In this document: piece by piece, positions 1 to 64,000 of the stretch
Layout of the letters: every line of letters starts with the position of its first letter
How positions within the stretch are numbered: position 1 is the stretch's first letter
DNA from: Bacillus sp. 491mf
GTDB taxonomy: Bacteria > Bacillota > Bacilli > Bacillales > Bacillaceae_G
DNA length: 64,000 bases
Direction: 5' to 3'
Assembly (NCBI RefSeq): GCF_900112415.1
Contig: NZ_FOLV01000001.1
Location: forward strand, 310,001-374,000
Notes under the pieces: model-generated
The model's input: only the letters and a program-made list of their open reading frames with translations
Told to the model about the DNA's origin: nothing
The model's database searches: none
Made by a program: the position numbers and the translations under genes

Positions 1-98
1 GAGGATATACAGAAGATATCCAAAAAGAAACAGATAAGTATATCGTAAAAGTTGACGAAGTTACAAAAAACAAAGAAAAAGAAATTATGGAAGTGTAA
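1..98 (+). CDS. frr: ribosome recycling factor, C-terminal end (partial)
   Basis: Only the last 31 codons are in the window; the reading frame starts at base 3 and ends with TAA at 96-98. The translated tail ends in KEKEIMEV, the type of charged helix that closes ribosome recycling factor, which splits post-termination ribosomes together with EF-G. The assignment rests on this tail and on position directly before uppS, as in other Bacillus genomes. An intrinsic terminator follows at 120-146. Confidence 0.85.
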
Positions 99-119
99 TC
101 GCGAAACTTTCGCAAATAT

Positions 120-146
120 GACCCTCTTCTTAAGGGGGTCTTTTTA
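120..146 (+). terminator. intrinsic terminator after frr
   Basis: GACCC and GGGTC arms around a short loop are followed by a run of five T. It separates the frr transcript from uppS. A second small hairpin (GCGAAA/TTTCGC) lies just upstream at 101-113. Confidence 0.75.
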
Positions 147-183
147 CACTTTTAGGCATATGTCTGCTCGTTGGAGGGTTTGA

Positions 184-960
184 ATGATGTTTAGAAAACT
201 TCCCTTTTTTAAAGGCAATAAGATTGCGTCGTTTGATCATCTCGTAGAAGAGGCAAAAAAAGGAGAAATCCCAGCACATATTGCAATCATTATGGATGGT
301 AATGGAAGATGGGCGAAAAGAAGAGCGATGCCACGTATTGCAGGGCATCATGAAGGCATGCAAGTCGTAAAGAAAATTACGAAGTTTGCCAGTAAGCTCG
401 GTGTCAAAGTGTTGACTCTTTATGCCTTCTCTACAGAGAACTGGAAAAGACCAAAAGTAGAAGTAGATTATTTAATGAAACTTCCTGAAGAGTTTCTAGG
501 TACATTTTTACCAGAGCTTGTTGAAGAAAATGTACAAGTACGTGTGATAGGACAAAAAGATCGCCTTCCAACTCATACGCGAAGAGCAATGGATAAGGCA
601 ATTGAAGATACAAAAGAAAACACGGGGTTAATTTTAAATTTTGCGTTAAACTATGGAAGTCGTGATGAAATTGTATCTGCTGTGCAAAATATGGTGAAGG
701 ATAGTAAGGAAGGGAAACTTTGTTCTGAAGATATAACAGAAGAAATGATTTCTTCATATTTAATGACGAGAACATTGCCTGATCCTGATTTACTAATCCG
801 AACAAGCGGTGAGCTTCGAATAAGTAATTTCATGTTATGGCAAATTGCTTATACAGAGTTTTGTTTTACCGATGTATTGTGGCCGGATTTTACAGAAGAA
901 CATTTATTACAGTCGATCACTGACTTCCAAAATAGAGGTCGCAGATTTGGAGGCGTGTAG
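184..960 (+). CDS. uppS: undecaprenyl diphosphate synthase
   Basis: A 258-aa cis-prenyltransferase that adds isoprene units from IPP to farnesyl diphosphate to make C55 undecaprenyl diphosphate, the lipid carrier for peptidoglycan and other wall polymers. The family motif IIMDGNGRWA is at residues 35-44, with Asp38 as the expected Mg2+-binding residue. The C-terminal substrate-binding stretch LLIRTSGELRISNF is also present. The ATG at 184 follows GGAGGG at 173-178; the ATG at 187 is an equally possible start. It begins a tight cluster with cdsA, dxr, rseP and proS, the usual Bacillus order. Confidence 0.96.
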   Translation: MMFRKLPFFKGNKIASFDHLVEEAKKGEIPAHIAIIMDGNGRWAKRRAMPRIAGHHEGMQVVKKITKFASKLGVKVLTLYAFSTENWKRPKVEVDYLMKLPEEFLGTFLPELVEENVQVRVIGQKDRLPTHTRRAMDKAIEDTKENTGLILNFALNYGSRDEIVSAVQNMVKDSKEGKLCSEDITEEMISSYLMTRTLPDPDLLIRTSGELRISNFMLWQIAYTEFCFTDVLWPDFTEEHLLQSITDFQNRGRRFGGV

Positions 961-977
961 AAAGAGAGGGTTTGGTA

Positions 978-1766
978 GTGAAACAGAGAATAATTACTGG
1001 AGTGATTGCTGCCGCGCTATTCATCCCCATCGTATTTTACGGTGGCGTGCCTTTTACAATTTTAGTGTATGCATTAGCTTCTGTTGGATTATATGAATTA
1101 ATTAGAATGAATAAACTAACGATTATTTCTGTACCAACAATTTTAGCAGCGATATTGTTATGGATTAGTTTAGTTCCAAGTAATGCATTGGACGTATTTG
1201 AAACAATAGGTTTATCAAAAGGAGAAATTACATTTGTAATTGTCTTATTACTTTTATCATATACGGTCCTCTCTAAGAATACATTTACTTTTGACAATGC
1301 TGCATTTTTATTAATGGCCACAACGTATGTTGCAATGGGTTTCCTTTATTTAAATGAAACGCGTATTGCAGGAATCCAGTACGTATTTTATGCGTTATTT
1401 GTAATTTGGGCAACGGATTCTGGCGCTTATTTTATTGGAAAAGCTATCGGAAAACGAAAGCTTTGGCCGGAGATTAGTCCAAATAAAACAATAGAGGGTT
1501 CTATCGGCGGTATTTTATGTGGAATTGTTGTTGCGCTTGTGTATAATGTATTTTTACCGGTTCATTCCAATATCGGTGTTCTTATTGCAGTTACAATTGC
1601 AATAGCGGTATTTGGCCAAATTGGAGACCTAGTAGAGTCAGCATTTAAACGTCATTACGGTGTGAAAGATTCAGGTACGATTTTGCCAGGACATGGTGGT
1701 ATTCTAGATCGTACTGATAGTTGGCTATTTGTGTTACCGCTATTACATTTCTTACATTTCATTTAA
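978..1766 (+). CDS. cdsA: phosphatidate cytidylyltransferase
   Basis: An integral membrane enzyme of 262 aa that makes CDP-diacylglycerol from CTP and phosphatidic acid, the branch point of phospholipid synthesis. The protein is largely hydrophobic with about eight membrane segments. The CdsA signature near residues 221-248 includes SAFKRH, the LPGHGG turn and the DRTDS end. I chose GTG at 978 because AGAGGG at 964-970 is well spaced for it; TTG at 972 lies too close to the ribosome binding site. The end of cdsA is 23 bases from the dxr start. Confidence 0.94.
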
Positions 1767-1789
1767 TGAATGAACGAGGAGTAGAAGTA

Positions 1790-2932
1790 ATGAAAACCAT
1801 TAGTTTATTAGGTGCAAGCGGATCAATTGGAACGCAAACATTAGATGTATTGCGTACGCACCAAGACCAATTCCGTCTCGTTGCTTTTTCTGTTGGTAGA
1901 AATATTGAATTTGCTCAGCAGGTGATTCAAGAATTTTCTCCTGAGATTGTTTCTGTACAACATAAAGAAGATGCCGGGAGGTTACAGGCGGTTTGTGGAA
2001 ATACGAAAATTGTATATGGAGAGGAAGGACTGCTTGCGGTTGCACTTCATCCAGATGCAAAAATAGTTGTAAACGCCGTTGTTGGGAGTGTAGGATTATT
2101 ACCGACATTGCGAGCAATTGAAGCGAAAAAAACGATAGCAATTGCAAATAAAGAAACATTAGTAACAGCAGGACATTTAGTTATGGAAGCTGCAAAGAAA
2201 CATAATGTATCTCTGCTTCCTGTAGATAGTGAACACTCTGCTATTTTTCAATGTTTGAATGGGGAAAATGAGAAGCACATTTCCAGATTAATTTTAACGG
2301 CATCAGGTGGAAGTTTCCGAGATAAAACGAGGGATGAGCTGAAAAATGTAACAGTGGAAGATGCACTTTGTCATCCAAACTGGTCTATGGGTTCGAAAAT
2401 TACTATTGATTCTGCTACAATGATGAATAAGGGATTAGAGGTTATTGAAGCGCATTGGCTTTTTAATATCCCTTATGAGCAAATCGATGTTGTATTACAT
2501 AAAGAAAGTATCATTCACTCTATGGTTGAGTTTGAAGATCGAAGTGTAATGGCGCAGCTTGGTACACCAGATATGCGTGTTCCAATTCAATATGCCCTTA
2601 CTTACCCTGATCGTTTGTCACTTCCAAACGCTAAACAGCTGAATTTATGGGAAATTGGGACATTACATTTTCAAACAATGGATATGGAACGTTTCCGCTG
2701 TCTTAAGTTTGCATATGAAGCTGGAAAAATGGGAGGAAGTATGCCAACTGTGATGAATGCAGCTAATGAAGCTGCTGTAGAAGCTTTTCTGCAAAAGAAA
2801 ATTAGCTTCTTAACAGTAGAAGATCTCATTGAAAAAGCAATGCACCATCACAATGTCATTGCGCGTCCAAGCTTAGAAGAAATTCAGGAAATTGATGCTG
2901 CCACAAGACGGTTTGTGATGGAACAAATTTAG
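1790..2932 (+). CDS. dxr: 1-deoxy-D-xylulose 5-phosphate reductoisomerase
   Basis: The 380-aa enzyme of the MEP isoprenoid pathway converts DXP to 2-C-methyl-D-erythritol 4-phosphate using NADPH. The N-terminal Rossmann motif GASGSIG is at residues 8-14. The metal/substrate region shows [11 protein letters not shown] and the conserved ASGGSF loop. The frame is open upstream, but ATG 1790 has GAGGAG at 1777-1782 and gives the family-typical N-terminus [11 protein letters not shown]. It supplies IPP for uppS encoded two genes upstream. Confidence 0.97.
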
Positions 2933-2950
2933 CAAAGGTGGTTATGAGAA

Positions 2951-4207
2951 TTGAATACAGCGATTGCCTTTATTTTAATTTTCGGTGCACTTGTATTTTT
3001 CCATGAACTTGGACATTTGTACTTTGCCAAACGTGCTGGCATTTTGTGTCGTGAATTTGCCATCGGTTTTGGTCCAAAATTGTACTCGTTTGAAAAAAAT
3101 GAAACAGTTTATACAATTCGTTTACTTCCGCTTGGCGGATATGTCCGAATGGCTGGAGAGGATCCAGAAACAGTTGAACTAAAACCTGGGACTAAGGTAG
3201 GTCTTGTTCTAAACAAAAACGATGAGGTTACGAAAATCGTTTTGGATAAACGTGAAAAATATCCAAATGTTCGTGTCATTGAAGTAGAACAAGCTGACTT
3301 GGAACATAAGCTGATTATATCTGGATATGAAGAATATGAAGAAGAGTTACAAACATTTCGAGTACATGAGAAAGCTCATTGTGTTTCAGCGGGAGAGGAG
3401 ACCCAAATTGCGCCGTTTAACCGCCAATTCGGTTCAAAAACACTAGGACAACGAACGCTTGCCATTTTTGCTGGTCCTGCTATGAACTTTGTGCTTGCTT
3501 TTGTTATCTTTGTAATTATTGGTTTTGTACAGGGGATTCCAGTAGATAAACCGATGATTGGAAAAATTGTATCTGGCAGCGTGGCAGAGAAGGCAGGCTT
3601 GCATGAAGATGATATCATTACGTCGATTAATAAAAAGCCGACAAATAGTTGGAAAGATATCACAAGTATTGTCCGTGAAAATCCAGGAAAAGAAATTACG
3701 ATGGATGTAACACGTGATAGTAAAAAAGTAGCAATTCAAGTTACACCTGCTGCTGAAAAAGAAGGCGACGTTACAGTCGGTAGACTTGGTGTGCAATCGC
3801 CTGTTGAAAAATCAGTCTTAGGTTCTATTAAATTAGGCTTTGAAGAAACATACAGATGGACAAAGCTTATATTTGTCTCACTTATTCAGCTCGTTACAGG
3901 TCATTTTTCTATAAACGATTTATCTGGTCCAGTAGGAATTTATAATTTAACAGACCAAGTTGTAGAATATGGTACGATTCGCGTCATGAGCTTAGCGGCT
4001 GTTTTAAGTATAAATCTTGGTTTATTTAACTTATTACCAGTTCCTGCACTTGATGGAGGACGTCTTTTCTTCTTCTTAATTGAAGCGCTTCGTGGGAAGC
4101 CGATTGACCGTCAAAAAGAAGGTATGGTTCACTTTATTGGTTTTGCTTTATTAATGTTACTGATGTTAGTTGTAACATGGAATGATATACGGAAGTTTTT
4201 CTTATAA
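2951..4207 (+). CDS. rseP: site-2 membrane metalloprotease RseP/RasP
   Basis: A 418-aa intramembrane zinc protease. In B. subtilis the orthologue RasP cleaves anti-sigma factor RsiW, FtsL and signal-peptide remnants. The zinc motif HELGH is at residues 18-22 in the first membrane helix. A PDZ domain covers roughly residues 203-275, and the LDG motif (PVPALDGGR) is near residue 366 in a C-terminal membrane segment. The start is TTG at 2951, following AAAGGTGG. It sits between dxr and proS in one apparent operon. Confidence 0.95.
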   Translation: MNTAIAFILIFGALVFFHELGHLYFAKRAGILCREFAIGFGPKLYSFEKNETVYTIRLLPLGGYVRMAGEDPETVELKPGTKVGLVLNKNDEVTKIVLDKREKYPNVRVIEVEQADLEHKLIISGYEEYEEELQTFRVHEKAHCVSAGEETQIAPFNRQFGSKTLGQRTLAIFAGPAMNFVLAFVIFVIIGFVQGIPVDKPMIGKIVSGSVAEKAGLHEDDIITSINKKPTNSWKDITSIVRENPGKEITMDVTRDSKKVAIQVTPAAEKEGDVTVGRLGVQSPVEKSVLGSIKLGFEETYRWTKLIFVSLIQLVTGHFSINDLSGPVGIYNLTDQVVEYGTIRVMSLAAVLSINLGLFNLLPVPALDGGRLFFFLIEALRGKPIDRQKEGMVHFIGFALLMLLMLVVTWNDIRKFFL

Positions 4208-4222
4208 AAGAGGTGCTATTGA

Positions 4223-5920
4223 ATGAAACAAAGTATAATATTTAGTCCTACCCTGCGTGAAGTGCCAGCTGATGCGGAAATTAAAAGTCATCAGCTTCTA
4301 TTGCGCGCAGGGTTTATGCGTCAAAATGCTTCAGGCATATATAGTTTTTTACCGCTTGGTCTGAAAGTGTTGCATAAAGTAGAGCGTATTGTTCGTGAAG
4401 AAATGGAGAAAGCTGGTGCTGTAGAATTGTTAATGCCAGCTCTTCAAGCAGCTGAATTATGGCAAGAATCTGGACGCTGGTATTCATATGGTCCAGAATT
4501 AATGCGTATGAATGATCGTAACAATCGTGAGTTTGCTTTAGGAGCAACGCATGAAGAGGTAATTACTGATCTTGTACGTGACGAAATTAAGTCCTATAAG
4601 AAATTACCTTTAACGCTTTATCAAATTCAAACAAAATTCCGTGATGAGCAAAGACCTCGCTTTGGTTTGTTACGCGGAAGAGAATTTTTAATGAAGGATG
4701 CATATTCTTTCCACGCAACGCAAGAGAGTTTAGATGAAGTGTATAACCGTTTGTTCCAAGCGTACTCTAATATTTTCACACGTTGCGGCTTAAATTTCCG
4801 TGCTGTTATCGCTGATTCTGGAGCAATGGGCGGAAAAGACACACATGAATTTATGGTATTATCAGATGTAGGAGAAGATACAATTGCATATTCTAATACA
4901 TCTGACTATGCTGCAAATATTGAGATGGCACCTGTTCTTGCTTCTTATGAAAAGAGTGATGAAGTAGAAAAAGCGCTTGAAAAAGTAGCTACGCCAGATC
5001 AAAAATCAATTGAAGAAGTGAGTACGTTCTTAAATATTGAAGCGACAAATTGTATTAAGTCTATGGTCTTTAAAGTAGACGAGAAGTTTATTGTTGCTCT
5101 CGTTCGCGGAGATCATGAAGTAAATGATGTTAAGGTGAAAAACTTATACGGTGCTTCAGTTGTTGAACTTGCAAGTCATGAAGAAGTAAAACAATTGTTA
5201 AACTGTGAAGTGGGTTCATTAGGTCCAATCGGCACAGCGGAAGTAGAAATCATTGCTGATCATGCAGTGCAAGCTGTCGTAAATGGATGCTGTGGAGCAA
5301 ATGAAGAAGGTTTCCATTACGTGAATGTAAATCCAGAACGTGACTTTAAAGTAAGTCAATATACAGATTTACGTTTTATCCAAGAAGGAGACCTTTCTCC
5401 AGACGGCGAGGGAACAATTCGTTTTGCTCGTGGTATTGAAGTAGGACATGTATTTAAGCTTGGCACTCGCTATAGTGAATCAATGAATGCAACGTTCTTA
5501 GATGAAAACGGTAAAACACAGCCGATTATTATGGGCTGCTACGGAATTGGAGTATCTCGTACAGTTGCGGCTATTGCTGAGCAATTTAATGATGAGAATG
5601 GTTTAGTATGGCCAAAAGCAGTTGCTCCATTCCATGTACACGTAATTCCAGTAAATATGAAATCTGATGCACAGCGTGAAGTGGGCGAAAAAATCTACAA
5701 TTCATTACAAGAACAAGGATATGAAGTGTTATTAGATGACCGCGCAGAGCGTGCTGGTGTAAAATTTGCTGATGCAGATTTATTCGGTCTTCCAGTTCGA
5801 GTTACAGTTGGTAAAAAAGCTGATGAAGGTATTGTTGAAGTAAAAGTACGTGCAACAAATGAATCTGCAGAAGTAAAAGTCGAAGAACTTCACACATACA
5901 TTGCAAATATTTTAAAATAA
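4223..5920 (+). CDS. proS: prolyl-tRNA synthetase, bacterial type
   Basis: A 565-aa class II aminoacyl-tRNA synthetase charging tRNA-Pro. Motif 2 reads [17 protein letters not shown] near residues 139-155, and motif 3 reads [10 protein letters not shown] near residue 438. The long insertion between them (about residues 225-390) corresponds to the YbaK-like editing domain that hydrolyses Ala-tRNA-Pro. An anticodon-binding domain follows. ATG 4223 has an AAAGAGGTG ribosome binding site. A hairpin follows the stop and partly isolates polC. Confidence 0.96.
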
Positions 5921-5958
5921 GAAGAGGTACCTCCAGGTGAGGTACCTTCTCTTTCTTT
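5921..5958 (+). terminator. probable intrinsic terminator after proS
   Basis: Inverted GGTACC-centred arms (5926-5931 and 5941-5946) with flanking A/G and T/C-rich complements are followed by a pyrimidine-rich CTTTCTTT tail. The stem is imperfect and the tail is not pure T, so read-through into polC is possible. Confidence 0.55.
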
Positions 5959-6002
5959 GTGGAACGTTTCAATTTATAATAGCAGGTGGAAGGAGGTTGC
6001 TT

Positions 6003-8898
6003 ATGTCATTAACAAACGAACAACAAGAGCGATTTCAAATTTTGCTCCAACAGTTAAAAATGCCTGAAGACCTTATCAATCAATATTTACAAGGTGGTGG
6101 CATTCAAAGGTTAGTTGTTGATAAAGCAAATAAGAGTTGGCATTTTGATTTACAAGTACCACGTATTTTACCAACAGAATTATATGAATTGCTTGAAACA
6201 CAACTTAAGCAGTCATTTTCTCATATTGCAAAAACGTCATTTTCACTAGAAACAGAGAATAAGCAATTTACGGAAGAAGAGGTTAAGGCGTATTGGCCGC
6301 TCTGTACAGAGCGAATTACTTTCTCGCCTATGTTTGCGTATTTAAAAAAGCAACTTCCGCATGTAAACGGAGTGAAGTTGTTACTTGATGTGAATAATGA
6401 TTTAGAATCTACTGCGCTAAAGAAAAATCTTGCGAAGTCAGTCGGAGACCAATATGAAATTTTTGGATTTCCTCGTTTTCAGCTAGAAACAAATATAAAA
6501 CAAAATGAAGAGGAAGTTCAAAAGTTTCGTGAACAAACACAGCAAGAGGATCGCCAGCGTGTTATACAAGCCATGGAAGAAATGGCCAAGAAACAAGCGG
6601 AAGAAAGTGATATTGTACACGAGGGGCCGATTGTACTCGGTTATCTTATTAAGCCTGATGAAGAAATTACGCCACTTCGTGAAATTCAAGATGAAGAACG
6701 AAGAAAAACGGTACAAGGTTATCTATTTGATGTTGAAACGAAAGAACTACGAAGCGGACGTACGTTATTGACATTAAAGATAACGGATTACACCGATTCC
6801 ATTATGATTAAAATGTTTTCACGCGATAAAGAAGATATTCCACTCTTACAATCATTGAAAAAGGGAATGTGGGTGAAAGCACGCGGATCCGTTCAAAATG
6901 ATACGTTTGTTAGAGATTTAGTCATGATAGCAAACGATATTAATGAAATAACAGGACCATCTCGTAAAGATAAAGCGCCTGAAGGAGAAAAAAGGGTAGA
7001 GCTTCATATGCATACACCGATGAGCCAAATGGATGCTGTAACTTCTGTATCTACACTTGTGAGTCAAGCGGCAAAATGGGGACATGAAGCGGTAGCAGTG
7101 ACAGATCATGCTGTTGCACAGGCTTTTCCTGAAGCGTATTCTGCTGGAAAAAAAGCAGGAATTAAAGTGATTTTTGGGGTAGAAGCAAACCTTGTTAATG
7201 ACGGTGTGCCAATTGCTTATAATGAGGAACATCGATTACTTGCAGACGAAACATATGTTGTATTTGACGTTGAGACAACTGGATTATCAGCTGTATATGA
7301 TACCGTTATTGAGCTTGCTGCAGTAAAAGTAAAAGGTGGAGAAATTATCGATCGTTTTGAATCGTTTGCAAATCCACATCAGCCATTATCAGCAACAATC
7401 ATTGAATTAACAGGTATTACAGATGATATGCTAACGGATGCCCCAGAGGTAGAAGAAGTATTTAAAAAGTTTGAACATTGGATGGGTGATCATACACTTG
7501 TCGCTCATAATGCAAGCTTTGATATGGGGTTTTTAAATGTTGGATTTAAGAAAAGTGGTTTAGAAAAAACGAAAAATCCAGTTATCGACACGTTAGAGTT
7601 GGCTCGTTTCTTATTTCCAGAGATGAAAAACCATCGTTTAAATACGTTATGTAAAAAGCTTGATATCGAATTAACACAGCATCACCGTGCGATTTATGAT
7701 ACAGAAGCAACGGGTTATCTGCTTGTGAAGATGCTGAAAAATGTAATTGAAAAGGGCTTCGAATATCACGATCAGTTAAATGACAGTATGGGACAAGGAG
7801 ATGCGTTTAAACGTGGACGTCCTAGTCATGTGACACTTCTTGCAACGTCAGATGAAGGATTGAAAAATTTATATAAACTTGTTTCTTACGCGCATCTTCA
7901 ATATTTTTATCGTGTCCCACGTATTCCGCGTTCTTTATTAAAGAAGTATCGCGAAGGTATTTTAGTCGGTACGGCTTGTGATAAAGGTGAAGTATTTGAA
8001 GCGATGATGCAAAAAGCACCAGAAGAAGTGGAGGAAATTGCTCAGTTTTATGATTACATTGAGGTAATGCCTCCAGAAGTGTTACGACATTTGGTAGAGC
8101 TTGAGCTTGTTCGTGATGAAGGTCAATTAAAAACAATTATTTCTAACTTAGTAAAGTTAGGTGAAACGTTAGATAAGCCTGTTGTTGGAACTGGAAATGT
8201 TCATTATTTAAATCCAGAAGATGCAATGTACAGAAAAATTTTAGTGAGTTCGCAAGGCGGAGCGAATCCATTAAATCGTCATTCATTGCCGCCTGTGTAT
8301 TTCCGAACAACAGATGAAATGTTAGAATGCTTCTCCTTCTTAGGTGAAGAGAAGGCAAAAGAAATTGTTGTAACAAATACACAAAAAGTCACATCGATGA
8401 TTGGGGACGTAAAGCCTGTAAAAGATGATCTTTACACGCCAAAAATTGAAGGTGCAGATGATGAAACGCGGGATATGAGTTACGTAATGGCTCGAAGTAT
8501 TTACGGAGATGAACTTCCAGAAATTGTAGAAGCCCGCTTGGAAAAAGAATTGAAAAGTATTATTGGACATGGATTTGCTGTTATTTACTTGATTTCTCAT
8601 AAACTTGTAAAGAAATCACTTATCGATGGCTACCTTGTTGGTTCACGTGGTTCAGTTGGTTCATCATTTGTAGCGACAATGATGGAAATTACAGAGGTAA
8701 ACCCTTTACCGCCGCATTATGTTTGTCCAAATTGTAAGCAATCGCAGTTCTTTAATGATGGATCGGTCGGTTCTGGATTTGATTTACCTGATAAAGATTG
8801 TCCAAGCTGTGGAACTGCATATAAAAAAGACGGTCATGATATTCCGTTCGAAACGTTCCTTGGTTTTAAAGGAGATAAAGTTCCGGATATTGATTTGA
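6003..8898 (+). CDS. polC: DNA polymerase III alpha subunit PolC, exon 1
   Basis: First exon of the Gram-positive replicative polymerase: 965 codons plus one base. The start is ATG 6003 after GGAAGGAGG; the frame is open upstream but lacks a ribosome binding site. Domains in order: N-terminal domain, OB fold (about 230-320), PHP half (from about 340), the inserted 3'-5' proofreading exonuclease with DVETTGL near 420 and HNASFDMG near 500, second PHP half, and a zinc finger with two CPxC pairs near 907-940. The exon ends inside the palm motif PDIDL, carrying Asp962 and Asp964, the expected catalytic pair. Unspliced RNA would stop at 8915 and make a polymerase without palm, fingers or C-terminus. 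Joining to 11564 recreates PDIDLNFSGEYQ and a 1433-aa protein. Confidence 0.96.
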
Positions 8899-11563
8899 GT
8901 GCGACACGTTCTTAACTGAAAAGGTTAAGCACTAGCATCTACTAGTAGAACTGCTATTCCGAAGTGTGGAATGATGGAGTAACGTCCTGAAACATACTCA
9001 CTGAAGCTACGGCAAGCGATAGCGATATTGCAAACATCAACATCGTTTGAAGCCCGTTAAAGTAGGCTGAAGTTCACCCTAACGTAAAGACGAGGAAAGG
9101 AAGGTAGAAACCTTCTGTGAATGATAGGTCTGGTGTCTATAAAATTCCTATGGTTAGAATCAGTAGAATCACTGGGACGAACCCTCGACTGACTTTTCGT
9201 GAATGTCACGTAGTAGAAATGTTACGGGGTCCAAATAGGACTTCCAAGTGTGGATGAGTAAGCGTTTGGTTATGAAAATCCATACTGTGTTACAGGCACA
9301 GTCAAGCTTGGCGGAATTTAGGGGGAACCTAAGGGAATTATGTACAGATAGGAATAGTGGAACGTGTGAAGCTTTCGACATAAGAGAAGGTTGTACTTCG
9401 ATGACGATGGTATGTGGAAAGGCAGATGCTATAACACATTTTACGAGAGTGGCAGTAGTGCCGTAGTACCGCTTAATGAAATGCTGAAGATGACTGAATA
9501 ACCAATAAGTCGGAGGGGAAAAACATTTCAGAGGGAAGGGCACAAGTCGTTAACGTCGAAATAAAACCTACAAAAGTCAGATTCGTGTATGACAAAAGAG
9601 AAACGAAAACTTCATAAGGAAGTGATTAGTTGGCTGACTTAATGATTCAAAAATTAAGAAACAATGAATATTTTGGCTTACAATCAACTTTTGATAATCT
9701 TTATGAAGAGAGTAACGAGGGTCGATATTTCAAAAACATATATGAGCTGATTGTTTCTGAAGAAAACATTCGATTAGCCTTTCGTAATTTAAAAAGCAAC
9801 ACTGGTAGTAAAACGAAAGGTACAAATGGACACACAATAAAACATCTTAATAAAATAGATGCTGACAAGCTAATCAGATTAACGAAGAAGAGATTGGAAA
9901 ACTACATGCCACATGCAGTAAGACGTGTGTTTATATCAAAGCCAAACGGGAAAATGCGACCTCTAGGAATTCCAACGATTGAAGACCGATTAATTCAGCA
10001 AATGTTCCTACAAATTTTGGAACCGATTGTTGAAGGGAAGTTTCATCCGCAAAGCTATGGTTTTCGACCAAAACGAAGCACTCATGACGCTTTAGCCAGG
10101 TGTTATCATATGGTCAATCACAGTCACCAACATTTTGTAGTGGACATAGATATTAAAGGTTTCTTTGATAACGTTAATCATAAAAAGTTAATGAGGCAGC
10201 TATGGACAATTGGAATACGAGACAAAAGAGTTTTAGCCATTATCAAAAAGATGCTGAAGGCGGAAATTACAGGCGAAGGCATTCCTGTTAAAGGGACTCC
10301 TCAAGGTGGTATTTTATCCCCATTGCTAGCCAACGTTGTATTAAATGAACTTGACTGGTGGGTGTCAAACCAATGGGAAACAAAACCGACAAGAGTACCT
10401 TATAAATTGAAACGCAATAAAACGGATGCACTTAAAAAGACAAGGTTAAAACCAATGTATCTAGTAAGGTATGCGGATGATTTTAAAATCTTCACAAATT
10501 CCTACGAAAACGCTAGAAAGATTAAAATAGCGGTTGAAAGATGGCTCAAGGAAAGATTAGGACTTGAGATAAGTGAAGAAAAAAGTAAAATCACAAACTT
10601 ACGGAAAAACGGTACAGATTTTTTAGGCATTCGATTTAGAGCAGTTCAGAAGGGGAATGCTAAAACTGGTTATATTGTAAATTCTAAAATGGACCCGAAA
10701 GCGAAAGATAAAGTATTGGGTGTCATTAGGCATCAATTGGTGAAGTTAAGAAAAAGTTCTACTCCAGAAAAAGTAATGAACTTTAACTCCAACATTCTCG
10801 GCTTGCATAATTATTACAAAATTGCAACCAGAATTTCTCAAGATTTTAATGAGATAAGGCATAAAGTTCATCCGAATATAAAATCATTGATGTTTAGAAA
10901 CATCTTTGTTTATACAAAGGAAACGAACAATGTCATTGATAAATTTTATGGAGATTACAATTGTCCAAGGTTTAAAAGCAATGGATTACTGGTCTATCCT
11001 ATTGAAGCAATTCGACATGATATACGAGGTCAAAGAGACCCTAACTTCTCAGTTTATGACGAAAAAGATAGGGCATTAATTCATAAAGAGATAAAGCATG
11101 TGTCTGTATGCGAAATCGAAATGTTTCGTAAAGGAATATATAAAGCGAAAAGTGTTTTGTATGAAAATAACCGCTTAAGTAAATATGTTGCTCAAAAAGG
11201 GTGCTGCGGTATTACAGGGGAACGATTGACTCCTCATAATGCTATCTGTCACCACATCAAGCCAACAACTCAAGGCGGTAGTGATGAATATGATAACTTG
11301 ATTATTATTAATAGGAAATATCATATGTTAATTCACAATAAAGACCCTCTTGCAAATAAAGATTACAAAAAAATGTTAGCCAAGTTTGAAAAGAAAGCTT
11401 CAAACAAATTAAATAAGCTGAGAACGGAAGTAGGGAATCCAAAACTTAGCTTATAAACTTCGACTAAGTTAACGATGGAACGCCGTGTGAGTGTGAAAGC
11501 CTCATGCACGGTGTGGAGTGGGGGAAAAGCTGGAGATAACATCAAATGCTTACCTATCACTAT
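8899..11563 (+). mobile_element. group II intron with reverse transcriptase, inserted in polC
   Basis: The 2665-base element begins with the group II 5' consensus GTGCG (8899-8903) and ends in ...TAT at 11563. Domain V is visible at about 11480-11514: outer stem ACGCCGTG/CACGGTGT, upper stem TGAG/CTCA, GAAA tetraloop. Domain VI follows, with GTGGGGG (about 11518-11524) pairing to CCTATCAC and leaving an unpaired A at 11556, eight bases from the 3' end as expected for the branch point. Splicing joins GATTTGA to ACTTCTCA and restores the PolC frame exactly. A hairpin loop near 9231-9236 (CCAAAT) pairs five bases with the exon end and could be EBS1; this is unproven. The maturase ORF is intact, so the element looks mobile-competent. 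Confidence 0.95.
9630..11456 (+). CDS. group II intron-encoded reverse transcriptase/maturase with HNH endonuclease
   Basis: A 608-aa intron-encoded protein lying in the domain IV position of the polC intron. The N-terminal reverse transcriptase shows RPLGIPTIEDRLIQ, YGFRPKRSTHDA, the DIDIKGFFDN block and the catalytic YADD near residue 284. A maturase (X) region follows. The C-terminus carries an HNH endonuclease: CCGITGERL, then HHIKP and an NLIIINRKYHMLIH end. The start is TTG at 9630 with AAGGAAG at 9616-9622; the next in-frame ATG is only five codons in. It would fold the intron for splicing and drive retrohoming through target-primed reverse transcription. No frameshift or missing motif is seen. 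Confidence 0.93.
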   Translation: MADLMIQKLRNNEYFGLQSTFDNLYEESNEGRYFKNIYELIVSEENIRLAFRNLKSNTGSKTKGTNGHTIKHLNKIDADKLIRLTKKRLENYMPHAVRRVFISKPNGKMRPLGIPTIEDRLIQQMFLQILEPIVEGKFHPQSYGFRPKRSTHDALARCYHMVNHSHQHFVVDIDIKGFFDNVNHKKLMRQLWTIGIRDKRVLAIIKKMLKAEITGEGIPVKGTPQGGILSPLLANVVLNELDWWVSNQWETKPTRVPYKLKRNKTDALKKTRLKPMYLVRYADDFKIFTNSYENARKIKIAVERWLKERLGLEISEEKSKITNLRKNGTDFLGIRFRAVQKGNAKTGYIVNSKMDPKAKDKVLGVIRHQLVKLRKSSTPEKVMNFNSNILGLHNYYKIATRISQDFNEIRHKVHPNIKSLMFRNIFVYTKETNNVIDKFYGDYNCPRFKSNGLLVYPIEAIRHDIRGQRDPNFSVYDEKDRALIHKEIKHVSVCEIEMFRKGIYKAKSVLYENNRLSKYVAQKGCCGITGERLTPHNAICHHIKPTTQGGSDEYDNLIIINRKYHMLIHNKDPLANKDYKKMLAKFEKKASNKLNKLRTEVGNPKLSL

Positions 11564-12969
11564 ACTTCTCAGGAGAATACCAACCACGTGCCCATAACTA
11601 TACGAAAGTACTGTTCGGTGAAGATAATGTATATCGTGCTGGAACAATAGGTACTGTTGCCGAAAAGACCGCGTATGGATATGTGAAAGGATATGCTTCC
11701 GATCATAATTTAACGATACGAGGAGCGGAAGTAGACCGCCTTGTAGCAGGGTGTACTGGTGTTAAGAGAACGACAGGACAACATCCAGGTGGTATTATCG
11801 TAGTGCCAGATTACATGGATGTCTTTGATTTTACACCGATTCAATTTCCAGCAGATTCTTTAGAGGCAGAATGGAGAACGACACATTTTGATTTCCATTC
11901 TATTCATGATAACTTGTTAAAACTTGATATACTCGGACACGATGATCCGACAGTGATTCGTATGCTTCAAGATTTAAGTGGAGTGGATCCAAAGACGATT
12001 CCTACTGATGATCCAGAAGTAATGAAAATTTTCTCGGGTACAGAATCACTTGGCGTAACGGAGGAACAAATTAACTGTAAAACAGGTACACTTGGTATTC
12101 CAGAATTTGGGACGAAATTCGTTCGCCAAATGTTAGAAGAAACGAAGCCGACGACGTTCTCAGAGCTTGTCCAAATTTCTGGACTATCTCACGGTACAGA
12201 TGTATGGCTTGGAAATGCAAATGAACTCATTTATGATGGTACATGTACATTAAGTGAAGTAATCGGTTGTCGTGATGATATTATGGTGTATTTAATTTAC
12301 CAAGGTTTAGAACCGTCTTTAGCGTTTAAAATTATGGAATCTGTGCGTAAAGGGAAAGGTGTGCCTCCAGAGTGGGAAGAGGAGATGCGTAATAATAATG
12401 TGCCGGGATGGTATATTGATTCGTGTAAAAAGATTAAGTATATGTTCCCTAAGGCGCATGCGGCAGCATATGTACTCATGGCAGTGCGCATTGCCTATTT
12501 TAAAGTGCATTTTGCGCTCTTATTCTACGCAGCATACTTTACTGTTCGGGCTGATGATTTTGATGTAGATGCGATGGTAAAAGGCTCAGCAACTATCCGC
12601 ACTAAAATTGATGAAATTACGCAAAAGGGATTAGATGCTTCGCCAAAAGAAAAAAGTTTACTAACAGTATTAGAAATGACACTCGAAATGTGTGAACGTG
12701 GTTATTCATTCCAAAAAGTTGATTTATATCGCTCTAGTGCAACAGATTTTATTATTGATGGGAATACATTGATTCCACCGTTTAATGCAATACCTGGTCT
12801 TGGTACAAATGCTGCATTAAACATTGTAGCAGCACGTGGAAATGGCGAGTTTTTATCGAAAGAGGATTTACAACAGCGCAGTAAGATTTCCAAAACAATT
12901 ATTGAGTATTTAGATAGCCAGGGTTGTCTAGGAGATCTACCAGATCAAAACCAGTTATCGTTGTTCTAA
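11564..12969 (+). CDS. polC: DNA polymerase III alpha subunit PolC, exon 2
   Basis: Second exon, completing the Asn966 codon and encoding residues 966-1433. It starts with the palm continuation [15 protein letters not shown] and runs through fingers and C-terminal regions to the tail [11 protein letters not shown], which fits a beta-clamp binding motif (QLSLF). The two exons sum to 4302 bases, an exact multiple of three including stop. A naive ORF call would begin at an in-intron GTG at 11518, which is spurious. Translation of this half depends wholly on intron removal. Confidence 0.95.
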
Positions 12970-12984
12970 TAGGTAGGAAAAGTC

Positions 12985-13014
12985 TTTGCAAAACAATGGT
13001 TACTATGCTATACT
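12985..13014 (+). promoter_or_regulatory. sigma-A-like promoter upstream of the rimP-nusA-infB operon
   Basis: TTTGCA (12985-12990) and TATACT (13009-13014) are separated by 18 bases. A transcript from about 13021 would meet a strong hairpin within 60 bases and a second one before rimP, so this may be an attenuated leader or a separate small transcript. Confidence 0.5.
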
Positions 13015-13053
13015 AGATAGCGAGATAACCATGTCGTGTATATTTTGTGAAAA

Positions 13054-13084
13054 AAAGAGTGGGGAAACCCACTCTTTCGTTTTA
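13054..13084 (+). terminator. strong hairpin with T-rich tail in the polC-rimP gap
   Basis: Perfect 10-bp arms AAAGAGTGGG/CCCACTCTTT around GAAA, followed by CGTTTT. It lies only about 35 bases after the predicted start of the 12985 promoter. It may be the polC terminator, an attenuator, or the end of a short RNA. Confidence 0.6.
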
Positions 13085-13189
13085 CTATCTACGTTTCTGC
13101 GTCTAAAATTTACGTAGACGCTTCTGTCGTATATACATATTTTGTTACAAGTTTTACTTCTTAAATTTGGTAATACTAAGACAGATATT

Positions 13190-13217
13190 CCCTGCTTATT
13201 AGCAGGGGCTTTTGTTA
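13190..13217 (+). terminator. second hairpin before rimP
   Basis: CCCTGC/GCAGGG arms around a short AT loop, followed by GCTTTTGTT. Lying about 90 bases upstream of rimP, it could attenuate the operon. The remaining 12970-13309 gap shows no ORF with a plausible ribosome binding site. Confidence 0.5.
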
Positions 13218-13309
13218 GCTAACGAGAAAGAATATACAAACTGCATTGGTTAAAAGTACGCAGGATGAAGTCTTTCAACTGTTACATGGCGGCAGAAAGG
13301 AGGCTGTTT

Positions 13310-13780
13310 ATGGATAAGAAAGTTACAGAAGTTGTTGAAGCACTTGCGCAGCCAATTGTCGAAGAGCTTGGTCTTGAGCTTGTAGATGTAGAGTATGTGA
13401 AAGAAGGACAAGATTGGTTTTTACGCGTGTCCATTGACTCTGATACAGGAGTAGATATTGAGGAATGTGGAGCGGTAAGTGAGCGGTTAAGTGAAGCTTT
13501 AGATAAAGAGGATCCAATTCCTCATCTTTACTTTTTAGATGTATCCTCTCCAGGAGCGGAGCGTCCACTAAAGAAAGAAAAAGATTTCCACCAAGCAGTA
13601 GACAAACAAGTTGCAATTAAAACATACGAGCCAATTGATGGTGAGAAAATGTTTGAAGGAAAACTACTTGCATATGATGGAACAACAATTACATTACTAT
13701 TAACAATTAAAACACGTAAAAAAGAAATCCAAATTCCAATGGATAAAGTTGCCAATGCGCGACTTGCAGTTACGTTTTAG
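13310..13780 (+). CDS. rimP: ribosome maturation factor RimP
   Basis: A 156-aa small-subunit assembly factor that acts on 30S maturation. The N-terminal alpha/beta domain contains [10 protein letters not shown] and the conserved [14 protein letters not shown] and [13 protein letters not shown] segments. The C-terminal half is the Sm-like barrel. The frame is open further upstream, but ATG 13310 follows AAAGGAGG at 13296-13303. It starts the rimP-nusA-ylxR-ylxQ-infB-ylxP-rbfA operon found throughout Bacillus. Confidence 0.95.
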
Positions 13781-13797
13781 TAAGAAGGGGGATCTTC

Positions 13798-14898
13798 ATG
13801 AGCACTGAGTTGTTAGATGCTTTGCTCGTATTAGAACAAGAAAAAGGTATTAGCAAAGATATTATTATTGATGCTATTGAAGCAGCTTTAATATCTGCTT
13901 ACAAACGAAATTTCAACCAAGCGCAAAATGTTCGCGTTAGCTTCAATCCTGAAGTTGGTACAATTCAAGTATTAGCACGTAAGGATGTAGTGGAAAATGT
14001 ATTTGATCCACGTCTTGAAATTTCTGTTGAAAAAGCAAGGCATATTAATCCGAACTATCAAGAGGGCGACGTATTAGAGATTGAAGTAACGCCAAAAGAT
14101 TTCGGACGTATTGCAGCACAAACAGCAAAACAAGTTGTAACACAGCGTGTACGTGAAGCTGAACGTGGCGTGATTTATTCTGAGTTCAGCGACCGTGAAG
14201 AAGACATTATGGTTGGTATTGTACAACGCCAAGATGCTCGCTTTATTTATGTAAGTTTAGGGAAAGTAGAAGCACTTTTACCAGTAAGCGAGCAAATGCC
14301 AAATGAACAGTACAAACCTCATGATCGCATCCGTGTTTTCATTACAAAAGTAGAGAAAACAACAAAAGGACCGCAAATTTATGTATCACGTACGCATCCA
14401 GGCCTTTTAAAGCGCTTGTTTGAAATTGAAGTACCAGAAATTTATGATGGAACTGTAGAAATTCGTTCTGTAGCACGTGAAGCAGGAGACCGTTCAAAAA
14501 TCTCTGTGTACTCTGAAAATGTAGATGTAGATCCAGTAGGTTCTTGTGTAGGACCGAAAGGACAACGTGTACAACGCATCGTAGATGAACTAAAGGGTGA
14601 AAAAATTGATATCGTTCGCTGGTCAAATGATCCGGTTGAATATGTAGCAAACGCACTAAGTCCATCACAAGTTGTAAAAGTGCTTGTAAACGAAGAAGAC
14701 AAAGCAACTACTGTAATTGTTCCAGATCATCAACTTTCCTTAGCAATTGGTAAGCGTGGGCAAAATGCACGACTTGCAGCAAAATTAACAAATTGGAAAA
14801 TTGATATTAAAAGCGAGTCTGATGCGAAACAACTAGGACTTTTAACAGAAGAAGATATGATAATCGCATTCGATTCTGCTGAAGATGAAATCGAATAG
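13798..14898 (+). CDS. nusA: transcription termination/antitermination factor NusA
   Basis: A 366-aa RNA polymerase-associated factor that stimulates pausing and intrinsic termination. Order: N-terminal RNAP-binding domain, S1 domain (about 135-200, with VGIVQRQDARFIYVSLG), then KH1 (with the VGPKGQR loop) and KH2 (AIGKRGQNARLAAKL). It lacks the C-terminal acidic repeats of enterobacterial NusA, as usual in Firmicutes. ATG 13798 follows AAGAAGGGGG. NusA strength is relevant to the many intrinsic terminators in this window. Confidence 0.97.
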   Translation: MSTELLDALLVLEQEKGISKDIIIDAIEAALISAYKRNFNQAQNVRVSFNPEVGTIQVLARKDVVENVFDPRLEISVEKARHINPNYQEGDVLEIEVTPKDFGRIAAQTAKQVVTQRVREAERGVIYSEFSDREEDIMVGIVQRQDARFIYVSLGKVEALLPVSEQMPNEQYKPHDRIRVFITKVEKTTKGPQIYVSRTHPGLLKRLFEIEVPEIYDGTVEIRSVAREAGDRSKISVYSENVDVDPVGSCVGPKGQRVQRIVDELKGEKIDIVRWSNDPVEYVANALSPSQVVKVLVNEEDKATTVIVPDHQLSLAIGKRGQNARLAAKLTNWKIDIKSESDAKQLGLLTEEDMIIAFDSAEDEIE

Positions 14899-14909
14899 AG
14901 GTGATGAAC

Positions 14910-15182
14910 GTGAGCAATCGAAAAGTTCCGTTACGAAAATGTGTGGTAACACAAGAAATGAAATCAAAACGCGAGCTCATTCGCATTGTTCGTTCCAAAG
15001 AGGGAGTCGTGTCAATTGATTTAACAGGTAAACAATCAGGACGCGGTGCATATTTATCAAAAGATAAAGAATGTATTTCTCAAGCGAAAAAGAAAAATGT
15101 TTTGGAACATCACCTAAAAGCGAAAATTGATGACTCTCTTTATGAAGAGCTAATCGAGCTTGTTGAGAAGGAGTCGAAGTAA
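14910..15182 (+). CDS. ylxR: YlxR family RNA-binding protein (RnpM)
   Basis: A 90-aa basic protein of the YlxR family (the B. subtilis protein has been proposed as an RNase P modulator). The conserved core is VPLRKCVVTQEMKSKRELIR, followed by GRGAYL. I place the start at GTG 14910 because AGAGGTG (14897-14903) is correctly spaced for it; GTG 14901 and ATG 14904 overlap that site. It is translationally coupled with ylxQ, whose start follows the stop immediately. Confidence 0.9.
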   Translation: MSNRKVPLRKCVVTQEMKSKRELIRIVRSKEGVVSIDLTGKQSGRGAYLSKDKECISQAKKKNVLEHHLKAKIDDSLYEELIELVEKESK

Positions 15183-15494
15183 GTGTCCAATTGGAAATCG
15201 TTTTTAGGGCTGGCTAATCGGGCCCGAAAGATTATATCGGGTGAAGAGCTTGTTTTAAAAGAAGTCCGAGGTGGTAAAGCAAAGCTCGTATTGCTTTCTG
15301 AAGATGCGTCAGCAAATACAACAAAGCGCATTACGGACAAAACAACGTTCTACAACGTACCAATGAGAAAAGTCGAAAATCGACAAGAATTAGGGCATGC
15401 GATTGGGAGAGAAGAACGAGTCGTTGTAGCGGTGTTAGATGACGGCTTTGCTAAAAAGCTGCTTAGCATGCTCGATACAACTTACCGGGGGTGA
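15183..15494 (+). CDS. ylxQ: L7Ae-family ribosomal protein-like YlxQ
   Basis: A 103-aa member of the L7Ae/L30e/Gadd45 fold, an RNA-binding module that recognises kink-turns. The start of the fold, [17 protein letters not shown], and [14 protein letters not shown] are typical. The start codon is GTG 15183, one base after the ylxR stop, with AGAAGGAG upstream. Its exact RNA target in Bacillus is not established; it travels with infB in Firmicutes. Confidence 0.9.
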
Positions 15495-15498
15495 AGGT

Positions 15499-17565
15499 AT
15501 GAGTAAAATTCGAGTATATGAATATGCAAAAAAACACAATATCTCAAGTAAGGATATTATTACAAAACTAAAAGAAATGAATATAGAGGTTTCTAATCAT
15601 ATGGCGATGTTAGATGATGAAGTAGTAAACAAGTTAGATAATCAATATAATGACGGAGCAGAAAAACCTTCTGTTGCAGATGAGTTTGAAGTAGAAGAAA
15701 AAGTTGTTCGCAGTAAAAAGAACAGCAATAAGAATAAGAAAAAAGGCAAAGGAAATCAAGACAAACGTCAAGAAAACTTTGCTGGAAGACAACAAACGCA
15801 AGTAGTAGAAACACCAGACAGAATCACTTTCTCTGGCACGCTTACAGTAGCTGAACTTGCAAAAAAATTAAGCAAAGAGCCGTCTGAAATTATTAAAAAG
15901 CTCTTTATGCTTGGAATCATGGCAACAATTAACCAAGATTTAGATAAAGATACAATTGAGTTAATTGCTAGTGATTATGGTATTGAAGTAGAAGAAGAAG
16001 TAATTGTTAGTGAAACAGAATTCGAGACGTTTATAGACGAGCAAGACGATGAAGAAAACTTAAAAGAACGTCCGGCTGTCGTTACAATTATGGGACACGT
16101 TGACCATGGTAAAACAACATTACTTGACTCTATTCGTAATTCAAAAGTAACTGCTGGTGAAGCAGGCGGAATTACGCAGCATATTGGTGCATACCAAGTT
16201 GAAGTAAACGACAAAAAAATTACGTTCCTAGATACACCAGGTCACGCAGCGTTTACAACAATGCGTGCACGCGGTGCGCAAGTTACGGATATTACAATTC
16301 TAGTTGTAGCAGCTGATGACGGTGTTATGCCACAAACAGTTGAAGCGATTAACCACGCGAAAGCAGCTGGAGTACCAATTATTGTTGCTGTAAATAAAAT
16401 GGATAAACCAGCTGCAAATCCGGACCGTGTAATGCAAGAGTTAACTGAATATGAGTTAGTTCCAGAAGCTTGGGGCGGCGATACAATCTTCGTACCAATC
16501 TCAGCTATTAAAGGTGAAGGAATTGACAACTTGTTAGAAATGATTCTTCTTGTAAGTGAAGTAGAAGAATATAAGGCAAATCCAAATCGCTATGCAACTG
16601 GTACAGTAATCGAAGCACAGCTTGATAAAGGTAAAGGAACAATTGCGACGTTACTTGTTCAAAACGGTACACTTCGAGTAGGAGATCCAATCGTTGTTGG
16701 TACATCATTCGGCCGTGTTCGTGCGATGGTAAATGATATTGGTCGTCGTGTAAAAGTTGCAGGTCCGTCTACTCCTGTTGAAATTACAGGTTTAAATGAA
16801 GTACCACAAGCGGGAGATCGCTTTATGGCATTTGCCGATGAGAAGAAAGCACGTCAAATCGGTGAAGAACGTGCACAACAAGCATTGCTTGCACAGCGCG
16901 GTGAAAAATCTAAATTAAGCCTTGAAGATTTATTCCAACAAATTAAAGAAGGCGATGTAAAAGAAATTAACTTGATTGTGAAAGCAGACGTACAAGGTTC
17001 TGTGGAAGCAATGGCAGCATCACTTCGTAAAATTGATGTTGAAGGCGTAAAAGTGAAAATCATCCATACTGGCGTAGGTGCAATTACAGAATCTGATATT
17101 ATTTTAGCTTCTGCATCTAATGCAATTGTAATCGGATTTAACGTACGTCCTGATGTTAATGCGAAGCGTACAGCTGAATTAGAAAACGTTGATATTCGTT
17201 TGCACCGCATTATTTATAAAGTAATTGAAGAGATCGAAGCAGCAATGCAAGGTATGCTAGATCCTGAATTCGTAGAAAAAGTAATTGGTCAAGCAGAAGT
17301 TCGTCAAACGTTCAAAGTAACGAAAGTTGGAACAATTGCAGGCTGTTACGTAACAGATGGTAAAATTACACGTGATAGCGGCGTGCGTATCATTCGTGAC
17401 GGCGTAGTTATTTTCGAAGGCCAACTTGATACGTTAAAACGTTTCAAAGACGACGTAAAAGAAGTTGCCCAAAACTATGAGTGTGGTATTACAATTGAAA
17501 GATATAATGATCTTAAAGAAGGGGACATCATTGAGGCGTACATTATGGAAGAAGTGAAGCGATGA
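15499..17565 (+). CDS. infB: translation initiation factor IF-2
   Basis: A 688-aa GTPase that brings fMet-tRNA to the 30S subunit and promotes subunit joining. N-terminal IF2N domains flank a lysine/asparagine-rich linker (about residues 70-105). The G domain starts near residue 190 with GHVDHGKTT, then DTPGHAAF and NKMDKP. Beta-barrel and fMet-tRNA binding domains follow. ATG 15499 is chosen over the longer open frame because of the GGGGGTGAAGG ribosome binding site. The 3' end overlaps ylxP by four bases. Confidence 0.97.
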
Positions 17566-17843
17566 TTATCGCTTCACTCTCATTCGAATGTATAATCTAT
17601 GATGTGCATTCTTTAAAAGAGAAACGAGCAATTTTACAGCGTGTTTTAACTCGTGTAAAACAGCGTTACAATGTATCTGTTTCAGAAGTTGGGCATCAAG
17701 ATGTATGGCAACGTACAGAAATTGCGATTGTTTCCGTATCCTCAAATCGTGTTGTCTGCGAAAAAGAAATGGATCGTGTACTTGCCTACATTGATTCATT
17801 TCCTGAAATTGAACGTACGATAACACAATTGGAATGGTATTGA
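17562..17843 (+). CDS. ylxP: DUF503 family protein YlxP
   Basis: A 93-aa protein of the YlxP/DUF503 family, recognised by the opening [20 protein letters not shown] and the internal [12 protein letters not shown]. The function is unknown; its fixed position between infB and rbfA suggests a role around the ribosome. The ATG overlaps the infB stop (ATGA), indicating translational coupling. Confidence 0.88.
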
Positions 17844-17858
17844 ATGAGGTGATTAGTT

Positions 17859-18215
17859 ATGAAGCTACGTGCAAATCGCGTGGGCGAGCAAATGAAGAAA
17901 GAATTAGGCGAAATTATTAGTCGCAAGATTAAAGATCCACGTATCGGTTTTGTGACGGTAACAGATGTGCAAGTAAGTGGGGATTTACAGATTGCCAAAG
18001 TATATATTTCTGTTTTAGGAGACGAAGAACAGAAAGAAAATACATTAAAAGGTTTAGCGAAGGCAAAAGGCTTTATTCGTTCCGAAATTGGACAACGTAT
18101 TCGTCTTCGTAAAACACCTGAAATTTCCTTTGAATTTGATGAATCGATTGGATACGGTCATCGAATTGATACACTTTTACATGAAATTAATAAAGACGGT
18201 AAACGTGAAGAATAA
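17859..18215 (+). CDS. rbfA: ribosome-binding factor A
   Basis: A 118-aa KH-like protein needed for late 30S maturation and 16S 5' end processing. Conserved pieces are [35 protein letters not shown] and [10 protein letters not shown]. The start is ATG 17859 after GAGGTGATTAGTT. It is the last gene of the nusA-infB operon before a terminator. Confidence 0.95.
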
Positions 18216-18243
18216 TGGATAGACATTTGTCTATCCATTTTTT
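18214..18243 (+). terminator. intrinsic terminator after rbfA
   Basis: Arms ATGGATAGAC/GTCTATCCAT around a short AT loop, then six T. It begins within the rbfA stop codon. Confidence 0.85.
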
Positions 18244-18293
18244 CAATCTAGAGTAAGTTTGACATACAAAAAGAATAACGATGAGGTGAATAT

Positions 18294-19217
18294 ATGGAAG
18301 GTGTAGTACTATTACATAAACCAAAAGGCATGACATCACATGATTGTGTATTTAAATTAAGAAAAATATTAAGGGAGAAACGTATAGGGCATACAGGAAC
18401 TTTAGATCCGGATGTGACAGGAGTATTACCAATTTGCGTAGGGCGTGCCACGAAAATTGCACAATTTTTGACGAGTGAAACAAAAACGTACGAAGGCGAA
18501 GTTACACTAGGATTTTCGACGACTACAGAAGATGCTTCAGGTGAAGTGGTTGCAAAGCAAGATGTCAATCGTGTTATTAGGCGTGAAGAAGTAGAAACCG
18601 TATTAGCAGGCTTAACAGGAACAATTGAACAAGTACCACCGATGTACTCAGCTGTAAAAGTAAATGGAAAGAAGCTATACGAATATGCGAGGGCGGGAAA
18701 AGAAGTAGAGCGTCCTGTTCGTACAATTACGATTCATGAATTTACTTTACTTGATAATTGTGAATTATTTGAAGGGAAGACAATTTCCTTCCGTTTCCGT
18801 GTGACTTGTAGTAAAGGAACATACGTAAGAACATTAGCAGTTATGATTGGGGAAAAGCTTGGGTTTCCAGCGCATATGTCCGATCTTGTAAGAACAGCAT
18901 CAGGAGAGTTTAAATTAGAAGATTGTATATCATTTGAAGAAATTGAGCAAAACATGCAAAATGGAACAGTGGAATCTATCTTCATTTCAATTGATGAAGC
19001 TTTATGTAAGTTTCCAAAAATAATTGTTAGTGAGGAACAAGCAGAAAAAGTGAAGAATGGTATGTTTTTACCGAATAAAGAACAAATAACAGCACCATAC
19101 ATCACAATTTTTGATAAAAATGAGCGTTGTTTAGCAATTTATGAACATCATCCAAAGCATCAAGATATGTTGAAACCGATGAAAGTACTTGTGAATAATC
19201 AAGAATTACAGCTATAA
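18294..19217 (+). CDS. truB: tRNA pseudouridine(55) synthase
   Basis: A 307-aa enzyme that isomerises U55 in the tRNA T-loop. The catalytic motif HTGTLDPDVTGVLP has the expected nucleophile Asp38. The N-terminus EGVVLLHKPKGMTSHD and the later YSAVKVNGKKLYEYAR are family hallmarks. ATG 18294 follows a GAGGTGA site. It pairs with ribF downstream. Confidence 0.96.
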   Translation: MEGVVLLHKPKGMTSHDCVFKLRKILREKRIGHTGTLDPDVTGVLPICVGRATKIAQFLTSETKTYEGEVTLGFSTTTEDASGEVVAKQDVNRVIRREEVETVLAGLTGTIEQVPPMYSAVKVNGKKLYEYARAGKEVERPVRTITIHEFTLLDNCELFEGKTISFRFRVTCSKGTYVRTLAVMIGEKLGFPAHMSDLVRTASGEFKLEDCISFEEIEQNMQNGTVESIFISIDEALCKFPKIIVSEEQAEKVKNGMFLPNKEQITAPYITIFDKNERCLAIYEHHPKHQDMLKPMKVLVNNQELQL

Positions 19218-19260
19218 TGGATAATTGGAAGGATTATTACAGAAAAAGGTGAATTCAAGC

Positions 19261-20232
19261 GTGAAACTTATTCATTTAACTCATCCACACGAACAAAATA
19301 AAATAGAACTACCACCTACTGTAATGGCATTAGGATTTTTTGATGGCATTCATTTAGGGCATCAGCGTGTGATTCGAACAGCAAAAAAAATAGCGGATGA
19401 AAGAGGATATAAAAGTGCTGTCATAACGTTTCATCCACACCCATCTGTTGTGTTAGGGAAAAAAGAAGCGCATGTGGAGTATATTACACCGTTATCTATT
19501 AAAGAAAAAGTAATTGCAGATTTAGGGATTGATATGTTGTATGTGGTGAAATTCGATGAATCATTTGCTGGATTACTGCCACAACAGTTTGTAGATGAAT
19601 ATATTATTGGGCTAAATGTAAAGCATGTAGTAGCAGGTTTTGACTATTCATACGGACGTCTAGGAAAAGGGACGATGGAAACTTTACCATTTCATGCAAG
19701 AGGGGAGTTTACACAAACCGTGATTGAAAAAGTAGAATTTCAAGAAGAAAAAGTAAGTTCCACATTATTACGAAAGCATATTCGTAATGGAGAAATGGAA
19801 CGAATCCCAGCTATTTTAGGAAGACCATATACAGTTGAAGGCATAGTTGTTCACGGAGATAAACGAGGACGCCAAATTGGCTTTCCAACAGCTAATGTGG
19901 CTTTAAGTGATGAATATCTTTTGCCGCCTGTTGGTGTGTATGCTGTTAGAATGAACGTAAATGATGAGTGGCATGAAGGTGTATGTAATATCGGATATAA
20001 ACCTACTTTTAAGGAAAATGAAAAGCAGCTTTCTATTGAAGTGCATCTATTTGAATTTCAGCGCGATATATATGATGAGTCTGTTGTTGTAGAGTGGCAC
20101 ATCCGCATTCGTGAAGAAAAAAAGTTTAACGGAATAGATGAGTTAGTTGCACAAATTGCAAAAGATAAAAGAACGGCAGAAGATTATTTTAGCCGTGCAA
20201 ATAATATACTTGCTTTTTCTAATGAAAAGTAG
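19261..20232 (+). CDS. ribF: bifunctional riboflavin kinase / FAD synthetase
   Basis: A 323-aa enzyme converting riboflavin to FMN and then FAD. The N-terminal nucleotidyltransferase has ALGFFDGIHLGHQRVI and the FHPHPS motif. The C-terminal kinase has GDKRGRQIGFPTANV. GTG 19261 is chosen after AAAAGGTG; the frame is open further upstream without a better site. In B. subtilis the orthologous gene is named ribC. Confidence 0.94.
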   Translation: MKLIHLTHPHEQNKIELPPTVMALGFFDGIHLGHQRVIRTAKKIADERGYKSAVITFHPHPSVVLGKKEAHVEYITPLSIKEKVIADLGIDMLYVVKFDESFAGLLPQQFVDEYIIGLNVKHVVAGFDYSYGRLGKGTMETLPFHARGEFTQTVIEKVEFQEEKVSSTLLRKHIRNGEMERIPAILGRPYTVEGIVVHGDKRGRQIGFPTANVALSDEYLLPPVGVYAVRMNVNDEWHEGVCNIGYKPTFKENEKQLSIEVHLFEFQRDIYDESVVVEWHIRIREEKKFNGIDELVAQIAKDKRTAEDYFSRANNILAFSNEK

Positions 20233-20332
20233 TATTCTATCTTATGTACTTTACAATAACCTTTGCTTGGCATTACGACTCACCGACGTGTGCTAGGTAA
20301 TTGGGGATATAATACTTAGGAGGTGAAATAGG

Positions 20333-20602
20333 ATGGCTTTAACACAAGAGCGTAAAAATGAAATCATTGCACAATTTAGAACTCATGAGACTGATACTGG
20401 TTCTCCAGAGGTTCAAGTTGCTGTCCTAACAGAGCAAATTAACACTCTAAATGAGCACTTACGTACTCACAAGAAAGATCATCATTCACGTCGCGGTCTT
20501 TTAAAGATGGTTGGTAAACGTCGTAACTTACTTACTTACCTTCGTAACAAAGACATCACTCGCTACCGTGAGTTAATCACAAAGCTTGGATTACGTCGAT
20601 AG
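20333..20602 (+). CDS. rpsO: 30S ribosomal protein S15
   Basis: An 89-aa primary 16S rRNA-binding protein of the small subunit. Family residues are visible in [26 protein letters not shown] and LGLRR at the end. ATG 20333 follows a strong TAGGAGGTG. The 100-base upstream region is probably its own leader, as S15 often represses its own translation; no defined fold was confirmed. Confidence 0.97.
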
Positions 20603-20608
20603 TCAAAG

Positions 20609-20633
20609 AAGCGGGAATATTCCCGCTTTTTTG
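20609..20633 (+). terminator. intrinsic terminator after rpsO
   Basis: AAGCGGGA/TCCCGCTT arms with an ATAT turn and a T6 tail, directly following rpsO. Confidence 0.9.
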
Positions 20634-20658
20634 TTAGGTAAAAATATATCTTCTACTC

Positions 20659-20687
20659 TTGATAGCTTACTGTATTTTCGGTAATAC
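20659..20687 (+). promoter_or_regulatory. sigma-A promoter of pnp
   Basis: TTGATA (20659-20664) and TAATAC (20682-20687) are separated by exactly 17 bases, between the rpsO terminator and pnp. This gives a leader of about 70 bases. Confidence 0.75.
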
Positions 20688-20762
20688 TAGAGGAAGAATA
20701 TTGTGATATATTATTCATTTACATAGAAGAATTGAATATTTTAAATTGAGAGGGGTACTTAA

Positions 20763-22913
20763 ATGAGTCAGGAAAAGCAAGTCTTCTCGATAGATTTGGC
20801 TGGTCGTCAGCTAACAATTGAAGCAGGTCAGCTTGCAAAACAAGCAAACGGAGCAGTTTTAGTAAGATATGGCGATACAGCGGTTCTATCTACAGCAACT
20901 GCATCAAAAGAGGCAAAAAATGTAGATTTCTTCCCACTAACAGTAAACTATGAAGAGCGTTTATATGCAGTAGGAAAAATTCCAGGTGGCTTTATTAAAC
21001 GTGAAGGTCGTCCAAGTGAGAAAGCGATTTTAGCGAGTCGTTTAATTGATCGTCCAATTCGCCCTCTTTTTGCTGAAGGTTTCCGTAATGAAGTACAAGT
21101 TGTCAGCATTGTAATGAGTGTTGATCAAGATTGTTCTTCAGAAATGGCGGCTATGCTAGGTTCTTCATTAGCATTATCGATTTCAGATATTCCATTTGAA
21201 GGTCCGATTGCTGGTGCGACAGTTGGTCGTATTGACGGCGAATTTATTATTAATCCAACAGTTGAACAACAAGAGAAGAGTGATATTCACCTTGTTGTTG
21301 CCGGAACAAAAGATGCGATTAACATGGTAGAAGCTGGTGCAGATCAAGTGCCTGAAGAAACGATGTTAGAAGCGATTATGTTTGGTCATGAAGAAATTAA
21401 ACGTTTGATTGCATTCCAAGAAGAGATTGTACAGGCTGTAGGTAAAGATAAAACAGAAGTACAACTTTATGAAGTGGATGCTGATCTTAATCAAGTTGTA
21501 CGTGAAATGGCAGAGCAAGATATGCATTCAGCGATTCAAGTGCACGAAAAACACGCGCGTGAAGATGCAATTAATGCAGTGAAAAAGCGTGTTATAGCGC
21601 ATTATGAGGCGCAAGAAGCTGATGCTGAAACATTAGGACAAGTAAATGAGATTTTATATAAAATTGTAAAAGAAGAAGTACGTCGTCTTATTACAGTTGA
21701 AAAAATCCGCCCAGATGGACGTAAAGGTGATGAAATTCGTCCTTTAGCATCAGAGGTAGGGATTTTATCTCGTACGCATGGTTCTGGTTTGTTTACACGT
21801 GGACAAACACAAGCATTAAGTATTTGTACATTAGGAGCATTAGGTGATGTGCAAATTTTAGACGGTCTTGGTGTAGAAGAGTCTAAACGATTCATGCATC
21901 ATTATAATTTCCCGTCCTTTAGTGTTGGTGAAACAAGACCAATGCGTGGACCAGGTCGTCGTGAAATTGGTCACGGTGCGTTAGGTGAACGTGCTCTTGA
22001 ACCTGTTATCCCATCTGAAAAAGATTTCCCATATACAGTTCGTCTTGTATCAGAAGTATTAGAATCAAATGGTTCTACTTCTCAAGCAAGTATTTGTGGT
22101 AGTACTTTAGCGATGATGGATGCAGGCGTTCCGCTGAAAGCACCAGTTGCTGGTATTGCAATGGGACTTGTAAAGTCAGGTGAACACTATACAATTTTAA
22201 CAGATATTCAAGGTATGGAAGATCACTTAGGCGATATGGACTTTAAAGTAGCTGGTACAGCTAAAGGTGTAACAGCACTTCAAATGGATATTAAAATTGA
22301 AGGTTTATCTCGTGAAATTTTAGAAGAGGCATTGCAACAAGCTAAGCTTGGTCGCATGCACATCTTAGAACATATGTTATCTGTTATTGCTGAGCCTCGT
22401 AAAGAGTTATCTCAATATGCTCCAAAGATTGTTACAATGACAATTAATCCGGACAAAATCCGTGATGTTATTGGGCCAAGCGGAAAGCAAATTAACAAGA
22501 TTATTGAAGAAACAGGCGTGAAAATTGATATTGAACAAGATGGTACAGTCTTTATTTCATCTATTGATCAAGAGATGAACGAAAAAGCGAAGAAAATTAT
22601 CGAAGATATCGTTCGTGAAGTGCAAGTAGGTGAAATTTACTTAGGGAAAGTAAAACGAATTGAAAAATTTGGTGCTTTCGTTGAATTATTCAGTGGTAAA
22701 GACGGCCTTGTTCATGTTTCTGAATTAGCGCTTGAACGTGTAGGGAAAGTAGAAGATGTTGTGAAAATCGGTGATGAGATTTCTGTAAAAGTTATCGAAA
22801 TCGATAAACAAGGTCGTGTAAACTTATCTCGAAAAGTATTGCTTAAAGAAGAGCAGGAAAAAGAAGCAGCAAAACAAGAACAAGAACAAGAACAAGAACA
22901 AGAACAAGAATAA
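20763..22913 (+). CDS. pnp: polyribonucleotide nucleotidyltransferase (PNPase)
   Basis: A 716-aa phosphorolytic 3'-5' exoribonuclease of mRNA turnover. Two RNase PH domains are joined by a helical linker. The second contains [10 protein letters not shown] and the [17 protein letters not shown] substrate loop. A KH domain ([12 protein letters not shown], about 560) and an S1 domain (about 620-695) follow. The tail ends in six tandem CAAGAA hexamers coding Gln-Glu repeats, so tail length is likely to vary. ATG 20763 follows GAGAGGGG. Confidence 0.97.
22875..22910 (+). repeat. CAAGAA x6 microsatellite at the 3' end of pnp
   Basis: Six perfect in-frame copies of the hexamer CAAGAA code for alternating Gln and Glu just before the stop codon. 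Copy changes would alter PNPase tail length by two residues each without a frameshift. Confidence 0.9.
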
Positions 22914-22915
22914 GC

Positions 22916-22947
22916 AAAAAAGCTAAGGAATTTCCTTAGCTTTTTTT
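22916..22947 (+). terminator. intrinsic terminator after pnp
   Basis: AAAAAAGCTAAGGAA arm with its complement and a T7 tail, three bases after the pnp stop. Confidence 0.9.
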
Positions 22948-22954
22948 ATTATGT

Positions 22955-22986
22955 AAAAACCTTGGGATATATCTCAAGGTTTTTTG
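22955..22986 (+). terminator. second tandem hairpin after pnp
   Basis: AAAAACCTTG(G)GA pairs with TCTCAAGGTTTTTT, immediately downstream of the first terminator. The symmetric A and T tracts would let it work in both directions. Confidence 0.7.
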
Positions 22987-23168
22987 TATATAACAGAGTA
23001 TAGTTTTAATGAGAACGTTTAAATTAAAAATGAAAAGAAAAGAAACTGTTATTACTTTCGTTTGACGAGGTGTACATGAAAAGAAAAGAAGGGAAATCTG
23101 ACTAACTATTAGTCGGCGGACGGAAGATCCTTGACTGATGGGAGTTTTACTTTATTGGAGGGTGCTTA

Positions 23169-24068
23169 ATGAAAATTCGCATTATTTTACTTATAGTTAT
23201 ACTATGCTTCTTTGCAATGCATGTTTCGCATATATCATATGCAAAAGACAGCTTGTATGAAGAGATTGAAGAAAAAGCAAAAGTGTATGCGATTCCACCG
23301 CAAAATGCATGTATTGATAAGGTGTGGAAAGCGACGCCGGGGTATAATGGTAAAGAAGTAGATATCCGAGCTTCCTATGATAACATGAAGAAACAGGGGC
23401 GTTTTGATGAGAAACAATTGGTATATCGAGAAGTATCGCCCAAAGTACATTTAACAGACTTATCGCCTGCTCCTATTTATAGAGGAAATCCAAGTAAAAA
23501 AATGATTGCACTTACCATTAATGTTGCTTGGGGAAATGAATATCTTTCAAAGATGTTAGAAATACTGCAAAAGCACAATGTGAAAGCAACTTTTTTTCTA
23601 GAGGGAAGATGGGTGAAAGAAAATTTACGGTTTGCAAAAATGATTGCGGATGCTAACCAGGAAGTGGGAAATCATTCATATACGCATCCTGATATGAAAA
23701 CGTTATCGCTTTCTGCAATTCAAGAACAATTACAAAAAACGAATCAAGTCATTGAAGCGGCAACGAATCAAAAAGTGCGTTGGTTTGCACCTCCAAGTGG
23801 CAGTTTTCGTGACGATGTTGTTCATACTGCTGCAAAATTGCAAATGGGGACGATAATGTGGACAGTGGATACAATTGATTGGAAGCATCCAGAACCGCAC
23901 GTGTTACTTCAGAGAGTATTAAGTAAAGTGCATCCCGGAGCCATTATTTTAATGCATCCAACTTCTTCTTCGGCAGAATCACTTGATACATTGATTTCAA
24001 AACTAAAAGAAAAAGGATATACTGTAGGGAACGTATCTGCTTTAGTAGATGAAAAGCGTATTGAATAA
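23169..24068 (+). CDS. ylxY: atypical polysaccharide deacetylase YlxY
   Basis: A 299-aa NodB-fold protein with an N-terminal signal or anchor helix (residues 1-25), so extracytoplasmic. The usual first motif TFDDG, which supplies the catalytic base and a metal ligand, is replaced by TINVAWG near residue 117. The second motif HSYTHP (metal-binding His pair) is intact, as are RWFAPPSGSFRDD and the C-terminal LMHPT block. Its position after pnp matches B. subtilis ylxY. To my recollection an equivalent B. anthracis protein has been studied as an atypical deacetylase. Enzymatic activity is therefore doubtful or unusual. The upstream gap holds a direct repeat of ATGAAAAGAAAAGAA. Confidence 0.88.
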   Translation: MKIRIILLIVILCFFAMHVSHISYAKDSLYEEIEEKAKVYAIPPQNACIDKVWKATPGYNGKEVDIRASYDNMKKQGRFDEKQLVYREVSPKVHLTDLSPAPIYRGNPSKKMIALTINVAWGNEYLSKMLEILQKHNVKATFFLEGRWVKENLRFAKMIADANQEVGNHSYTHPDMKTLSLSAIQEQLQKTNQVIEAATNQKVRWFAPPSGSFRDDVVHTAAKLQMGTIMWTVDTIDWKHPEPHVLLQRVLSKVHPGAIILMHPTSSSAESLDTLISKLKEKGYTVGNVSALVDEKRIE

Positions 24069-24156
24069 ACACATTTGCATGACATTCTTCTTTAAACTTG
24101 TTATGATTATATAATAGAATTTTTTAACAGAGAAATTGTTAATAGGAGGAAGGCTT

Positions 24157-25401
24157 TTGATCAAAAAATATACGTGTAAAAATGGAGTAAGAATCGTAAT
24201 GGAACATATTCCAACAGTACGTTCTGTTGCAATTGGAGTATGGATTCATGCAGGATCACGAAATGAAAATGAAAAGAATAATGGAATTTCTCACTTTTTA
24301 GAACATATGTTTTTCAAAGGAACGAAAACACGTAGTGCTAGAGAAATCGCTGAATCCTTCGACAGCATTGGCGGGCAAGTTAATGCGTTTACATCAAAGG
24401 AATATACATGTTACTATGCGAAAGTGTTAGATGAACATGCGAAATATGCACTTGATATTTTAGCGGATATGTTCTTTAATTCAACGTTTGTAGAAGAAGA
24501 ATTGAAAAAAGAAAAAAATGTTGTGTTTGAAGAAATTAAAATGTATGAAGATACGCCAGATGATATTGTCCATGATATGTTAACGAAAGCGACGTATGAG
24601 ACGCACCCGCTGGCATATCCTATTTTAGGAACAGAACAAACGCTTGAAACGTTTACTGGTGATACACTTCGTGAATATATGAAGGATCATTATACGCCAG
24701 AAAATGTCGTTATCTCTATTGCTGGCAACATTGATGAGTCATTCGTTCAAAACGTTGAACAATATTTTGGAAGTTATGAAGGAACGACAAATCGTGAACA
24801 AGTACATAATCCTATTTTCCATCCAAATAAAGTAGCACGCAAAAAAGAAACAGAACAAGCTCATTTATGTCTAGGGTTTAAAGGATTACAGATGGGTGAT
24901 GAAAGTGTTTATAATCTGATTGTATTGAATAATATTCTAGGTGGCAGTATGAGTAGTCGTTTGTTCCAAGAAGTGCGTGAGCAACGCGGGTTAGCATATT
25001 CTGTATTTTCTTATCATTCTTCTTATGAAGATACAGGTATGTTAACAATTTACGGAGGAACGGGCAGTCAACAACTCGATATGTTGTACGAAACAATTCA
25101 GCAAACACTTGATACATTAAAAAATACAGGTATTACAGAAAAAGAATTACTTAATAGTAAAGAGCAACTAAAAGGAAATCTTATGTTAAGTTTAGAAAGT
25201 ACAAATAGTCGAATGAGCCGCAATGGTAAAAATGAATTACTTCTAAAAAAACATCGCTCTTTAGATGAAATTATTGAAAGTGTAAACAGTGTTACAAAAA
25301 CAGATGTAGACACATTAATTCGTAATATGTTTACAGATGAGTTTTCTGCAGCATTGATTAGCCCAAATGGTGAGCTTCCAAAAGGGATAAGTCAAAAATA
25401 A
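24157..25401 (+). CDS. mlpA: M16 family zinc peptidase MlpA (YmxG)
   Basis: A 414-aa member of the pitrilysin/mitochondrial processing peptidase family. The inverted zinc motif HFLEH is at residues 46-50, with the expected downstream Glu in KNVVFEEIKMYEDTPDD. The second half carries RGLAYSVFSYHSSY, typical of the substrate-binding domain. TTG 24157 follows AGGAGG with good spacing; the open frame extends upstream without a site. In B. subtilis this gene follows ylxY. Confidence 0.92.
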   Translation: MIKKYTCKNGVRIVMEHIPTVRSVAIGVWIHAGSRNENEKNNGISHFLEHMFFKGTKTRSAREIAESFDSIGGQVNAFTSKEYTCYYAKVLDEHAKYALDILADMFFNSTFVEEELKKEKNVVFEEIKMYEDTPDDIVHDMLTKATYETHPLAYPILGTEQTLETFTGDTLREYMKDHYTPENVVISIAGNIDESFVQNVEQYFGSYEGTTNREQVHNPIFHPNKVARKKETEQAHLCLGFKGLQMGDESVYNLIVLNNILGGSMSSRLFQEVREQRGLAYSVFSYHSSYEDTGMLTIYGGTGSQQLDMLYETIQQTLDTLKNTGITEKELLNSKEQLKGNLMLSLESTNSRMSRNGKNELLLKKHRSLDEIIESVNSVTKTDVDTLIRNMFTDEFSAALISPNGELPKGISQK

Positions 25402-25452
25402 ATACAAATAAAAAACCGTTTCTTATTAAGGAAACGGTTTTTTATTTGTATT
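25401..25452. terminator. long perfectly symmetric bidirectional terminator after mlpA
   Basis: Two perfectly complementary 22-base arms (25401-25422 and 25431-25452) flank an 8-base loop. The centre ACCGTTTC/GAAACGGT forms the GC-containing stem, and A6/T6 tracts lie on each side. The structure starts at the last base of mlpA and would terminate transcription from either side. Confidence 0.85.
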
Positions 25453-25489
25453 TATATATTCGGTTTAATATTTATGTATATAAATTGGT

Positions 25490-25600
25490 ATTATGCAGAG
25501 TGCAACATAACTGTTCCTTGTTTTTGCTTGTTGTAAACCATGCATGTGGTAGGATAAGGACCTGACCGTTTCTATGCCGTTTTTTTAACTTATATATAGG
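25490..25600 (+). repeat. interspersed repeat, partial copy 1
   Basis: Shares TATGCAGA-TGCAACAT, AAACCATGCATGTGG, GGACCTGACCGTTTCTATGCC and the final TTTAACTTATATATAG with copies at 31060-31292 and 52310-52530, but lacks their left part. No coding potential is seen. It fills most of the mlpA-ymxH gap. Confidence 0.75.
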
Positions 25601-25680
25601 CATTTTTTTTTGAAGTTTAGAATAGGTACTTAATATAAAAGAAATCTTCTATTCCAAATGATATATAAGGAGGGGATGGA

Positions 25681-25932
25681 ATGCGATTAAGTGAACTAAG
25701 TGGAAAAGAAATTGTGGATTTACAGCGTGCGGAACGAATGGGAGTATTAGGGCACGCCGATCTTGAGATTGATGAGAAAGATGGGAAGATTCAAGCGCTC
25801 ATTATTCCAGTTGGAAAATGGGGAGGATTTAAACGAGGGCAACAAGAAGTCAAGGTGGAGTGGAGTAGAATTAAAAAAGTGGGGCAAGATATGATCATTT
25901 TTGATCTTGTTAATTATTCAGATTCTAATTAA
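25681..25932 (+). CDS. ymxH: PRC-barrel protein YlmC/YmxH family
   Basis: An 83-aa single PRC-barrel protein of the sporulation-associated YlmC/YmxH family. The start MRLSELSGKEIVDL and the WGGFKRGQQEVKVEWSRI segment are typical. ATG 25681 follows AAGGAGGGG. The molecular role is not known; it sits just before the dipicolinate synthase genes in Bacillus. Confidence 0.88.
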   Translation: MRLSELSGKEIVDLQRAERMGVLGHADLEIDEKDGKIQALIIPVGKWGGFKRGQQEVKVEWSRIKKVGQDMIIFDLVNYSDSN

Positions 25933-25960
25933 AAGATGACCATTGCGGTCATCTTTTTTA
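25931..25960 (+). terminator. intrinsic terminator after ymxH
   Basis: AAAAGATGACC/GGTCATCTTTTTT hairpin overlapping the ymxH stop. Confidence 0.85.
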
Positions 25961-26100
25961 TTATGAGAACCTATAGGTGTAAATCATCCTTACTTTGTTG
26001 TTTTCAATCACCTTATACTCGTACATTACATATGATGTGGAGGAAAACGAAAAAGTAGGCACTTTTCTTATAATGAGAGAAAAAGAAGGTGAAGAAAAGA

Positions 26101-27003
26101 ATGTTGACTGATATTCATATCGCTGTCATAGGAGGAGATGCAAGGCAGCTTGAAGTCATTCGTAAGCTAGTTGAGCTTGATGCGAAACTCTCATTAGTAG
26201 GCTTTGATCAGTTGGATCATGGATTTACAGGATCAGCAAAAGAGAGTATGCAAAATCTCGATTTTACTACTTTAGATGCCATTATTTTGCCGGTAGCTGG
26301 AACTGATGCGAATGGAAAGATTGATACTATTTTTTCAAATGCAAAAGTTATGATTACAAAAGAACAGATTGAAAACACACCAGCCCATTTTACGATATAT
26401 TCAGGAATAAGTAACACTTACTTAGATACAATTGCTTCTTCAACGAATCGAAAACTTGTCAAATTGTTTGATCGTGATGATGTAGCGATTTATAACTCAA
26501 TACCAACTGTTGAAGGGACTATTATGATGGTTATTCAACATACCGATTATACAATTCATGGGTCTACGGTAATGGTATTAGGTTTTGGGAGAACTGGAAT
26601 GAGTGTAGCAAGAACATTTCAGTCATTAGGAGCGAAAGTGAAAGTAGGTGCACGACGTTCTGAACATATTGCTCGTATTACTGAGATGACATTCACGCCA
26701 TTTCAAATGCGAGATATAGAGCGAGAAGTACACGATGTTGACATTGTTATTAATACAATCCCTCATCTTGTTGTAACGGCAAGCGCAATTTCAAAAATGC
26801 CTGCTCATACATTAATTATCGATTTAGCCTCTAAACCTGGAGGGACAGACTTCCGCTATGCAGAAAAACGAGGAATTAAGGCTTTGTTAGCGCCTGGACT
26901 TCCAGGGATTGTTGCACCGAAAACAGCCGGACAAATTCTCGCAAATGTCCTTTCTAATTTATTAATAGCAGATGTAGACGTAAGAAAGGAGAATAAAAAA
27001 TGA
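26101..27003 (+). CDS. dpaA: dipicolinate synthase subunit A (SpoVFA)
   Basis: A 300-aa NAD(P)-binding subunit of the mother-cell enzyme that makes dipicolinic acid from the dapA product. The Rossmann motif VLGFGRTGMS lies near residue 160, and APGLPGIVAPKTAGQ is near the end. ATG 26101 is preferred; GTG 26089 lies directly on the AGAAGG ribosome binding site. It overlaps dpaB by four bases. A sigma-K promoter would be expected upstream but was not assigned with confidence. Confidence 0.95.
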   Translation: MLTDIHIAVIGGDARQLEVIRKLVELDAKLSLVGFDQLDHGFTGSAKESMQNLDFTTLDAIILPVAGTDANGKIDTIFSNAKVMITKEQIENTPAHFTIYSGISNTYLDTIASSTNRKLVKLFDRDDVAIYNSIPTVEGTIMMVIQHTDYTIHGSTVMVLGFGRTGMSVARTFQSLGAKVKVGARRSEHIARITEMTFTPFQMRDIEREVHDVDIVINTIPHLVVTASAISKMPAHTLIIDLASKPGGTDFRYAEKRGIKALLAPGLPGIVAPKTAGQILANVLSNLLIADVDVRKENKK

Positions 27004-27599
27004 GTGTGAAAGGTAAACGAATTGGCTTTGGATTAACAGGCTCACATTGTACGTATGCAGAAGTTATGCCACACTTAGAAAAACTTGTTGCGGATGGAGC
27101 GGAAGTACGTCCTGTTGTATCATATACATTACAAACGACAAACACAAGATTTGGTGAAGGTGCAGAGTGGATTGAGAAGATAGAATCGATAACTGGTTAT
27201 AAAGTAATTGATTCTATTGTGGGGGCAGAACCACTAGGTCCGAAAATTCCATTGGATTGTATGGTTATAGCACCATTAACAGGAAATACGATGAGTAAAT
27301 TTGCGAATGCAATGACAGATTCACCTGTATTAATGGCTGCTAAAGCTACCTTGCGAAATGGTAAGCCTGTTGTATTAGCAGTTTCAACGAACGATGCTCT
27401 TGGGTTAAATGGTGTGAACTTGATGCGCCTTATGGCAACAAAAAATATATATTTTGTGCCATTTGGGCAAGATGCACCGCATAATAAACCGAACTCTATG
27501 GTAGCGCGTATGGAATTATTACAAGATACAATTGTTGAATCGCTAGAAGGGAAACAACTCCAACCTGTAGTTGTAGAAAAATTCAAGTATATGAATTAA
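27000..27599 (+). CDS. dpaB: dipicolinate synthase subunit B (SpoVFB)
   Basis: A 199-aa flavoprotein-fold subunit (flavin decarboxylase family) paired with DpaA. Visible segments are FGLTGSHCTYAEVMPHL, MVIAPLTGNTMSKFANAMTD and NALGLNG-type loops. The ATG overlaps the dpaA stop, so the two subunits are translationally coupled in spore DPA production. Confidence 0.95.
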   Translation: MSVKGKRIGFGLTGSHCTYAEVMPHLEKLVADGAEVRPVVSYTLQTTNTRFGEGAEWIEKIESITGYKVIDSIVGAEPLGPKIPLDCMVIAPLTGNTMSKFANAMTDSPVLMAAKATLRNGKPVVLAVSTNDALGLNGVNLMRLMATKNIYFVPFGQDAPHNKPNSMVARMELLQDTIVESLEGKQLQPVVVEKFKYMN

Positions 27600-27673
27600 C
27601 AATCAAAAAACAGACAATTTTTTTCATGAAACCATCATTCTTATCGCAGAATATGATAAAATTAATTCTATTA

Positions 27674-27710
27674 AGAATGAGAAGGAGTATTTGTTACTCC
27701 TTTTTATTCT
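27674..27710. terminator. terminator between dpaB and asd
   Basis: AGAATGAGAAGGAGTA pairs with TACTCCTTTTTATTCT around TTTGT. The flanking AGAAT/ATTCT makes it near-symmetric. Confidence 0.7.
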
Positions 27711-27748
27711 AAGTATAGAAGGATTGGTACCTAGAAAGGGGCATAGTG

Positions 27749-28795
27749 ATGGAAAAGAAAAAATCTTTTCATGTCGCTGTAGTTGGAGCAACCGGCGCAG
27801 TTGGTGAACAAATGTTAAATACTTTAGAGAAACGTAATTTTCCAATAGAAAAGCTATCGTTACTTTCATCTAAACGTTCTGCAGGTAAAACGCTTTTATT
27901 TAAGGGAGAAGAAGTAACGGTACAAGAGGCTACTCCTGAAAGTTTTGAAGGAGTGGATATCGCACTCTTCAGTGCGGGTGGATCTGTATCGAAACAATTA
28001 GCACCAGAAGCAGCAAAACGCGGTGCAATCGTTGTTGATAATACGAGTGCATTTCGTATGACAGAAAATGTTCCGCTTGTTGTACCAGAAGTAAACGAAA
28101 AAGATTTATTAGAGCATAATGGAATTATTGCAAATCCAAACTGTTCTACCATTCAAATGGTAGTTGCTCTTGAACCAGTTCGTCAAAACTTTGGTTTAAA
28201 ACGAGTAATCGTTTCCACATATCAAGCTGTATCAGGAGCAGGAGCGGCTGCGATTGAAGAGCTACATGAACAATCACAAGCCATTTTAAACGGTGAAGAA
28301 GCAAAAGCAAATGTTTTACCAGTAAAAGGTGATGAAAAGCATTATCCAATTGCATTTAATGCGATTCCGCAAATTGATAAGTTTGAAGATAATGGCTTTA
28401 CATTTGAAGAAATGAAAATGATTAATGAAACAAAGAAAATTATGCATATGCCAGATCTTGAAGTAGCTGCTACATGCGTACGCTTGCCAGTTGTATCTGG
28501 TCACTCTGAATCTGTTTACATTGAAGTGGAAAAAGAAGGTGTAACAGTAGAAGATGTGCGTAATCTGCTAACGAATGCAGAAGGAATTGTTCTGCAAGAT
28601 AATCCAGCAGAACAAGTATACCCAATGCCAGCAACTGCAGTTGGTAAAAACGAAGTATTCGTTGGGCGTATCCGTAAAGATTTAAACAATGATAAAGGAT
28701 TCCATCTTTGGGTCGTATCTGATAACTTATTAAAAGGTGCTGCATGGAACTCTGTTCAAATTGCAGAACGATTAGTGAAATTACAATTAGTGTAA
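27749..28795 (+). CDS. asd: aspartate-semialdehyde dehydrogenase
   Basis: A 348-aa enzyme that reduces aspartyl phosphate to aspartate semialdehyde with NADPH, the common step to lysine, DAP, methionine and threonine. The N-terminal nucleotide motif is VVGATGAVG and the active-site cysteine lies in [13 protein letters not shown] 27749 follows GAAAGGGG; a GTG one codon upstream is less likely. It leads asd-dapG-dapA, which supplies DAP for the wall and precursor for DpaAB. Confidence 0.96.
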
Positions 28796-28817
28796 ACGGC
28801 TAAAAGAAGGTGCGAAA

Positions 28818-30041
28818 ATGAAAATTATTGTCCAAAAATTTGGTGGTACATCTGTACGTGATGAAAATGGTCGGAAACATGCCCTTCACCACATCAAAAA
28901 ATCGTTAAAAGAGGGCTATAAAATTGTAGTTGTTGTATCTGCGATGGGGCGCAAAGGTGAGCCATATGCGACTGATACATTATTAGGCCTTGTAAATGAA
29001 AAACAATCATTTATTTCAAAACGTGAACAAGATTTATTGTTATCTTGTGGTGAGTTAATTTCGGCAATTGTGTTTTCAAATATGTTAAATGAAAATGAAA
29101 TTAAAGCGGCAGCATTCAATGGTGCGCAAGCTGGTTTTATTACAAATGATGATTTTACAAACGCTAAAATCATTGAAATGAACTGTGAACGTATTCGAAA
29201 AGAGTTAGAAAAAGTAGATGTAATTGTCGTAACAGGATTTCAAGGACAAACTAAAGAAGGCGATACGACAACACTTGGGCGCGGTGGAAGTGATACATCA
29301 GCGTCAGCATTAGGTGTTGCGCTTCATGCCAAATATATCGATATCTTTACAGATGTAGAAGGTGTGATGACAGCCGATCCTCGTATTGTAAAAGATGCGC
29401 GTCATCTTGAAAATGTAACATACAATGAAATTTGTAATATGGCATATCAAGGTGCAAAGGTTGTTCATCCGCGTGCGATTGAAATTGCGATGCATGCGAA
29501 AGTACCATTGCGTGTACGTTCTACGTATTCTGATAGCGAAGGAACTTTAATTGCAGCATATGATGGTGCACGCGACGTACAAGAGCGTCCTGTAACTGGT
29601 ATTGCTCATTCTTCAAGTGTCACGCAAATTAAAGTGTTGGCCAAGGACGGAGCATACGATTTACAAACAGAAGTGTTCAAAGAAATGGCTAAAGAAAAGA
29701 TTAGCGTAGATTTGATCAATATTTCTCCTACGGGTGTAGCATACACAGTGAGTGATGATGTTGCATATCGAGCGGTTGAAGTGCTTCATAAACTTGGTTA
29801 TGATCCAATTGTAACGGAGCACTGTGCAAAAGTATCTATTGTTGGAGCAGGTATCGCAGGTGTTCCAGGTGTTACAGCGAAAATTGTGACGGCATTAGCT
29901 GAAAATGGCGTTCAAATATTGCAATCAGCAGATAGTCATACAACAATATGGGTACTTGTGAAAGAAGAGAAACTTGTAGATGCTGTAAATGCACTTCATC
30001 GTGCATTTGAGCTTTCAAAAGAAAAGCAACTGGAATTATAA
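28818..30041 (+). CDS. dapG: aspartokinase I
   Basis: A 407-aa kinase that phosphorylates aspartate, the first step of the pathway. The N-terminus has the family motif QKFGGTSV; TTLGRGGSDTSA lies in the catalytic domain. The last ~140 residues hold two ACT modules for feedback control (DAP-sensitive in the B. subtilis orthologue). ATG 28818 follows AGAAGGTG. Confidence 0.95.
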   Translation: MKIIVQKFGGTSVRDENGRKHALHHIKKSLKEGYKIVVVVSAMGRKGEPYATDTLLGLVNEKQSFISKREQDLLLSCGELISAIVFSNMLNENEIKAAAFNGAQAGFITNDDFTNAKIIEMNCERIRKELEKVDVIVVTGFQGQTKEGDTTTLGRGGSDTSASALGVALHAKYIDIFTDVEGVMTADPRIVKDARHLENVTYNEICNMAYQGAKVVHPRAIEIAMHAKVPLRVRSTYSDSEGTLIAAYDGARDVQERPVTGIAHSSSVTQIKVLAKDGAYDLQTEVFKEMAKEKISVDLINISPTGVAYTVSDDVAYRAVEVLHKLGYDPIVTEHCAKVSIVGAGIAGVPGVTAKIVTALAENGVQILQSADSHTTIWVLVKEEKLVDAVNALHRAFELSKEKQLEL

Positions 30042-30052
30042 GGAGTGAGACC

Positions 30053-30931
30053 ATGAGAGATTTTGGGACAATTGCAACAGCGATGGTCACACCGTTTGAT
30101 AAAAATGGAAACATCGATTTTGCAAAGACAACAAAATTGGTAAACTATTTGATTGATAACGGGACAACGTCAATTGTTGTAGGAGGAACAACAGGTGAAT
30201 CTCCTACATTAACATCTGAAGAAAAGGTAGCGTTATATCGTCATGTTGTATCTGTTGTCGATAGCAGGGTGCCTGTCATAGCTGGAACTGGCAGCAATAA
30301 TACGCATGCTTCTGTGGAGCTTACGAAAAAAGCGGAAGAAGTAGGCGTAGATGCGATTATGTTAGTTGCACCATATTATAATAAACCAAGTCAAGAAGGA
30401 ATGTATCAGCACTTTAAAACAATTGCTGAAAATACAAAACTTCCGATCATGTTATACAACGTTCCAGGTCGATCTATTGTTCAGATTTCGGTTGATACAG
30501 TTGTTCGTTTATCGCAAATTCCAAACATTGTTGCAATCAAGGATGCGGGCGGCGACGTATTAACGATGACAGAAATCATTGAAAAAACTGATGATGATTT
30601 TGCTGTATACAGTGGTGATGATGGATTAACATTGCCAGCGATGGCAATTGGCGCAAAAGGGATTGTCTCTGTTGCTTCTCATATTATTGGTAATGAAATG
30701 CAAGACATGATTGCAGCATTCCGAACTGGTGATATGAAAACAGCACAAAAGCTTCATCAAATGTTAGTTAGAGTGACAAATGCATTATTTATGGCACCGA
30801 GTCCAACTCCTGTGAAGACGGCATTGCAATTCGTAGGATTAGATGTTGGTTCTGTTCGTTTACCTCTTCTACCATTAACCGAGGCAGAAAGAACGCAATT
30901 ACTTGAAGTTATCCAATCTATTCCTCGCTAA
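30053..30931 (+). CDS. dapA: 4-hydroxy-tetrahydrodipicolinate synthase
   Basis: A 292-aa TIM-barrel aldolase joining aspartate semialdehyde and pyruvate. The GGTTGESPTL loop, catalytic Tyr in MLYNVPGRS and Schiff-base Lys in NIVAIKDAGG are all present. ATG 30053 follows AAGGAGTGAG, 11 bases after dapG. Its product feeds both lysine/DAP and, in sporulation, DpaAB. Confidence 0.97.
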   Translation: MRDFGTIATAMVTPFDKNGNIDFAKTTKLVNYLIDNGTTSIVVGGTTGESPTLTSEEKVALYRHVVSVVDSRVPVIAGTGSNNTHASVELTKKAEEVGVDAIMLVAPYYNKPSQEGMYQHFKTIAENTKLPIMLYNVPGRSIVQISVDTVVRLSQIPNIVAIKDAGGDVLTMTEIIEKTDDDFAVYSGDDGLTLPAMAIGAKGIVSVASHIIGNEMQDMIAAFRTGDMKTAQKLHQMLVRVTNALFMAPSPTPVKTALQFVGLDVGSVRLPLLPLTEAERTQLLEVIQSIPR

Positions 30932-30936
30932 TAAGC

Positions 30937-30970
30937 AAGTGGCTTAGTGATATGTGCTAAGCCACTTTTT
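30937..30970 (+). terminator. intrinsic terminator after dapA
   Basis: AAGTGGCTTAG pairs with CTAAGCCACTT, followed by a T5 run. A bcr1-like left end starts at TTTAT 30975-30979, immediately after it. Confidence 0.9.
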
Positions 30971-30974
30971 GTAT

Positions 30975-31059
30975 TTTATCCCGCTATTTGCAGGTAGTAA
31001 GTCCCACACATTAAGGATTAGAGAAAAGGGAAGAATCTATATGAATTCATTTGTATTTT
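30975..31059 (+). repeat. bcr1-like left-end fragment
   Basis: TTTATCCCGCTATTTGCAGG resembles the left end of the full bcr1-type element at 54560 and is immediately followed by divergent sequence. No matching right end (GTTTCAC-TTTAT) is found, so this is a truncated or decayed copy joined to another repeat at 31060. Confidence 0.6.
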
Positions 31060-31292
31060 GACATCTTTGTCTAGCTCTACCTCCTAGTCTAGTTGGCTAA
31101 ACAGTCGTCTTGGTTTTTCTTTTTAAATTACTGCTATGCAGAATACAACATGCCCCTACTAACTTTCTCCTTTTGTTTTAAACCTTGCATGTGGCAGAAA
31201 TAGGCCCTGATCGCTTTCTATGCATGGCTAGATGCCCTCGCTCACCTAAAAGGAAAGGAGTTTTATGGCGTTATTTTAACTTGCATATATAG
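31060..31292 (+). repeat. interspersed repeat, copy 2
   Basis: Aligns by eye with 52310-52530: GACATCTTTGTCTAG, CCTCCTA, CTAAACAGTCG, TTATGCA-AATACA, CTTGCATG, and the AAAGG-AAAGG hairpin region near the end. It is non-coding. Between it and rnjB, 31293-31538 shows only AT-rich sequence, a possible TTGTGT-18-TATAAT promoter at about 31413-31442 and a GCTAAG/CTTAGC inverted repeat. Confidence 0.75.
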
Positions 31293-31538
31293 ATAGGGAT
31301 GAAGAAAATTACAACTGCTAGATGTCTCACTTTGCTTCTTACATGTAGTAGTGAAATAAATCCAGTTTATCCTCTTATACATATTCTTCTCTTTGCTTTC
31401 TTATAATTTAACTTGTGTTCTATTTCTTATATCAGTTATAATATGGCTAAGTAGCTTAGTACGGGTATGCTTAGCAAAAATGGAAAAACTTTACGGGTTA
31501 TCGGATTTTGTATGAAATTACATAAAACATTTGATCTA

Positions 31539-31544
31539 TATAAT
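31539..31544 (+). promoter_or_regulatory. possible -10 box for rnjB
   Basis: TATAAT with no convincing -35 at 16-18 bases. A start near 31551 would put GAGGTGGG at the extreme 5' end of the mRNA. Confidence 0.35.
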
Positions 31545-31559
31545 GAAAGAGAGGTGGGA

Positions 31560-31683
31560 CCTGGTTTAAAAACAAAAAACGTGATAAGACCTTCGTTTTA
31601 GATGTTGAAAAATGATGGTGGAGTTTCCCCTGGTTTCTCTACAATGTTAGTGGGATCAGTTTTTATACTATTTTTAAACCAGG
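31560..31683 (+). promoter_or_regulatory. rnjB leader bracketed by a 13-bp perfect inverted repeat
   Basis: CCTGGTTTAAAAA (31560-31572) and TTTTTAAACCAGG (31671-31683) are exact complements enclosing 98 bases. A purine-rich GAGAGGTGGG lies just before the left arm, and CAACAAC-ATG just after the right arm. No Shine-Dalgarno sequence lies between the right arm and the ATG. Folding would bring the SD-like sequence close to the start codon. An inserted small element is the alternative, though no target duplication is seen. Confidence 0.6.
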
Positions 31684-31690
31684 CAACAAC

Positions 31691-33361
31691 ATGAAGAAGA
31701 AAGAGATAGATACTGTAAAAGTATTCGCTCTCGGCGGAGTGGGCGAAATTGGAAAGAATATGTACTGCGTGGAAATTGATTCTGAAATTTTTATTGTGGA
31801 TGCAGGACTTATGTTTCCAGAAGAAGAGATGTTTGGAATAGATATTGTTATACCAGATATCACATATTTAGTGGAAAATAAAGAGCGCGTAAAAGGACTA
31901 TTTTTAACACATGGTCATGAAGATCATATTGGTGGTATTGTTTATGTGTTAAGGAAATTAGATATTCCAGTTTATGGAACGAAGCTGACGCACGGTCTTG
32001 TGAAAGAAAAATTAGGAGAAGCGGGTATGTTAGGCCGTGTTGATTTAAGAACAATTGATTCTAATGCTACTGTAGAATTCGATACAACAACGGTTTCCTT
32101 CTTTAATACAACTCACAGTATTCCAGACGCAGTGGGTGTTTGTTTCCATACTTCACAAGGGGCAATTGTATATACTGGTGATTTTAAATTTGATCAAACT
32201 CCTATTGGGAATAATGGTGCAGATATTGGAAAAATGGCACAAATCGGCAATGAAGGTGTGCTTTGCTTATTATCTGATAGTACTAATGCAGAGCGACCTG
32301 GCTATACAGGATCTGAGAGAGAAGTTGGTATAGAGATTTCCAAAGTATTTTATAACTCAGAAGGTCGTATTATTGTAGCCTCATTTGCGTCTAATGTTCA
32401 TCGTATTCAACAAGTTTTTGATGCAGCTTATGAAACTGGTCGTAAGGTAGCGGTAGTTGGACGAAGTATGGTAAAGGTAGTTGATATTGCATATAATTTA
32501 GGTTATTTAAATATTCCAGACGGTATGTTAATTTCACTACAGGATGTTGATAATTATCCTGAGAAAAAGGTGACAATTTTAACGACTGGAAGTCAAGGTG
32601 AGCCAATGGCTGCCCTTTCTAGAATGGCTAGACAAGCTCATAAACAAATTTCAATTCGTAAAGGTGATACAGTCATTATTGCAGCATCCCCAATTCCAGG
32701 GAATGAAACATCTGTCTCAAGAACAATTGATTTACTATTTAGAGCAGGTGCGGATGTAGTATATTATGGAGAAAAGAAAGTTCATGTTTCGGGGCACGGT
32801 AGTCAAGAAGAATTGAAGTTAATGTTAAATTTAATGAAACCGAAATATTTCTTGCCTGTACATGGTGAATTTCGTATGCAAAAGGCACATGCCCGCTTAG
32901 CTCAAGATGTTGGAATTCAATCAGATCGTATTTTTATCACAGAAAAAGGTGAAGTAATCTCCTTTACAGATGGTGAAGCGAAACCAGCAGGGAAGGTTCC
33001 GGCTGGAAATGTATTGATTGATGGATTAGGCGTTGGTGATGTTGGGAATATCGTATTACGTGATCGAAAAATGTTATCACAAGACGGTATTTTAGTCGTT
33101 GTTGTGACACTTGGAAAAGATGAGAAAAAAATTATTTCTGGACCAGAAATAATTTCGCGAGGCTTTGTTTATGTTCGTGAATCTGAAGCGTTGATTGAAA
33201 AATCAACGGATATCGTCCGTACAATTGTAGAACAATCTATTAAAGAGTATTCAATTGAATGGTCAACGTTAAAACAAAATATTCGTGAGCTACTTGGACA
33301 ATTTTTATTTGAAAAAACGAAGAGAAAACCGATGATTTTACCAATTATTATGGAAGTATAA
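31691..33361 (+). CDS. rnjB: ribonuclease J (J2-position orthologue)
   Basis: A 556-aa metallo-beta-lactamase/beta-CASP ribonuclease of mRNA decay and rRNA processing. The zinc motif HGHEDH (His74, His76, Asp78, His79) is complete, and GVGEIGKN and VDAGLMFPEEE open the protein. C-terminal blocks include FLPVHGEFRMQ and the J-specific tail. The gene occupies the ymfA/rnjB position between dapA and tepA. In B. subtilis J2 this motif is, to my recollection, degenerate, so the intact motif here is worth noting. The start at ATG 31691 lacks an adjacent ribosome binding site. Confidence 0.93.
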   Translation: MKKKEIDTVKVFALGGVGEIGKNMYCVEIDSEIFIVDAGLMFPEEEMFGIDIVIPDITYLVENKERVKGLFLTHGHEDHIGGIVYVLRKLDIPVYGTKLTHGLVKEKLGEAGMLGRVDLRTIDSNATVEFDTTTVSFFNTTHSIPDAVGVCFHTSQGAIVYTGDFKFDQTPIGNNGADIGKMAQIGNEGVLCLLSDSTNAERPGYTGSEREVGIEISKVFYNSEGRIIVASFASNVHRIQQVFDAAYETGRKVAVVGRSMVKVVDIAYNLGYLNIPDGMLISLQDVDNYPEKKVTILTTGSQGEPMAALSRMARQAHKQISIRKGDTVIIAASPIPGNETSVSRTIDLLFRAGADVVYYGEKKVHVSGHGSQEELKLMLNLMKPKYFLPVHGEFRMQKAHARLAQDVGIQSDRIFITEKGEVISFTDGEAKPAGKVPAGNVLIDGLGVGDVGNIVLRDRKMLSQDGILVVVVTLGKDEKKIISGPEIISRGFVYVRESEALIEKSTDIVRTIVEQSIKEYSIEWSTLKQNIRELLGQFLFEKTKRKPMILPIIMEV

Positions 33362-33367
33362 GAGATG

Positions 33368-33396
33368 GCTGCCTGTTTATAGGTAGCTTTTTCTTT
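33368..33396 (+). terminator. terminator after rnjB
   Basis: GCTGCCT/AGGTAGC arms around GTTTAT, followed by TTTTTCTTTT. Confidence 0.7.
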
Positions 33397-33464
33397 TATC
33401 CTCTGTCGAATGAAATTTATAACTTAAGAAATAATAGTTATATACGTGAGAAAGGGGATACGAC

Positions 33465-34214
33465 ATGATAGAGCGTGATAAAATGAAAAATGAAGAGAAA
33501 GAGCCTGTGACAAAAGAAGAGACGAAAGAAGCTTCTGTATTAGAGAAAATTCAGCAGCTTGGCCAGACGAATGTCCCGCAATTAAATGAATCACGTATTC
33601 ATTGTTTAACGATTGTAGGGCAAATTGAAGGCCATGTGCAATTGCCACCACAAAATAAAACGACGAAATATGAGCATGTTATTCCGCAAATTGTAGCAAT
33701 TGAACAAAATCCTAAAATTGAAGGGTTATTAATTTTGTTAAATACAGTTGGAGGGGATGTAGAAGCTGGGCTTGCGATTTCTGAAATGATTGCTTCTCTT
33801 TCGAAACCGACTGTATCAATTGTTCTTGGCGGAGGTCATTCTATTGGTGTGCCGATTGCGGTATCAACAGATTATTCATTCATTGCAGAAACAGCAACAA
33901 TGACAATCCACCCTATTCGTCTTACAGGTCTTGTAATAGGTGTTCCGCAAACATTTGAGTATTTAGATAAAATGCAAGAGCGTGTCATTCGTTTTGTAAC
34001 AAAGAATTCCAAAGTAACAGAAGATCGTTTTAAGGAGTTAATGTTTGCAAAAGGGAATTTAACGCGAGATATTGGTACAAATGTTGTAGGTATGGATGCG
34101 GTGAAATATGGTTTAATTGATGATGTCGGAGGGATTGGTCAAGCAATCAAAAAGTTAAATGAATTAATTGAGGCGAAAACATCAACTAAAAAAGATAAGG
34201 CGTTGTTACAATGA
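33465..34214 (+). CDS. tepA: ClpP-like translocation-enhancing protease TepA
   Basis: A 249-aa ClpP/crotonase-fold serine protease-like protein, orthologous by position to B. subtilis tepA (ymfB). [17 protein letters not shown] and the putative nucleophile Ser in GGGHSIGVP are visible. [11 protein letters not shown] provides the His. The charged N-terminal 30 residues are poorly conserved and ATG 33483 is an alternative start. ylzJ overlaps its end by four bases. Confidence 0.9.
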
Positions 34215-34417
34215 TTTTATATACGATTATGCCAGAGCAACTCGTGTATCCAATAGATCATGCAGAATTTGCGAAGCAGAAAATTATACATGTAGATGGT
34301 ATTGATATGGTTGTGGAAATGGGGAATGAAAATAACTATTCTGTTATACGTGTGTTAAGTACAAATCCAGAGCATTTTTTACAATATGAACCTGGGCAGA
34401 AAATATCCTTTTCATAA
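34211..34417 (+). CDS. ylzJ: YlzJ-like small protein
   Basis: A 68-aa protein starting [14 protein letters not shown], the YlzJ family opening. The function is unknown. Its ATG overlaps the tepA stop, indicating coupled translation. The 166-base gap to spoIIIE contains a short promoter-hairpin unit. Confidence 0.85.
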
Positions 34418-34444
34418 AAGAAGGATTTTGTTTATGAGCTATGG

Positions 34445-34500
34445 TATAATATAAAAAACAAGAGGGTGAAGCAGCCGTGTGTACAGGCTGCTTTCTTGCG
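34445..34500 (+). ncRNA. candidate short transcript between ylzJ and spoIIIE
   Basis: An extended -10 (TGGTATAAT ending at 34450) is followed within 20 bases by the strong hairpin GAAGCAGCC/GGCTGCTTTC (about 34469-34493). This could be a very short RNA, or simply the tepA-ylzJ terminator, whose tail TTTCTTGCG is only partly T-rich. Confidence 0.35.
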
Positions 34501-34583
34501 TTTATCCTGTAAAATCCTCTTTGAATGGGACTATACTGATTCTATGAAAGCTATATTTTTGAATGAGAATTTGAGGTGAAGAA

Positions 34584-36953
34584 ATGGCAAAACAAAAGCA
34601 AATAGGGACGAAAACAAAAGCAAGACGTACTATAAAGCCAACTTTGTACTACGAAATCGTCGGTTTGACTCTTTTTGCGCTCTCTATCATTACAATTATG
34701 CAACTAGGTGTTGTCGGAAAAGCATTCGTGCTATTTTTTCGCTTTTTCTTTGGAGAATGGTACATACTTGGAGTACTTGGGGTTATTGCACTTTCTGTAG
34801 CGTTTGTTATAAAACGAGAGTGGCCGGATTTATTAAACAAACGATTGATTGGTCTATATTTAATCGTATTAGCTATATTGATGTTTAGTCATATTACATT
34901 AGTCAGCCTTTTAACAAAAGATGGAGCAGTACAAAGTACATCTGTTATTGTAACGACAAAAGATTTGTTCTTTCATGAAATGAAAAAAGGAGTCGACTCG
35001 GTCCATTTAGGCGGGGGAATGGTTGGGGCTATTATGTTTGCGACATGTTATTTTTTATTTGATGAAGTTGGCGCATACATAATCGGAATGATTCTCATTT
35101 TACTTGGTGTATTATGTATTACAAATAAACATATAGGAGAAGTACTAGCACCAATTGGAAGAATACTGAGACGGCAATTTCAAGTGATGCAAGGTGATTA
35201 TAAAGATTGGCAATCAAAACGAACTGCCGAGAAAACTGAAAAGAAAAAGACTGCTCGTACGCGGAGTGAGCGTCATGTGTCAGAAGCACCAGAGTTAGTA
35301 GAATGTACAGAAGAGGTTGATATAGCGCCGCCGATTATATCGAATTTTACTGAAAACTATACAACGCCGGATCCAATAAGTGAAGAATCCCTTATTCCTG
35401 AAGCGATTCAAGAAGAAGCTTTGCCTATGCAAGAAGAAAAGCAAAAGCGGAAAAAAGGTGAAAAAATTGTTGAATCACTTGCCGGAGAGACGACAGCGCC
35501 GCCAATGCATTTTTCCGATGTTGAAAATAAAGATTATAAGTTGCCGTCTTTAGAGCTATTAAAGTTCCCGAACAATAAGCAAGTGACAAATGAGAATGAA
35601 ACGATTTATGAAAATGCTCGTAAATTGGAACGAACATTCCAAAGCTTCGGTGTGAAAGCGAAAGTAACAAAGGTCCATAGAGGACCAGCAGTTACAAAAT
35701 ATGAAGTGTATCCTGATATGGGGGTTAAAGTTAGTAAAATTGTTAGTTTAAGTGATGATTTAGCACTAGCTTTAGCGGCGAAAGATATTCGAATTGAAGC
35801 ACCAATCCCAGGGAAATCAGCTGTTGGTATTGAAGTGCCAAATTCAGAAGTTGCAGTGGTTACGTTAAGAGAAGTGTTGGATTCGAAAGCAAATAATCAT
35901 CCAGAAGAAAAGTTATTAATTGGACTTGGACGCGATATTACAGGTGAAGCTGTCTTAGCACGTCTAAATAAAATGCCCCATTTACTTGTAGCAGGGGCAA
36001 CTGGTAGCGGAAAGAGTGTATGTATAAACGGAATTATTACAAGTATATTAATGCGCGCTAAACCGCATGAAGTGAAACTCATGATGATTGACCCCAAAAT
36101 GGTCGAATTAAATGTATACAATGGTGTTCCGCATTTATTAACACCTGTTGTGACAGACCCGAAAAAGGCGTCACAGGCATTAAAAAAGGTTGTCAATGAA
36201 ATGGAACGACGTTATGAATTGTTTGCGCATAGTGGAACACGGAATATTGAAGGGTATAATGAATACATTAAACAACATAATGAACAATCCGAAGCGAAGC
36301 AACCAGAACTTCCGTATATTGTTGTTATTGTGGACGAGTTAGCAGATTTAATGATGGTTGCTTCTTCTGATGTAGAGGATGCGATTATGCGTCTGGCACA
36401 AATGGCACGTGCAGCTGGTATTCATTTAATTATTGCAACGCAGCGACCATCTGTAGATGTTATTACCGGTGTTATTAAAGCGAATATTCCATCGCGAATA
36501 GCTTTTGCGGTTTCCTCTCAAACTGATTCAAGAACGATTCTTGATACAGGGGGAGCAGAGAAATTATTAGGACGAGGTGATATGCTGTTTGTACCAATTG
36601 GTGCTTCTAAGCCAGTTCGCGTACAAGGTGCATTCTTATCAGATGATGAAGTAGAGAAAGTAGTCGAGTATGTTGTTGCGCAGCAAAAAGCGCAATATCA
36701 AGAGGATATGATTCCGCAAGATGTACAAGAAACAGTGCAAGCGGTAGAGGATAATTTATATGATGAAGCGGTGCAGCTCGTTGTAGACATGCAAACTGCA
36801 TCAGTCTCTATGTTACAGCGCAGGTTTCGTATTGGATATACGCGTGCAGCCAGGTTAATCGATGCAATGGAGATGAATGGTGTTGTTGGCCCGTATGAAG
36901 GAAGTAAGCCTCGTGAAGTGCTTATAAAGGATATTCAAGAGAAAAGTTCGTGA
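34584..36953 (+). CDS. spoIIIE: DNA translocase SpoIIIE/FtsK
   Basis: A 789-aa septal DNA pump that moves the chromosome into the forespore. Four membrane helices occupy about residues 20-175, followed by a charged linker to about 300. The motor has Walker A GATGSGKS near 470 and Walker [14 protein letters not shown] near 580. A winged-helix gamma domain (about 725-789) recognises polar DNA sequences. ATG 34584 follows TTTGAGGTG. The TGA stop at 36951-36953 shares its last base with the TSD of a bcr1-type insertion. Confidence 0.95.
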
Positions 36954-37129
36954 TAAAGTGAAACTTTAATCAGTGTTTTTTCATTCCCACTGATTATTAG
37001 CCCTCACCGATCGGGCGCATGCCAGCAGTTTACCTCCCGCACAACTTCTTTGAAAGCACGTTCAGACCTGGACAACGCTTTCGCTGATTTTGAGGTGGGA
37101 GTATTACTGCCCGCAAATAGCGGGATAAA
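36953..37129 (-). repeat. bcr1-type repeat with ATAAA/TTTAT target duplication
   Basis: A 167-bp element (36958-37124) is bounded by ATAAA at 36953-36957 and 37125-37129. In reverse complement it begins CCCGCTATTTGCGGGCAGTA and ends GTTTCAC, matching the + strand copy at 54565-54713 including the CACTGATTAT-AGCCCTCACC block. It has no ORF. Its left duplication overlaps the spoIIIE stop and it separates that gene from its terminator. Confidence 0.85.
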
Positions 37130-37165
37130 GAAACCGATTAGGAAAGATTCTAGTCGGTTTCTTTA
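37126..37165 (+). terminator. spoIIIE terminator displaced by the bcr1-type element
   Basis: TAAAGAAACCGA pairs with TCGGTTTCTTTA. Removing the repeat places this hairpin directly at the spoIIIE stop codon. A cre-like site with one mismatch (TGATAACGCTTACC, 37177-37190) follows but is weak evidence. Confidence 0.75.
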
Positions 37166-37265
37166 ATGATTAAAAATGATAACGCTTACCGTTTGTGAAT
37201 TTCAATGAGAATACGAATGGTAGGATGTTTTTGAATTTCAACGTTCGATTTTTTCTTGGATTGTA

Positions 37266-37294
37266 TTGACAGTTATCCTATCAAGTGGTACGAT
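37266..37294 (+). promoter_or_regulatory. sigma-A promoter of the riboswitch-nucleoside transport unit
   Basis: TTGACA (37266-37271), a 17-base spacer and TACGAT (37289-37294) preceded by TGG. The predicted start near 37301 leads straight into the purine aptamer. Confidence 0.75.
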
Positions 37295-37314
37295 TACTTC
37301 GAAATCAAAATAAA

Positions 37315-37384
37315 CCTCATATAATCTTGGTAATAAGGTCCATAAGTTTCTACCTAGCAACCATAAATCTGCTAGACTATGAGG
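37315..37384 (+). ncRNA. purine riboswitch aptamer, guanine type
   Basis: The 70-base aptamer has P1 CCTCATA/TATGAGG, the J1/2 TATAATC, a P2 hairpin with TTGG/AAGG-type arms, J2/3 GTTTCTACCT, and P3 CTAGCA/TGCTAG with loop ACCATAAATC. The closing GACTAT has C at the specificity position (equivalent to C74), which pairs with guanine or hypoxanthine rather than adenine. It is followed by an expression platform. This is direct motif recognition of a well-known fold. Confidence 0.92.
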
Positions 37385-37411
37385 AAAAAGTGTCAATACA
37401 AGGTGTATAAC

Positions 37412-37468
37412 AACTTTGTTCCTAACTTTTTCAACATGTGAGAAATGGAGGGTGCAAAGTTTTTTTTA
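37412..37468 (+). terminator. riboswitch expression-platform terminator
   Basis: AACTTTG (37412-37418) pairs with CAAAGTT (37455-37461) ahead of a T run; GGAAAAAGT after P1 can alternatively pair with ACTTTTTC (37425-37432). This fits transcriptional OFF control when guanine is bound. Confidence 0.6.
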
Positions 37469-37634
37469 TAGGTTAAAGAAAGAAAATTTCATTTAAAGAA
37501 ATTATTAACACTTATTCGACAAATTGCAACTTTCTTATTTTTATTTCGGGTAAATCATGATATAGTAATTGTGGAAAAAAGAGAAAAGAGGTCTTACATC
37601 AGAGGTCGAATAAGTGAAGTGCGAGGGGAGTCTT

Positions 37635-38360
37635 ATGTCAGTAAAGTCAGATAGTCGACATTTGTATTTACGAGTGATTGACCACATTAAAGAAAAGATT
37701 AAAAACGGGGTATATAAAGAGAAGCAAAAGCTACCGTCCGAATTTGATCTAGCAAAAGAGTTAGGTGTTAGTAGAGCGACCTTACGAGAAGCACTTCGAA
37801 TTTTAGAAGAAGAAAGCGTTGTCATTCGTCGGCATGGTGTAGGAACTTTTGTAAATGCAAAACCATTGTTTTCTTCAGGAATCGAACAATTATCTAGTAT
37901 TACAGATATGATTACTAGTGTAGGCAAACAGCCGGGTACAGTATTTTTATCATCAGCAGTAGGGAGCTTAACGGAAGAGGAAAAAGAAAAGTTTAATAGT
38001 GAAGATGGTTTTGAAACACTTATGATTGAACGCGTTCGTACAGCAGATGGGGAACCTGTAGTTTACTGCGTTGATAAGTTGCCAAAAGAAGTTCTTCCTG
38101 ATTTGTCAGAATACAAAGAGGAATCATTGCTTACGGTCATACATAGAAATACACATAAACGCATTACATATGCTGTTGCTCATATTGAACCACTCGGTTA
38201 TCACTCTAAAATATCACCAATTTTAGAATGTGGACCGGAAACAGCATTACTTGTGTTAAAGCAAATGCACTATGATCAAAATGATGAACCGATTTTATAT
38301 TCTATTAATTATTTTCGAGCAGACAAATTTAGCTTCCATGTGTTAAGAAAACGTATGTAG
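37635..38360 (+). CDS. ymfC: GntR/HutC family transcriptional regulator YmfC
   Basis: A 241-aa regulator with an N-terminal winged helix ([20 protein letters not shown], about residues 35-55) and a C-terminal UTRA ligand domain. ATG 37635 follows GAGGGGAG; an earlier in-frame ATG lacks a site. It lies between the guanine riboswitch and the nucleoside ABC operon, so it probably controls that operon. The effector is unknown. Confidence 0.9.
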
Positions 38361-38448
38361 GTAGTGCCCATTTTAGGGAGGTGACAGCAAGAAAATAGGA
38401 CATGACTTTGTAAGGAGCTAGATACATATTTTAGGAGGGGTTTTTAGT

Positions 38449-39531
38449 ATGAAGAAAAAAGCGGGGATTTTATTATCATTAACGTTAGCGGCAAGCACAA
38501 TTTTAGGAGCTTGTGGAAACACTGATAAGTCAAGTGAGAAAAAAGAGGGAAAAGACAGTAAAAACTTTAAAGTTGGTATGGTTACAGACGTTGGTGGAGT
38601 AGATGATAAATCATTTAACCAATCTGCATGGGAAGGTTTAAAGAAGTTTGGTAAAGATAACAAGCTAAAAGAAAATGAAGGATATCGCTATCTTGAATCT
38701 GCTAAGGATGCGGACTATATTCCAAACTTAGCAAAATTTGTAGATACTAACTACAATTTAACATTTGGAATTGGTTATAAAATGCAAGAGGCTATCCAAG
38801 AAACAGCTGTAAAGAATTCGAAAAAACAATTTGCAATTGTTGACGCAGTAGTTGATAAGCCAAACGTAACAAGCATTACATTTAAAGACCATGAAGGTTC
38901 TTTCCTTGTAGGTGCTGTAGCAGCAATGACAACAAAATCAAATAAAGTAGGATTTATTGGTGGAATTAAAAGTCCTCTAATCCAAAAATTTGACTCTGGT
39001 TTCATGGCTGGTGCGAAATTTATCAATCCGAAAATTGAAGTTGTATCTCAATATGCAGAGGCATTTGATAAGCCGGAAAAAGGTTCTGTATTAGCTTCTG
39101 CTATGTATGGCCAAGGTGTTGACGTAATTTATCATGCATCTGGTGCAACTGGTAACGGTGTGTTTACAGAAGCGAAAAACCGTAAGAAAAAAGGTGAAAA
39201 TGTTTGGGTTATCGGTGTTGACCGTGATCAAAACCAAGAAGGTATGCCAGAAAACGTAACATTAACTTCAATGGTAAAACGTGTTGATGTTGCGGTAGCG
39301 AAAGTTTCAGAAAAAGCAAAAGACGGTAAACTTGAAGGCGGTAAAACAGAAGTATTTGGTTTACAAGATGATGGCGTTGGAATTGCAAAAACAACTGAAA
39401 ACGTGAAAAAAGTAAATCCAGAAATTTTAACAAAAGTAGACGAATTGAAAAAGAAAATTGTAAGTGGTGAAATTAAAGTACCTTCTACTCCAGATGAGTA
39501 CAAAACATTTGAGGCTTCTCTTAAAAAATAA
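38449..39531 (+). CDS. nupN: nucleoside-binding lipoprotein, BMP family (NupN-like)
   Basis: A 360-aa extracellular solute-binding lipoprotein. The lipobox LGAC places the lipidated Cys at residue 22, after a hydrophobic signal. BMP/Med family motifs include VTDVGGVDDKSFNQSAWEGL and GVDRDQNQEG. With the following ATPase and two permeases it forms an ABC importer; B. subtilis NupNOPQ is a guanosine importer. ATG 38449 follows AGGAGGGG. The preceding guanine riboswitch fits this substrate. Confidence 0.92.
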   Translation: MKKKAGILLSLTLAASTILGACGNTDKSSEKKEGKDSKNFKVGMVTDVGGVDDKSFNQSAWEGLKKFGKDNKLKENEGYRYLESAKDADYIPNLAKFVDTNYNLTFGIGYKMQEAIQETAVKNSKKQFAIVDAVVDKPNVTSITFKDHEGSFLVGAVAAMTTKSNKVGFIGGIKSPLIQKFDSGFMAGAKFINPKIEVVSQYAEAFDKPEKGSVLASAMYGQGVDVIYHASGATGNGVFTEAKNRKKKGENVWVIGVDRDQNQEGMPENVTLTSMVKRVDVAVAKVSEKAKDGKLEGGKTEVFGLQDDGVGIAKTTENVKKVNPEILTKVDELKKKIVSGEIKVPSTPDEYKTFEASLKK

Positions 39532-39544
39532 TGGTAGATCAATA

Positions 39545-39575
39545 GCAAAGGTTAGTTCTTAGAACTAACCTTTGC
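39545..39575 (+). promoter_or_regulatory. 14-bp perfect intercistronic hairpin without a T tract
   Basis: GCAAAGGTTAGTTC and GAACTAACCTTTGC flank TTA. The following sequence ATATATAAAG is not a terminator tail. It likely protects the lipoprotein mRNA 3' end and lowers ABC gene expression relative to nupN. Confidence 0.65.
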
Positions 39576-39611
39576 ATATATAAAGAACTATATCCTGTTA
39601 GGAGGATTAAT

Positions 39612-41144
39612 ATGGAATACGTAATTGAGATGAATAATATTACAAAAGTATTCCCAGGAATTGTGGCGAATGATAATATTACGCTGCAAGTGAAACAGGG
39701 AGAAATTCATGCTTTGCTTGGAGAGAATGGTGCTGGGAAATCCACACTTATGAATGTTTTGTTTGGCTTGTATCAACCAGAACAAGGTGAAATTAAAATT
39801 AAAGGGGAACCTATAAAAATTACCAATCCAAATGTAGCAAATGATCTTGGGATTGGCATGGTACATCAGCACTTTATGTTAGTACATAATTTTACAGTTA
39901 CAGAAAATATTATTCTCGGAAATGAACCGAAGAAAAGCGGGAAAATTGCGATTGACGATGCTGCTAAGGAAATTAAAGCATTATCTGAGCAATACGGATT
40001 ATCGGTAGATCCATATGCGAAAATAGAGGATATTTCTGTTGGAATGCAGCAGCGTGTAGAAATTTTAAAAACGCTTTACCGCGGAGCGGAAATTTTAATT
40101 TTTGACGAACCGACAGCTGTACTAACGCCGCAAGAGATTCAAGAACTTATTCATATTATGAAAAAGCTTGTGCAAGAAGGGAAATCTATTATTCTTATCA
40201 CACATAAGTTAAAAGAAATAATGGAAGTGTGTGATCGTTGTACAATTATTCGTAAAGGAAAGGGAATTGGAACGGTAGACGTTGCAAATACAGATGAAAA
40301 CAAGCTTGCAGAATTAATGGTCGGACGTCAAGTGAATTTTAAAACAGAGAAATCAGACGCCAAACCACGTGGGAATGTACTTGAAATTTCCAATCTTGTT
40401 GTGCACGATGCACGTCATTTACCTACCGTAAAAGGACTTGACTTAACTGTTCGTGCAGGAGAAATTGTTGGTATTGCAGGAATCGATGGGAATGGACAAA
40501 GTGAATTAATAGAAGCGATTACTGGTTTACGAAAAGTTGAGTCAGGCTCTATTACGTTAAGAGAGAAAGACATAACAAATTGGCCGGTTAGACGTATTAC
40601 AGAGGAAGGTGTTGGACACATTCCTGAAGATCGTCATAAGCATGGTCTTGTTCTAGATTTTTCTATCGGAGATAACATGGTACTGCAAACGTATTATAAA
40701 AATCCTTTTTCTAAAAAAGGGGTTTTAAATTTCACAAAGATTTATGAAAAAGCAAAATCATTAATTGGGCAGTTCGATGTTCGTACGCCGAGTGAGCATA
40801 CGCCAGCACGAGCATTATCTGGAGGAAATCAGCAAAAGGCAATTATTGCTCGTGAAGTAGATCGTGATCCAGATTTATTAATTGCTGCGCAGCCAACACG
40901 TGGTTTAGATGTTGGAGCAATTGAGTTTATTCATAAAAAGTTAATTGAACAGCGTGATAAAGGAAAAGCAGTTCTGCTGCTTTCGTTAGAGCTTGATGAA
41001 ATTATAAATGTAAGCGACCGCGTTGCTGTCATTTATGAAGGGAAAATTGTTGACATTGTAAATGCAAAAGAAACGAATGAGCAGCAGCTAGGTCTATTAA
41101 TGGCTGGGGGAAAGAAGAAAGAGAAGGTGAACACAAATGGCTAA
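39612..41144 (+). CDS. nupO: nucleoside ABC transporter ATPase (NupO-like)
   Basis: A 510-aa double ATPase of the RbsA/nucleoside class. The first half has Walker A GENGAGKST and signature SVGMQQRVEI. The second has a degenerate Walker A (GIDGNGQSE) and signature LSGGNQQK, as usual in this class. ATG 39612 follows TAGGAGG. It overlaps nupP by eight bases. Confidence 0.93.
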   Translation: MEYVIEMNNITKVFPGIVANDNITLQVKQGEIHALLGENGAGKSTLMNVLFGLYQPEQGEIKIKGEPIKITNPNVANDLGIGMVHQHFMLVHNFTVTENIILGNEPKKSGKIAIDDAAKEIKALSEQYGLSVDPYAKIEDISVGMQQRVEILKTLYRGAEILIFDEPTAVLTPQEIQELIHIMKKLVQEGKSIILITHKLKEIMEVCDRCTIIRKGKGIGTVDVANTDENKLAELMVGRQVNFKTEKSDAKPRGNVLEISNLVVHDARHLPTVKGLDLTVRAGEIVGIAGIDGNGQSELIEAITGLRKVESGSITLREKDITNWPVRRITEEGVGHIPEDRHKHGLVLDFSIGDNMVLQTYYKNPFSKKGVLNFTKIYEKAKSLIGQFDVRTPSEHTPARALSGGNQQKAIIAREVDRDPDLLIAAQPTRGLDVGAIEFIHKKLIEQRDKGKAVLLLSLELDEIINVSDRVAVIYEGKIVDIVNAKETNEQQLGLLMAGGKKKEKVNTNG

Positions 41145-42195
41145 AAAATTTTTAACGGAGCGAACAATTAACATTATAGTACCTGTATTATCCGTTATTT
41201 TTGGTTTACTTGTTGGAGCCATTGTCATGATTACGAGCGGATACGATCCAATCGTTGGCTATGCCGCATTATGGGATGGTATGGTCGGAAATCCACGTGC
41301 AATAGGTGAAACACTCCGTACGATGATTCCACTTGTTCTTGCTGGTTTATCAGTAGCATTTGCCTTCCGTACAGGTTTGTTTAATATCGGGGTAGAAGGA
41401 CAGTTGCTAGTAGGATGGCTTGCTGCTGTTTGGTTCGGTTATGCTGTTTCTTTACCAGCCTTCCTCCATGTTCCGTTATCGATATTATTTGCAGCGCTTG
41501 TTGGTGGACTATGGGGATTTATTCCTGGATATTTAAAAGGGAAGTTTAAGGTAAATGAAGTTATTGTCACAATTATGATGAACTATATCGCGCTTTATGT
41601 AACGTATTACATCATAAGGAATTTTCTACATGAAGCAAATGAAAAATCGTATGACATAAAAGCGAGTGCGTCTTTATCTTCTTCTTGGTTAGCCTCTTTA
41701 ACAGATGGCTCTCGCCTGCACTGGGGAATCGTTGTCGCGATTGTTGTAGCACTTATAATGTGGTTTTTATTAGATCGCACAACATTAGGTTACGAGCTTA
41801 AATCGGTTGGGTTTAATCAGCACGCTTCTAAATATGCCGGAATGAAAGTGTCGCGTAATGTTGTATTATCAATGACAATTGCTGGTGCATTTGCGGGAAT
41901 TGGTGGTGCAATGGAGGGGCTTGGAACATTCCAAAGTATGACAGCAATGTCTTCCTTTACAGGAATAGGATTTGATGGTATTGCCGTGGCTCTTCTTGGT
42001 GCAAATAATGCATTTGGTATTTTGCTATCAGCATTATTATTTGGTGGTTTGAAAAGTGCTGCACCGCAAATGAACTTTGAAGCGAACGTGCCATCTGAAC
42101 TTATTAATGTAATTATTGCATGTATTATTTTCTTTGTAGCATGTAGTTATATTTTACGATGGGCACTTTCTCGTTTTAACAAGGAGGGGAAATAA
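41137..42195 (+). CDS. nupP: nucleoside ABC transporter permease 1 (NupP-like)
   Basis: A 352-aa membrane protein of the BPD_transp_2 family with about 9-10 helices. The conserved stretch FRTGLFNIGVEGQLLVG and the G-rich AGAFAGIGGAMEGLG region identify it. It overlaps the ATPase gene and ends directly before nupQ, forming the heterodimeric channel. Confidence 0.93.
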   Translation: MAKKFLTERTINIIVPVLSVIFGLLVGAIVMITSGYDPIVGYAALWDGMVGNPRAIGETLRTMIPLVLAGLSVAFAFRTGLFNIGVEGQLLVGWLAAVWFGYAVSLPAFLHVPLSILFAALVGGLWGFIPGYLKGKFKVNEVIVTIMMNYIALYVTYYIIRNFLHEANEKSYDIKASASLSSSWLASLTDGSRLHWGIVVAIVVALIMWFLLDRTTLGYELKSVGFNQHASKYAGMKVSRNVVLSMTIAGAFAGIGGAMEGLGTFQSMTAMSSFTGIGFDGIAVALLGANNAFGILLSALLFGGLKSAAPQMNFEANVPSELINVIIACIIFFVACSYILRWALSRFNKEGK

Positions 42196-43155
42196 ATGAG
42201 TTTCCTAGATATTGTAGCCATTCTTGTTACAGGTACGTTATATACGGCAGCGCCGCTTATTTTTACAGCGCTTGGAGGCGTATTTAGTGAACGTTCTGGT
42301 GTTGTAAACATTGCATTAGAAGGGTTAATGTTGTTTGGTGCGTTTGTTGGCGTTGTTACCACTTTATTAATGGGAGATACATGGGGAGCGATGACGCCGT
42401 GGATTGCGCTTATTTTTGCAGCACTTGGCGGGGGATTATTTGCACTTCTTCATGCGGTTGCATCCATTACATTCCGCGCTGATCAAGTTGTTAGCGGAGT
42501 CGCGATTAACTTTTTAGCGTTAGGATTAACGGTGTTTGCGATTAAAAAGATTTTTGGAAAAGGTCAAACTGATTTTATCCAATATCGTATTGAAAAAATC
42601 GATATTCCTGGTCTTTCTGATATTCCCGTTATTGGAAAAATATTTTTCTCTGATGTACCATTAACTTCTTATATTGCAATTATTTTAGCATTTGTAGTTT
42701 GGTATGTGATTTATAAAACACCATTTGGTTTACGATTACGTGCTGTTGGGGAGCATCCGATGGCAGCTGATACAATGGGTATCAATGTTTATAAAATGCG
42801 CTATATTGCAGTTTGTTTATCAGGTATGTTTGCAGGTGTTGGCGGCGCTGTATTTTCAACATCTATCTCAAATAACTTTTCGGGCGCTACAATTACAGGG
42901 CAAGGATTTTTAGCATTAGCAGCAATGATTTTTGGGAAATGGCATCCAATTGGAGCTCTAGGTGCAGCGTTATTTTTTGGATTTGCACAGTCACTTGGCG
43001 TTACAGGTGGTACAATTCCTGTTTTAGATCAAATTCCAAGTATCTTTTTAACGATATTACCATATGTATTAACAATTTTTGCACTTGTCGGTTTTGTTGG
43101 GCGTTCCGAAGCTCCGAAGGCACTTGGAACACCATATGAAAAAGGAAAACGATAA
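42196..43155 (+). CDS. nupQ: nucleoside ABC transporter permease 2 (NupQ-like)
   Basis: A 319-aa paralogous permease with the matching SGVVNIALEGLMLFGAF motif and about 8-9 helices. ATG 42196 is immediately after the nupP stop, with AAGGAGGGG in the nupP end. It closes the importer operon before a strong terminator. In B. subtilis nupNOPQ lies elsewhere; here it replaces ymfD-ymfE next to ymfC. Confidence 0.93.
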   Translation: MSFLDIVAILVTGTLYTAAPLIFTALGGVFSERSGVVNIALEGLMLFGAFVGVVTTLLMGDTWGAMTPWIALIFAALGGGLFALLHAVASITFRADQVVSGVAINFLALGLTVFAIKKIFGKGQTDFIQYRIEKIDIPGLSDIPVIGKIFFSDVPLTSYIAIILAFVVWYVIYKTPFGLRLRAVGEHPMAADTMGINVYKMRYIAVCLSGMFAGVGGAVFSTSISNNFSGATITGQGFLALAAMIFGKWHPIGALGAALFFGFAQSLGVTGGTIPVLDQIPSIFLTILPYVLTIFALVGFVGRSEAPKALGTPYEKGKR

Positions 43156-43162
43156 AATAAAA

Positions 43163-43189
43163 AGCTCGCACATTAGTGCGAGTTTTTTT
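43163..43189 (+). terminator. intrinsic terminator after nupQ
   Basis: CTCGCAC/GTGCGAG perfect arms around ATTA, then T7. Confidence 0.92.
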
Positions 43190-43284
43190 ACATACAATAA
43201 CGTTAATACATGAGAAAATTTGCATTTTCTTTTGTGAAAACTGTATATTGAAGAAGAAAATTCCTTTTTAGAGGAGGTTTATGA

Positions 43285-44559
43285 ATGGATCTTATAAAAC
43301 AAGAAACACATGAACTAGGTGGATTACGTGTACATATGATTCCAACAGAGAAATATAAAACGAATACACTTGTGTTACGGTTAAAATCACCGTTATGTGA
43401 AAAAACAGTAACAGAACGGGCGTTGCTACCCTATGTATTACAAAGTGCTACAGAAACACATCCGTCTGTCATTCGAATTCGTCAATATTTAGAGGAGTTA
43501 TACGGTTCGTCATTAGCTGTTGATGTAAGTAAAAAAGGTGAGGATCATGTTATTTCTATTTATATAGACATCGCCAATGAAACATATTTACAGGAAGCGC
43601 CGCCGCTTTTCGAAAAAGCACTTGCAATGCTTGCTGATATTTTACTAAGGCCAGCAACAGAAGGAAATAGTTTTTTACAAACGGTTGTAGAAAGTGAAAA
43701 GCGTGCACTCGTGCAGCGTATTGAATCTACATTTGATGATAAAATGCGCTATGCAAATGAACGTCTCATTGAAGAAATGTGTAAAGTAGAACCGTACCGT
43801 TTAAGTGCAAATGGTCAAATAGAACGTGTTTCTAAGATTACAAACGAAACGTTGTATCAATATTATAAAAAAGTGTTAGAAGAAGATGAAATGGATTTAT
43901 ATATCATTGGTGATATTGAAGAAGGGGCTCTTGACCTTGTGAAACGGCATTTTTCTGTTTCTATACGTGAACCGAAAGAAAGAAATGTGTTGCTTCATAA
44001 GAAAAATGAAAAAGAGCAAGAGGTTGTAGAAAAACAAGAACTAAAGCAAAGTAAATTAAATATTGGATATCGTACATATATTACGTATCGCGACGAAGAC
44101 TATTTTGCCCTGCAGTTATTTAATGGCCTGTTTGGTGGTTTTTCACATTCGAAATTATTTGTGAATGTACGTGAGAAGAACAGCTTGGCATATTATGCTG
44201 CCTCTCGTTATGAAAGTCATAAAGGACTTCTGTTTGTAATGTCTGGAATTGAGGGGGAAAATTACGAAAAAGCTGTAACGATTATTAAAGAACAAATGAT
44301 AGCGATGCAAAATGGTGATTTTACTGATGAGGAAATCGTACAAACAAAAAGTGTAATTAAAAATCAAGTTTTAGAGACAATTGATACGCCGCGCGGTCTT
44401 GTAGAACTTCTGTATCATGGAGTAATTGCAAATTATGACCGCCCTGTAGAAGAATGGTTAACAGAGATTGAACGAGTAACGAAAGATGAAATCGTTAAAG
44501 TAGCCAATGATATTCAGCTAGATACAATCTACTTCTTACATGGGACGGAGGGAGTTTAA
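43285..44559 (+). CDS. ymfF: M16-like non-catalytic peptidase homologue YmfF
   Basis: A 424-aa member of the M16 peptidase fold that lacks the HxxEH zinc motif (ERALLPYVLQSATETHPS in its place). The later substrate-domain pattern REKNSLAYYAASRYES is kept. It is therefore probably the inactive partner of YmfH encoded directly downstream, as in heterodimeric M16 enzymes. ATG 43285 follows AGAGGAGG. Confidence 0.9.
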   Translation: MDLIKQETHELGGLRVHMIPTEKYKTNTLVLRLKSPLCEKTVTERALLPYVLQSATETHPSVIRIRQYLEELYGSSLAVDVSKKGEDHVISIYIDIANETYLQEAPPLFEKALAMLADILLRPATEGNSFLQTVVESEKRALVQRIESTFDDKMRYANERLIEEMCKVEPYRLSANGQIERVSKITNETLYQYYKKVLEEDEMDLYIIGDIEEGALDLVKRHFSVSIREPKERNVLLHKKNEKEQEVVEKQELKQSKLNIGYRTYITYRDEDYFALQLFNGLFGGFSHSKLFVNVREKNSLAYYAASRYESHKGLLFVMSGIEGENYEKAVTIIKEQMIAMQNGDFTDEEIVQTKSVIKNQVLETIDTPRGLVELLYHGVIANYDRPVEEWLTEIERVTKDEIVKVANDIQLDTIYFLHGTEGV

Positions 44560-44560
44560 G

Positions 44561-45847
44561 ATGGAAAAAATCGTTTATGAACAATTAAAAGAGACGCTGT
44601 ATTATGAAAAACTGTCCAATGGTCTAGAAGTATATATTCTCCCAAAACAAGGTTTTAATAAAACGTATGCAACATTTACGACAAAGTATGGTTCTATCGA
44701 TAATACGTTTGTGCCACTAGGGAAAAATGAGATGCTTCGTGTGCCAGATGGAATTGCCCATTTTCTAGAGCATAAATTATTTGAAAAAGAGGATCACGAT
44801 GCGTTTCAATTATTTAGTAAGCAGGGAGCTTCTTCAAACGCATTCACATCGTTTACAAGAACTGCATATTTATTTTCTTGCACATCGAACGTTGAAACGA
44901 ATTTAGAAACATTGTTAGATTTCGTGCAAGATCCATATTTTTCTGAACAAACGGTGGAGAAAGAGAAGGGGATTATTGGGCAAGAAATTCAAATGTATCA
45001 AGATAATGCCGATTGGCGTTTATATTTTGGGTTAATTGACAGTTTATATAAGGAACATCCGGTGAAAATTGATATCGCTGGAACAATTGATTCAATCAGT
45101 AAAATTACGAAAGATTTGTTGTATGAGTGCTATCATACATTTTATCACCCAAGCAATATGTTGCTATTTATTGTTGGTTCAATTGATCCAGAGAAAACGA
45201 TGGATTTAGTGCGTCAAAATCAAGCGAAAAAAAATTATACTGCCCAATCTGAAATAGCTCGGTCTTTTAATGAGGAGCCAGAACAAGTAAATGAGAAAAA
45301 AACGATTATTACAATGCCGGTACAAACACCAAAATGTTTAGTTGGTGTGAAAGCCCAAGACTTAAAGCAACAAGGAAAGGACTTGTTAAAACAAGAAATT
45401 GCATTAACGCTTATGTTAGATTATTTATTTGGAAAAAGTTCTACCCATTATGAAACATTGTATAATGAAGGTTTAATTGATGATACGTTTTCGTACGATT
45501 ACACAGAAGAAAGTAGTTTCGGTTTTGCGATGATTGGTGGAGATACGAAGCACCCGGATGAATTAGCAGAGCGAATAACGGATATTTTACTTCAAACGAA
45601 TTATGATGAGTTATGCGCGGAAACATTAGAACGTGTGAAAAAGAAGAAAATAGGTGGTTTTTTACGTTCACTAAATTCACCAGAATATATTGCGAATCAA
45701 TTCACTCGATATGCATTTAACGGTTCTAGTTTGTTTGACGCATTAACTGTTTTGGAAAGTTTATCAATTCAAGATTTACAAACAGTTGCGAAGAGCTTTT
45801 TAAAAGAAGAACGAGTGAGTATTTGCCAGGTTCTTCCAAAGAAATAA
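44561..45847 (+). CDS. ymfH: M16 family zinc peptidase YmfH
   Basis: A 428-aa catalytic M16 peptidase with the inverted zinc motif in GIAHFLEHKLFEKED and the distal Glu in EKGIIGQEIQMYQD. ATG 44561 follows GGAGGGAG inside the ymfF end; the longer open frame is spurious. YmfF and YmfH probably form an active heterodimer. The substrate is unknown. Confidence 0.92.
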   Translation: MEKIVYEQLKETLYYEKLSNGLEVYILPKQGFNKTYATFTTKYGSIDNTFVPLGKNEMLRVPDGIAHFLEHKLFEKEDHDAFQLFSKQGASSNAFTSFTRTAYLFSCTSNVETNLETLLDFVQDPYFSEQTVEKEKGIIGQEIQMYQDNADWRLYFGLIDSLYKEHPVKIDIAGTIDSISKITKDLLYECYHTFYHPSNMLLFIVGSIDPEKTMDLVRQNQAKKNYTAQSEIARSFNEEPEQVNEKKTIITMPVQTPKCLVGVKAQDLKQQGKDLLKQEIALTLMLDYLFGKSSTHYETLYNEGLIDDTFSYDYTEESSFGFAMIGGDTKHPDELAERITDILLQTNYDELCAETLERVKKKKIGGFLRSLNSPEYIANQFTRYAFNGSSLFDALTVLESLSIQDLQTVAKSFLKEERVSICQVLPKK

Positions 45848-45868
45848 CGAAGTAGAGAGAGGAAAAAG

Positions 45869-46582
45869 ATGAAGAAGTTTGCATTAGTTACCGGGGGAAG
45901 TGGGGGAATCGGCTCTGCCATTGTAAGACGATTAGTAAAAGATGGCTATGCGGTGTATGTTCATTATAACCAAGGTGAAAAGAGAGTCCGGCAATTAGAA
46001 CAAGAACTTAAAGATATTATTCCTGTTCAGGCTAATTTATCAGAAATAGATGGTGCTTCGCAATTATGGTCGCAAATTCATCATCCAATTGAGACGATTG
46101 TATATGCAGCAGGGCAAAGTATATTTGGATTGACGACAGATGTTACAGATGAACAATTAAATGAGATGGTGGAGCTGCAAGTGAAAAATGTATATAAACT
46201 TGTTTCATTTGCACTTCCCTCTATGATTCGAAGCCGAAGTGGGAATATTGTTGTGATTTCTTCCATTTGGGGACAAATAGGTGCATCATGTGAAGTGTTA
46301 TATTCAATGGTGAAAGGAGCGCAAAATTCATACGTAAAAGCATTGGCAAAAGAAGTTGCATTAAGCGGTGTACGGGTGAATGCGATTGCTCCAGGCGCAA
46401 TTGAAACAGAGATGCTGCATGTATTTTCAAATGAAGAAAAGCAAGAGATTGCAGAAGAAATTCCGCTTGGTCGATTAGGGATGGCAGAGGAAGTTGCAAA
46501 TACAGTTGCATTTATAATTTCTTCTCAAGCATCATATATAACAGGTCAAATCATTGGAGTGAACGGGGGATGGCATTGCTAA
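45869..46582 (+). CDS. ymfI: short-chain dehydrogenase/reductase YmfI
   Basis: A 237-aa classical SDR. The N-terminal cofactor motif is TGGSGGIGSAIV, the catalytic Ser lies in VVISSIWGQ, and YSMVK supplies Tyr and Lys. INGQIIGVNGGW-like C-terminal residues resemble FabG. ATG 45869 follows AGAGAGGA. Substrate unknown. Confidence 0.92.
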   Translation: MKKFALVTGGSGGIGSAIVRRLVKDGYAVYVHYNQGEKRVRQLEQELKDIIPVQANLSEIDGASQLWSQIHHPIETIVYAAGQSIFGLTTDVTDEQLNEMVELQVKNVYKLVSFALPSMIRSRSGNIVVISSIWGQIGASCEVLYSMVKGAQNSYVKALAKEVALSGVRVNAIAPGAIETEMLHVFSNEEKQEIAEEIPLGRLGMAEEVANTVAFIISSQASYITGQIIGVNGGWHC

Positions 46583-46689
46583 TCACTTAAGAAGGAGTAG
46601 TGTATTTTGCTGTTTTGTTTGTACATAAAAAAGAACGTAGTGGCAAATAGTAAATATGACTCCATTACTTTATAGTGAGGTGCTTAACA

Positions 46690-46938
46690 ATGTCAGTATT
46701 AGATAACTTTGAACAATGGAAAGGCTTTTTAGGAGAACGTTTAGACCAAGCGCAAGGAAAAGGTTTAGACGGCGGTGCGATTTCTGATATGGCTTATCGT
46801 ATTGGGGATTATTTAGCACATGAAGTAGAAGCGCGTAATGACCAAGAAAAATTATTAGCGGAGCTATGGAAAGTTGCAGATGAACAAGAGCAACATACAA
46901 TTGCAAATTTAATGGTAAAAATGGTCAAACATAAGTAG
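46690..46938 (+). CDS. ymfJ: DUF3243 protein YmfJ
   Basis: An 82-aa soluble helical protein beginning MSVLDNFEQWKGFLGERL, the YmfJ/DUF3243 family start. ATG 46690 follows GTGAGGTG. Function unknown. A terminator follows immediately. Confidence 0.88.
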   Translation: MSVLDNFEQWKGFLGERLDQAQGKGLDGGAISDMAYRIGDYLAHEVEARNDQEKLLAELWKVADEQEQHTIANLMVKMVKHK

Positions 46939-46940
46939 TG

Positions 46941-46969
46941 AAAAGAGAGGAAGAGTCCTCTCTTTTTTT
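46941..46969 (+). terminator. intrinsic terminator after ymfJ
   Basis: AAAAGAGAGGA/TCCTCTCTTTTTTT hairpin. Confidence 0.88.
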
Positions 46970-47089
46970 GTCGATTTTGAGAATCCGTCAATTAATTTGA
47001 GTCCTCGATTGTACATTTCGCTTTCCTATTAGGGGAAAATCATATAATATAGTACGTAGATGTAAAGTAAGCAAGGGGAGTGTCATCAA

Positions 47090-47875
47090 ATGATTGAATG
47101 GTATTTTGAGTATGAAATACATAAAAACCGACCTGGCTTGCTTGGTGATGTTTCTTCGTTAATCGGTATGCTTGGTATTAATATTGTAACAATTAATGGG
47201 GTAGACAATGCTAGGCGCGGACTATTATTAATGTGTGATAATCAAGAACAAATTTCTAGACTTGAATCAATTCTAAATACGATGGATAATATAACTGTAA
47301 CGAAATATCGTCCACCGAAGCTTCGCGATCGATTAGCAGTTCGACACGGAAGATATATACAGCGAGATGCAGATGATAAGAAAACATTTCGTTTCGTTCG
47401 TGATGAATTAGGTTTACTTGTCGATTTTATGGCAGAACTTATGAAAAAAGATGGCCATAAATTAATTGGAATTCGTGGAATGCCGCGCGTTGGAAAAACA
47501 GAGTCCATCGTTGCTGCAAGTGTTTGTGCAAATAAACGTTGGCTTTTTGTATCGTCGACTCTTATTAAACAGACGGTACGCAGTCAATTAATTGAAGATG
47601 AATATAATGATAATAATATCTTTATTTTAGATGGAATTGTTTCAACGAAGCGCGCAAATGAACGACACTGGCAACTTGTTCGCGAAATTATGAGATTGCC
47701 AGCAACAAAGGTTGTAGAGCATCCAGATGTATTTGTGAGTCAGTCAGAATATACACTTGATGATTTTGATTACATTATTGAGCTGAGAAATGATTACGAT
47801 GAAGAAATTCAATACAATCTAGTAGATGAAATTGAACAAGGAAATCAAAATAATTTTTCTATGTTCGACTTTTAA
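47090..47875 (+). CDS. ymfK: DUF3388 protein YmfK
   Basis: A 261-aa protein with an ACT-like N-terminus (EYEIHKNRPGLLGDVSSLI) and a P-loop-like GMPRVGKTES near residue 128. Matches the YmfK/DUF3388 family by position and sequence. Function unknown; nucleotide binding is an inference. ATG 47090 follows AAGGGGAG; an AT-rich ATATAATATAG upstream may be its -10. Confidence 0.88.
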   Translation: MIEWYFEYEIHKNRPGLLGDVSSLIGMLGINIVTINGVDNARRGLLLMCDNQEQISRLESILNTMDNITVTKYRPPKLRDRLAVRHGRYIQRDADDKKTFRFVRDELGLLVDFMAELMKKDGHKLIGIRGMPRVGKTESIVAASVCANKRWLFVSSTLIKQTVRSQLIEDEYNDNNIFILDGIVSTKRANERHWQLVREIMRLPATKVVEHPDVFVSQSEYTLDDFDYIIELRNDYDEEIQYNLVDEIEQGNQNNFSMFDF

Positions 47876-47896
47876 AGAAATATTGAGGTGTTAGCA

Positions 47897-48784
47897 TTGA
47901 CAGAATTAGGACAAAAGCTGAAAGAAGCACGAGAATTGAAAGGTTTATCCATCAATCAGCTGCAAGAAATTACAAAAATTCAAAAACGCTATTTGGTTAG
48001 TATTGAAGAAGGAGATCTTAGCGTATTACCTGGGGATTTTTATGCGCGTGCCTTTATAAAGCAGTTTGCAGAAGCAGTTGGGTTAAATGGAGAGGCGGTA
48101 TTAGAAGAATATAGACACGAAATACCGCAGTCAGTTTCTAAAAATGTACCGCAAGTTGCAACGGGACAAAAAGCGCAGGAAACTGTGCAAAGAGCAGCGT
48201 CAGCGCCAATTACAGACCATATGCCCAAAATTTTAATTACATTGCTTGTTATTGCTGTTGGTGTTGCAATTTGGTTCGTATTCCAGTTTATTTTGGGTAA
48301 AAATGACGTTAGTCAAGTAAATCAAACGAAAAATGCACAAACAGAAGTAGAAAAAGCAGAAAACTCTCCTCTTGATCAAAAGAAAGAAGAGAAAAAAGAA
48401 GAGAAAAAAGAAGTCCCTCAACAACCACAGCAACAACAAAATGCTGCACAAGAAGAGATTAAAGTTGTTGAAAAAAATGGAAAAGAATCTACATTAGAAC
48501 TAAGCCATAATAAAGAATTAAAGGTAGAAATTCACGCAAAAGGTACAAGCTATGTAGATATTAAAAACGAAGATGGTAAAGAATTTTATACAGGTACTTT
48601 AAATAAGGATGAAACACAACAACAAGATTTATCGCCAGAACATGTTGTGCGTTTAAACATTGGTAGTGCGCCAAATGTTGAAATTAAAATTAACGGTAAA
48701 CCTGTTGAATTTCCACAAAATGCAGAAGAAATGCGTCATCAAATTTTGGTGATTAAAAACTTAGGAGAACAACCTGCACAATAA
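47897..48784 (+). CDS. ymfM: RodZ-like helix-turn-helix membrane protein YmfM
   Basis: A 295-aa protein with a cytoplasmic HTH (LGQKLKEARELKGLSINQLQ), one membrane helix near residues 115-137 and a Lys/Glu/Gln-rich linker. The C-terminal DUF4115-like domain is extracellular. This matches RodZ, which links MreB to the wall machinery. TTG 47897 follows TGAGGTG; the longer frame lacks a site. It precedes pgsA as in B. subtilis. Confidence 0.9.
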   Translation: MTELGQKLKEARELKGLSINQLQEITKIQKRYLVSIEEGDLSVLPGDFYARAFIKQFAEAVGLNGEAVLEEYRHEIPQSVSKNVPQVATGQKAQETVQRAASAPITDHMPKILITLLVIAVGVAIWFVFQFILGKNDVSQVNQTKNAQTEVEKAENSPLDQKKEEKKEEKKEVPQQPQQQQNAAQEEIKVVEKNGKESTLELSHNKELKVEIHAKGTSYVDIKNEDGKEFYTGTLNKDETQQQDLSPEHVVRLNIGSAPNVEIKINGKPVEFPQNAEEMRHQILVIKNLGEQPAQ

Positions 48785-48809
48785 TAGTCATCGTTCCGAT
48801 GACTTTTTT
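48785..48809 (+). terminator. intrinsic terminator after ymfM
   Basis: AGTCATCG/CGATGACT arms around TTC, then T6. Confidence 0.9.
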
Positions 48810-48849
48810 CAATGCATAAACCGTTTTTTGACATGATGGAGGAATAGCT

Positions 48850-49428
48850 GTGAATTTACCAAATAAAATTACTGTATCAAGAATATGCTTAATTCCTATA
48901 TTTTTAATTATTATGCTCGTTCCGTTTGATTGGGGAGTATATACAATTGGAGAAGTAGAATTGCCAGTTCAGCACTTAGCTGGAGCGCTTGTTTTTATTA
49001 TTGCTTCTGCGACAGATTGGATTGATGGCTATTATGCAAGAAAACATAATCTTGTAACGAATCTAGGAAAATTTTTAGATCCTTTGGCGGATAAATTATT
49101 GGTATCTGCGGCATTAATTACGCTTGTAGATTTACATTATGTAGCGACTTGGATGGCGGTTGTTATTATTAGCCGAGAATTTGCTGTTACAGGCTTGCGT
49201 CTTGTATTAGCTGGTACAGGGGAAGTGGCTGCTGCGAAGATGCCTGGGAAAATTAAAATGTGGATGCAAGTTATTGCAATTTCTGCCTACTTACTTCACG
49301 ATGTTCCATTTAATTTAATTCATATTCCAATTGCAGATATTTCAATATGGGTTGCACTTATTTTCACGATTATTTCAGGATGGGATTATTTCTGGAAGAA
49401 TAGAGGAGTTTTTGTGGATTCGAAATAA
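48850..49428 (+). CDS. pgsA: CDP-diacylglycerol-glycerol-3-phosphate 3-phosphatidyltransferase
   Basis: A 192-aa membrane enzyme making phosphatidylglycerol phosphate. The CDP-alcohol transferase motif DWIDGYYARKHNLVTNLGKF-LDPLADK carries the conserved Asp residues (about 56-85). Four membrane helices. GTG 48850 follows ATGGAGGAAT. It uses the CDP-diacylglycerol made by CdsA. Confidence 0.95.
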   Translation: MNLPNKITVSRICLIPIFLIIMLVPFDWGVYTIGEVELPVQHLAGALVFIIASATDWIDGYYARKHNLVTNLGKFLDPLADKLLVSAALITLVDLHYVATWMAVVIISREFAVTGLRLVLAGTGEVAAAKMPGKIKMWMQVIAISAYLLHDVPFNLIHIPIADISIWVALIFTIISGWDYFWKNRGVFVDSK

Positions 49429-49449
49429 CGGCTTATGGGGGAATGGAAG

Positions 49450-50688
49450 ATGAATGCAGAGATTATCGCGGTTGGTACAGAGCTATTGCTTGGGCAAATT
49501 GCGAATACGAATGCCAAATTTTTATCAGAAAAGCTGGCATCTATCGGAATCGATGTATATTATCACACTGTCGTTGGGGATAACAATAATCGCTTACGCA
49601 GGGCAATTGAAATCGCTCAAAAACGTGCAGATATATTGATTTTTACAGGTGGTTTAGGACCAACAAAAGACGATTTAACGAAAGAAACAATTGCTTCTTC
49701 CTTGCAGGAAGAGCTTGTATATGATGAAGTAGCGCTCAATTCCATTGCTGATTATTATAAAAGAACGGGAAGAGAGTTTACTGAAAATAATAAAAAACAA
49801 GCTCTTGTTTTAAGTGGGGCGACTGTGTTTGCAAATGATCATGGTATGGCACCGGGTATGGGATTATGTAAGGATAACAAAGTATATATTTTACTCCCAG
49901 GACCACCTAAAGAAATGAATCCAATGTATATAAGTTATGTAGAAAATTGGCTTCTTTCTTTTACAGTTGGTGAGAATCTATATTCTCGTACTCTTCGATT
50001 TTTTGGAATTGGAGAATCGCAATTAGAAGCAAAGATTCAAGATTTAATAGATGCTCAAACGAATCCGACCATTGCTCCTCTTGCTTCTGAAGGAGAAGTA
50101 ACGCTTCGCCTGACAGCAAAGCACAATGATGCAAAAGAAGCTGAATCTTTAATAAATCATATAGAAGAATTGATTTTACAAAGAGTAGGGCCGTTTTTTT
50201 ACGGATACAATCAAGATCTTCTTCATAAAAAAGCCATTGCTTTGCTTAAACAAAAGTGTTTAACGATTGCATGTGCTGAAAGTTTAACGGGTGGCTTATT
50301 TGGTGATCGTATTACTGAAGTTGCCGGTGTATCTTCTCTGTTTAAAGGTGGCGTAATTTGTTATAGCAATGATGTGAAACAACATGTTCTGGATGTACCA
50401 GAAAAGACTTTACAAACCGCTGGAGCTGTTAGTGAAGATTGTGCCCGTTATCTTGCTGAAAATGTGAAGAAACTAATGCAAACGAATGTCGGAATTAGTT
50501 TCACTGGAGTAGCAGGGCCGGATGCATCTGAAGGAAAAGAGCCTGGGACAGTGTTTGTTGGTTTGGCAATAGATGAACAACCGACAGTAGTAATTCCCCT
50601 TACATTAAGTGGAAGTCGTCAACAAATTCGTGAACGAACTGTCAAATATGGTTTTTATCATTTGTATAAGAAGCTAGAAGAAGTATAA
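49450..50688 (+). CDS. cinA: competence/damage-inducible protein CinA
   Basis: A 412-aa protein with an N-terminal MoCF-like domain ([25 protein letters not shown]) and a C-terminal CinA domain ([24 protein letters not shown]), linked to NMN deamidation and ADP-ribose hydrolysis in homologues. ATG 49450 follows GGGGGAATGGAAG. It lies upstream of recA as in B. subtilis, but here a terminator and separate recA promoter intervene. Confidence 0.94.
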
Positions 50689-50705
50689 ACTTCTTCTAGC
50701 TTTTG
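50671..50705 (+). terminator. terminator overlapping the cinA 3' end
   Basis: AAGCTAGAAGAAGT pairs with ACTTCTTCTAGCTTTT; the left arm is coding sequence for the last cinA codons. Confidence 0.85.
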
Positions 50706-50755
50706 CTATTTTATATAGAAAAAGCGAGTTTTTCCTCTACTGGAAAATAAAAAAA

Positions 50756-50769
50756 CGAATAAACGTTCG
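50756..50769. promoter_or_regulatory. LexA (SOS) box of recA
   Basis: CGAATAAACGTTCG matches the Bacillus LexA consensus CGAAC-N4-GTTCG with a single mismatch, just upstream of the recA promoter. Confidence 0.8.
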
Positions 50770-50776
50770 ATTTTTG

Positions 50777-50806
50777 TTGGCATATTGGGGAGGAAATATG
50801 TATAAT
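50777..50806 (+). promoter_or_regulatory. recA promoter
   Basis: TTGGCA (50777-50782) and TATAAT (50801-50806) separated by 18 bases, directly downstream of the LexA box. Confidence 0.65.
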
Positions 50807-50840
50807 AAGATTAGCATTTAAGTTAAGGAGGAATTTTTGA

Positions 50841-51449
50841 ATGAGTGATCGTCAAGCGGCATTAGATATGGCGTTAAAACAAATAGAAAAACAATTCGGT
50901 AAAGGCTCTATTATGAAACTAGGAGAGCAAGCAGAACGTAGAATTTCTACTGTATCAAGTGGTTCATTGGCACTTGATGTTGCCCTTGGAGTTGGTGGTT
51001 ATCCACGTGGCCGTATTATTGAAATTTATGGACCTGAAAGTTCAGGTAAAACAACTGTTTCTTTACATGCGATTGCAGAGGTACAGCGTCAAGGTGGACA
51101 AGCGGCATTTATTGATGCGGAACATGCAATGGATCCTGTATATGCACAAAAATTAGGTGTTAACATTGATGAATTATTATTATCTCAACCAGATACAGGA
51201 GAACAAGGATTAGAAATTGCTGAAGCATTAGTACGGAGCGGTGCAATTGATATTATTGTTATTGACTCGGTAGCAGCACTTGTTCCAAAAGCAGAGATTG
51301 AAGGAGAAATGGGTGACTCTCACGTCGGTTTACAAGCACGTTTAATGTCACAAGCTCTTCGTAAATTATCTGGTGCGATTAACAAGTCAAAAACAATCGC
51401 AATTTTCATTAACCAAATTCGTGAAAAAGTTGGGGTAATGTTTGGAAAT
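50841..51449 (+). CDS. recA: recombinase RecA, exon 1
   Basis: Codons 1-203 of the strand-exchange ATPase. Walker [10 protein letters not shown] is at residues 64-72 and Walker [12 protein letters not shown]-type sequence near 140. The exon ends after ...VGVMFGN at T51449, in the DNA-binding L2 loop region. Unspliced translation would add QQMVA and stop. ATG 50841 follows TAAGGAGG. Joining to 51778 restores GNPETTPGG and a 344-aa protein. Confidence 0.97.
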
Positions 51450-51777
51450 CAACAAATGGTTGCTTAATCTTTATAGATTAAGGAGTTTACTATGGGTTTC
51501 CCTTGCTAGTGATAGCATGTTCAAAAAACCTTGTGAACCTTATTGCCTAAGGGTGTAGCTATATAGCTGCTAACGGTGAAGCCCTCCAAATAATAGGGTA
51601 ATACCGTGCCAAGCTTCAAAATGATATGAAGAAGGTGTAGAGACTACCGAAAAGGACTTTTAAAGTTAACTGAGTAGGGTACGGCAGAAGATAGGCTCCT
51701 GCTGGAAGTGCAAGGCTCTCTGTAAAGAGATGAAGAGATAGTCCGCGCTATAGAGATGGAAAATCTATAGAATTATG
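51450..51777 (+). ncRNA. ORF-less group I intron in recA
   Basis: A 328-base intron. P1 is exon GGAAAT paired with internal guide GTTTCC (51496-51501), giving the required U-G wobble at the 5' splice site. P10 is guide TGG (51493-51495) paired with exon 2 CCA. The P7 strands GACTA (51642-51646) and TAGTC (51739-51743) are present, the latter inside the conserved AAGAGATAGTCC. The intron ends with G51777. There is no homing endonuclease gene. A group I intron in recA is reported for B. anthracis. Confidence 0.95.
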
Positions 51778-52203
51778 CCAGAAACAACTCCAGGTGGACG
51801 TGCGTTGAAATTCTATTCAACTGTACGTTTAGAAGTACGTCGTGCTGAGCAGTTAAAGCAAGGTAACGATATTGTTGGTAATAAAACAAAAGTGAAAGTA
51901 GTAAAAAATAAAGTAGCGCCTCCTTTCCGCGTTGCAGAGGTTGATATTATGTACGGAGAAGGGATCTCGAGAGAAGGCGAAATTTTAGATATGGCTTCTG
52001 AACTTGATATCGTTCAAAAGAGTGGAGCTTGGTATTCTTATAATGAGGAACGCTTAGGACAAGGGCGTGAAAATGCGAAGCAATTCTTAAAAGAAAATCC
52101 AGAGGTTACAGATGAAATAGCATTCTTTATTCGTGAGCATCATGGTATTGGTGAAGAGGGTGCATCTGGAAGCGGAGAAGATACGACTCTTCTTGATAAT
52201 TAA
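51778..52203 (+). CDS. recA: recombinase RecA, exon 2
   Basis: Codons 204-344, beginning [20 protein letters not shown] and running through the C-terminal domain. The ATG at 51775 that would start this ORF is formed by the last intron bases and is spurious. A terminator follows. Confidence 0.96.
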
Positions 52204-52233
52204 AAGACACGGTTTCGTGTCTTTTCTTTTTTA
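52202..52233 (+). terminator. intrinsic terminator after recA
   Basis: AAAAGACACG/CGTGTCTTTT arms around GTTT with a T-rich tail; its T tract supplies the TTTAT (52230-52234) that begins a bcr1-like left end. Confidence 0.9.
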
Positions 52234-52309
52234 TCCCGCTGTTTATGAACTGTTAACCTATTTAAATGGATCCGTTCTGTGCAACTATATAAATCCATTT
52301 TCATTTTCC
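52230..52309 (+). repeat. bcr1-like left-end fragment
   Basis: TTTATCCCGCTGTTTATGAA resembles the bcr1-type left terminus at 54560, then diverges, and joins a second repeat at 52310, the same arrangement as at 30975-31292. Confidence 0.55.
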
Positions 52310-52530
52310 GACATCTTTGTCTAGCCCTGCCTCCTAAGCTCTCATGTCTAAACAGTCGGATCCGCTTTTTTTATAAGTTGTTGTTATGCAAAATACAGTA
52401 TGACCGCTACATGTATTCTTAACATTGCATGCAGTAGAAAATGGTTCTGGCCGTTTCTGGGCGTGGCCAGATGCTCTCGTTTCCCCTAAAAGAAAGGGGG
52501 TTATGTTGTTTTAAAATTTACATATAATAA
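52310..52530 (+). repeat. interspersed repeat, copy 3
   Basis: Matches copy 2 (31060-31292) over GACATCTTTGTCTAGC, CTAAACAGTCG, TGCATGCAGTAGAAA, CTGGCCGTTTCT, GGCCAGATGC and CCCCTAAAAGAAAGG. Non-coding. The sequence from 52531 to the rny promoter is featureless AT-rich DNA. Confidence 0.75.
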
Positions 52531-52606
52531 TCAATTAATTGATAAAGAAACATTACTGATGAAAGTTTTGTTTATCGTAGGTAAAGAAAGTAAAGGTAGA
52601 CAATGC

Positions 52607-52635
52607 TTGACAATGAAAATAGCGGTAGATACAAT
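52607..52635 (+). promoter_or_regulatory. sigma-A promoter of rny
   Basis: TTGACA (52607-52612), 17-base spacer, TACAAT (52630-52635). This predicts a ~220-base leader containing hairpins CTCTTCT/AGAAGAG (about 52671-52688) and GTCCC/GGGAC (about 52760-52780). Confidence 0.8.
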
Positions 52636-52862
52636 GAGAATGTATATTTTTTCTTATATTATATACGATACACTCTTCTCAAGAAGAGAAGTAACATTCG
52701 GAGAGGACGTATACTTTCCGAAATAAGCATATGTCTAGTTTAATTGTGAATTGAAGAAAGTCCCTTAAAAAGGCGGGACGACGGTCATCGTTGTACGTTG
52801 CAGTTACAAACAATGTACATCCATGCAGTCTTTTTTCATTCATAGCAAGAGGAGGTGAAATT

Positions 52863-54425
52863 ATGAGTAATGAAGTTTGGATACTCATCTCCATTTTGCT
52901 GGCCATCGTCAGTGCAGTTGTTGGGTTTTTTGTTCGAAAGTCCATTGCAGAAGCGAAGATTAACGGTGCGACCAATGAAGCGAAGCGCATTGTAGAAGAT
53001 GCAAATCGTCAAGCAGAAGCACTGAAAAAGGAAGCGCTATTAGAAGCAAAGGATGAAATTCATACACTTCGTACAGAAGCGGAATTAGAAATTCGTGACC
53101 GAAGAAGCGAGTTGCAAAAACAAGAAAATCGTTTAATGCAAAAAGAAGAGAACCTTGATCGAAAAGATGAATCGCTTGAGAAAAGTCAGCAATTATTAGA
53201 AAAGAAAGAGGAATCTCTTGTAGCAAGACAACAGCAGATTGAAGATTTGGAAAGCAAAGTGGGAGAGTTAGTACAAAAACAGCAAGATGAATTAGAGCGT
53301 ATTTCTAACCTAACACGTGATCAAGCAAGAGCTATTATCTTAGAAAAAGTTGAAAATGAAATTTCGCATGAAATCGCTGTTATGGTAAAAGAAACTGAAG
53401 TTCGTGCAAAAGAAGAAGCGGATAAGAAAGCGAAAGAGATTTTATCTTTAGCTATGCAAAGATGTGCTGCTGATCACGTCGCCGAAACAACGGTTTCAGT
53501 TGTCAATCTTCCAAATGACGAGATGAAGGGTCGTATTATCGGACGTGAAGGCCGAAATATTCGTACGCTAGAAACATTAACGGGTATTGACTTAATTATT
53601 GATGATACACCAGAAGCGGTAATATTATCAGGTTTTGACCCGATTCGTCGTGAAACTGCTCGTATTGCTTTGGATAAACTTGTACAAGACGGACGTATTC
53701 ACCCAGCGCGTATTGAAGAAATGGTTGAAAAATCAAGACGTGAAGTGGATGAGTATATTCGTGAAGTGGGTGAACAAACGACTTTTGAAGTAGGTGTACA
53801 CGGATTACACCCTGACTTAATTAAGATTTTAGGTCGTTTGAAATTTAGAACAAGCTACGGTCAAAACGTCCTAAAACACTCTATGGAAGTTGCGTATTTA
53901 GCTGGGCTAATGGCAGCGGAACTTGGTGAGGATGAGAAACTGGCTCGTCGTGCCGGTTTATTGCATGACATCGGAAAGGCAATTGACCATGAAGTTGAAG
54001 GTAGCCACGTTGAAATTGGTGTCGAGCTTGCGACAAAATATAAAGAGCACCCAGTTGTTATTAATAGTATTGCATCTCATCATGGGGATACAGAACCGAC
54101 TTCTATTATCGCAGTTCTTGTGGCTGCGGCAGATGCGCTGTCAGCAGCAAGACCTGGAGCACGAAGTGAGACACTTGAAAATTATATTCGTCGTCTTGAA
54201 AAGCTTGAAGAGATTTCTGAGTCTTATGAAGGCGTTGAGAAATCTTATGCAATCCAAGCTGGACGTGAAGTTCGTATCTTAGTGAAACCAGATACAATTG
54301 ATGACCTAGAGGCTCATCGTTTAGCACGCGATATTCGAAAACGTATTGAAAATGAATTGGATTATCCAGGACATATTAAAGTTACCGTTATTCGTGAAAC
54401 TCGTGCAGTTGAATATGCAAAATAA
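52863..54425 (+). CDS. rny: ribonuclease Y
   Basis: A 520-aa membrane-anchored endoribonuclease that initiates mRNA decay. One N-terminal helix (residues 5-26), a long coiled coil (about 30-200), a KH domain ([12 protein letters not shown]) and an HD domain ([11 protein letters not shown] near 360). ATG 52863 follows AGGAGGTG. RNase Y, RNase J and PNPase of the degradation network are all encoded in this window. Confidence 0.96.
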
Positions 54426-54455
54426 AGTGGTGGTGTTGCACCACTTTATTTTTTT
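54421..54455 (+). terminator. intrinsic terminator after rny
   Basis: AAATAAAGTGGTG(G) pairs with CACCACTTTATTT, then T run. Confidence 0.88.
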
Positions 54456-54559
54456 GTGCCAGAAATGGACACAATATAGAAAAGCTTGTAGAATCGGAAA
54501 TGATTCACGAAATGGGAAAATGTGAGGAAATCCGTATTTTTTATAAGTGAAAGTTGTAG

Positions 54560-54718
54560 TTTATCCCGCTATTCGTGGGCAGTAATACCCCCACCTCAAA
54601 ATTAGACGAAAGCAAGGAGGTTAGGTGGAGATAAACTGCCCGTAAAAGCCCGATTGGTGAGGGCTGATAATCAGTGGGGGATGAAGAAAACCCCCACTGA
54701 TTAAAGTTTCACTTTATG
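54560..54718 (+). repeat. complete bcr1-type repeat with TTTAT target duplication
   Basis: A 149-bp element (54565-54713) between TTTAT at 54560-54564 and 54714-54718. It begins CCCGCTATTCGTGGGCAGTA and ends AAAGTTTCAC, and contains a CAGTGGGGG/CCCCCACTG hairpin. It is the inverted counterpart of the element at 36958-37124. TTTAT duplications are, to my recollection, characteristic of the B. cereus group bcr1 family. Confidence 0.87.
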
Positions 54719-54761
54719 AGAATAAATTACGAAGAATGTATAGATGGAAAGGGTAAGAAAA

Positions 54762-55556
54762 ATGAGAATTTTATTTGTTGGGGATGTAGTAGGCTCGCCA
54801 GGAAGAAAGATGATTCAAGATTATGTGCCTGCGTTAAAGAAAAAATATACACCTACAGTTACGATTATTAATGGAGAAAATGCTGCAGGTGGACGTGGCA
54901 TTACAGAGAAAATTTATCGTAATTTTTTAGAGTGCGGTGCACAAGCAGTTACACTTGGAAACCATGCCTGGGATAACCGTGAAATTTTTGAATTTATTGA
55001 TGATGCAAAGTATCTTGCAAGACCAGCAAATTTCCCGGAAGGAACGCCAGGAAAGGGACTTATTTTTGTAAATTGTAATGGTGTAGAAGTAGCGATCATT
55101 AATTTACAAGGCCGTACATTCCTGCCGCCAATTGACTGTCCATTCCGAAAAGTGGACGAATTGATTAAGGTCGCAAAAAAACGTACGAACATTATTTTTA
55201 TTGATTTTCATGCGGAAACAACAAGTGAAAAGCAAGCGCTTGGATGGTATGTAGATGGACGTGCTACAGCAGTTGTTGGTACCCATACACACGTTCCAAC
55301 AGCGGATAATCGTATTTTACCAGATGGAACAGCTTATATTACAGATGTTGGGATGACAGGTCCATATGATGGTATTTTAGGAATGGATCGCGAAGCGGTG
55401 CTGAAGAAATTTTTAACAAATCTTCCTGTACGATTTGAAGTAACGAATGGAAGAACGCAGTTAAGTGCCGTCCTAATTGATGTAGATCCTAATACAGGAA
55501 AAGCTAAAAAAATTGCTCGTATTTTAATTAATGATGATCAACCATTTTTTGAATAA
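54762..55556 (+). CDS. ymdB: metallophosphoesterase YmdB
   Basis: A 264-aa calcineurin-like phosphodiesterase, reported in B. subtilis to hydrolyse 2',3'-cyclic nucleotides and affect biofilm and motility choice. Metal ligands are in FVGDVVGSPG, NGENAAGG, LGNHAWDN, DFHAETTSEK and VGTHTHVPTAD. ATG 54762 follows GGAAAGGG; the upstream extension is not supported. The bcr1-type element lies between it and rny. Confidence 0.95.
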   Translation: MRILFVGDVVGSPGRKMIQDYVPALKKKYTPTVTIINGENAAGGRGITEKIYRNFLECGAQAVTLGNHAWDNREIFEFIDDAKYLARPANFPEGTPGKGLIFVNCNGVEVAIINLQGRTFLPPIDCPFRKVDELIKVAKKRTNIIFIDFHAETTSEKQALGWYVDGRATAVVGTHTHVPTADNRILPDGTAYITDVGMTGPYDGILGMDREAVLKKFLTNLPVRFEVTNGRTQLSAVLIDVDPNTGKAKKIARILINDDQPFFE

Positions 55557-55619
55557 AAGACATAAAAGTTAGAAAAAAGAATATATTTTAATTTTTTAGA
55601 AAAATTACGAATTTTTAGC

Positions 55620-55645
55620 AGGAATATGAATCATTGCTCGTGAAT
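55620..55645 (+). promoter_or_regulatory. sigma-H-like promoter of spoVS
   Basis: AGGAATAT (55620-55627) and GTGAAT (55640-55645) approximate the sigma-H consensus AGGAWWT and RnnGAAT with somewhat long spacing. spoVS is a known sigma-H gene in B. subtilis. Confidence 0.5.
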
Positions 55646-55705
55646 ATAAGTTAAAAGTGAACTCAATCGCTAATATTTTTTTAAGAAACGAGGAGGAAAC
55701 GAGCA

Positions 55706-55966
55706 ATGGAAATATTAAAAGTTAAAGCAACTTCGGTACCTAACTCTGTAGCTGGTGCACTAGCTGGAGTCATTCGTGAGCGTGGTTCAGCAGAAATGCA
55801 AGCAATTGGTGCAGGTGCATTGAATCAAGCCGTAAAGGCAGTAGCAATTGCGAGAGGATTTGTGGCGCCGAGTGGTGTGGATTTGATATGTATCCCAGCT
55901 TTCACAGATATTATGATTGATGGTGAAGAACGCACAGCGATTAAATTAATTGTAGAGCCTCGTTAA
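55706..55966 (+). CDS. spoVS: stage V sporulation protein S
   Basis: An 86-aa Alba-like protein starting MEILKVKATSVPNSVAGALA, nearly invariant in Bacilli. It affects sporulation progression and septation. ATG 55706 follows a strong GAGGAGGAAAC site. Confidence 0.97.
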   Translation: MEILKVKATSVPNSVAGALAGVIRERGSAEMQAIGAGALNQAVKAVAIARGFVAPSGVDLICIPAFTDIMIDGEERTAIKLIVEPR

Positions 55967-55971
55967 ATTGG

Positions 55972-56006
55972 ATGACCTGTTTGCATTTGCAGACAGGTCA
56001 TTTTTA
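55972..56006 (+). terminator. intrinsic terminator after spoVS
   Basis: ATGACCTGTTTGC/GCAGACAGGTCAT arms and T5 tail. A decayed bcr1-like left end (TTTATCCCTCTATTTGTGG, from 56003) starts in the tail and fades by about 56045. Confidence 0.88.
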
Positions 56007-56133
56007 TCCCTCTATTTGTGGACAATCACACCTTCAATTTAAGGGGCAGGGGCAGCTACAAGAAGATTTTGGTTTCAAGTCGTAACAATACAATAAATAA
56101 TAAGAATGTTTTAGACAGAAGGGAAGAAGAGCA

Positions 56134-57057
56134 TTGAAAATTTTTGATGCGCACTGTGATGTGTTGTGGCAATTATGGATGGGGAAAGGCAAGCGAACTT
56201 TTCAAAATGATTCTTCTTTACATATTACATACGATCAGTTAACAAAAAAGCGTGGTAGTATTCAATGTTTTGCAATTTATGTACCAGAAGAAGTTCCATA
56301 TGGACAGCGGTTTGCAGTTGCATTAGAGATGGCAAATATATTTCATGAACAAATTTTAGCACTGCCGAATGTAAAATGGATTCGGACAAAAGAAGACATT
56401 CAACGATTAGGAACAGATGATATAGGAGCGCTTTTAACTTTAGAAGGATGCGATGCAGTTGGAAGAGAATTAACGAAACTACAAACGCTATATTATCTTG
56501 GTGTTCGTTCTGTTGGGCTTACTTGGAACTATGCGAACTTAGTTGCTGATGGAGCGCTAGAGTCTCGAGGTGGCGGTTTAACACTGTTTGGAGAAAAAGT
56601 AGTGGAAGAATTAAATCGTTACAAGATATGGACAGATGTTTCTCATCTGTCAGAGAAAGGTTTTTGGGATGTAATGGAACTTTCCGACAATCCAATTGCG
56701 TCGCATTCAAATAGTTATGAGTTATGTTCGCATCCAAGAAATTTAACGAATGAACAAATAAGAGCATTAATTCAAAAAGACGGAATGATCGGGATAACAT
56801 TCGTCCCGATGTTTTTAGCTGCAAATAAGTCTGTTTGTACAGATGATATATTAAGGCATGTAGAGCATGTATGTATGCTTGGCGGCGAAAGGAATGTTGG
56901 ATTCGGATCAGATTTTGATGGAATCACGGAAACAGTCGTACATGTAGAAAGATATGAGCATTATGAATATGTCATAAATGAACTATTAAAGCGATATAAA
57001 GAAGAGCAAGTAAACAATTTCATATATCGTAATTTTATACATCATATTCCATTTTAG
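56134..57057 (+). CDS. membrane dipeptidase (peptidase M19)
   Basis: A 307-aa renal-dipeptidase family zinc hydrolase. Metal-site segments FDAHCDVLWQ, TLEGCDAV, TDVSHLSEKG, ASHSNSYEL and GSDFDGI are all present. The start is TTG 56134 after GGGAAGAAGA. Cytoplasmic, with no signal peptide. It occupies a position that in B. subtilis holds other genes. The 57058-57304 gap shows only a possible TATAAT at about 57209. Confidence 0.92.
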   Translation: MKIFDAHCDVLWQLWMGKGKRTFQNDSSLHITYDQLTKKRGSIQCFAIYVPEEVPYGQRFAVALEMANIFHEQILALPNVKWIRTKEDIQRLGTDDIGALLTLEGCDAVGRELTKLQTLYYLGVRSVGLTWNYANLVADGALESRGGGLTLFGEKVVEELNRYKIWTDVSHLSEKGFWDVMELSDNPIASHSNSYELCSHPRNLTNEQIRALIQKDGMIGITFVPMFLAANKSVCTDDILRHVEHVCMLGGERNVGFGSDFDGITETVVHVERYEHYEYVINELLKRYKEEQVNNFIYRNFIHHIPF

Positions 57058-57304
57058 AACACTACTATAAAAGCGTTCTGTAAAAGTTAGAAAATTCGTA
57101 AAAATACACAATGAAATTGTATCAAATTGTTGCATTTTTACGGTTGTAAGGCTAGAATTGTAAACGAATTAAGATTATGCGAAATATTTACTGAAATCAG
57201 AAGAGGTATAATTTGTGTCCATTGTAGTTTCTTATTCTAAAAAGTGCTAAACTAGTACTGTAAAAAAATACACTACAATGTATGCAGTTAAAGGGGTGTA
57301 GGAA

Positions 57305-59062
57305 ATGATTAGTCAACTTTCATGGAAAGTTGGAGGCCAACAAGGTGAAGGAATTGAAAGTACAGGAGAAATCTTCTGTGTTGCATTAAATCGACTAGGT
57401 TATTATTTATATGGTTATCGCCATTTTTCATCACGAATTAAAGGTGGACATACAAACAATAAAATTCGCGTAAGTACTACAGAGGTACGTGCGATATCAG
57501 ATGATTTAGATATTTTAATTGCATTTGATCAAGAAACGATTGATTTTAACTTCCACGAACTACGTCCTGGTGGAATTGTTGTTGCAGATGCAAAGTTCAA
57601 TCCAAGCATTCCAGAAGGAACAGATGTAACTTTATATGCGATTCCATTTACGGATATTGCTTCTGAGCTAGGTACATCTTTAATGAAAAACATGGTTGCA
57701 GTTGGAGCGTCTAGCGCGGTATTAGGGCTAGATGAAAAAGTGTATTTAGAAGTTGTAGATGAAATTTTCGGTCGTAAAGGAGAGCAAGTTGTTCAAAAGA
57801 ACATGGATGCAATTCAGCGCGGTTCTCAATATATGAAAGAATTGCTCGGCGAAAAAGTAAATATGATGCAACTTGAAAAAGCAGATGGAAAAAAACGTAT
57901 GTTTATGATCGGGAACGATGCAATCGCATTTGGTGCAGTAGCTGGCGGTGCTCGTTTTATGTCTGCTTATCCAATTACACCTGCTTCTGAGATTATGGAA
58001 TACTTAATTAAGAAGCTTCCAAAAGTAGGAGGAACGGTTATTCAAACAGAGGATGAAATTGCTGCTTGTACGATGGCAATCGGTGCAAACTATGCTGGTG
58101 TACGTACATTAACGGCTTCAGCTGGTCCTGGTTTGTCTCTTATGATGGAAGCGATTGGATTAGCTGGGATTACAGAAACACCTCTTGTAATCGTTGATAC
58201 GCAGCGTGGTGGACCAAGTACGGGATTACCAACAAAACAAGAACAATCTGATTTAATGGCGATGATTTATGGTACGCATGGTGAGATTCCGAAAATCGTA
58301 ATGGCACCAAGTACTGCTGAAGAAGCATTCTATGATATTGTCGAAGCATTTAACTTAGCTGAAGAATATCAAGTGCCTGTTATCTTTTTAACAGATTTAC
58401 AACTTTCTTTAGGTAAACAAACAGTAGAACCGCTTCAATTAGAAAAAGTTGAAATTCGTCGTGGTAAACTGGATCTACATGCGGAGTTACCAGAGCGTGA
58501 AAATAAAGCATACTTCAAACGTTATGAAGTAACAGAAGATGGAATTTCACCTCGTGTTGTACCTGGTATGAAAAATGGTATTCACCATGTAACAGGTGTA
58601 GAGCACGATGAAACAGGGAAACCATCTGAATCAGCACTGAACCGCAGTGCACAAATGGACAAACGTTTCCGTAAAATGGAGAATATTAAGTTTAATACCC
58701 CTGTATACAAAAATGCCAAATATGATGACGCTGATGTATTATTAGTAGGCTTTAACTCAACTCGCGGTGCAATTGAAGAGGCAATGGAACGTTTAGAGCA
58801 AGAAGGATTAAAAGTAAATCATGCTCATGTGCGTTTAGTTCATCCGTTCCCAACAGCTGAAATGCTGCCGCTTGTGAAGGAGGCAAAACGTGTTGTTGTT
58901 GTAGAAAACAATGCAACTGGACAGCTTGCTAATATTATGAAGATGAATCTTGGCTATGGTGAGAAAATTTCTAGTCTGCTAAAATATGACGGAAACCCAT
59001 TCTTGCCAAAAGAAATTTACAACGAATGCAAAAAAGGGGTTGTTTTAAATGGCAACATTTAA
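57305..59062 (+). CDS. korA: 2-oxoacid:ferredoxin oxidoreductase, alpha subunit (gamma-alpha fusion)
   Basis: A 585-aa protein: residues 1-190 are the gamma domain (WKVGGQQGEGIESTGEIF) and 200-585 the alpha domain (SAYPITPASEIMEYL, TASAGPGLSLMMEAIGLA). With KorB it decarboxylates a 2-oxoacid, probably 2-oxoglutarate, using CoA and ferredoxin. ATG 57305 follows AAAGGGGTG. The 3' end overlaps korB by 14 bases. The substrate is inferred from family only. Confidence 0.92.
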   Translation: MISQLSWKVGGQQGEGIESTGEIFCVALNRLGYYLYGYRHFSSRIKGGHTNNKIRVSTTEVRAISDDLDILIAFDQETIDFNFHELRPGGIVVADAKFNPSIPEGTDVTLYAIPFTDIASELGTSLMKNMVAVGASSAVLGLDEKVYLEVVDEIFGRKGEQVVQKNMDAIQRGSQYMKELLGEKVNMMQLEKADGKKRMFMIGNDAIAFGAVAGGARFMSAYPITPASEIMEYLIKKLPKVGGTVIQTEDEIAACTMAIGANYAGVRTLTASAGPGLSLMMEAIGLAGITETPLVIVDTQRGGPSTGLPTKQEQSDLMAMIYGTHGEIPKIVMAPSTAEEAFYDIVEAFNLAEEYQVPVIFLTDLQLSLGKQTVEPLQLEKVEIRRGKLDLHAELPERENKAYFKRYEVTEDGISPRVVPGMKNGIHHVTGVEHDETGKPSESALNRSAQMDKRFRKMENIKFNTPVYKNAKYDDADVLLVGFNSTRGAIEEAMERLEQEGLKVNHAHVRLVHPFPTAEMLPLVKEAKRVVVVENNATGQLANIMKMNLGYGEKISSLLKYDGNPFLPKEIYNECKKGVVLNGNI

Positions 59063-59915
59063 GGACTTTCGTAATAGTGTAAAACCGAACTGGTGTCCAG
59101 GTTGCGGTGATTTCTCGGTACAAGCAGCAATTCAGCGTGCTGCAGCAAATGTAGGTTTAAATCCTGATGAATTAGCGGTTATTTCTGGTATCGGTTGCTC
59201 TGGTCGTATCTCTGGTTATATTAACTCTTACGGTGTTCATAGTATTCATGGACGTGCCCTTCCAATTGCACAAGGCGTAAAAATGGCAAATCGTGATTTA
59301 ACAGTTATCGCATCTGGTGGTGACGGCGACGGATTTGCAATCGGAATGGGACATACAATTCATTCTATTCGTCGTAATATTGATATTACGTACATCGTTA
59401 TGGATAACCAAATTTACGGTTTAACGAAAGGGCAAACTTCACCACGTAGTGAAGCTGGCTTTAAAACGAAAAGTACGCCGCAAGGATCGATTGAACCAGC
59501 ATTATCTGTAATGGAAATGGCATTAACTGCTGGGGCAACGTTCGTAGCACAAAGTTTTTCTAGTGATTTAAAAGAATTAACACAGCTAATTGAGGCTGGT
59601 ATTCAGCATAAAGGGTTCTCTCTTATCAACGTATATAGCCCATGTGTAACATATAACAAGGTAAACACTTACGATTGGTTTAAAGAGAACTTAACAAGAC
59701 TTAGCGAAGTAGAAGGATATGATCCATCTAATCGTATGCTTGCTATGCAAACCTTAATGGAAAACAAAGGTCTAGTAACAGGTTTAATTTATCAAAATAA
59801 AGAACAACCTTCTTACCAAGAGCTTGTAAAAGGTTATAGTGAACAACCGTTAGTTCATGCTGATCTACAAATGGACCAAAACATGTTTGATGAGCTTGTA
59901 GCAGAGTTTATGTAA
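59049..59915 (+). CDS. korB: 2-oxoacid:ferredoxin oxidoreductase, beta subunit
   Basis: A 288-aa thiamine-diphosphate subunit. Cysteines for the Fe-S cluster are in WCPGCGDF, GIGCSGR and YSPCVTY; the TPP/Mg site is SGGDGDGFAIG with the downstream YGLTKGQTSP. ATG 59049 lies inside korA with AAAAGGGG upstream, giving coupled translation. Confidence 0.94.
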   Translation: MATFKDFRNSVKPNWCPGCGDFSVQAAIQRAAANVGLNPDELAVISGIGCSGRISGYINSYGVHSIHGRALPIAQGVKMANRDLTVIASGGDGDGFAIGMGHTIHSIRRNIDITYIVMDNQIYGLTKGQTSPRSEAGFKTKSTPQGSIEPALSVMEMALTAGATFVAQSFSSDLKELTQLIEAGIQHKGFSLINVYSPCVTYNKVNTYDWFKENLTRLSEVEGYDPSNRMLAMQTLMENKGLVTGLIYQNKEQPSYQELVKGYSEQPLVHADLQMDQNMFDELVAEFM

Positions 59916-60243
59916 TAGATGAAAGGCTATCGAAATATCGGTAGCCTTTTCTGATACAAAATTATGATTAAGTTTTTTCATAATGAGATGTATTTTATTT
60001 ACTAAGAAAATTCAGAATGATAAAATTATAAATAGGAGTCATATTATATGAGTTCCTCTTATCCCCTTTAGTACCAAGTAAAATCGTTCATGAATCCAAG
60101 CTATCTCTATTGTTTAATTTGACTGAACGCTTTATACTATAATAATGTGTATAGGAATGAAGCGATATGCTTTTTTATAAGAACAAATTAAACAACAAAT
60201 AAAAGTGAAACTTTGTATATGTAAGGTTGAAAGGAGATTAATC
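59916..60243 (+). other. korB-miaB intergenic region
   Basis: Contains the korB terminator at 59922-59951 (AAAGGCTAT/ATCGGTAGCCTTT). A mini-ORF MSSSYPL at 60048-60071 is preceded by AGGAG. A TTGACT at about 60119 near ATAATAATG may serve as miaB promoter. The rest is unremarkable AT-rich DNA. Confidence 0.6.
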
Positions 60244-61773
60244 ATGAACGAAGAACAACGATTAGCAGGCCAACAAGCAACTTCAACTACTAAAAAAGCA
60301 GAAAAAGATTACAGTAAATATTTTGAAAGCGTATATCAGCCACCTTCTTTAAAAGATGCGAAAAAACGCGGTAAAGAAGAAGTTAAAATTGAACGTGATT
60401 TTGGTTTACCAGAAGAGTTCCGTAACTTTGGTACAGGAAGAAAGTTTTACATCCGTACTTATGGATGTCAAATGAATGAACATGATACAGAAGTAATGGC
60501 TGGTATTTTTACAACTCTTGGATACGAACCAACATTCTCTACAGAAGATGCAGATGTAATTTTATTAAATACATGTGCCATTCGTGAAAATGCTGAAAAT
60601 AAAGTATTCGGGGAACTTGGTCATTTAAAATCCTTAAAACAAAGAAATCCTGATCTTTTAATCGGTGTATGTGGCTGTATGTCACAAGAGGAATCTGTTG
60701 TAAACAGAATTATGCAAAAACACCAGCATGTAGATATGGTATTTGGTACACATAACATTCACCGCTTACCGTACATTTTAAAAGACGCTATGTTCTCGAA
60801 AGCGACAGTTGTTGAAGTATGGTCAAAAGAAGGTGATGTAATTGAAAACCTTCCGAAAGTACGTCGCGGAGATATTAAAGCGTGGGTAAACATTATGTAT
60901 GGATGTGATAAATTCTGTACGTACTGTATCGTACCGTATACACGTGGTAAAGAGCGTAGCCGCCGTCCTGAAGATATTATTAAAGAGGTACGTCATTTAG
61001 CTGCAAATGGTTATAAAGAAATTACGCTACTTGGCCAAAACGTAAACGCATACGGAAAAGACTTTGAAGATTTGAAATACGGTTTAGGAGATCTTATGGA
61101 TGAACTTCGTAAGATTGATGTAGCACGTATACGATTTACTACAAGCCATCCGCGCGACTTTGATGATCATTTAATTGAAGTGCTTGCAAAAGGTGGCAAC
61201 TTAGTTGAACATATTCACTTACCGGTGCAATCTGGAAGTACGGATATGCTGAAAATTATGGCACGTAAATACTCACGTGAGCACTACTTAGAACTTGTAC
61301 GTAAAATTAAAGAAGCGATTCCGAATGTAGTATTAACGACTGATATCATCGTCGGTTTCCCAAATGAAACAGAGGAACAATTTGAAGAAACGATGTCGTT
61401 ATATCATGAAGTAGGATTTGATAGTGCATATACATTTATTTATTCACCGCGTGAAGGTACACCAGCTGCAAAAATGCAAGATAATGTACCGATGGAAGTG
61501 AAAAAAGAACGTTTGCAACGTTTGAATGCGGTAGTAAATGAATTTTCTGCGAAGAAGAATAAAGCCTATGAAGGGCAAATCGTTGAAGTGCTTGTTGATG
61601 GAGAAAGTAAAAATAATCCTGATGTACTTGCAGGTTATACACGTGCTAATAAACTTGTAAACTTCGTAGCTCCAAAATCTGTAATCGGTCAGCTTGTAAA
61701 AGTGAAAATAATTAAAGCGAAAACTTGGTCTCTAAACGGGGAATTGGTAGAGGAGCCGATTGAGGTGAAATAA
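60244..61773 (+). CDS. miaB: tRNA-2-methylthio-N6-dimethylallyladenosine synthase
   Basis: A 509-aa radical-SAM methylthiotransferase acting on i6A37 of tRNA. The N-terminal cluster cysteines lie in [19 protein letters not shown] and GVCGCMSQE; the radical-SAM triad is CDKFCTYC near residue 223. A C-terminal TRAM domain follows. ATG 60244 follows AAAGGAG; the longer frame is not supported. ymcA begins three bases after its stop. Confidence 0.96.
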
Positions 61774-61776
61774 GAG

Positions 61777-62208
61777 ATGAAAATCTTTACAAAAGATGAA
61801 ATTGTAGAGCAAGCGAAAGAATTAGCAAAAATGATTTCTGAAACAGAAGAAGTGGATTTGTTTAAACGTGCAGAAGCGCAAATTCATAAAAATGAAAATG
61901 TAAAACGTACGATTGATGAAATTAAAGCTTTGCAAAAACAAGCAGTGAATTTACAACATTATGGGAAGTGGGAAGCGTTAAAAAAAGTAGAATCCGAAAT
62001 TGATGCGCTGCAAGATAAACTGGATGAAATTCCAGTTGTCCAGCAGTTTAAATCTTCTCAAACATATGTCAATGATATATTGCAGCTTGTCGCAAGTACA
62101 ATTTCAAACACAGTCACAGATGAAATTTTAATTTCAACTGGCGGCGATGTGTTAAAAGGAGAGACAGGTGCTGAAGTAGCAAATAAAAAAGGCACATGTG
62201 GTTTCTAA
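61777..62208 (+). CDS. ymcA: RicA/YmcA, RNase Y specificity factor
   Basis: A 143-aa helical DUF964/YlbF-type protein. With YlbF and YaaT it forms a complex reported to carry Fe-S clusters and to steer RNase Y in B. subtilis. The helical core EQAKELAKMISETEE and the Cys near the C-terminus (GTCGF) are visible. ATG 61777 uses GAGGTGAAA within the miaB end. Confidence 0.92.
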   Translation: MKIFTKDEIVEQAKELAKMISETEEVDLFKRAEAQIHKNENVKRTIDEIKALQKQAVNLQHYGKWEALKKVESEIDALQDKLDEIPVVQQFKSSQTYVNDILQLVASTISNTVTDEILISTGGDVLKGETGAEVANKKGTCGF

Positions 62209-62238
62209 AAAGATGTCGAGTTCGGCATCTTTTTTTTG
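62207..62238 (+). terminator. intrinsic terminator after ymcA
   Basis: AAAAAGATGTCGA/TCGGCATCTTTTT arms and a T8 tail. A group IIC intron relic begins two bases after the tail. Confidence 0.92.
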
Positions 62239-62240
62239 TT

Positions 62241-62465
62241 GTGCACCCAGCATACGTCTATTCCAAAATCATAAAGGCAGAAGTAACGATTAGTTTAAGA
62301 CAAGTGTGTACGTGGTGATGCAGAATTTAAGGAAGTCGGCGGAAAATCTCTAGACTGAGGAACTCGAACTACATAGAAGGCTAGGTACTGGATGAGGTTT
62401 CCATACGCAAATCAAAGGCTGTACAAAGTAAATGAAGCAGATAGATGGAGAGGAAGAATATGTGC
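62241..62465 (+). mobile_element. group IIC intron relic (domain I only)
   Basis: Starts GTGCACCCAGCAT, close to the group II 5' consensus. It then shows the ordered domain I blocks of bacterial group IIC introns: GGCAGAAGTAACGATTAG, CAAGTGTGTACGTGGTGA, AAGGAAGTCGGCGG, CTGAGGAACTCGAACT, CATAGAAGGCTAGGT, TGGATGAG and AGTAAATGAAGCAGATAGAT. There is no reverse transcriptase and no recognisable domain V or VI, so it is a truncated, inactive copy. It lies directly after an intrinsic terminator, the preferred IIC target. Confidence 0.82.
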
Positions 62466-62591
62466 TTAATAACCTAACTTATGAAAAATTTATAATGATT
62501 ATTAAATTCTGGAAACCGCGGTTTTACTATTATAATAATGAAAGGTGTAACGCTTTTTCAAAAAAGAATAACACATTCCGCGTTTGCCCCG

Positions 62592-62599
62592 CATATAAT
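62592..62599 (+). promoter_or_regulatory. possible mother-cell sigma -10 for cotE
   Basis: CATATAAT about 30 bases before the cotE start resembles sigma-E/sigma-K -10 elements (CATA-start). No clear -35 was found. The 62466-62591 stretch is AT-rich with one palindrome AAACCGCGGTTT near 62513. Confidence 0.35.
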
Positions 62600-62629
62600 T
62601 AATTGAATATTTATTGAGGAGGGTTTCGG

Positions 62630-63181
62630 ATGTCTGAATTTAGAGAGATTATTACGAAAGCAGTTGTGGGAAAAGGACGTCAGTATATGAAAACAACTCA
62701 CACTGTTGAACCGAATCATCCACCGACTAGTATTCTAGGTTGCTGGGTTATAAACCATGCATACGAAGCGAAAAAGAATGGGAAGTATGTAGAAATCGAA
62801 GGATACTATGACATTAATACTTGGTATTCGCATGATGAAAATACGAAGACGGAAGTTGTAACAGAGCGTGTACATTACACAGATGACGTGAAAGTTGGTT
62901 TTCGTGATAAGAGTTTTTCTGGGGAAGATCTTGAAATTATTGCACGAGTCGTTCAACATCCAAATTGTTTAGAAGCAGTAATTTCACCAAATGGAAATAA
63001 AATGGTTGTTACAGTAGAACGTGAATTTGTCACAGAAGTTATCGGGGAAACAAAGATTTGTGTAAGTGTGAATCCAGAAGGTTGCCAAGAAGAAGAAGAG
63101 CCATTTGAAGTGGATGATGATGAGTTTGAAGAACTTGATCCGAATTTTATTGTAGAAGCTGAAGAAGCTGAAGAAGAGTAA
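62630..63181 (+). CDS. cotE: outer spore coat morphogenetic protein CotE
   Basis: A 183-aa coat protein that directs outer-coat (and in the B. cereus group, exosporium) assembly. The start MSEFREIITKAVVGKGRQ and the PTSILGCWVINH block are typical. The acidic C-terminal tail (about residues 150-183) is rich in Glu and Asp. ATG 62630 follows GAGGAGGG. A terminator follows. Confidence 0.96.
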   Translation: MSEFREIITKAVVGKGRQYMKTTHTVEPNHPPTSILGCWVINHAYEAKKNGKYVEIEGYYDINTWYSHDENTKTEVVTERVHYTDDVKVGFRDKSFSGEDLEIIARVVQHPNCLEAVISPNGNKMVVTVEREFVTEVIGETKICVSVNPEGCQEEEEPFEVDDDEFEELDPNFIVEAEEAEEE

Positions 63182-63184
63182 GTT

Positions 63185-63216
63185 GAAGCTAGGGAGATTC
63201 TCTTCCTAGCTTTTTG
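63185..63216 (+). terminator. intrinsic terminator after cotE
   Basis: AAGCTAGGGAGA pairs with TCTTCCTAGCTT (one mismatch region), then T5. Confidence 0.88.
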
Positions 63217-63310
63217 TTTATGTTTCAGATGATGGATCAAAATCATTCGTGTATAATTTGTGTTATAATATGTTTTTAAAGTGAAAAAGAAAGATGTATG
63301 GAGGAACAAA

Positions 63311-64000
63311 ATGGCACAGTACACGCCGATGATGCAACAATATTTAAAAATCAAGGCAGATTATCAAGATGCCTTTTTATTTTTTCGCTTAGGCGATTTT
63401 TATGAAATGTTTTTTGAAGATGCTGTAAAAGCAGCACATGAACTTGAAATTACATTAACGAGTCGTGATGGGGGCGGAAGTGATCGCATTCCGATGTGTG
63501 GTGTACCATATCACGCTGCCAAAAACTACATTGAACAGTTGGTTGAAAAAGGATATAAAGTAGCAATTTGTGAACAAGTTGAAGATCCAAAAACAGCAAA
63601 AGGTGTTGTGCGCCGGGAAGTTGTACAATTAATTACACCAGGAACGATGATGGAAGGTCGAACAATAGATGAAAAGGAAAATAATTTCCTTGCAGCATTA
63701 GAACAGTTTGAAGATGGTTCCTATGCATTAGCTTGTAATGACTTAACAACAGGCCAAAATACAGTAACATTGTTAACTGGAGCACTTGAAGATGTAATAC
63801 TAGAAGTATACGCAACGGGCGCAAAAGAAATTGTTGTATCGTCTACATTCTCTGAGGAAGAACTAGATAAGTTGTTAGCAACACTAAAAATGACAGTTTC
63901 ATATGAAAAGGAAACCGACATTCCAGAGAATCTTATGCACCTCGTTCAAAATGTGACGCAAGCAAAACTCCTTGCAGCCGTTGGACGTTTATTTCATTAT
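63311..64000 (+). CDS. mutS: DNA mismatch repair protein MutS, N-terminal part (partial)
   Basis: The first 230 codons of MutS run off the window end. The mismatch-reading Phe-x-Glu motif is in [13 protein letters not shown] (about residues 28-40), followed by ITLTSRDGG and [10 protein letters not shown] 63311 follows ATGGAGGAA. The ATPase domain is beyond the window. Confidence 0.96.

Follow-up and report, generated by a model that had tools for sequence, protein, structure and literature searches.

A stretch of 64,000 nucleotides of Bacillus DNA (the window) carries a group II intron within polC, and PolC is essential in Bacillus. DapA encoded in the window differs at about 33/292 aligned positions (counted by hand) from PDB chain 3hij, a Bacillus anthracis protein as is 1xky, which suggests a relative lying outside the core of the B. 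cereus group, the group named in the first-pass annotation. The questions raised by this locus are how such an element could enter the gene and be kept there, and whether the cell depends on its removal from the transcript.

Structure of the intron and its place in polC

The intron occupies 8899-11563 of the window (2665 nt, plus strand), begins with GTGCG, finishes with TAT, and is inserted between bases 1 and 2 of codon N in the PolC motif PDIDL/NFSGEYQP (the slash marks the insertion). The first-pass annotation, made from the letters alone, had placed the element at 8899-11563, which is exact to the base, and it had also rightly located the site in the codon after PDIDL, with the codons for the two DxD aspartates directly upstream. 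Its further claim that the palm lies downstream of the intron is too simple, because the Pfam DNA_pol3_alpha domain is split in two by the intron. The features of the locus are as follows.

6003-8898, plus strand: polC exon 1, ending in KVPDIDL and the first base (A) of codon N; the start is the ATG of MSLTNEQQ by our choice, and the listed ORF opens at GTG 5937
8899-11563, plus strand: group II intron, matched by Rfam, ends identical in 34/34 introns
8946-9143, plus strand: match of the ribozyme domain I-IV core to RF02004, 155.4 bits
9630-11456, plus strand: intron-encoded reverse transcriptase/maturase with HNH domain, 608 aa, TTG start, YADD at residue 281
11480-11514, plus strand: domain V, 14 pairs, every cell paired in 26 distinct rows
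11517-11561, plus strand: domain VI, 12 pairs, 5 of them changed on both sides, every cell paired in 26 distinct rows
11556, plus strand: bulged A in the predicted fold, likely branch point, same letter in 34/34 rows
11564-12969, plus strand: polC exon 2, the remainder of codon N, then FSGEYQP through the stop

The core match is to the Rfam model group-II-D1D4-5 (cut-off 34.5 bits), and domains V/VI are matched by Intron_gpII at 11478-11563 (51.0 bits, cut-off 40). The encoded protein matches RVT_1 with 146.2 bits and TIGR04416 (group II RT/maturase) over residues 45-423 with 362.9 bits (cut-off 300), its HNH match is barely above the cut-off (21.5 vs 21.4 bits), and no separate Pfam match to maturase domain X was found in it up to an E-value of 10. 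The characteristic ends of group II introns, 5' GUGYG and 3' AY, are present in 34/34 introns at this polC position (see below). Domain V of the window intron forms a hairpin with a GNRA-like loop and a 2-nt bulge, and A11556 is bulged in domain VI, 7-8 nt from the 3' end, in the fold predicted for the 3'-terminal 92 nt. The core was also matched (140.6-161.5 bits) in 13/13 other polC loci given to Rfam, namely the 11 ORF-poor introns described below together with L107 and L117, and in these neither the core nor domain V falls below the cut-off. A complete ribozyme with its ORF, as well as the unpaired A of domain VI, had been read from the letters at first, and both readings are borne out. 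In build, the element is, to judge from its sequence, an ordinary mobile group II intron. Assignment to the group IIC terminator-targeting introns was rejected, since the insertion lies inside a polC codon.

Two further RNA elements were observed elsewhere in the window. A fragment of another group II intron at 62240-62470 (RF02001, 65.3 bits at 62309-62464) lies just past an apparent terminator hairpin, with only some 150 bases left before the next gene (both judged by eye); no domain V was found beside it in the Rfam scan of the window, and it is probably a relic. A purine riboswitch (Rfam, 77.2 bits) lies at 37297-37399, upstream of genes that were named by eye as a GntR-type regulator, a BMP-type lipoprotein and an ABC transporter ATPase.

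Distribution, transfer and target recognition

Scanning genome contigs gave 65 related loci, among which all 15 that are 68% or more identical lie in polC, in the same codon, and span Bacillus, Lysinibacillus, Metasolibacillus, Kurthia, Priestia, Mesobacillus and Domibacillus; beside the other 50 of the 65, no PolC match was found within the examined DNA of each locus. The pattern of the 5' junction was searched in two orders, those of genomes G002 and G008, and occurred in 21/261 and 9/397 genomes (30/658 together, where the absence of the exact pattern is no proof of an empty site); a reversed-pattern control gave 0 in both orders. Twelve of these 30 genomes were already among the 15 loci and 18 were new. 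The sister copies that the first-pass annotation had proposed to look for therefore amount to 33 introns in the same polC codon of other genomes, and with the window there are 34 introns at exactly the same position, both boundaries being common to all; seven or more named genera are represented. As judged by sequence identity, close members of this lineage were found only at the polC site. A one-off insertion in a single genome was rejected in view of the 34 copies. So was the idea that plasmids or phages carry this intron itself: the relatives found on them have less than 60% identity (for plasmids, among the best 5000 records).

Comparison of introns with their flanking exons suggests recent transfer at this site. 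The introns of K. huakuii and K. gibsonii are identical at 2643/2653 positions (99.6%), whereas the flanking 60-nt exon blocks are only 0.62-0.88 identical, and between the window and P. abyssalis the introns agree at 2422/2663 positions, with exon blocks at 0.70-0.92. Two of 12 such comparisons (K. huakuii/K. massiliensis and L002/L005) gave no excess of intron identity. At four-fold sites the ORF is more alike than exon 2 in 89/120 pairs with full-length ORFs, and in 31/120 it is not. The intron tree and the host tree disagree: three sister pairs that are starred among the hosts (the two Domibacillus; P. abyssalis and FJAT-14578; K. huakuii and K. massiliensis) are rejected as intron clades by the ribozyme data (p-AU 2.75e-59, 1.57e-118 and 6.14e-89), as are the three Kurthia together (AU test, p 0.00228), the tested groups having been named after both trees were seen. 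These identities and conflicting trees uphold the mobility claimed at first, now in the form of apparent recent same-site transfer between species, and the lineage is, on such comparisons, one that moves between species.

Alternatively, a single ancient insertion might have been inherited vertically by all hosts, with mobility gone. The 17/34 copies with an ORF below 600 aa would be consistent with this, as would the introns of L002/L005 (Lysinibacillus) and of K. huakuii/K. massiliensis, which are no more alike than their exons. Such descent is nevertheless contradicted by the trees, given that the ribozyme data reject the three host pairs and the three Kurthia as intron clades, and it also accords poorly with 99.6% identical introns in diverged Kurthia hosts and with the patchy occurrence in 30/658 genomes. 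Since it would need an artefact that moved the intron alone, we regard vertical descent as very improbable.

A mobile intron of this kind would enter DNA by target recognition, through EBS-IBS pairing together with its protein. EBS1 and EBS2 were both selected after scanning and are tentative; the proposed elements are given below.

8886-8890, plus strand: proposed IBS2 (GATAT), pairs with the proposed EBS2 in 34/34 introns; picked after a scan
8893-8898, plus strand: proposed IBS1 (ATTTGA), tentative
9203-9207, plus strand: proposed EBS2 (AUGUC), its G opposite the silent third position of an Asp codon
9265-9270, plus strand: proposed EBS1 (UUUGGU), two G facing the third base of Asp and the first base of Leu; tentative

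The proposed EBS2 pairs with GAYAU at -13 to -9 in 34/34 introns, with different letters in L015 and L102. It is weakly supported by relatives inserted at other sites, of which 7/22 pair fully at the same place, there with the register shifted by two bases towards the intron. For EBS1, written UU(U/A)GGU, 154/180 positions are paired in the 30/34 introns that fit the search expression, compared with 141/180 in the neighbouring register, and position -3 is mismatched in 23/30 introns, the window's among them. Another candidate for EBS1, the hairpin loop CAAAUA near intron positions 333-339, was dropped because it varies freely. In the proposed pairings, the synonymous pyrimidines at -11, -5 and -4 each stand opposite a G, able to pair with either U or C; the variable third base of Ile at -8 falls in the gap between the pairings; and the third base of Leu at -2 faces a U, so that G or A is accepted, but not the C or T found in some genes. 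If these pairings are right, the intron would be targeted to an amino-acid motif and not to an exact DNA sequence.

The putative target, the PDIDL/NF stretch, is among the most conserved of polC and is on offer in nearly all of the uninterrupted genes read. Empty sites, for which a comparison of polC across genomes had been suggested at the outset, were seen in 40 genes from the order of G008 that were chosen for being uninterrupted: 40/40 read DIDLNFSG(E/D)YQP unbroken across the insertion site, 40/40 offer a match to EBS2 and 36/40 a full match to UUAGGU. The choice of target may account for the persistence of the intron. No difference in the target Leu codon was found between interrupted and empty genes (TTR in 31/34 vs 33/40, p = 0.33). 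Among the relatives at other sites, those at L046 (near 5253) and L048 (near 7930) are placed after GATGAGTATCAAGATA, which would encode DEYQD; we take this to be helicase motif II, and it is possibly another conserved-motif target.

Need for splicing and decay of the reading frame

Whether these hosts have another PolC was assessed by exon 2 matches in the 33 other intron-bearing genomes. The only strong match was the interrupted gene in 15/15 genomes and then in the further 18/18 (E at most 1e-10 for this set of 18). The interrupted PolC appears as two pieces in G026 and G359. The leftover exon 2 matches, in 8/15 genomes, are short (19-26 bits) and fall in ORFs of 1022-1126 aa, which were taken for DnaE. 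A second PolC-like ORF, 38-39% identical, is present in G359 and G527 (1362 and 1381 aa, respectively). In G359 exon 2 of polC is apparently frameshifted (L107, about 6183-6213), and this host, with a second PolC-like ORF as well, might therefore not need the spliced product. With L107 and L117 left out, exon 2 has 76-89% amino acid identity to that of the window and only 29-42% identity at four-fold sites (88.9% and 32.6%, respectively, for P. abyssalis), and exon 2 is thus still under selection as protein.

The first-pass annotation had asserted that no active PolC can be made without splicing. An interrupted gene as the lone close PolC in 33/33 other genomes argues for this by inference, the check covering those genomes and not the window's own, and cells with the intron would probably be unable to copy their DNA unless the element splices out. 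In G026, polC would need the removal of two introns, since the same gene contains another group II intron (L117, 2900-3979, minus strand; about 1080 nt, without an ORF), in the A codon of FPK/AHAAAY, with a domain V of 55 bits in Rfam.

The ORF has often decayed. The longest open frames measure 607-608 aa in 17/34 introns, 301-516 aa in 6, where some frameshifts may be false because the assemblies are drafts, and at most 161 aa in 11. These 11 ORF-poor introns are 767-1674 nt long, and the ORF-poor state requires at least 7 changes on either the intron tree or the host tree. In L104, a Bacillaceae-1 RNA (64.2 bits, 4232-4302) lies inside the polC intron at the place of the lost ORF, as if another element had entered. 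The ribozyme is kept: in domains V/VI, scored on the window's own predicted fold, which favours that structure, 676/676 cells form standard pairs in 26 distinct rows (shuffled mean 93.0%). Cells changed on both sides number 50 (shuffled mean 15.3; 0/500 shuffles as high), and the covariation score, 0.268, was reached in 0/500 shuffles (shuffled mean 0.140). Changes on both sides occur in 8/26 pairs, which 20/500 shuffles equal, and the 14 further pair types are no excess, 500/500 shuffles being as high. In the ORF-poor rows alone (11 rows, 8 distinct), 208/208 V/VI cells are paired.

This conservation also bears on the idea that PolC is made as two associating polypeptides around an inert intron. 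The frame of exon 1 does stop inside the intron, at 8915, and that of exon 2 opens inside it, with a GTG at 11518. However, the insertion splits a codon, the intron ends are identical in 34/34 copies, and base pairs of the ribozyme persist, some with both partners changed, in copies that have lost the ORF as well, so that a split gene appears scarcely credible.

In 9/11 of the ORF-poor genomes a further group II RT is present and might assist in trans. None was detected at 1e-5 in G326 and G055, draft assemblies that may miss a maturase gene, and an RT remnant is left within the polC intron of G055 itself. The first-pass annotation had made viability depend on the intron's own maturase; this does not hold across the family, as 11/34 introns are without most or all of the ORF and 2/11 of their genomes have no group II RT detected. 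It is conceivable, though we put it forward tentatively, that some ORF-less polC introns are obligatory and splicing-only without any group II maturase in the genome, either self-splicing or served by a recruited host factor, with intact sisters still homing.

It has also been considered that Mg2+, temperature or maturase could set the PolC level through the rate of splicing. A passage of PMC6003770 speculates that introns in essential genes might serve in regulation. Against such a role, among the matches listed (about 150 of 298 genomes, order of G008) most polC genes are uninterrupted (three have a short frame), so that polC can in general do without intron-based control, and we consider a regulatory function unlikely.

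Taken together, the intron very probably represents a polC-specific mobile group II lineage that must splice for replication to proceed and that first invades, then loses mobility and is finally kept as a splicing-only intron, as happens in organelles. After entry, splicing of the intron from the transcript would allow PolC synthesis to continue. As polC is essential, and the sole such gene where checked, selection on splicing should be strong and inexact loss should be lethal; selection would keep the ribozyme but not the ORF, and repeated decay of the ORF would therefore leave splicing-only introns, with intact copies meanwhile continuing to invade polC of other species. From sequence comparison we infer splicing in vivo, the lethality of loss, the retrohoming route, and self-splicing or borrowed help in the ORF-poor copies.

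Known systems and implications

According to passages of four papers, bacterial group II introns are mostly or virtually never found in housekeeping genes (PMC4424553, PMC3522654, PMC6003770 and PMC5072309), for which loss of host mRNA is proposed as the reason in PMC6003770. Recorded exceptions in these passages include the G. kaustophilus recA gene and housekeeping genes both of cyanobacteria and of CL and ML lineages, and a passage of PMC8919778, citing Waldern et al. 2020, mentions group II introns whose insertion disrupts an essential gene. The recA intron of Geobacillus kaustophilus (Chee and Takami 2005, as described in PMC4424553 and PMC3522654) likewise lies in an essential or housekeeping gene of Bacillales and is active; as far as those descriptions go, the polC intron differs in a site common to many hosts, repeated ORF loss and interspecies transfer. 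Introns of the B.c.I4/B.th.I6 type in the B. cereus group, as described in part of PMC3261151, are also protein-encoding group II introns of Bacillus, but carry 53-56 nt past domain VI, and their insertion sites include the plasmid gene pXO1-42, genes for a plasmid DNA primase and a nucleoside transporter, and non-coding DNA. The polC intron ends right after domain VI; exon 2 resumes 2 nt past it with no tail of 53-56 nt, and assignment to the 3'-extension introns was therefore rejected. In the relevant part of PMC4649490, the Trichodesmium twintron, for which splicing was shown, also places group II introns in a conserved gene, but consists of two nested introns in one genus, in a host gene of unknown function. 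The cyanobacterial and CL/ML introns of housekeeping genes and the splicing-only introns of organelles, as presented in a passage of PMC4424553, are likewise retained in housekeeping genes, and those of organelles are ORF-less; in free-living Bacillales, by contrast, ORF-less and mobile full-length copies coexist at one polC codon.

The titles and abstract openings searched contain no report of a group II intron in polC, and an earlier mention, including one in the group II intron database, is possible. The combination of one essential-gene codon, many hosts, recent transfers and repeated ORF-less conversion with retention of the ribozyme is new as far as checked. A lineage that crosses genera, repeatedly turns splicing-only and has its close members, as far as found, only in polC is at odds with the housekeeping-gene rule. 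As intact, broken and ORF-less versions occur naturally at one site, the transition by which a mobile intron becomes domesticated, long invoked to explain how organellar and spliceosomal introns arose, becomes experimentally accessible in cultured bacteria. If some ORF-less polC introns are indeed obligatory and work without any group II maturase in the genome, free-living bacteria have taken the organelle path, and the full cycle of invasion, fixation and decay may be seen within one essential gene.
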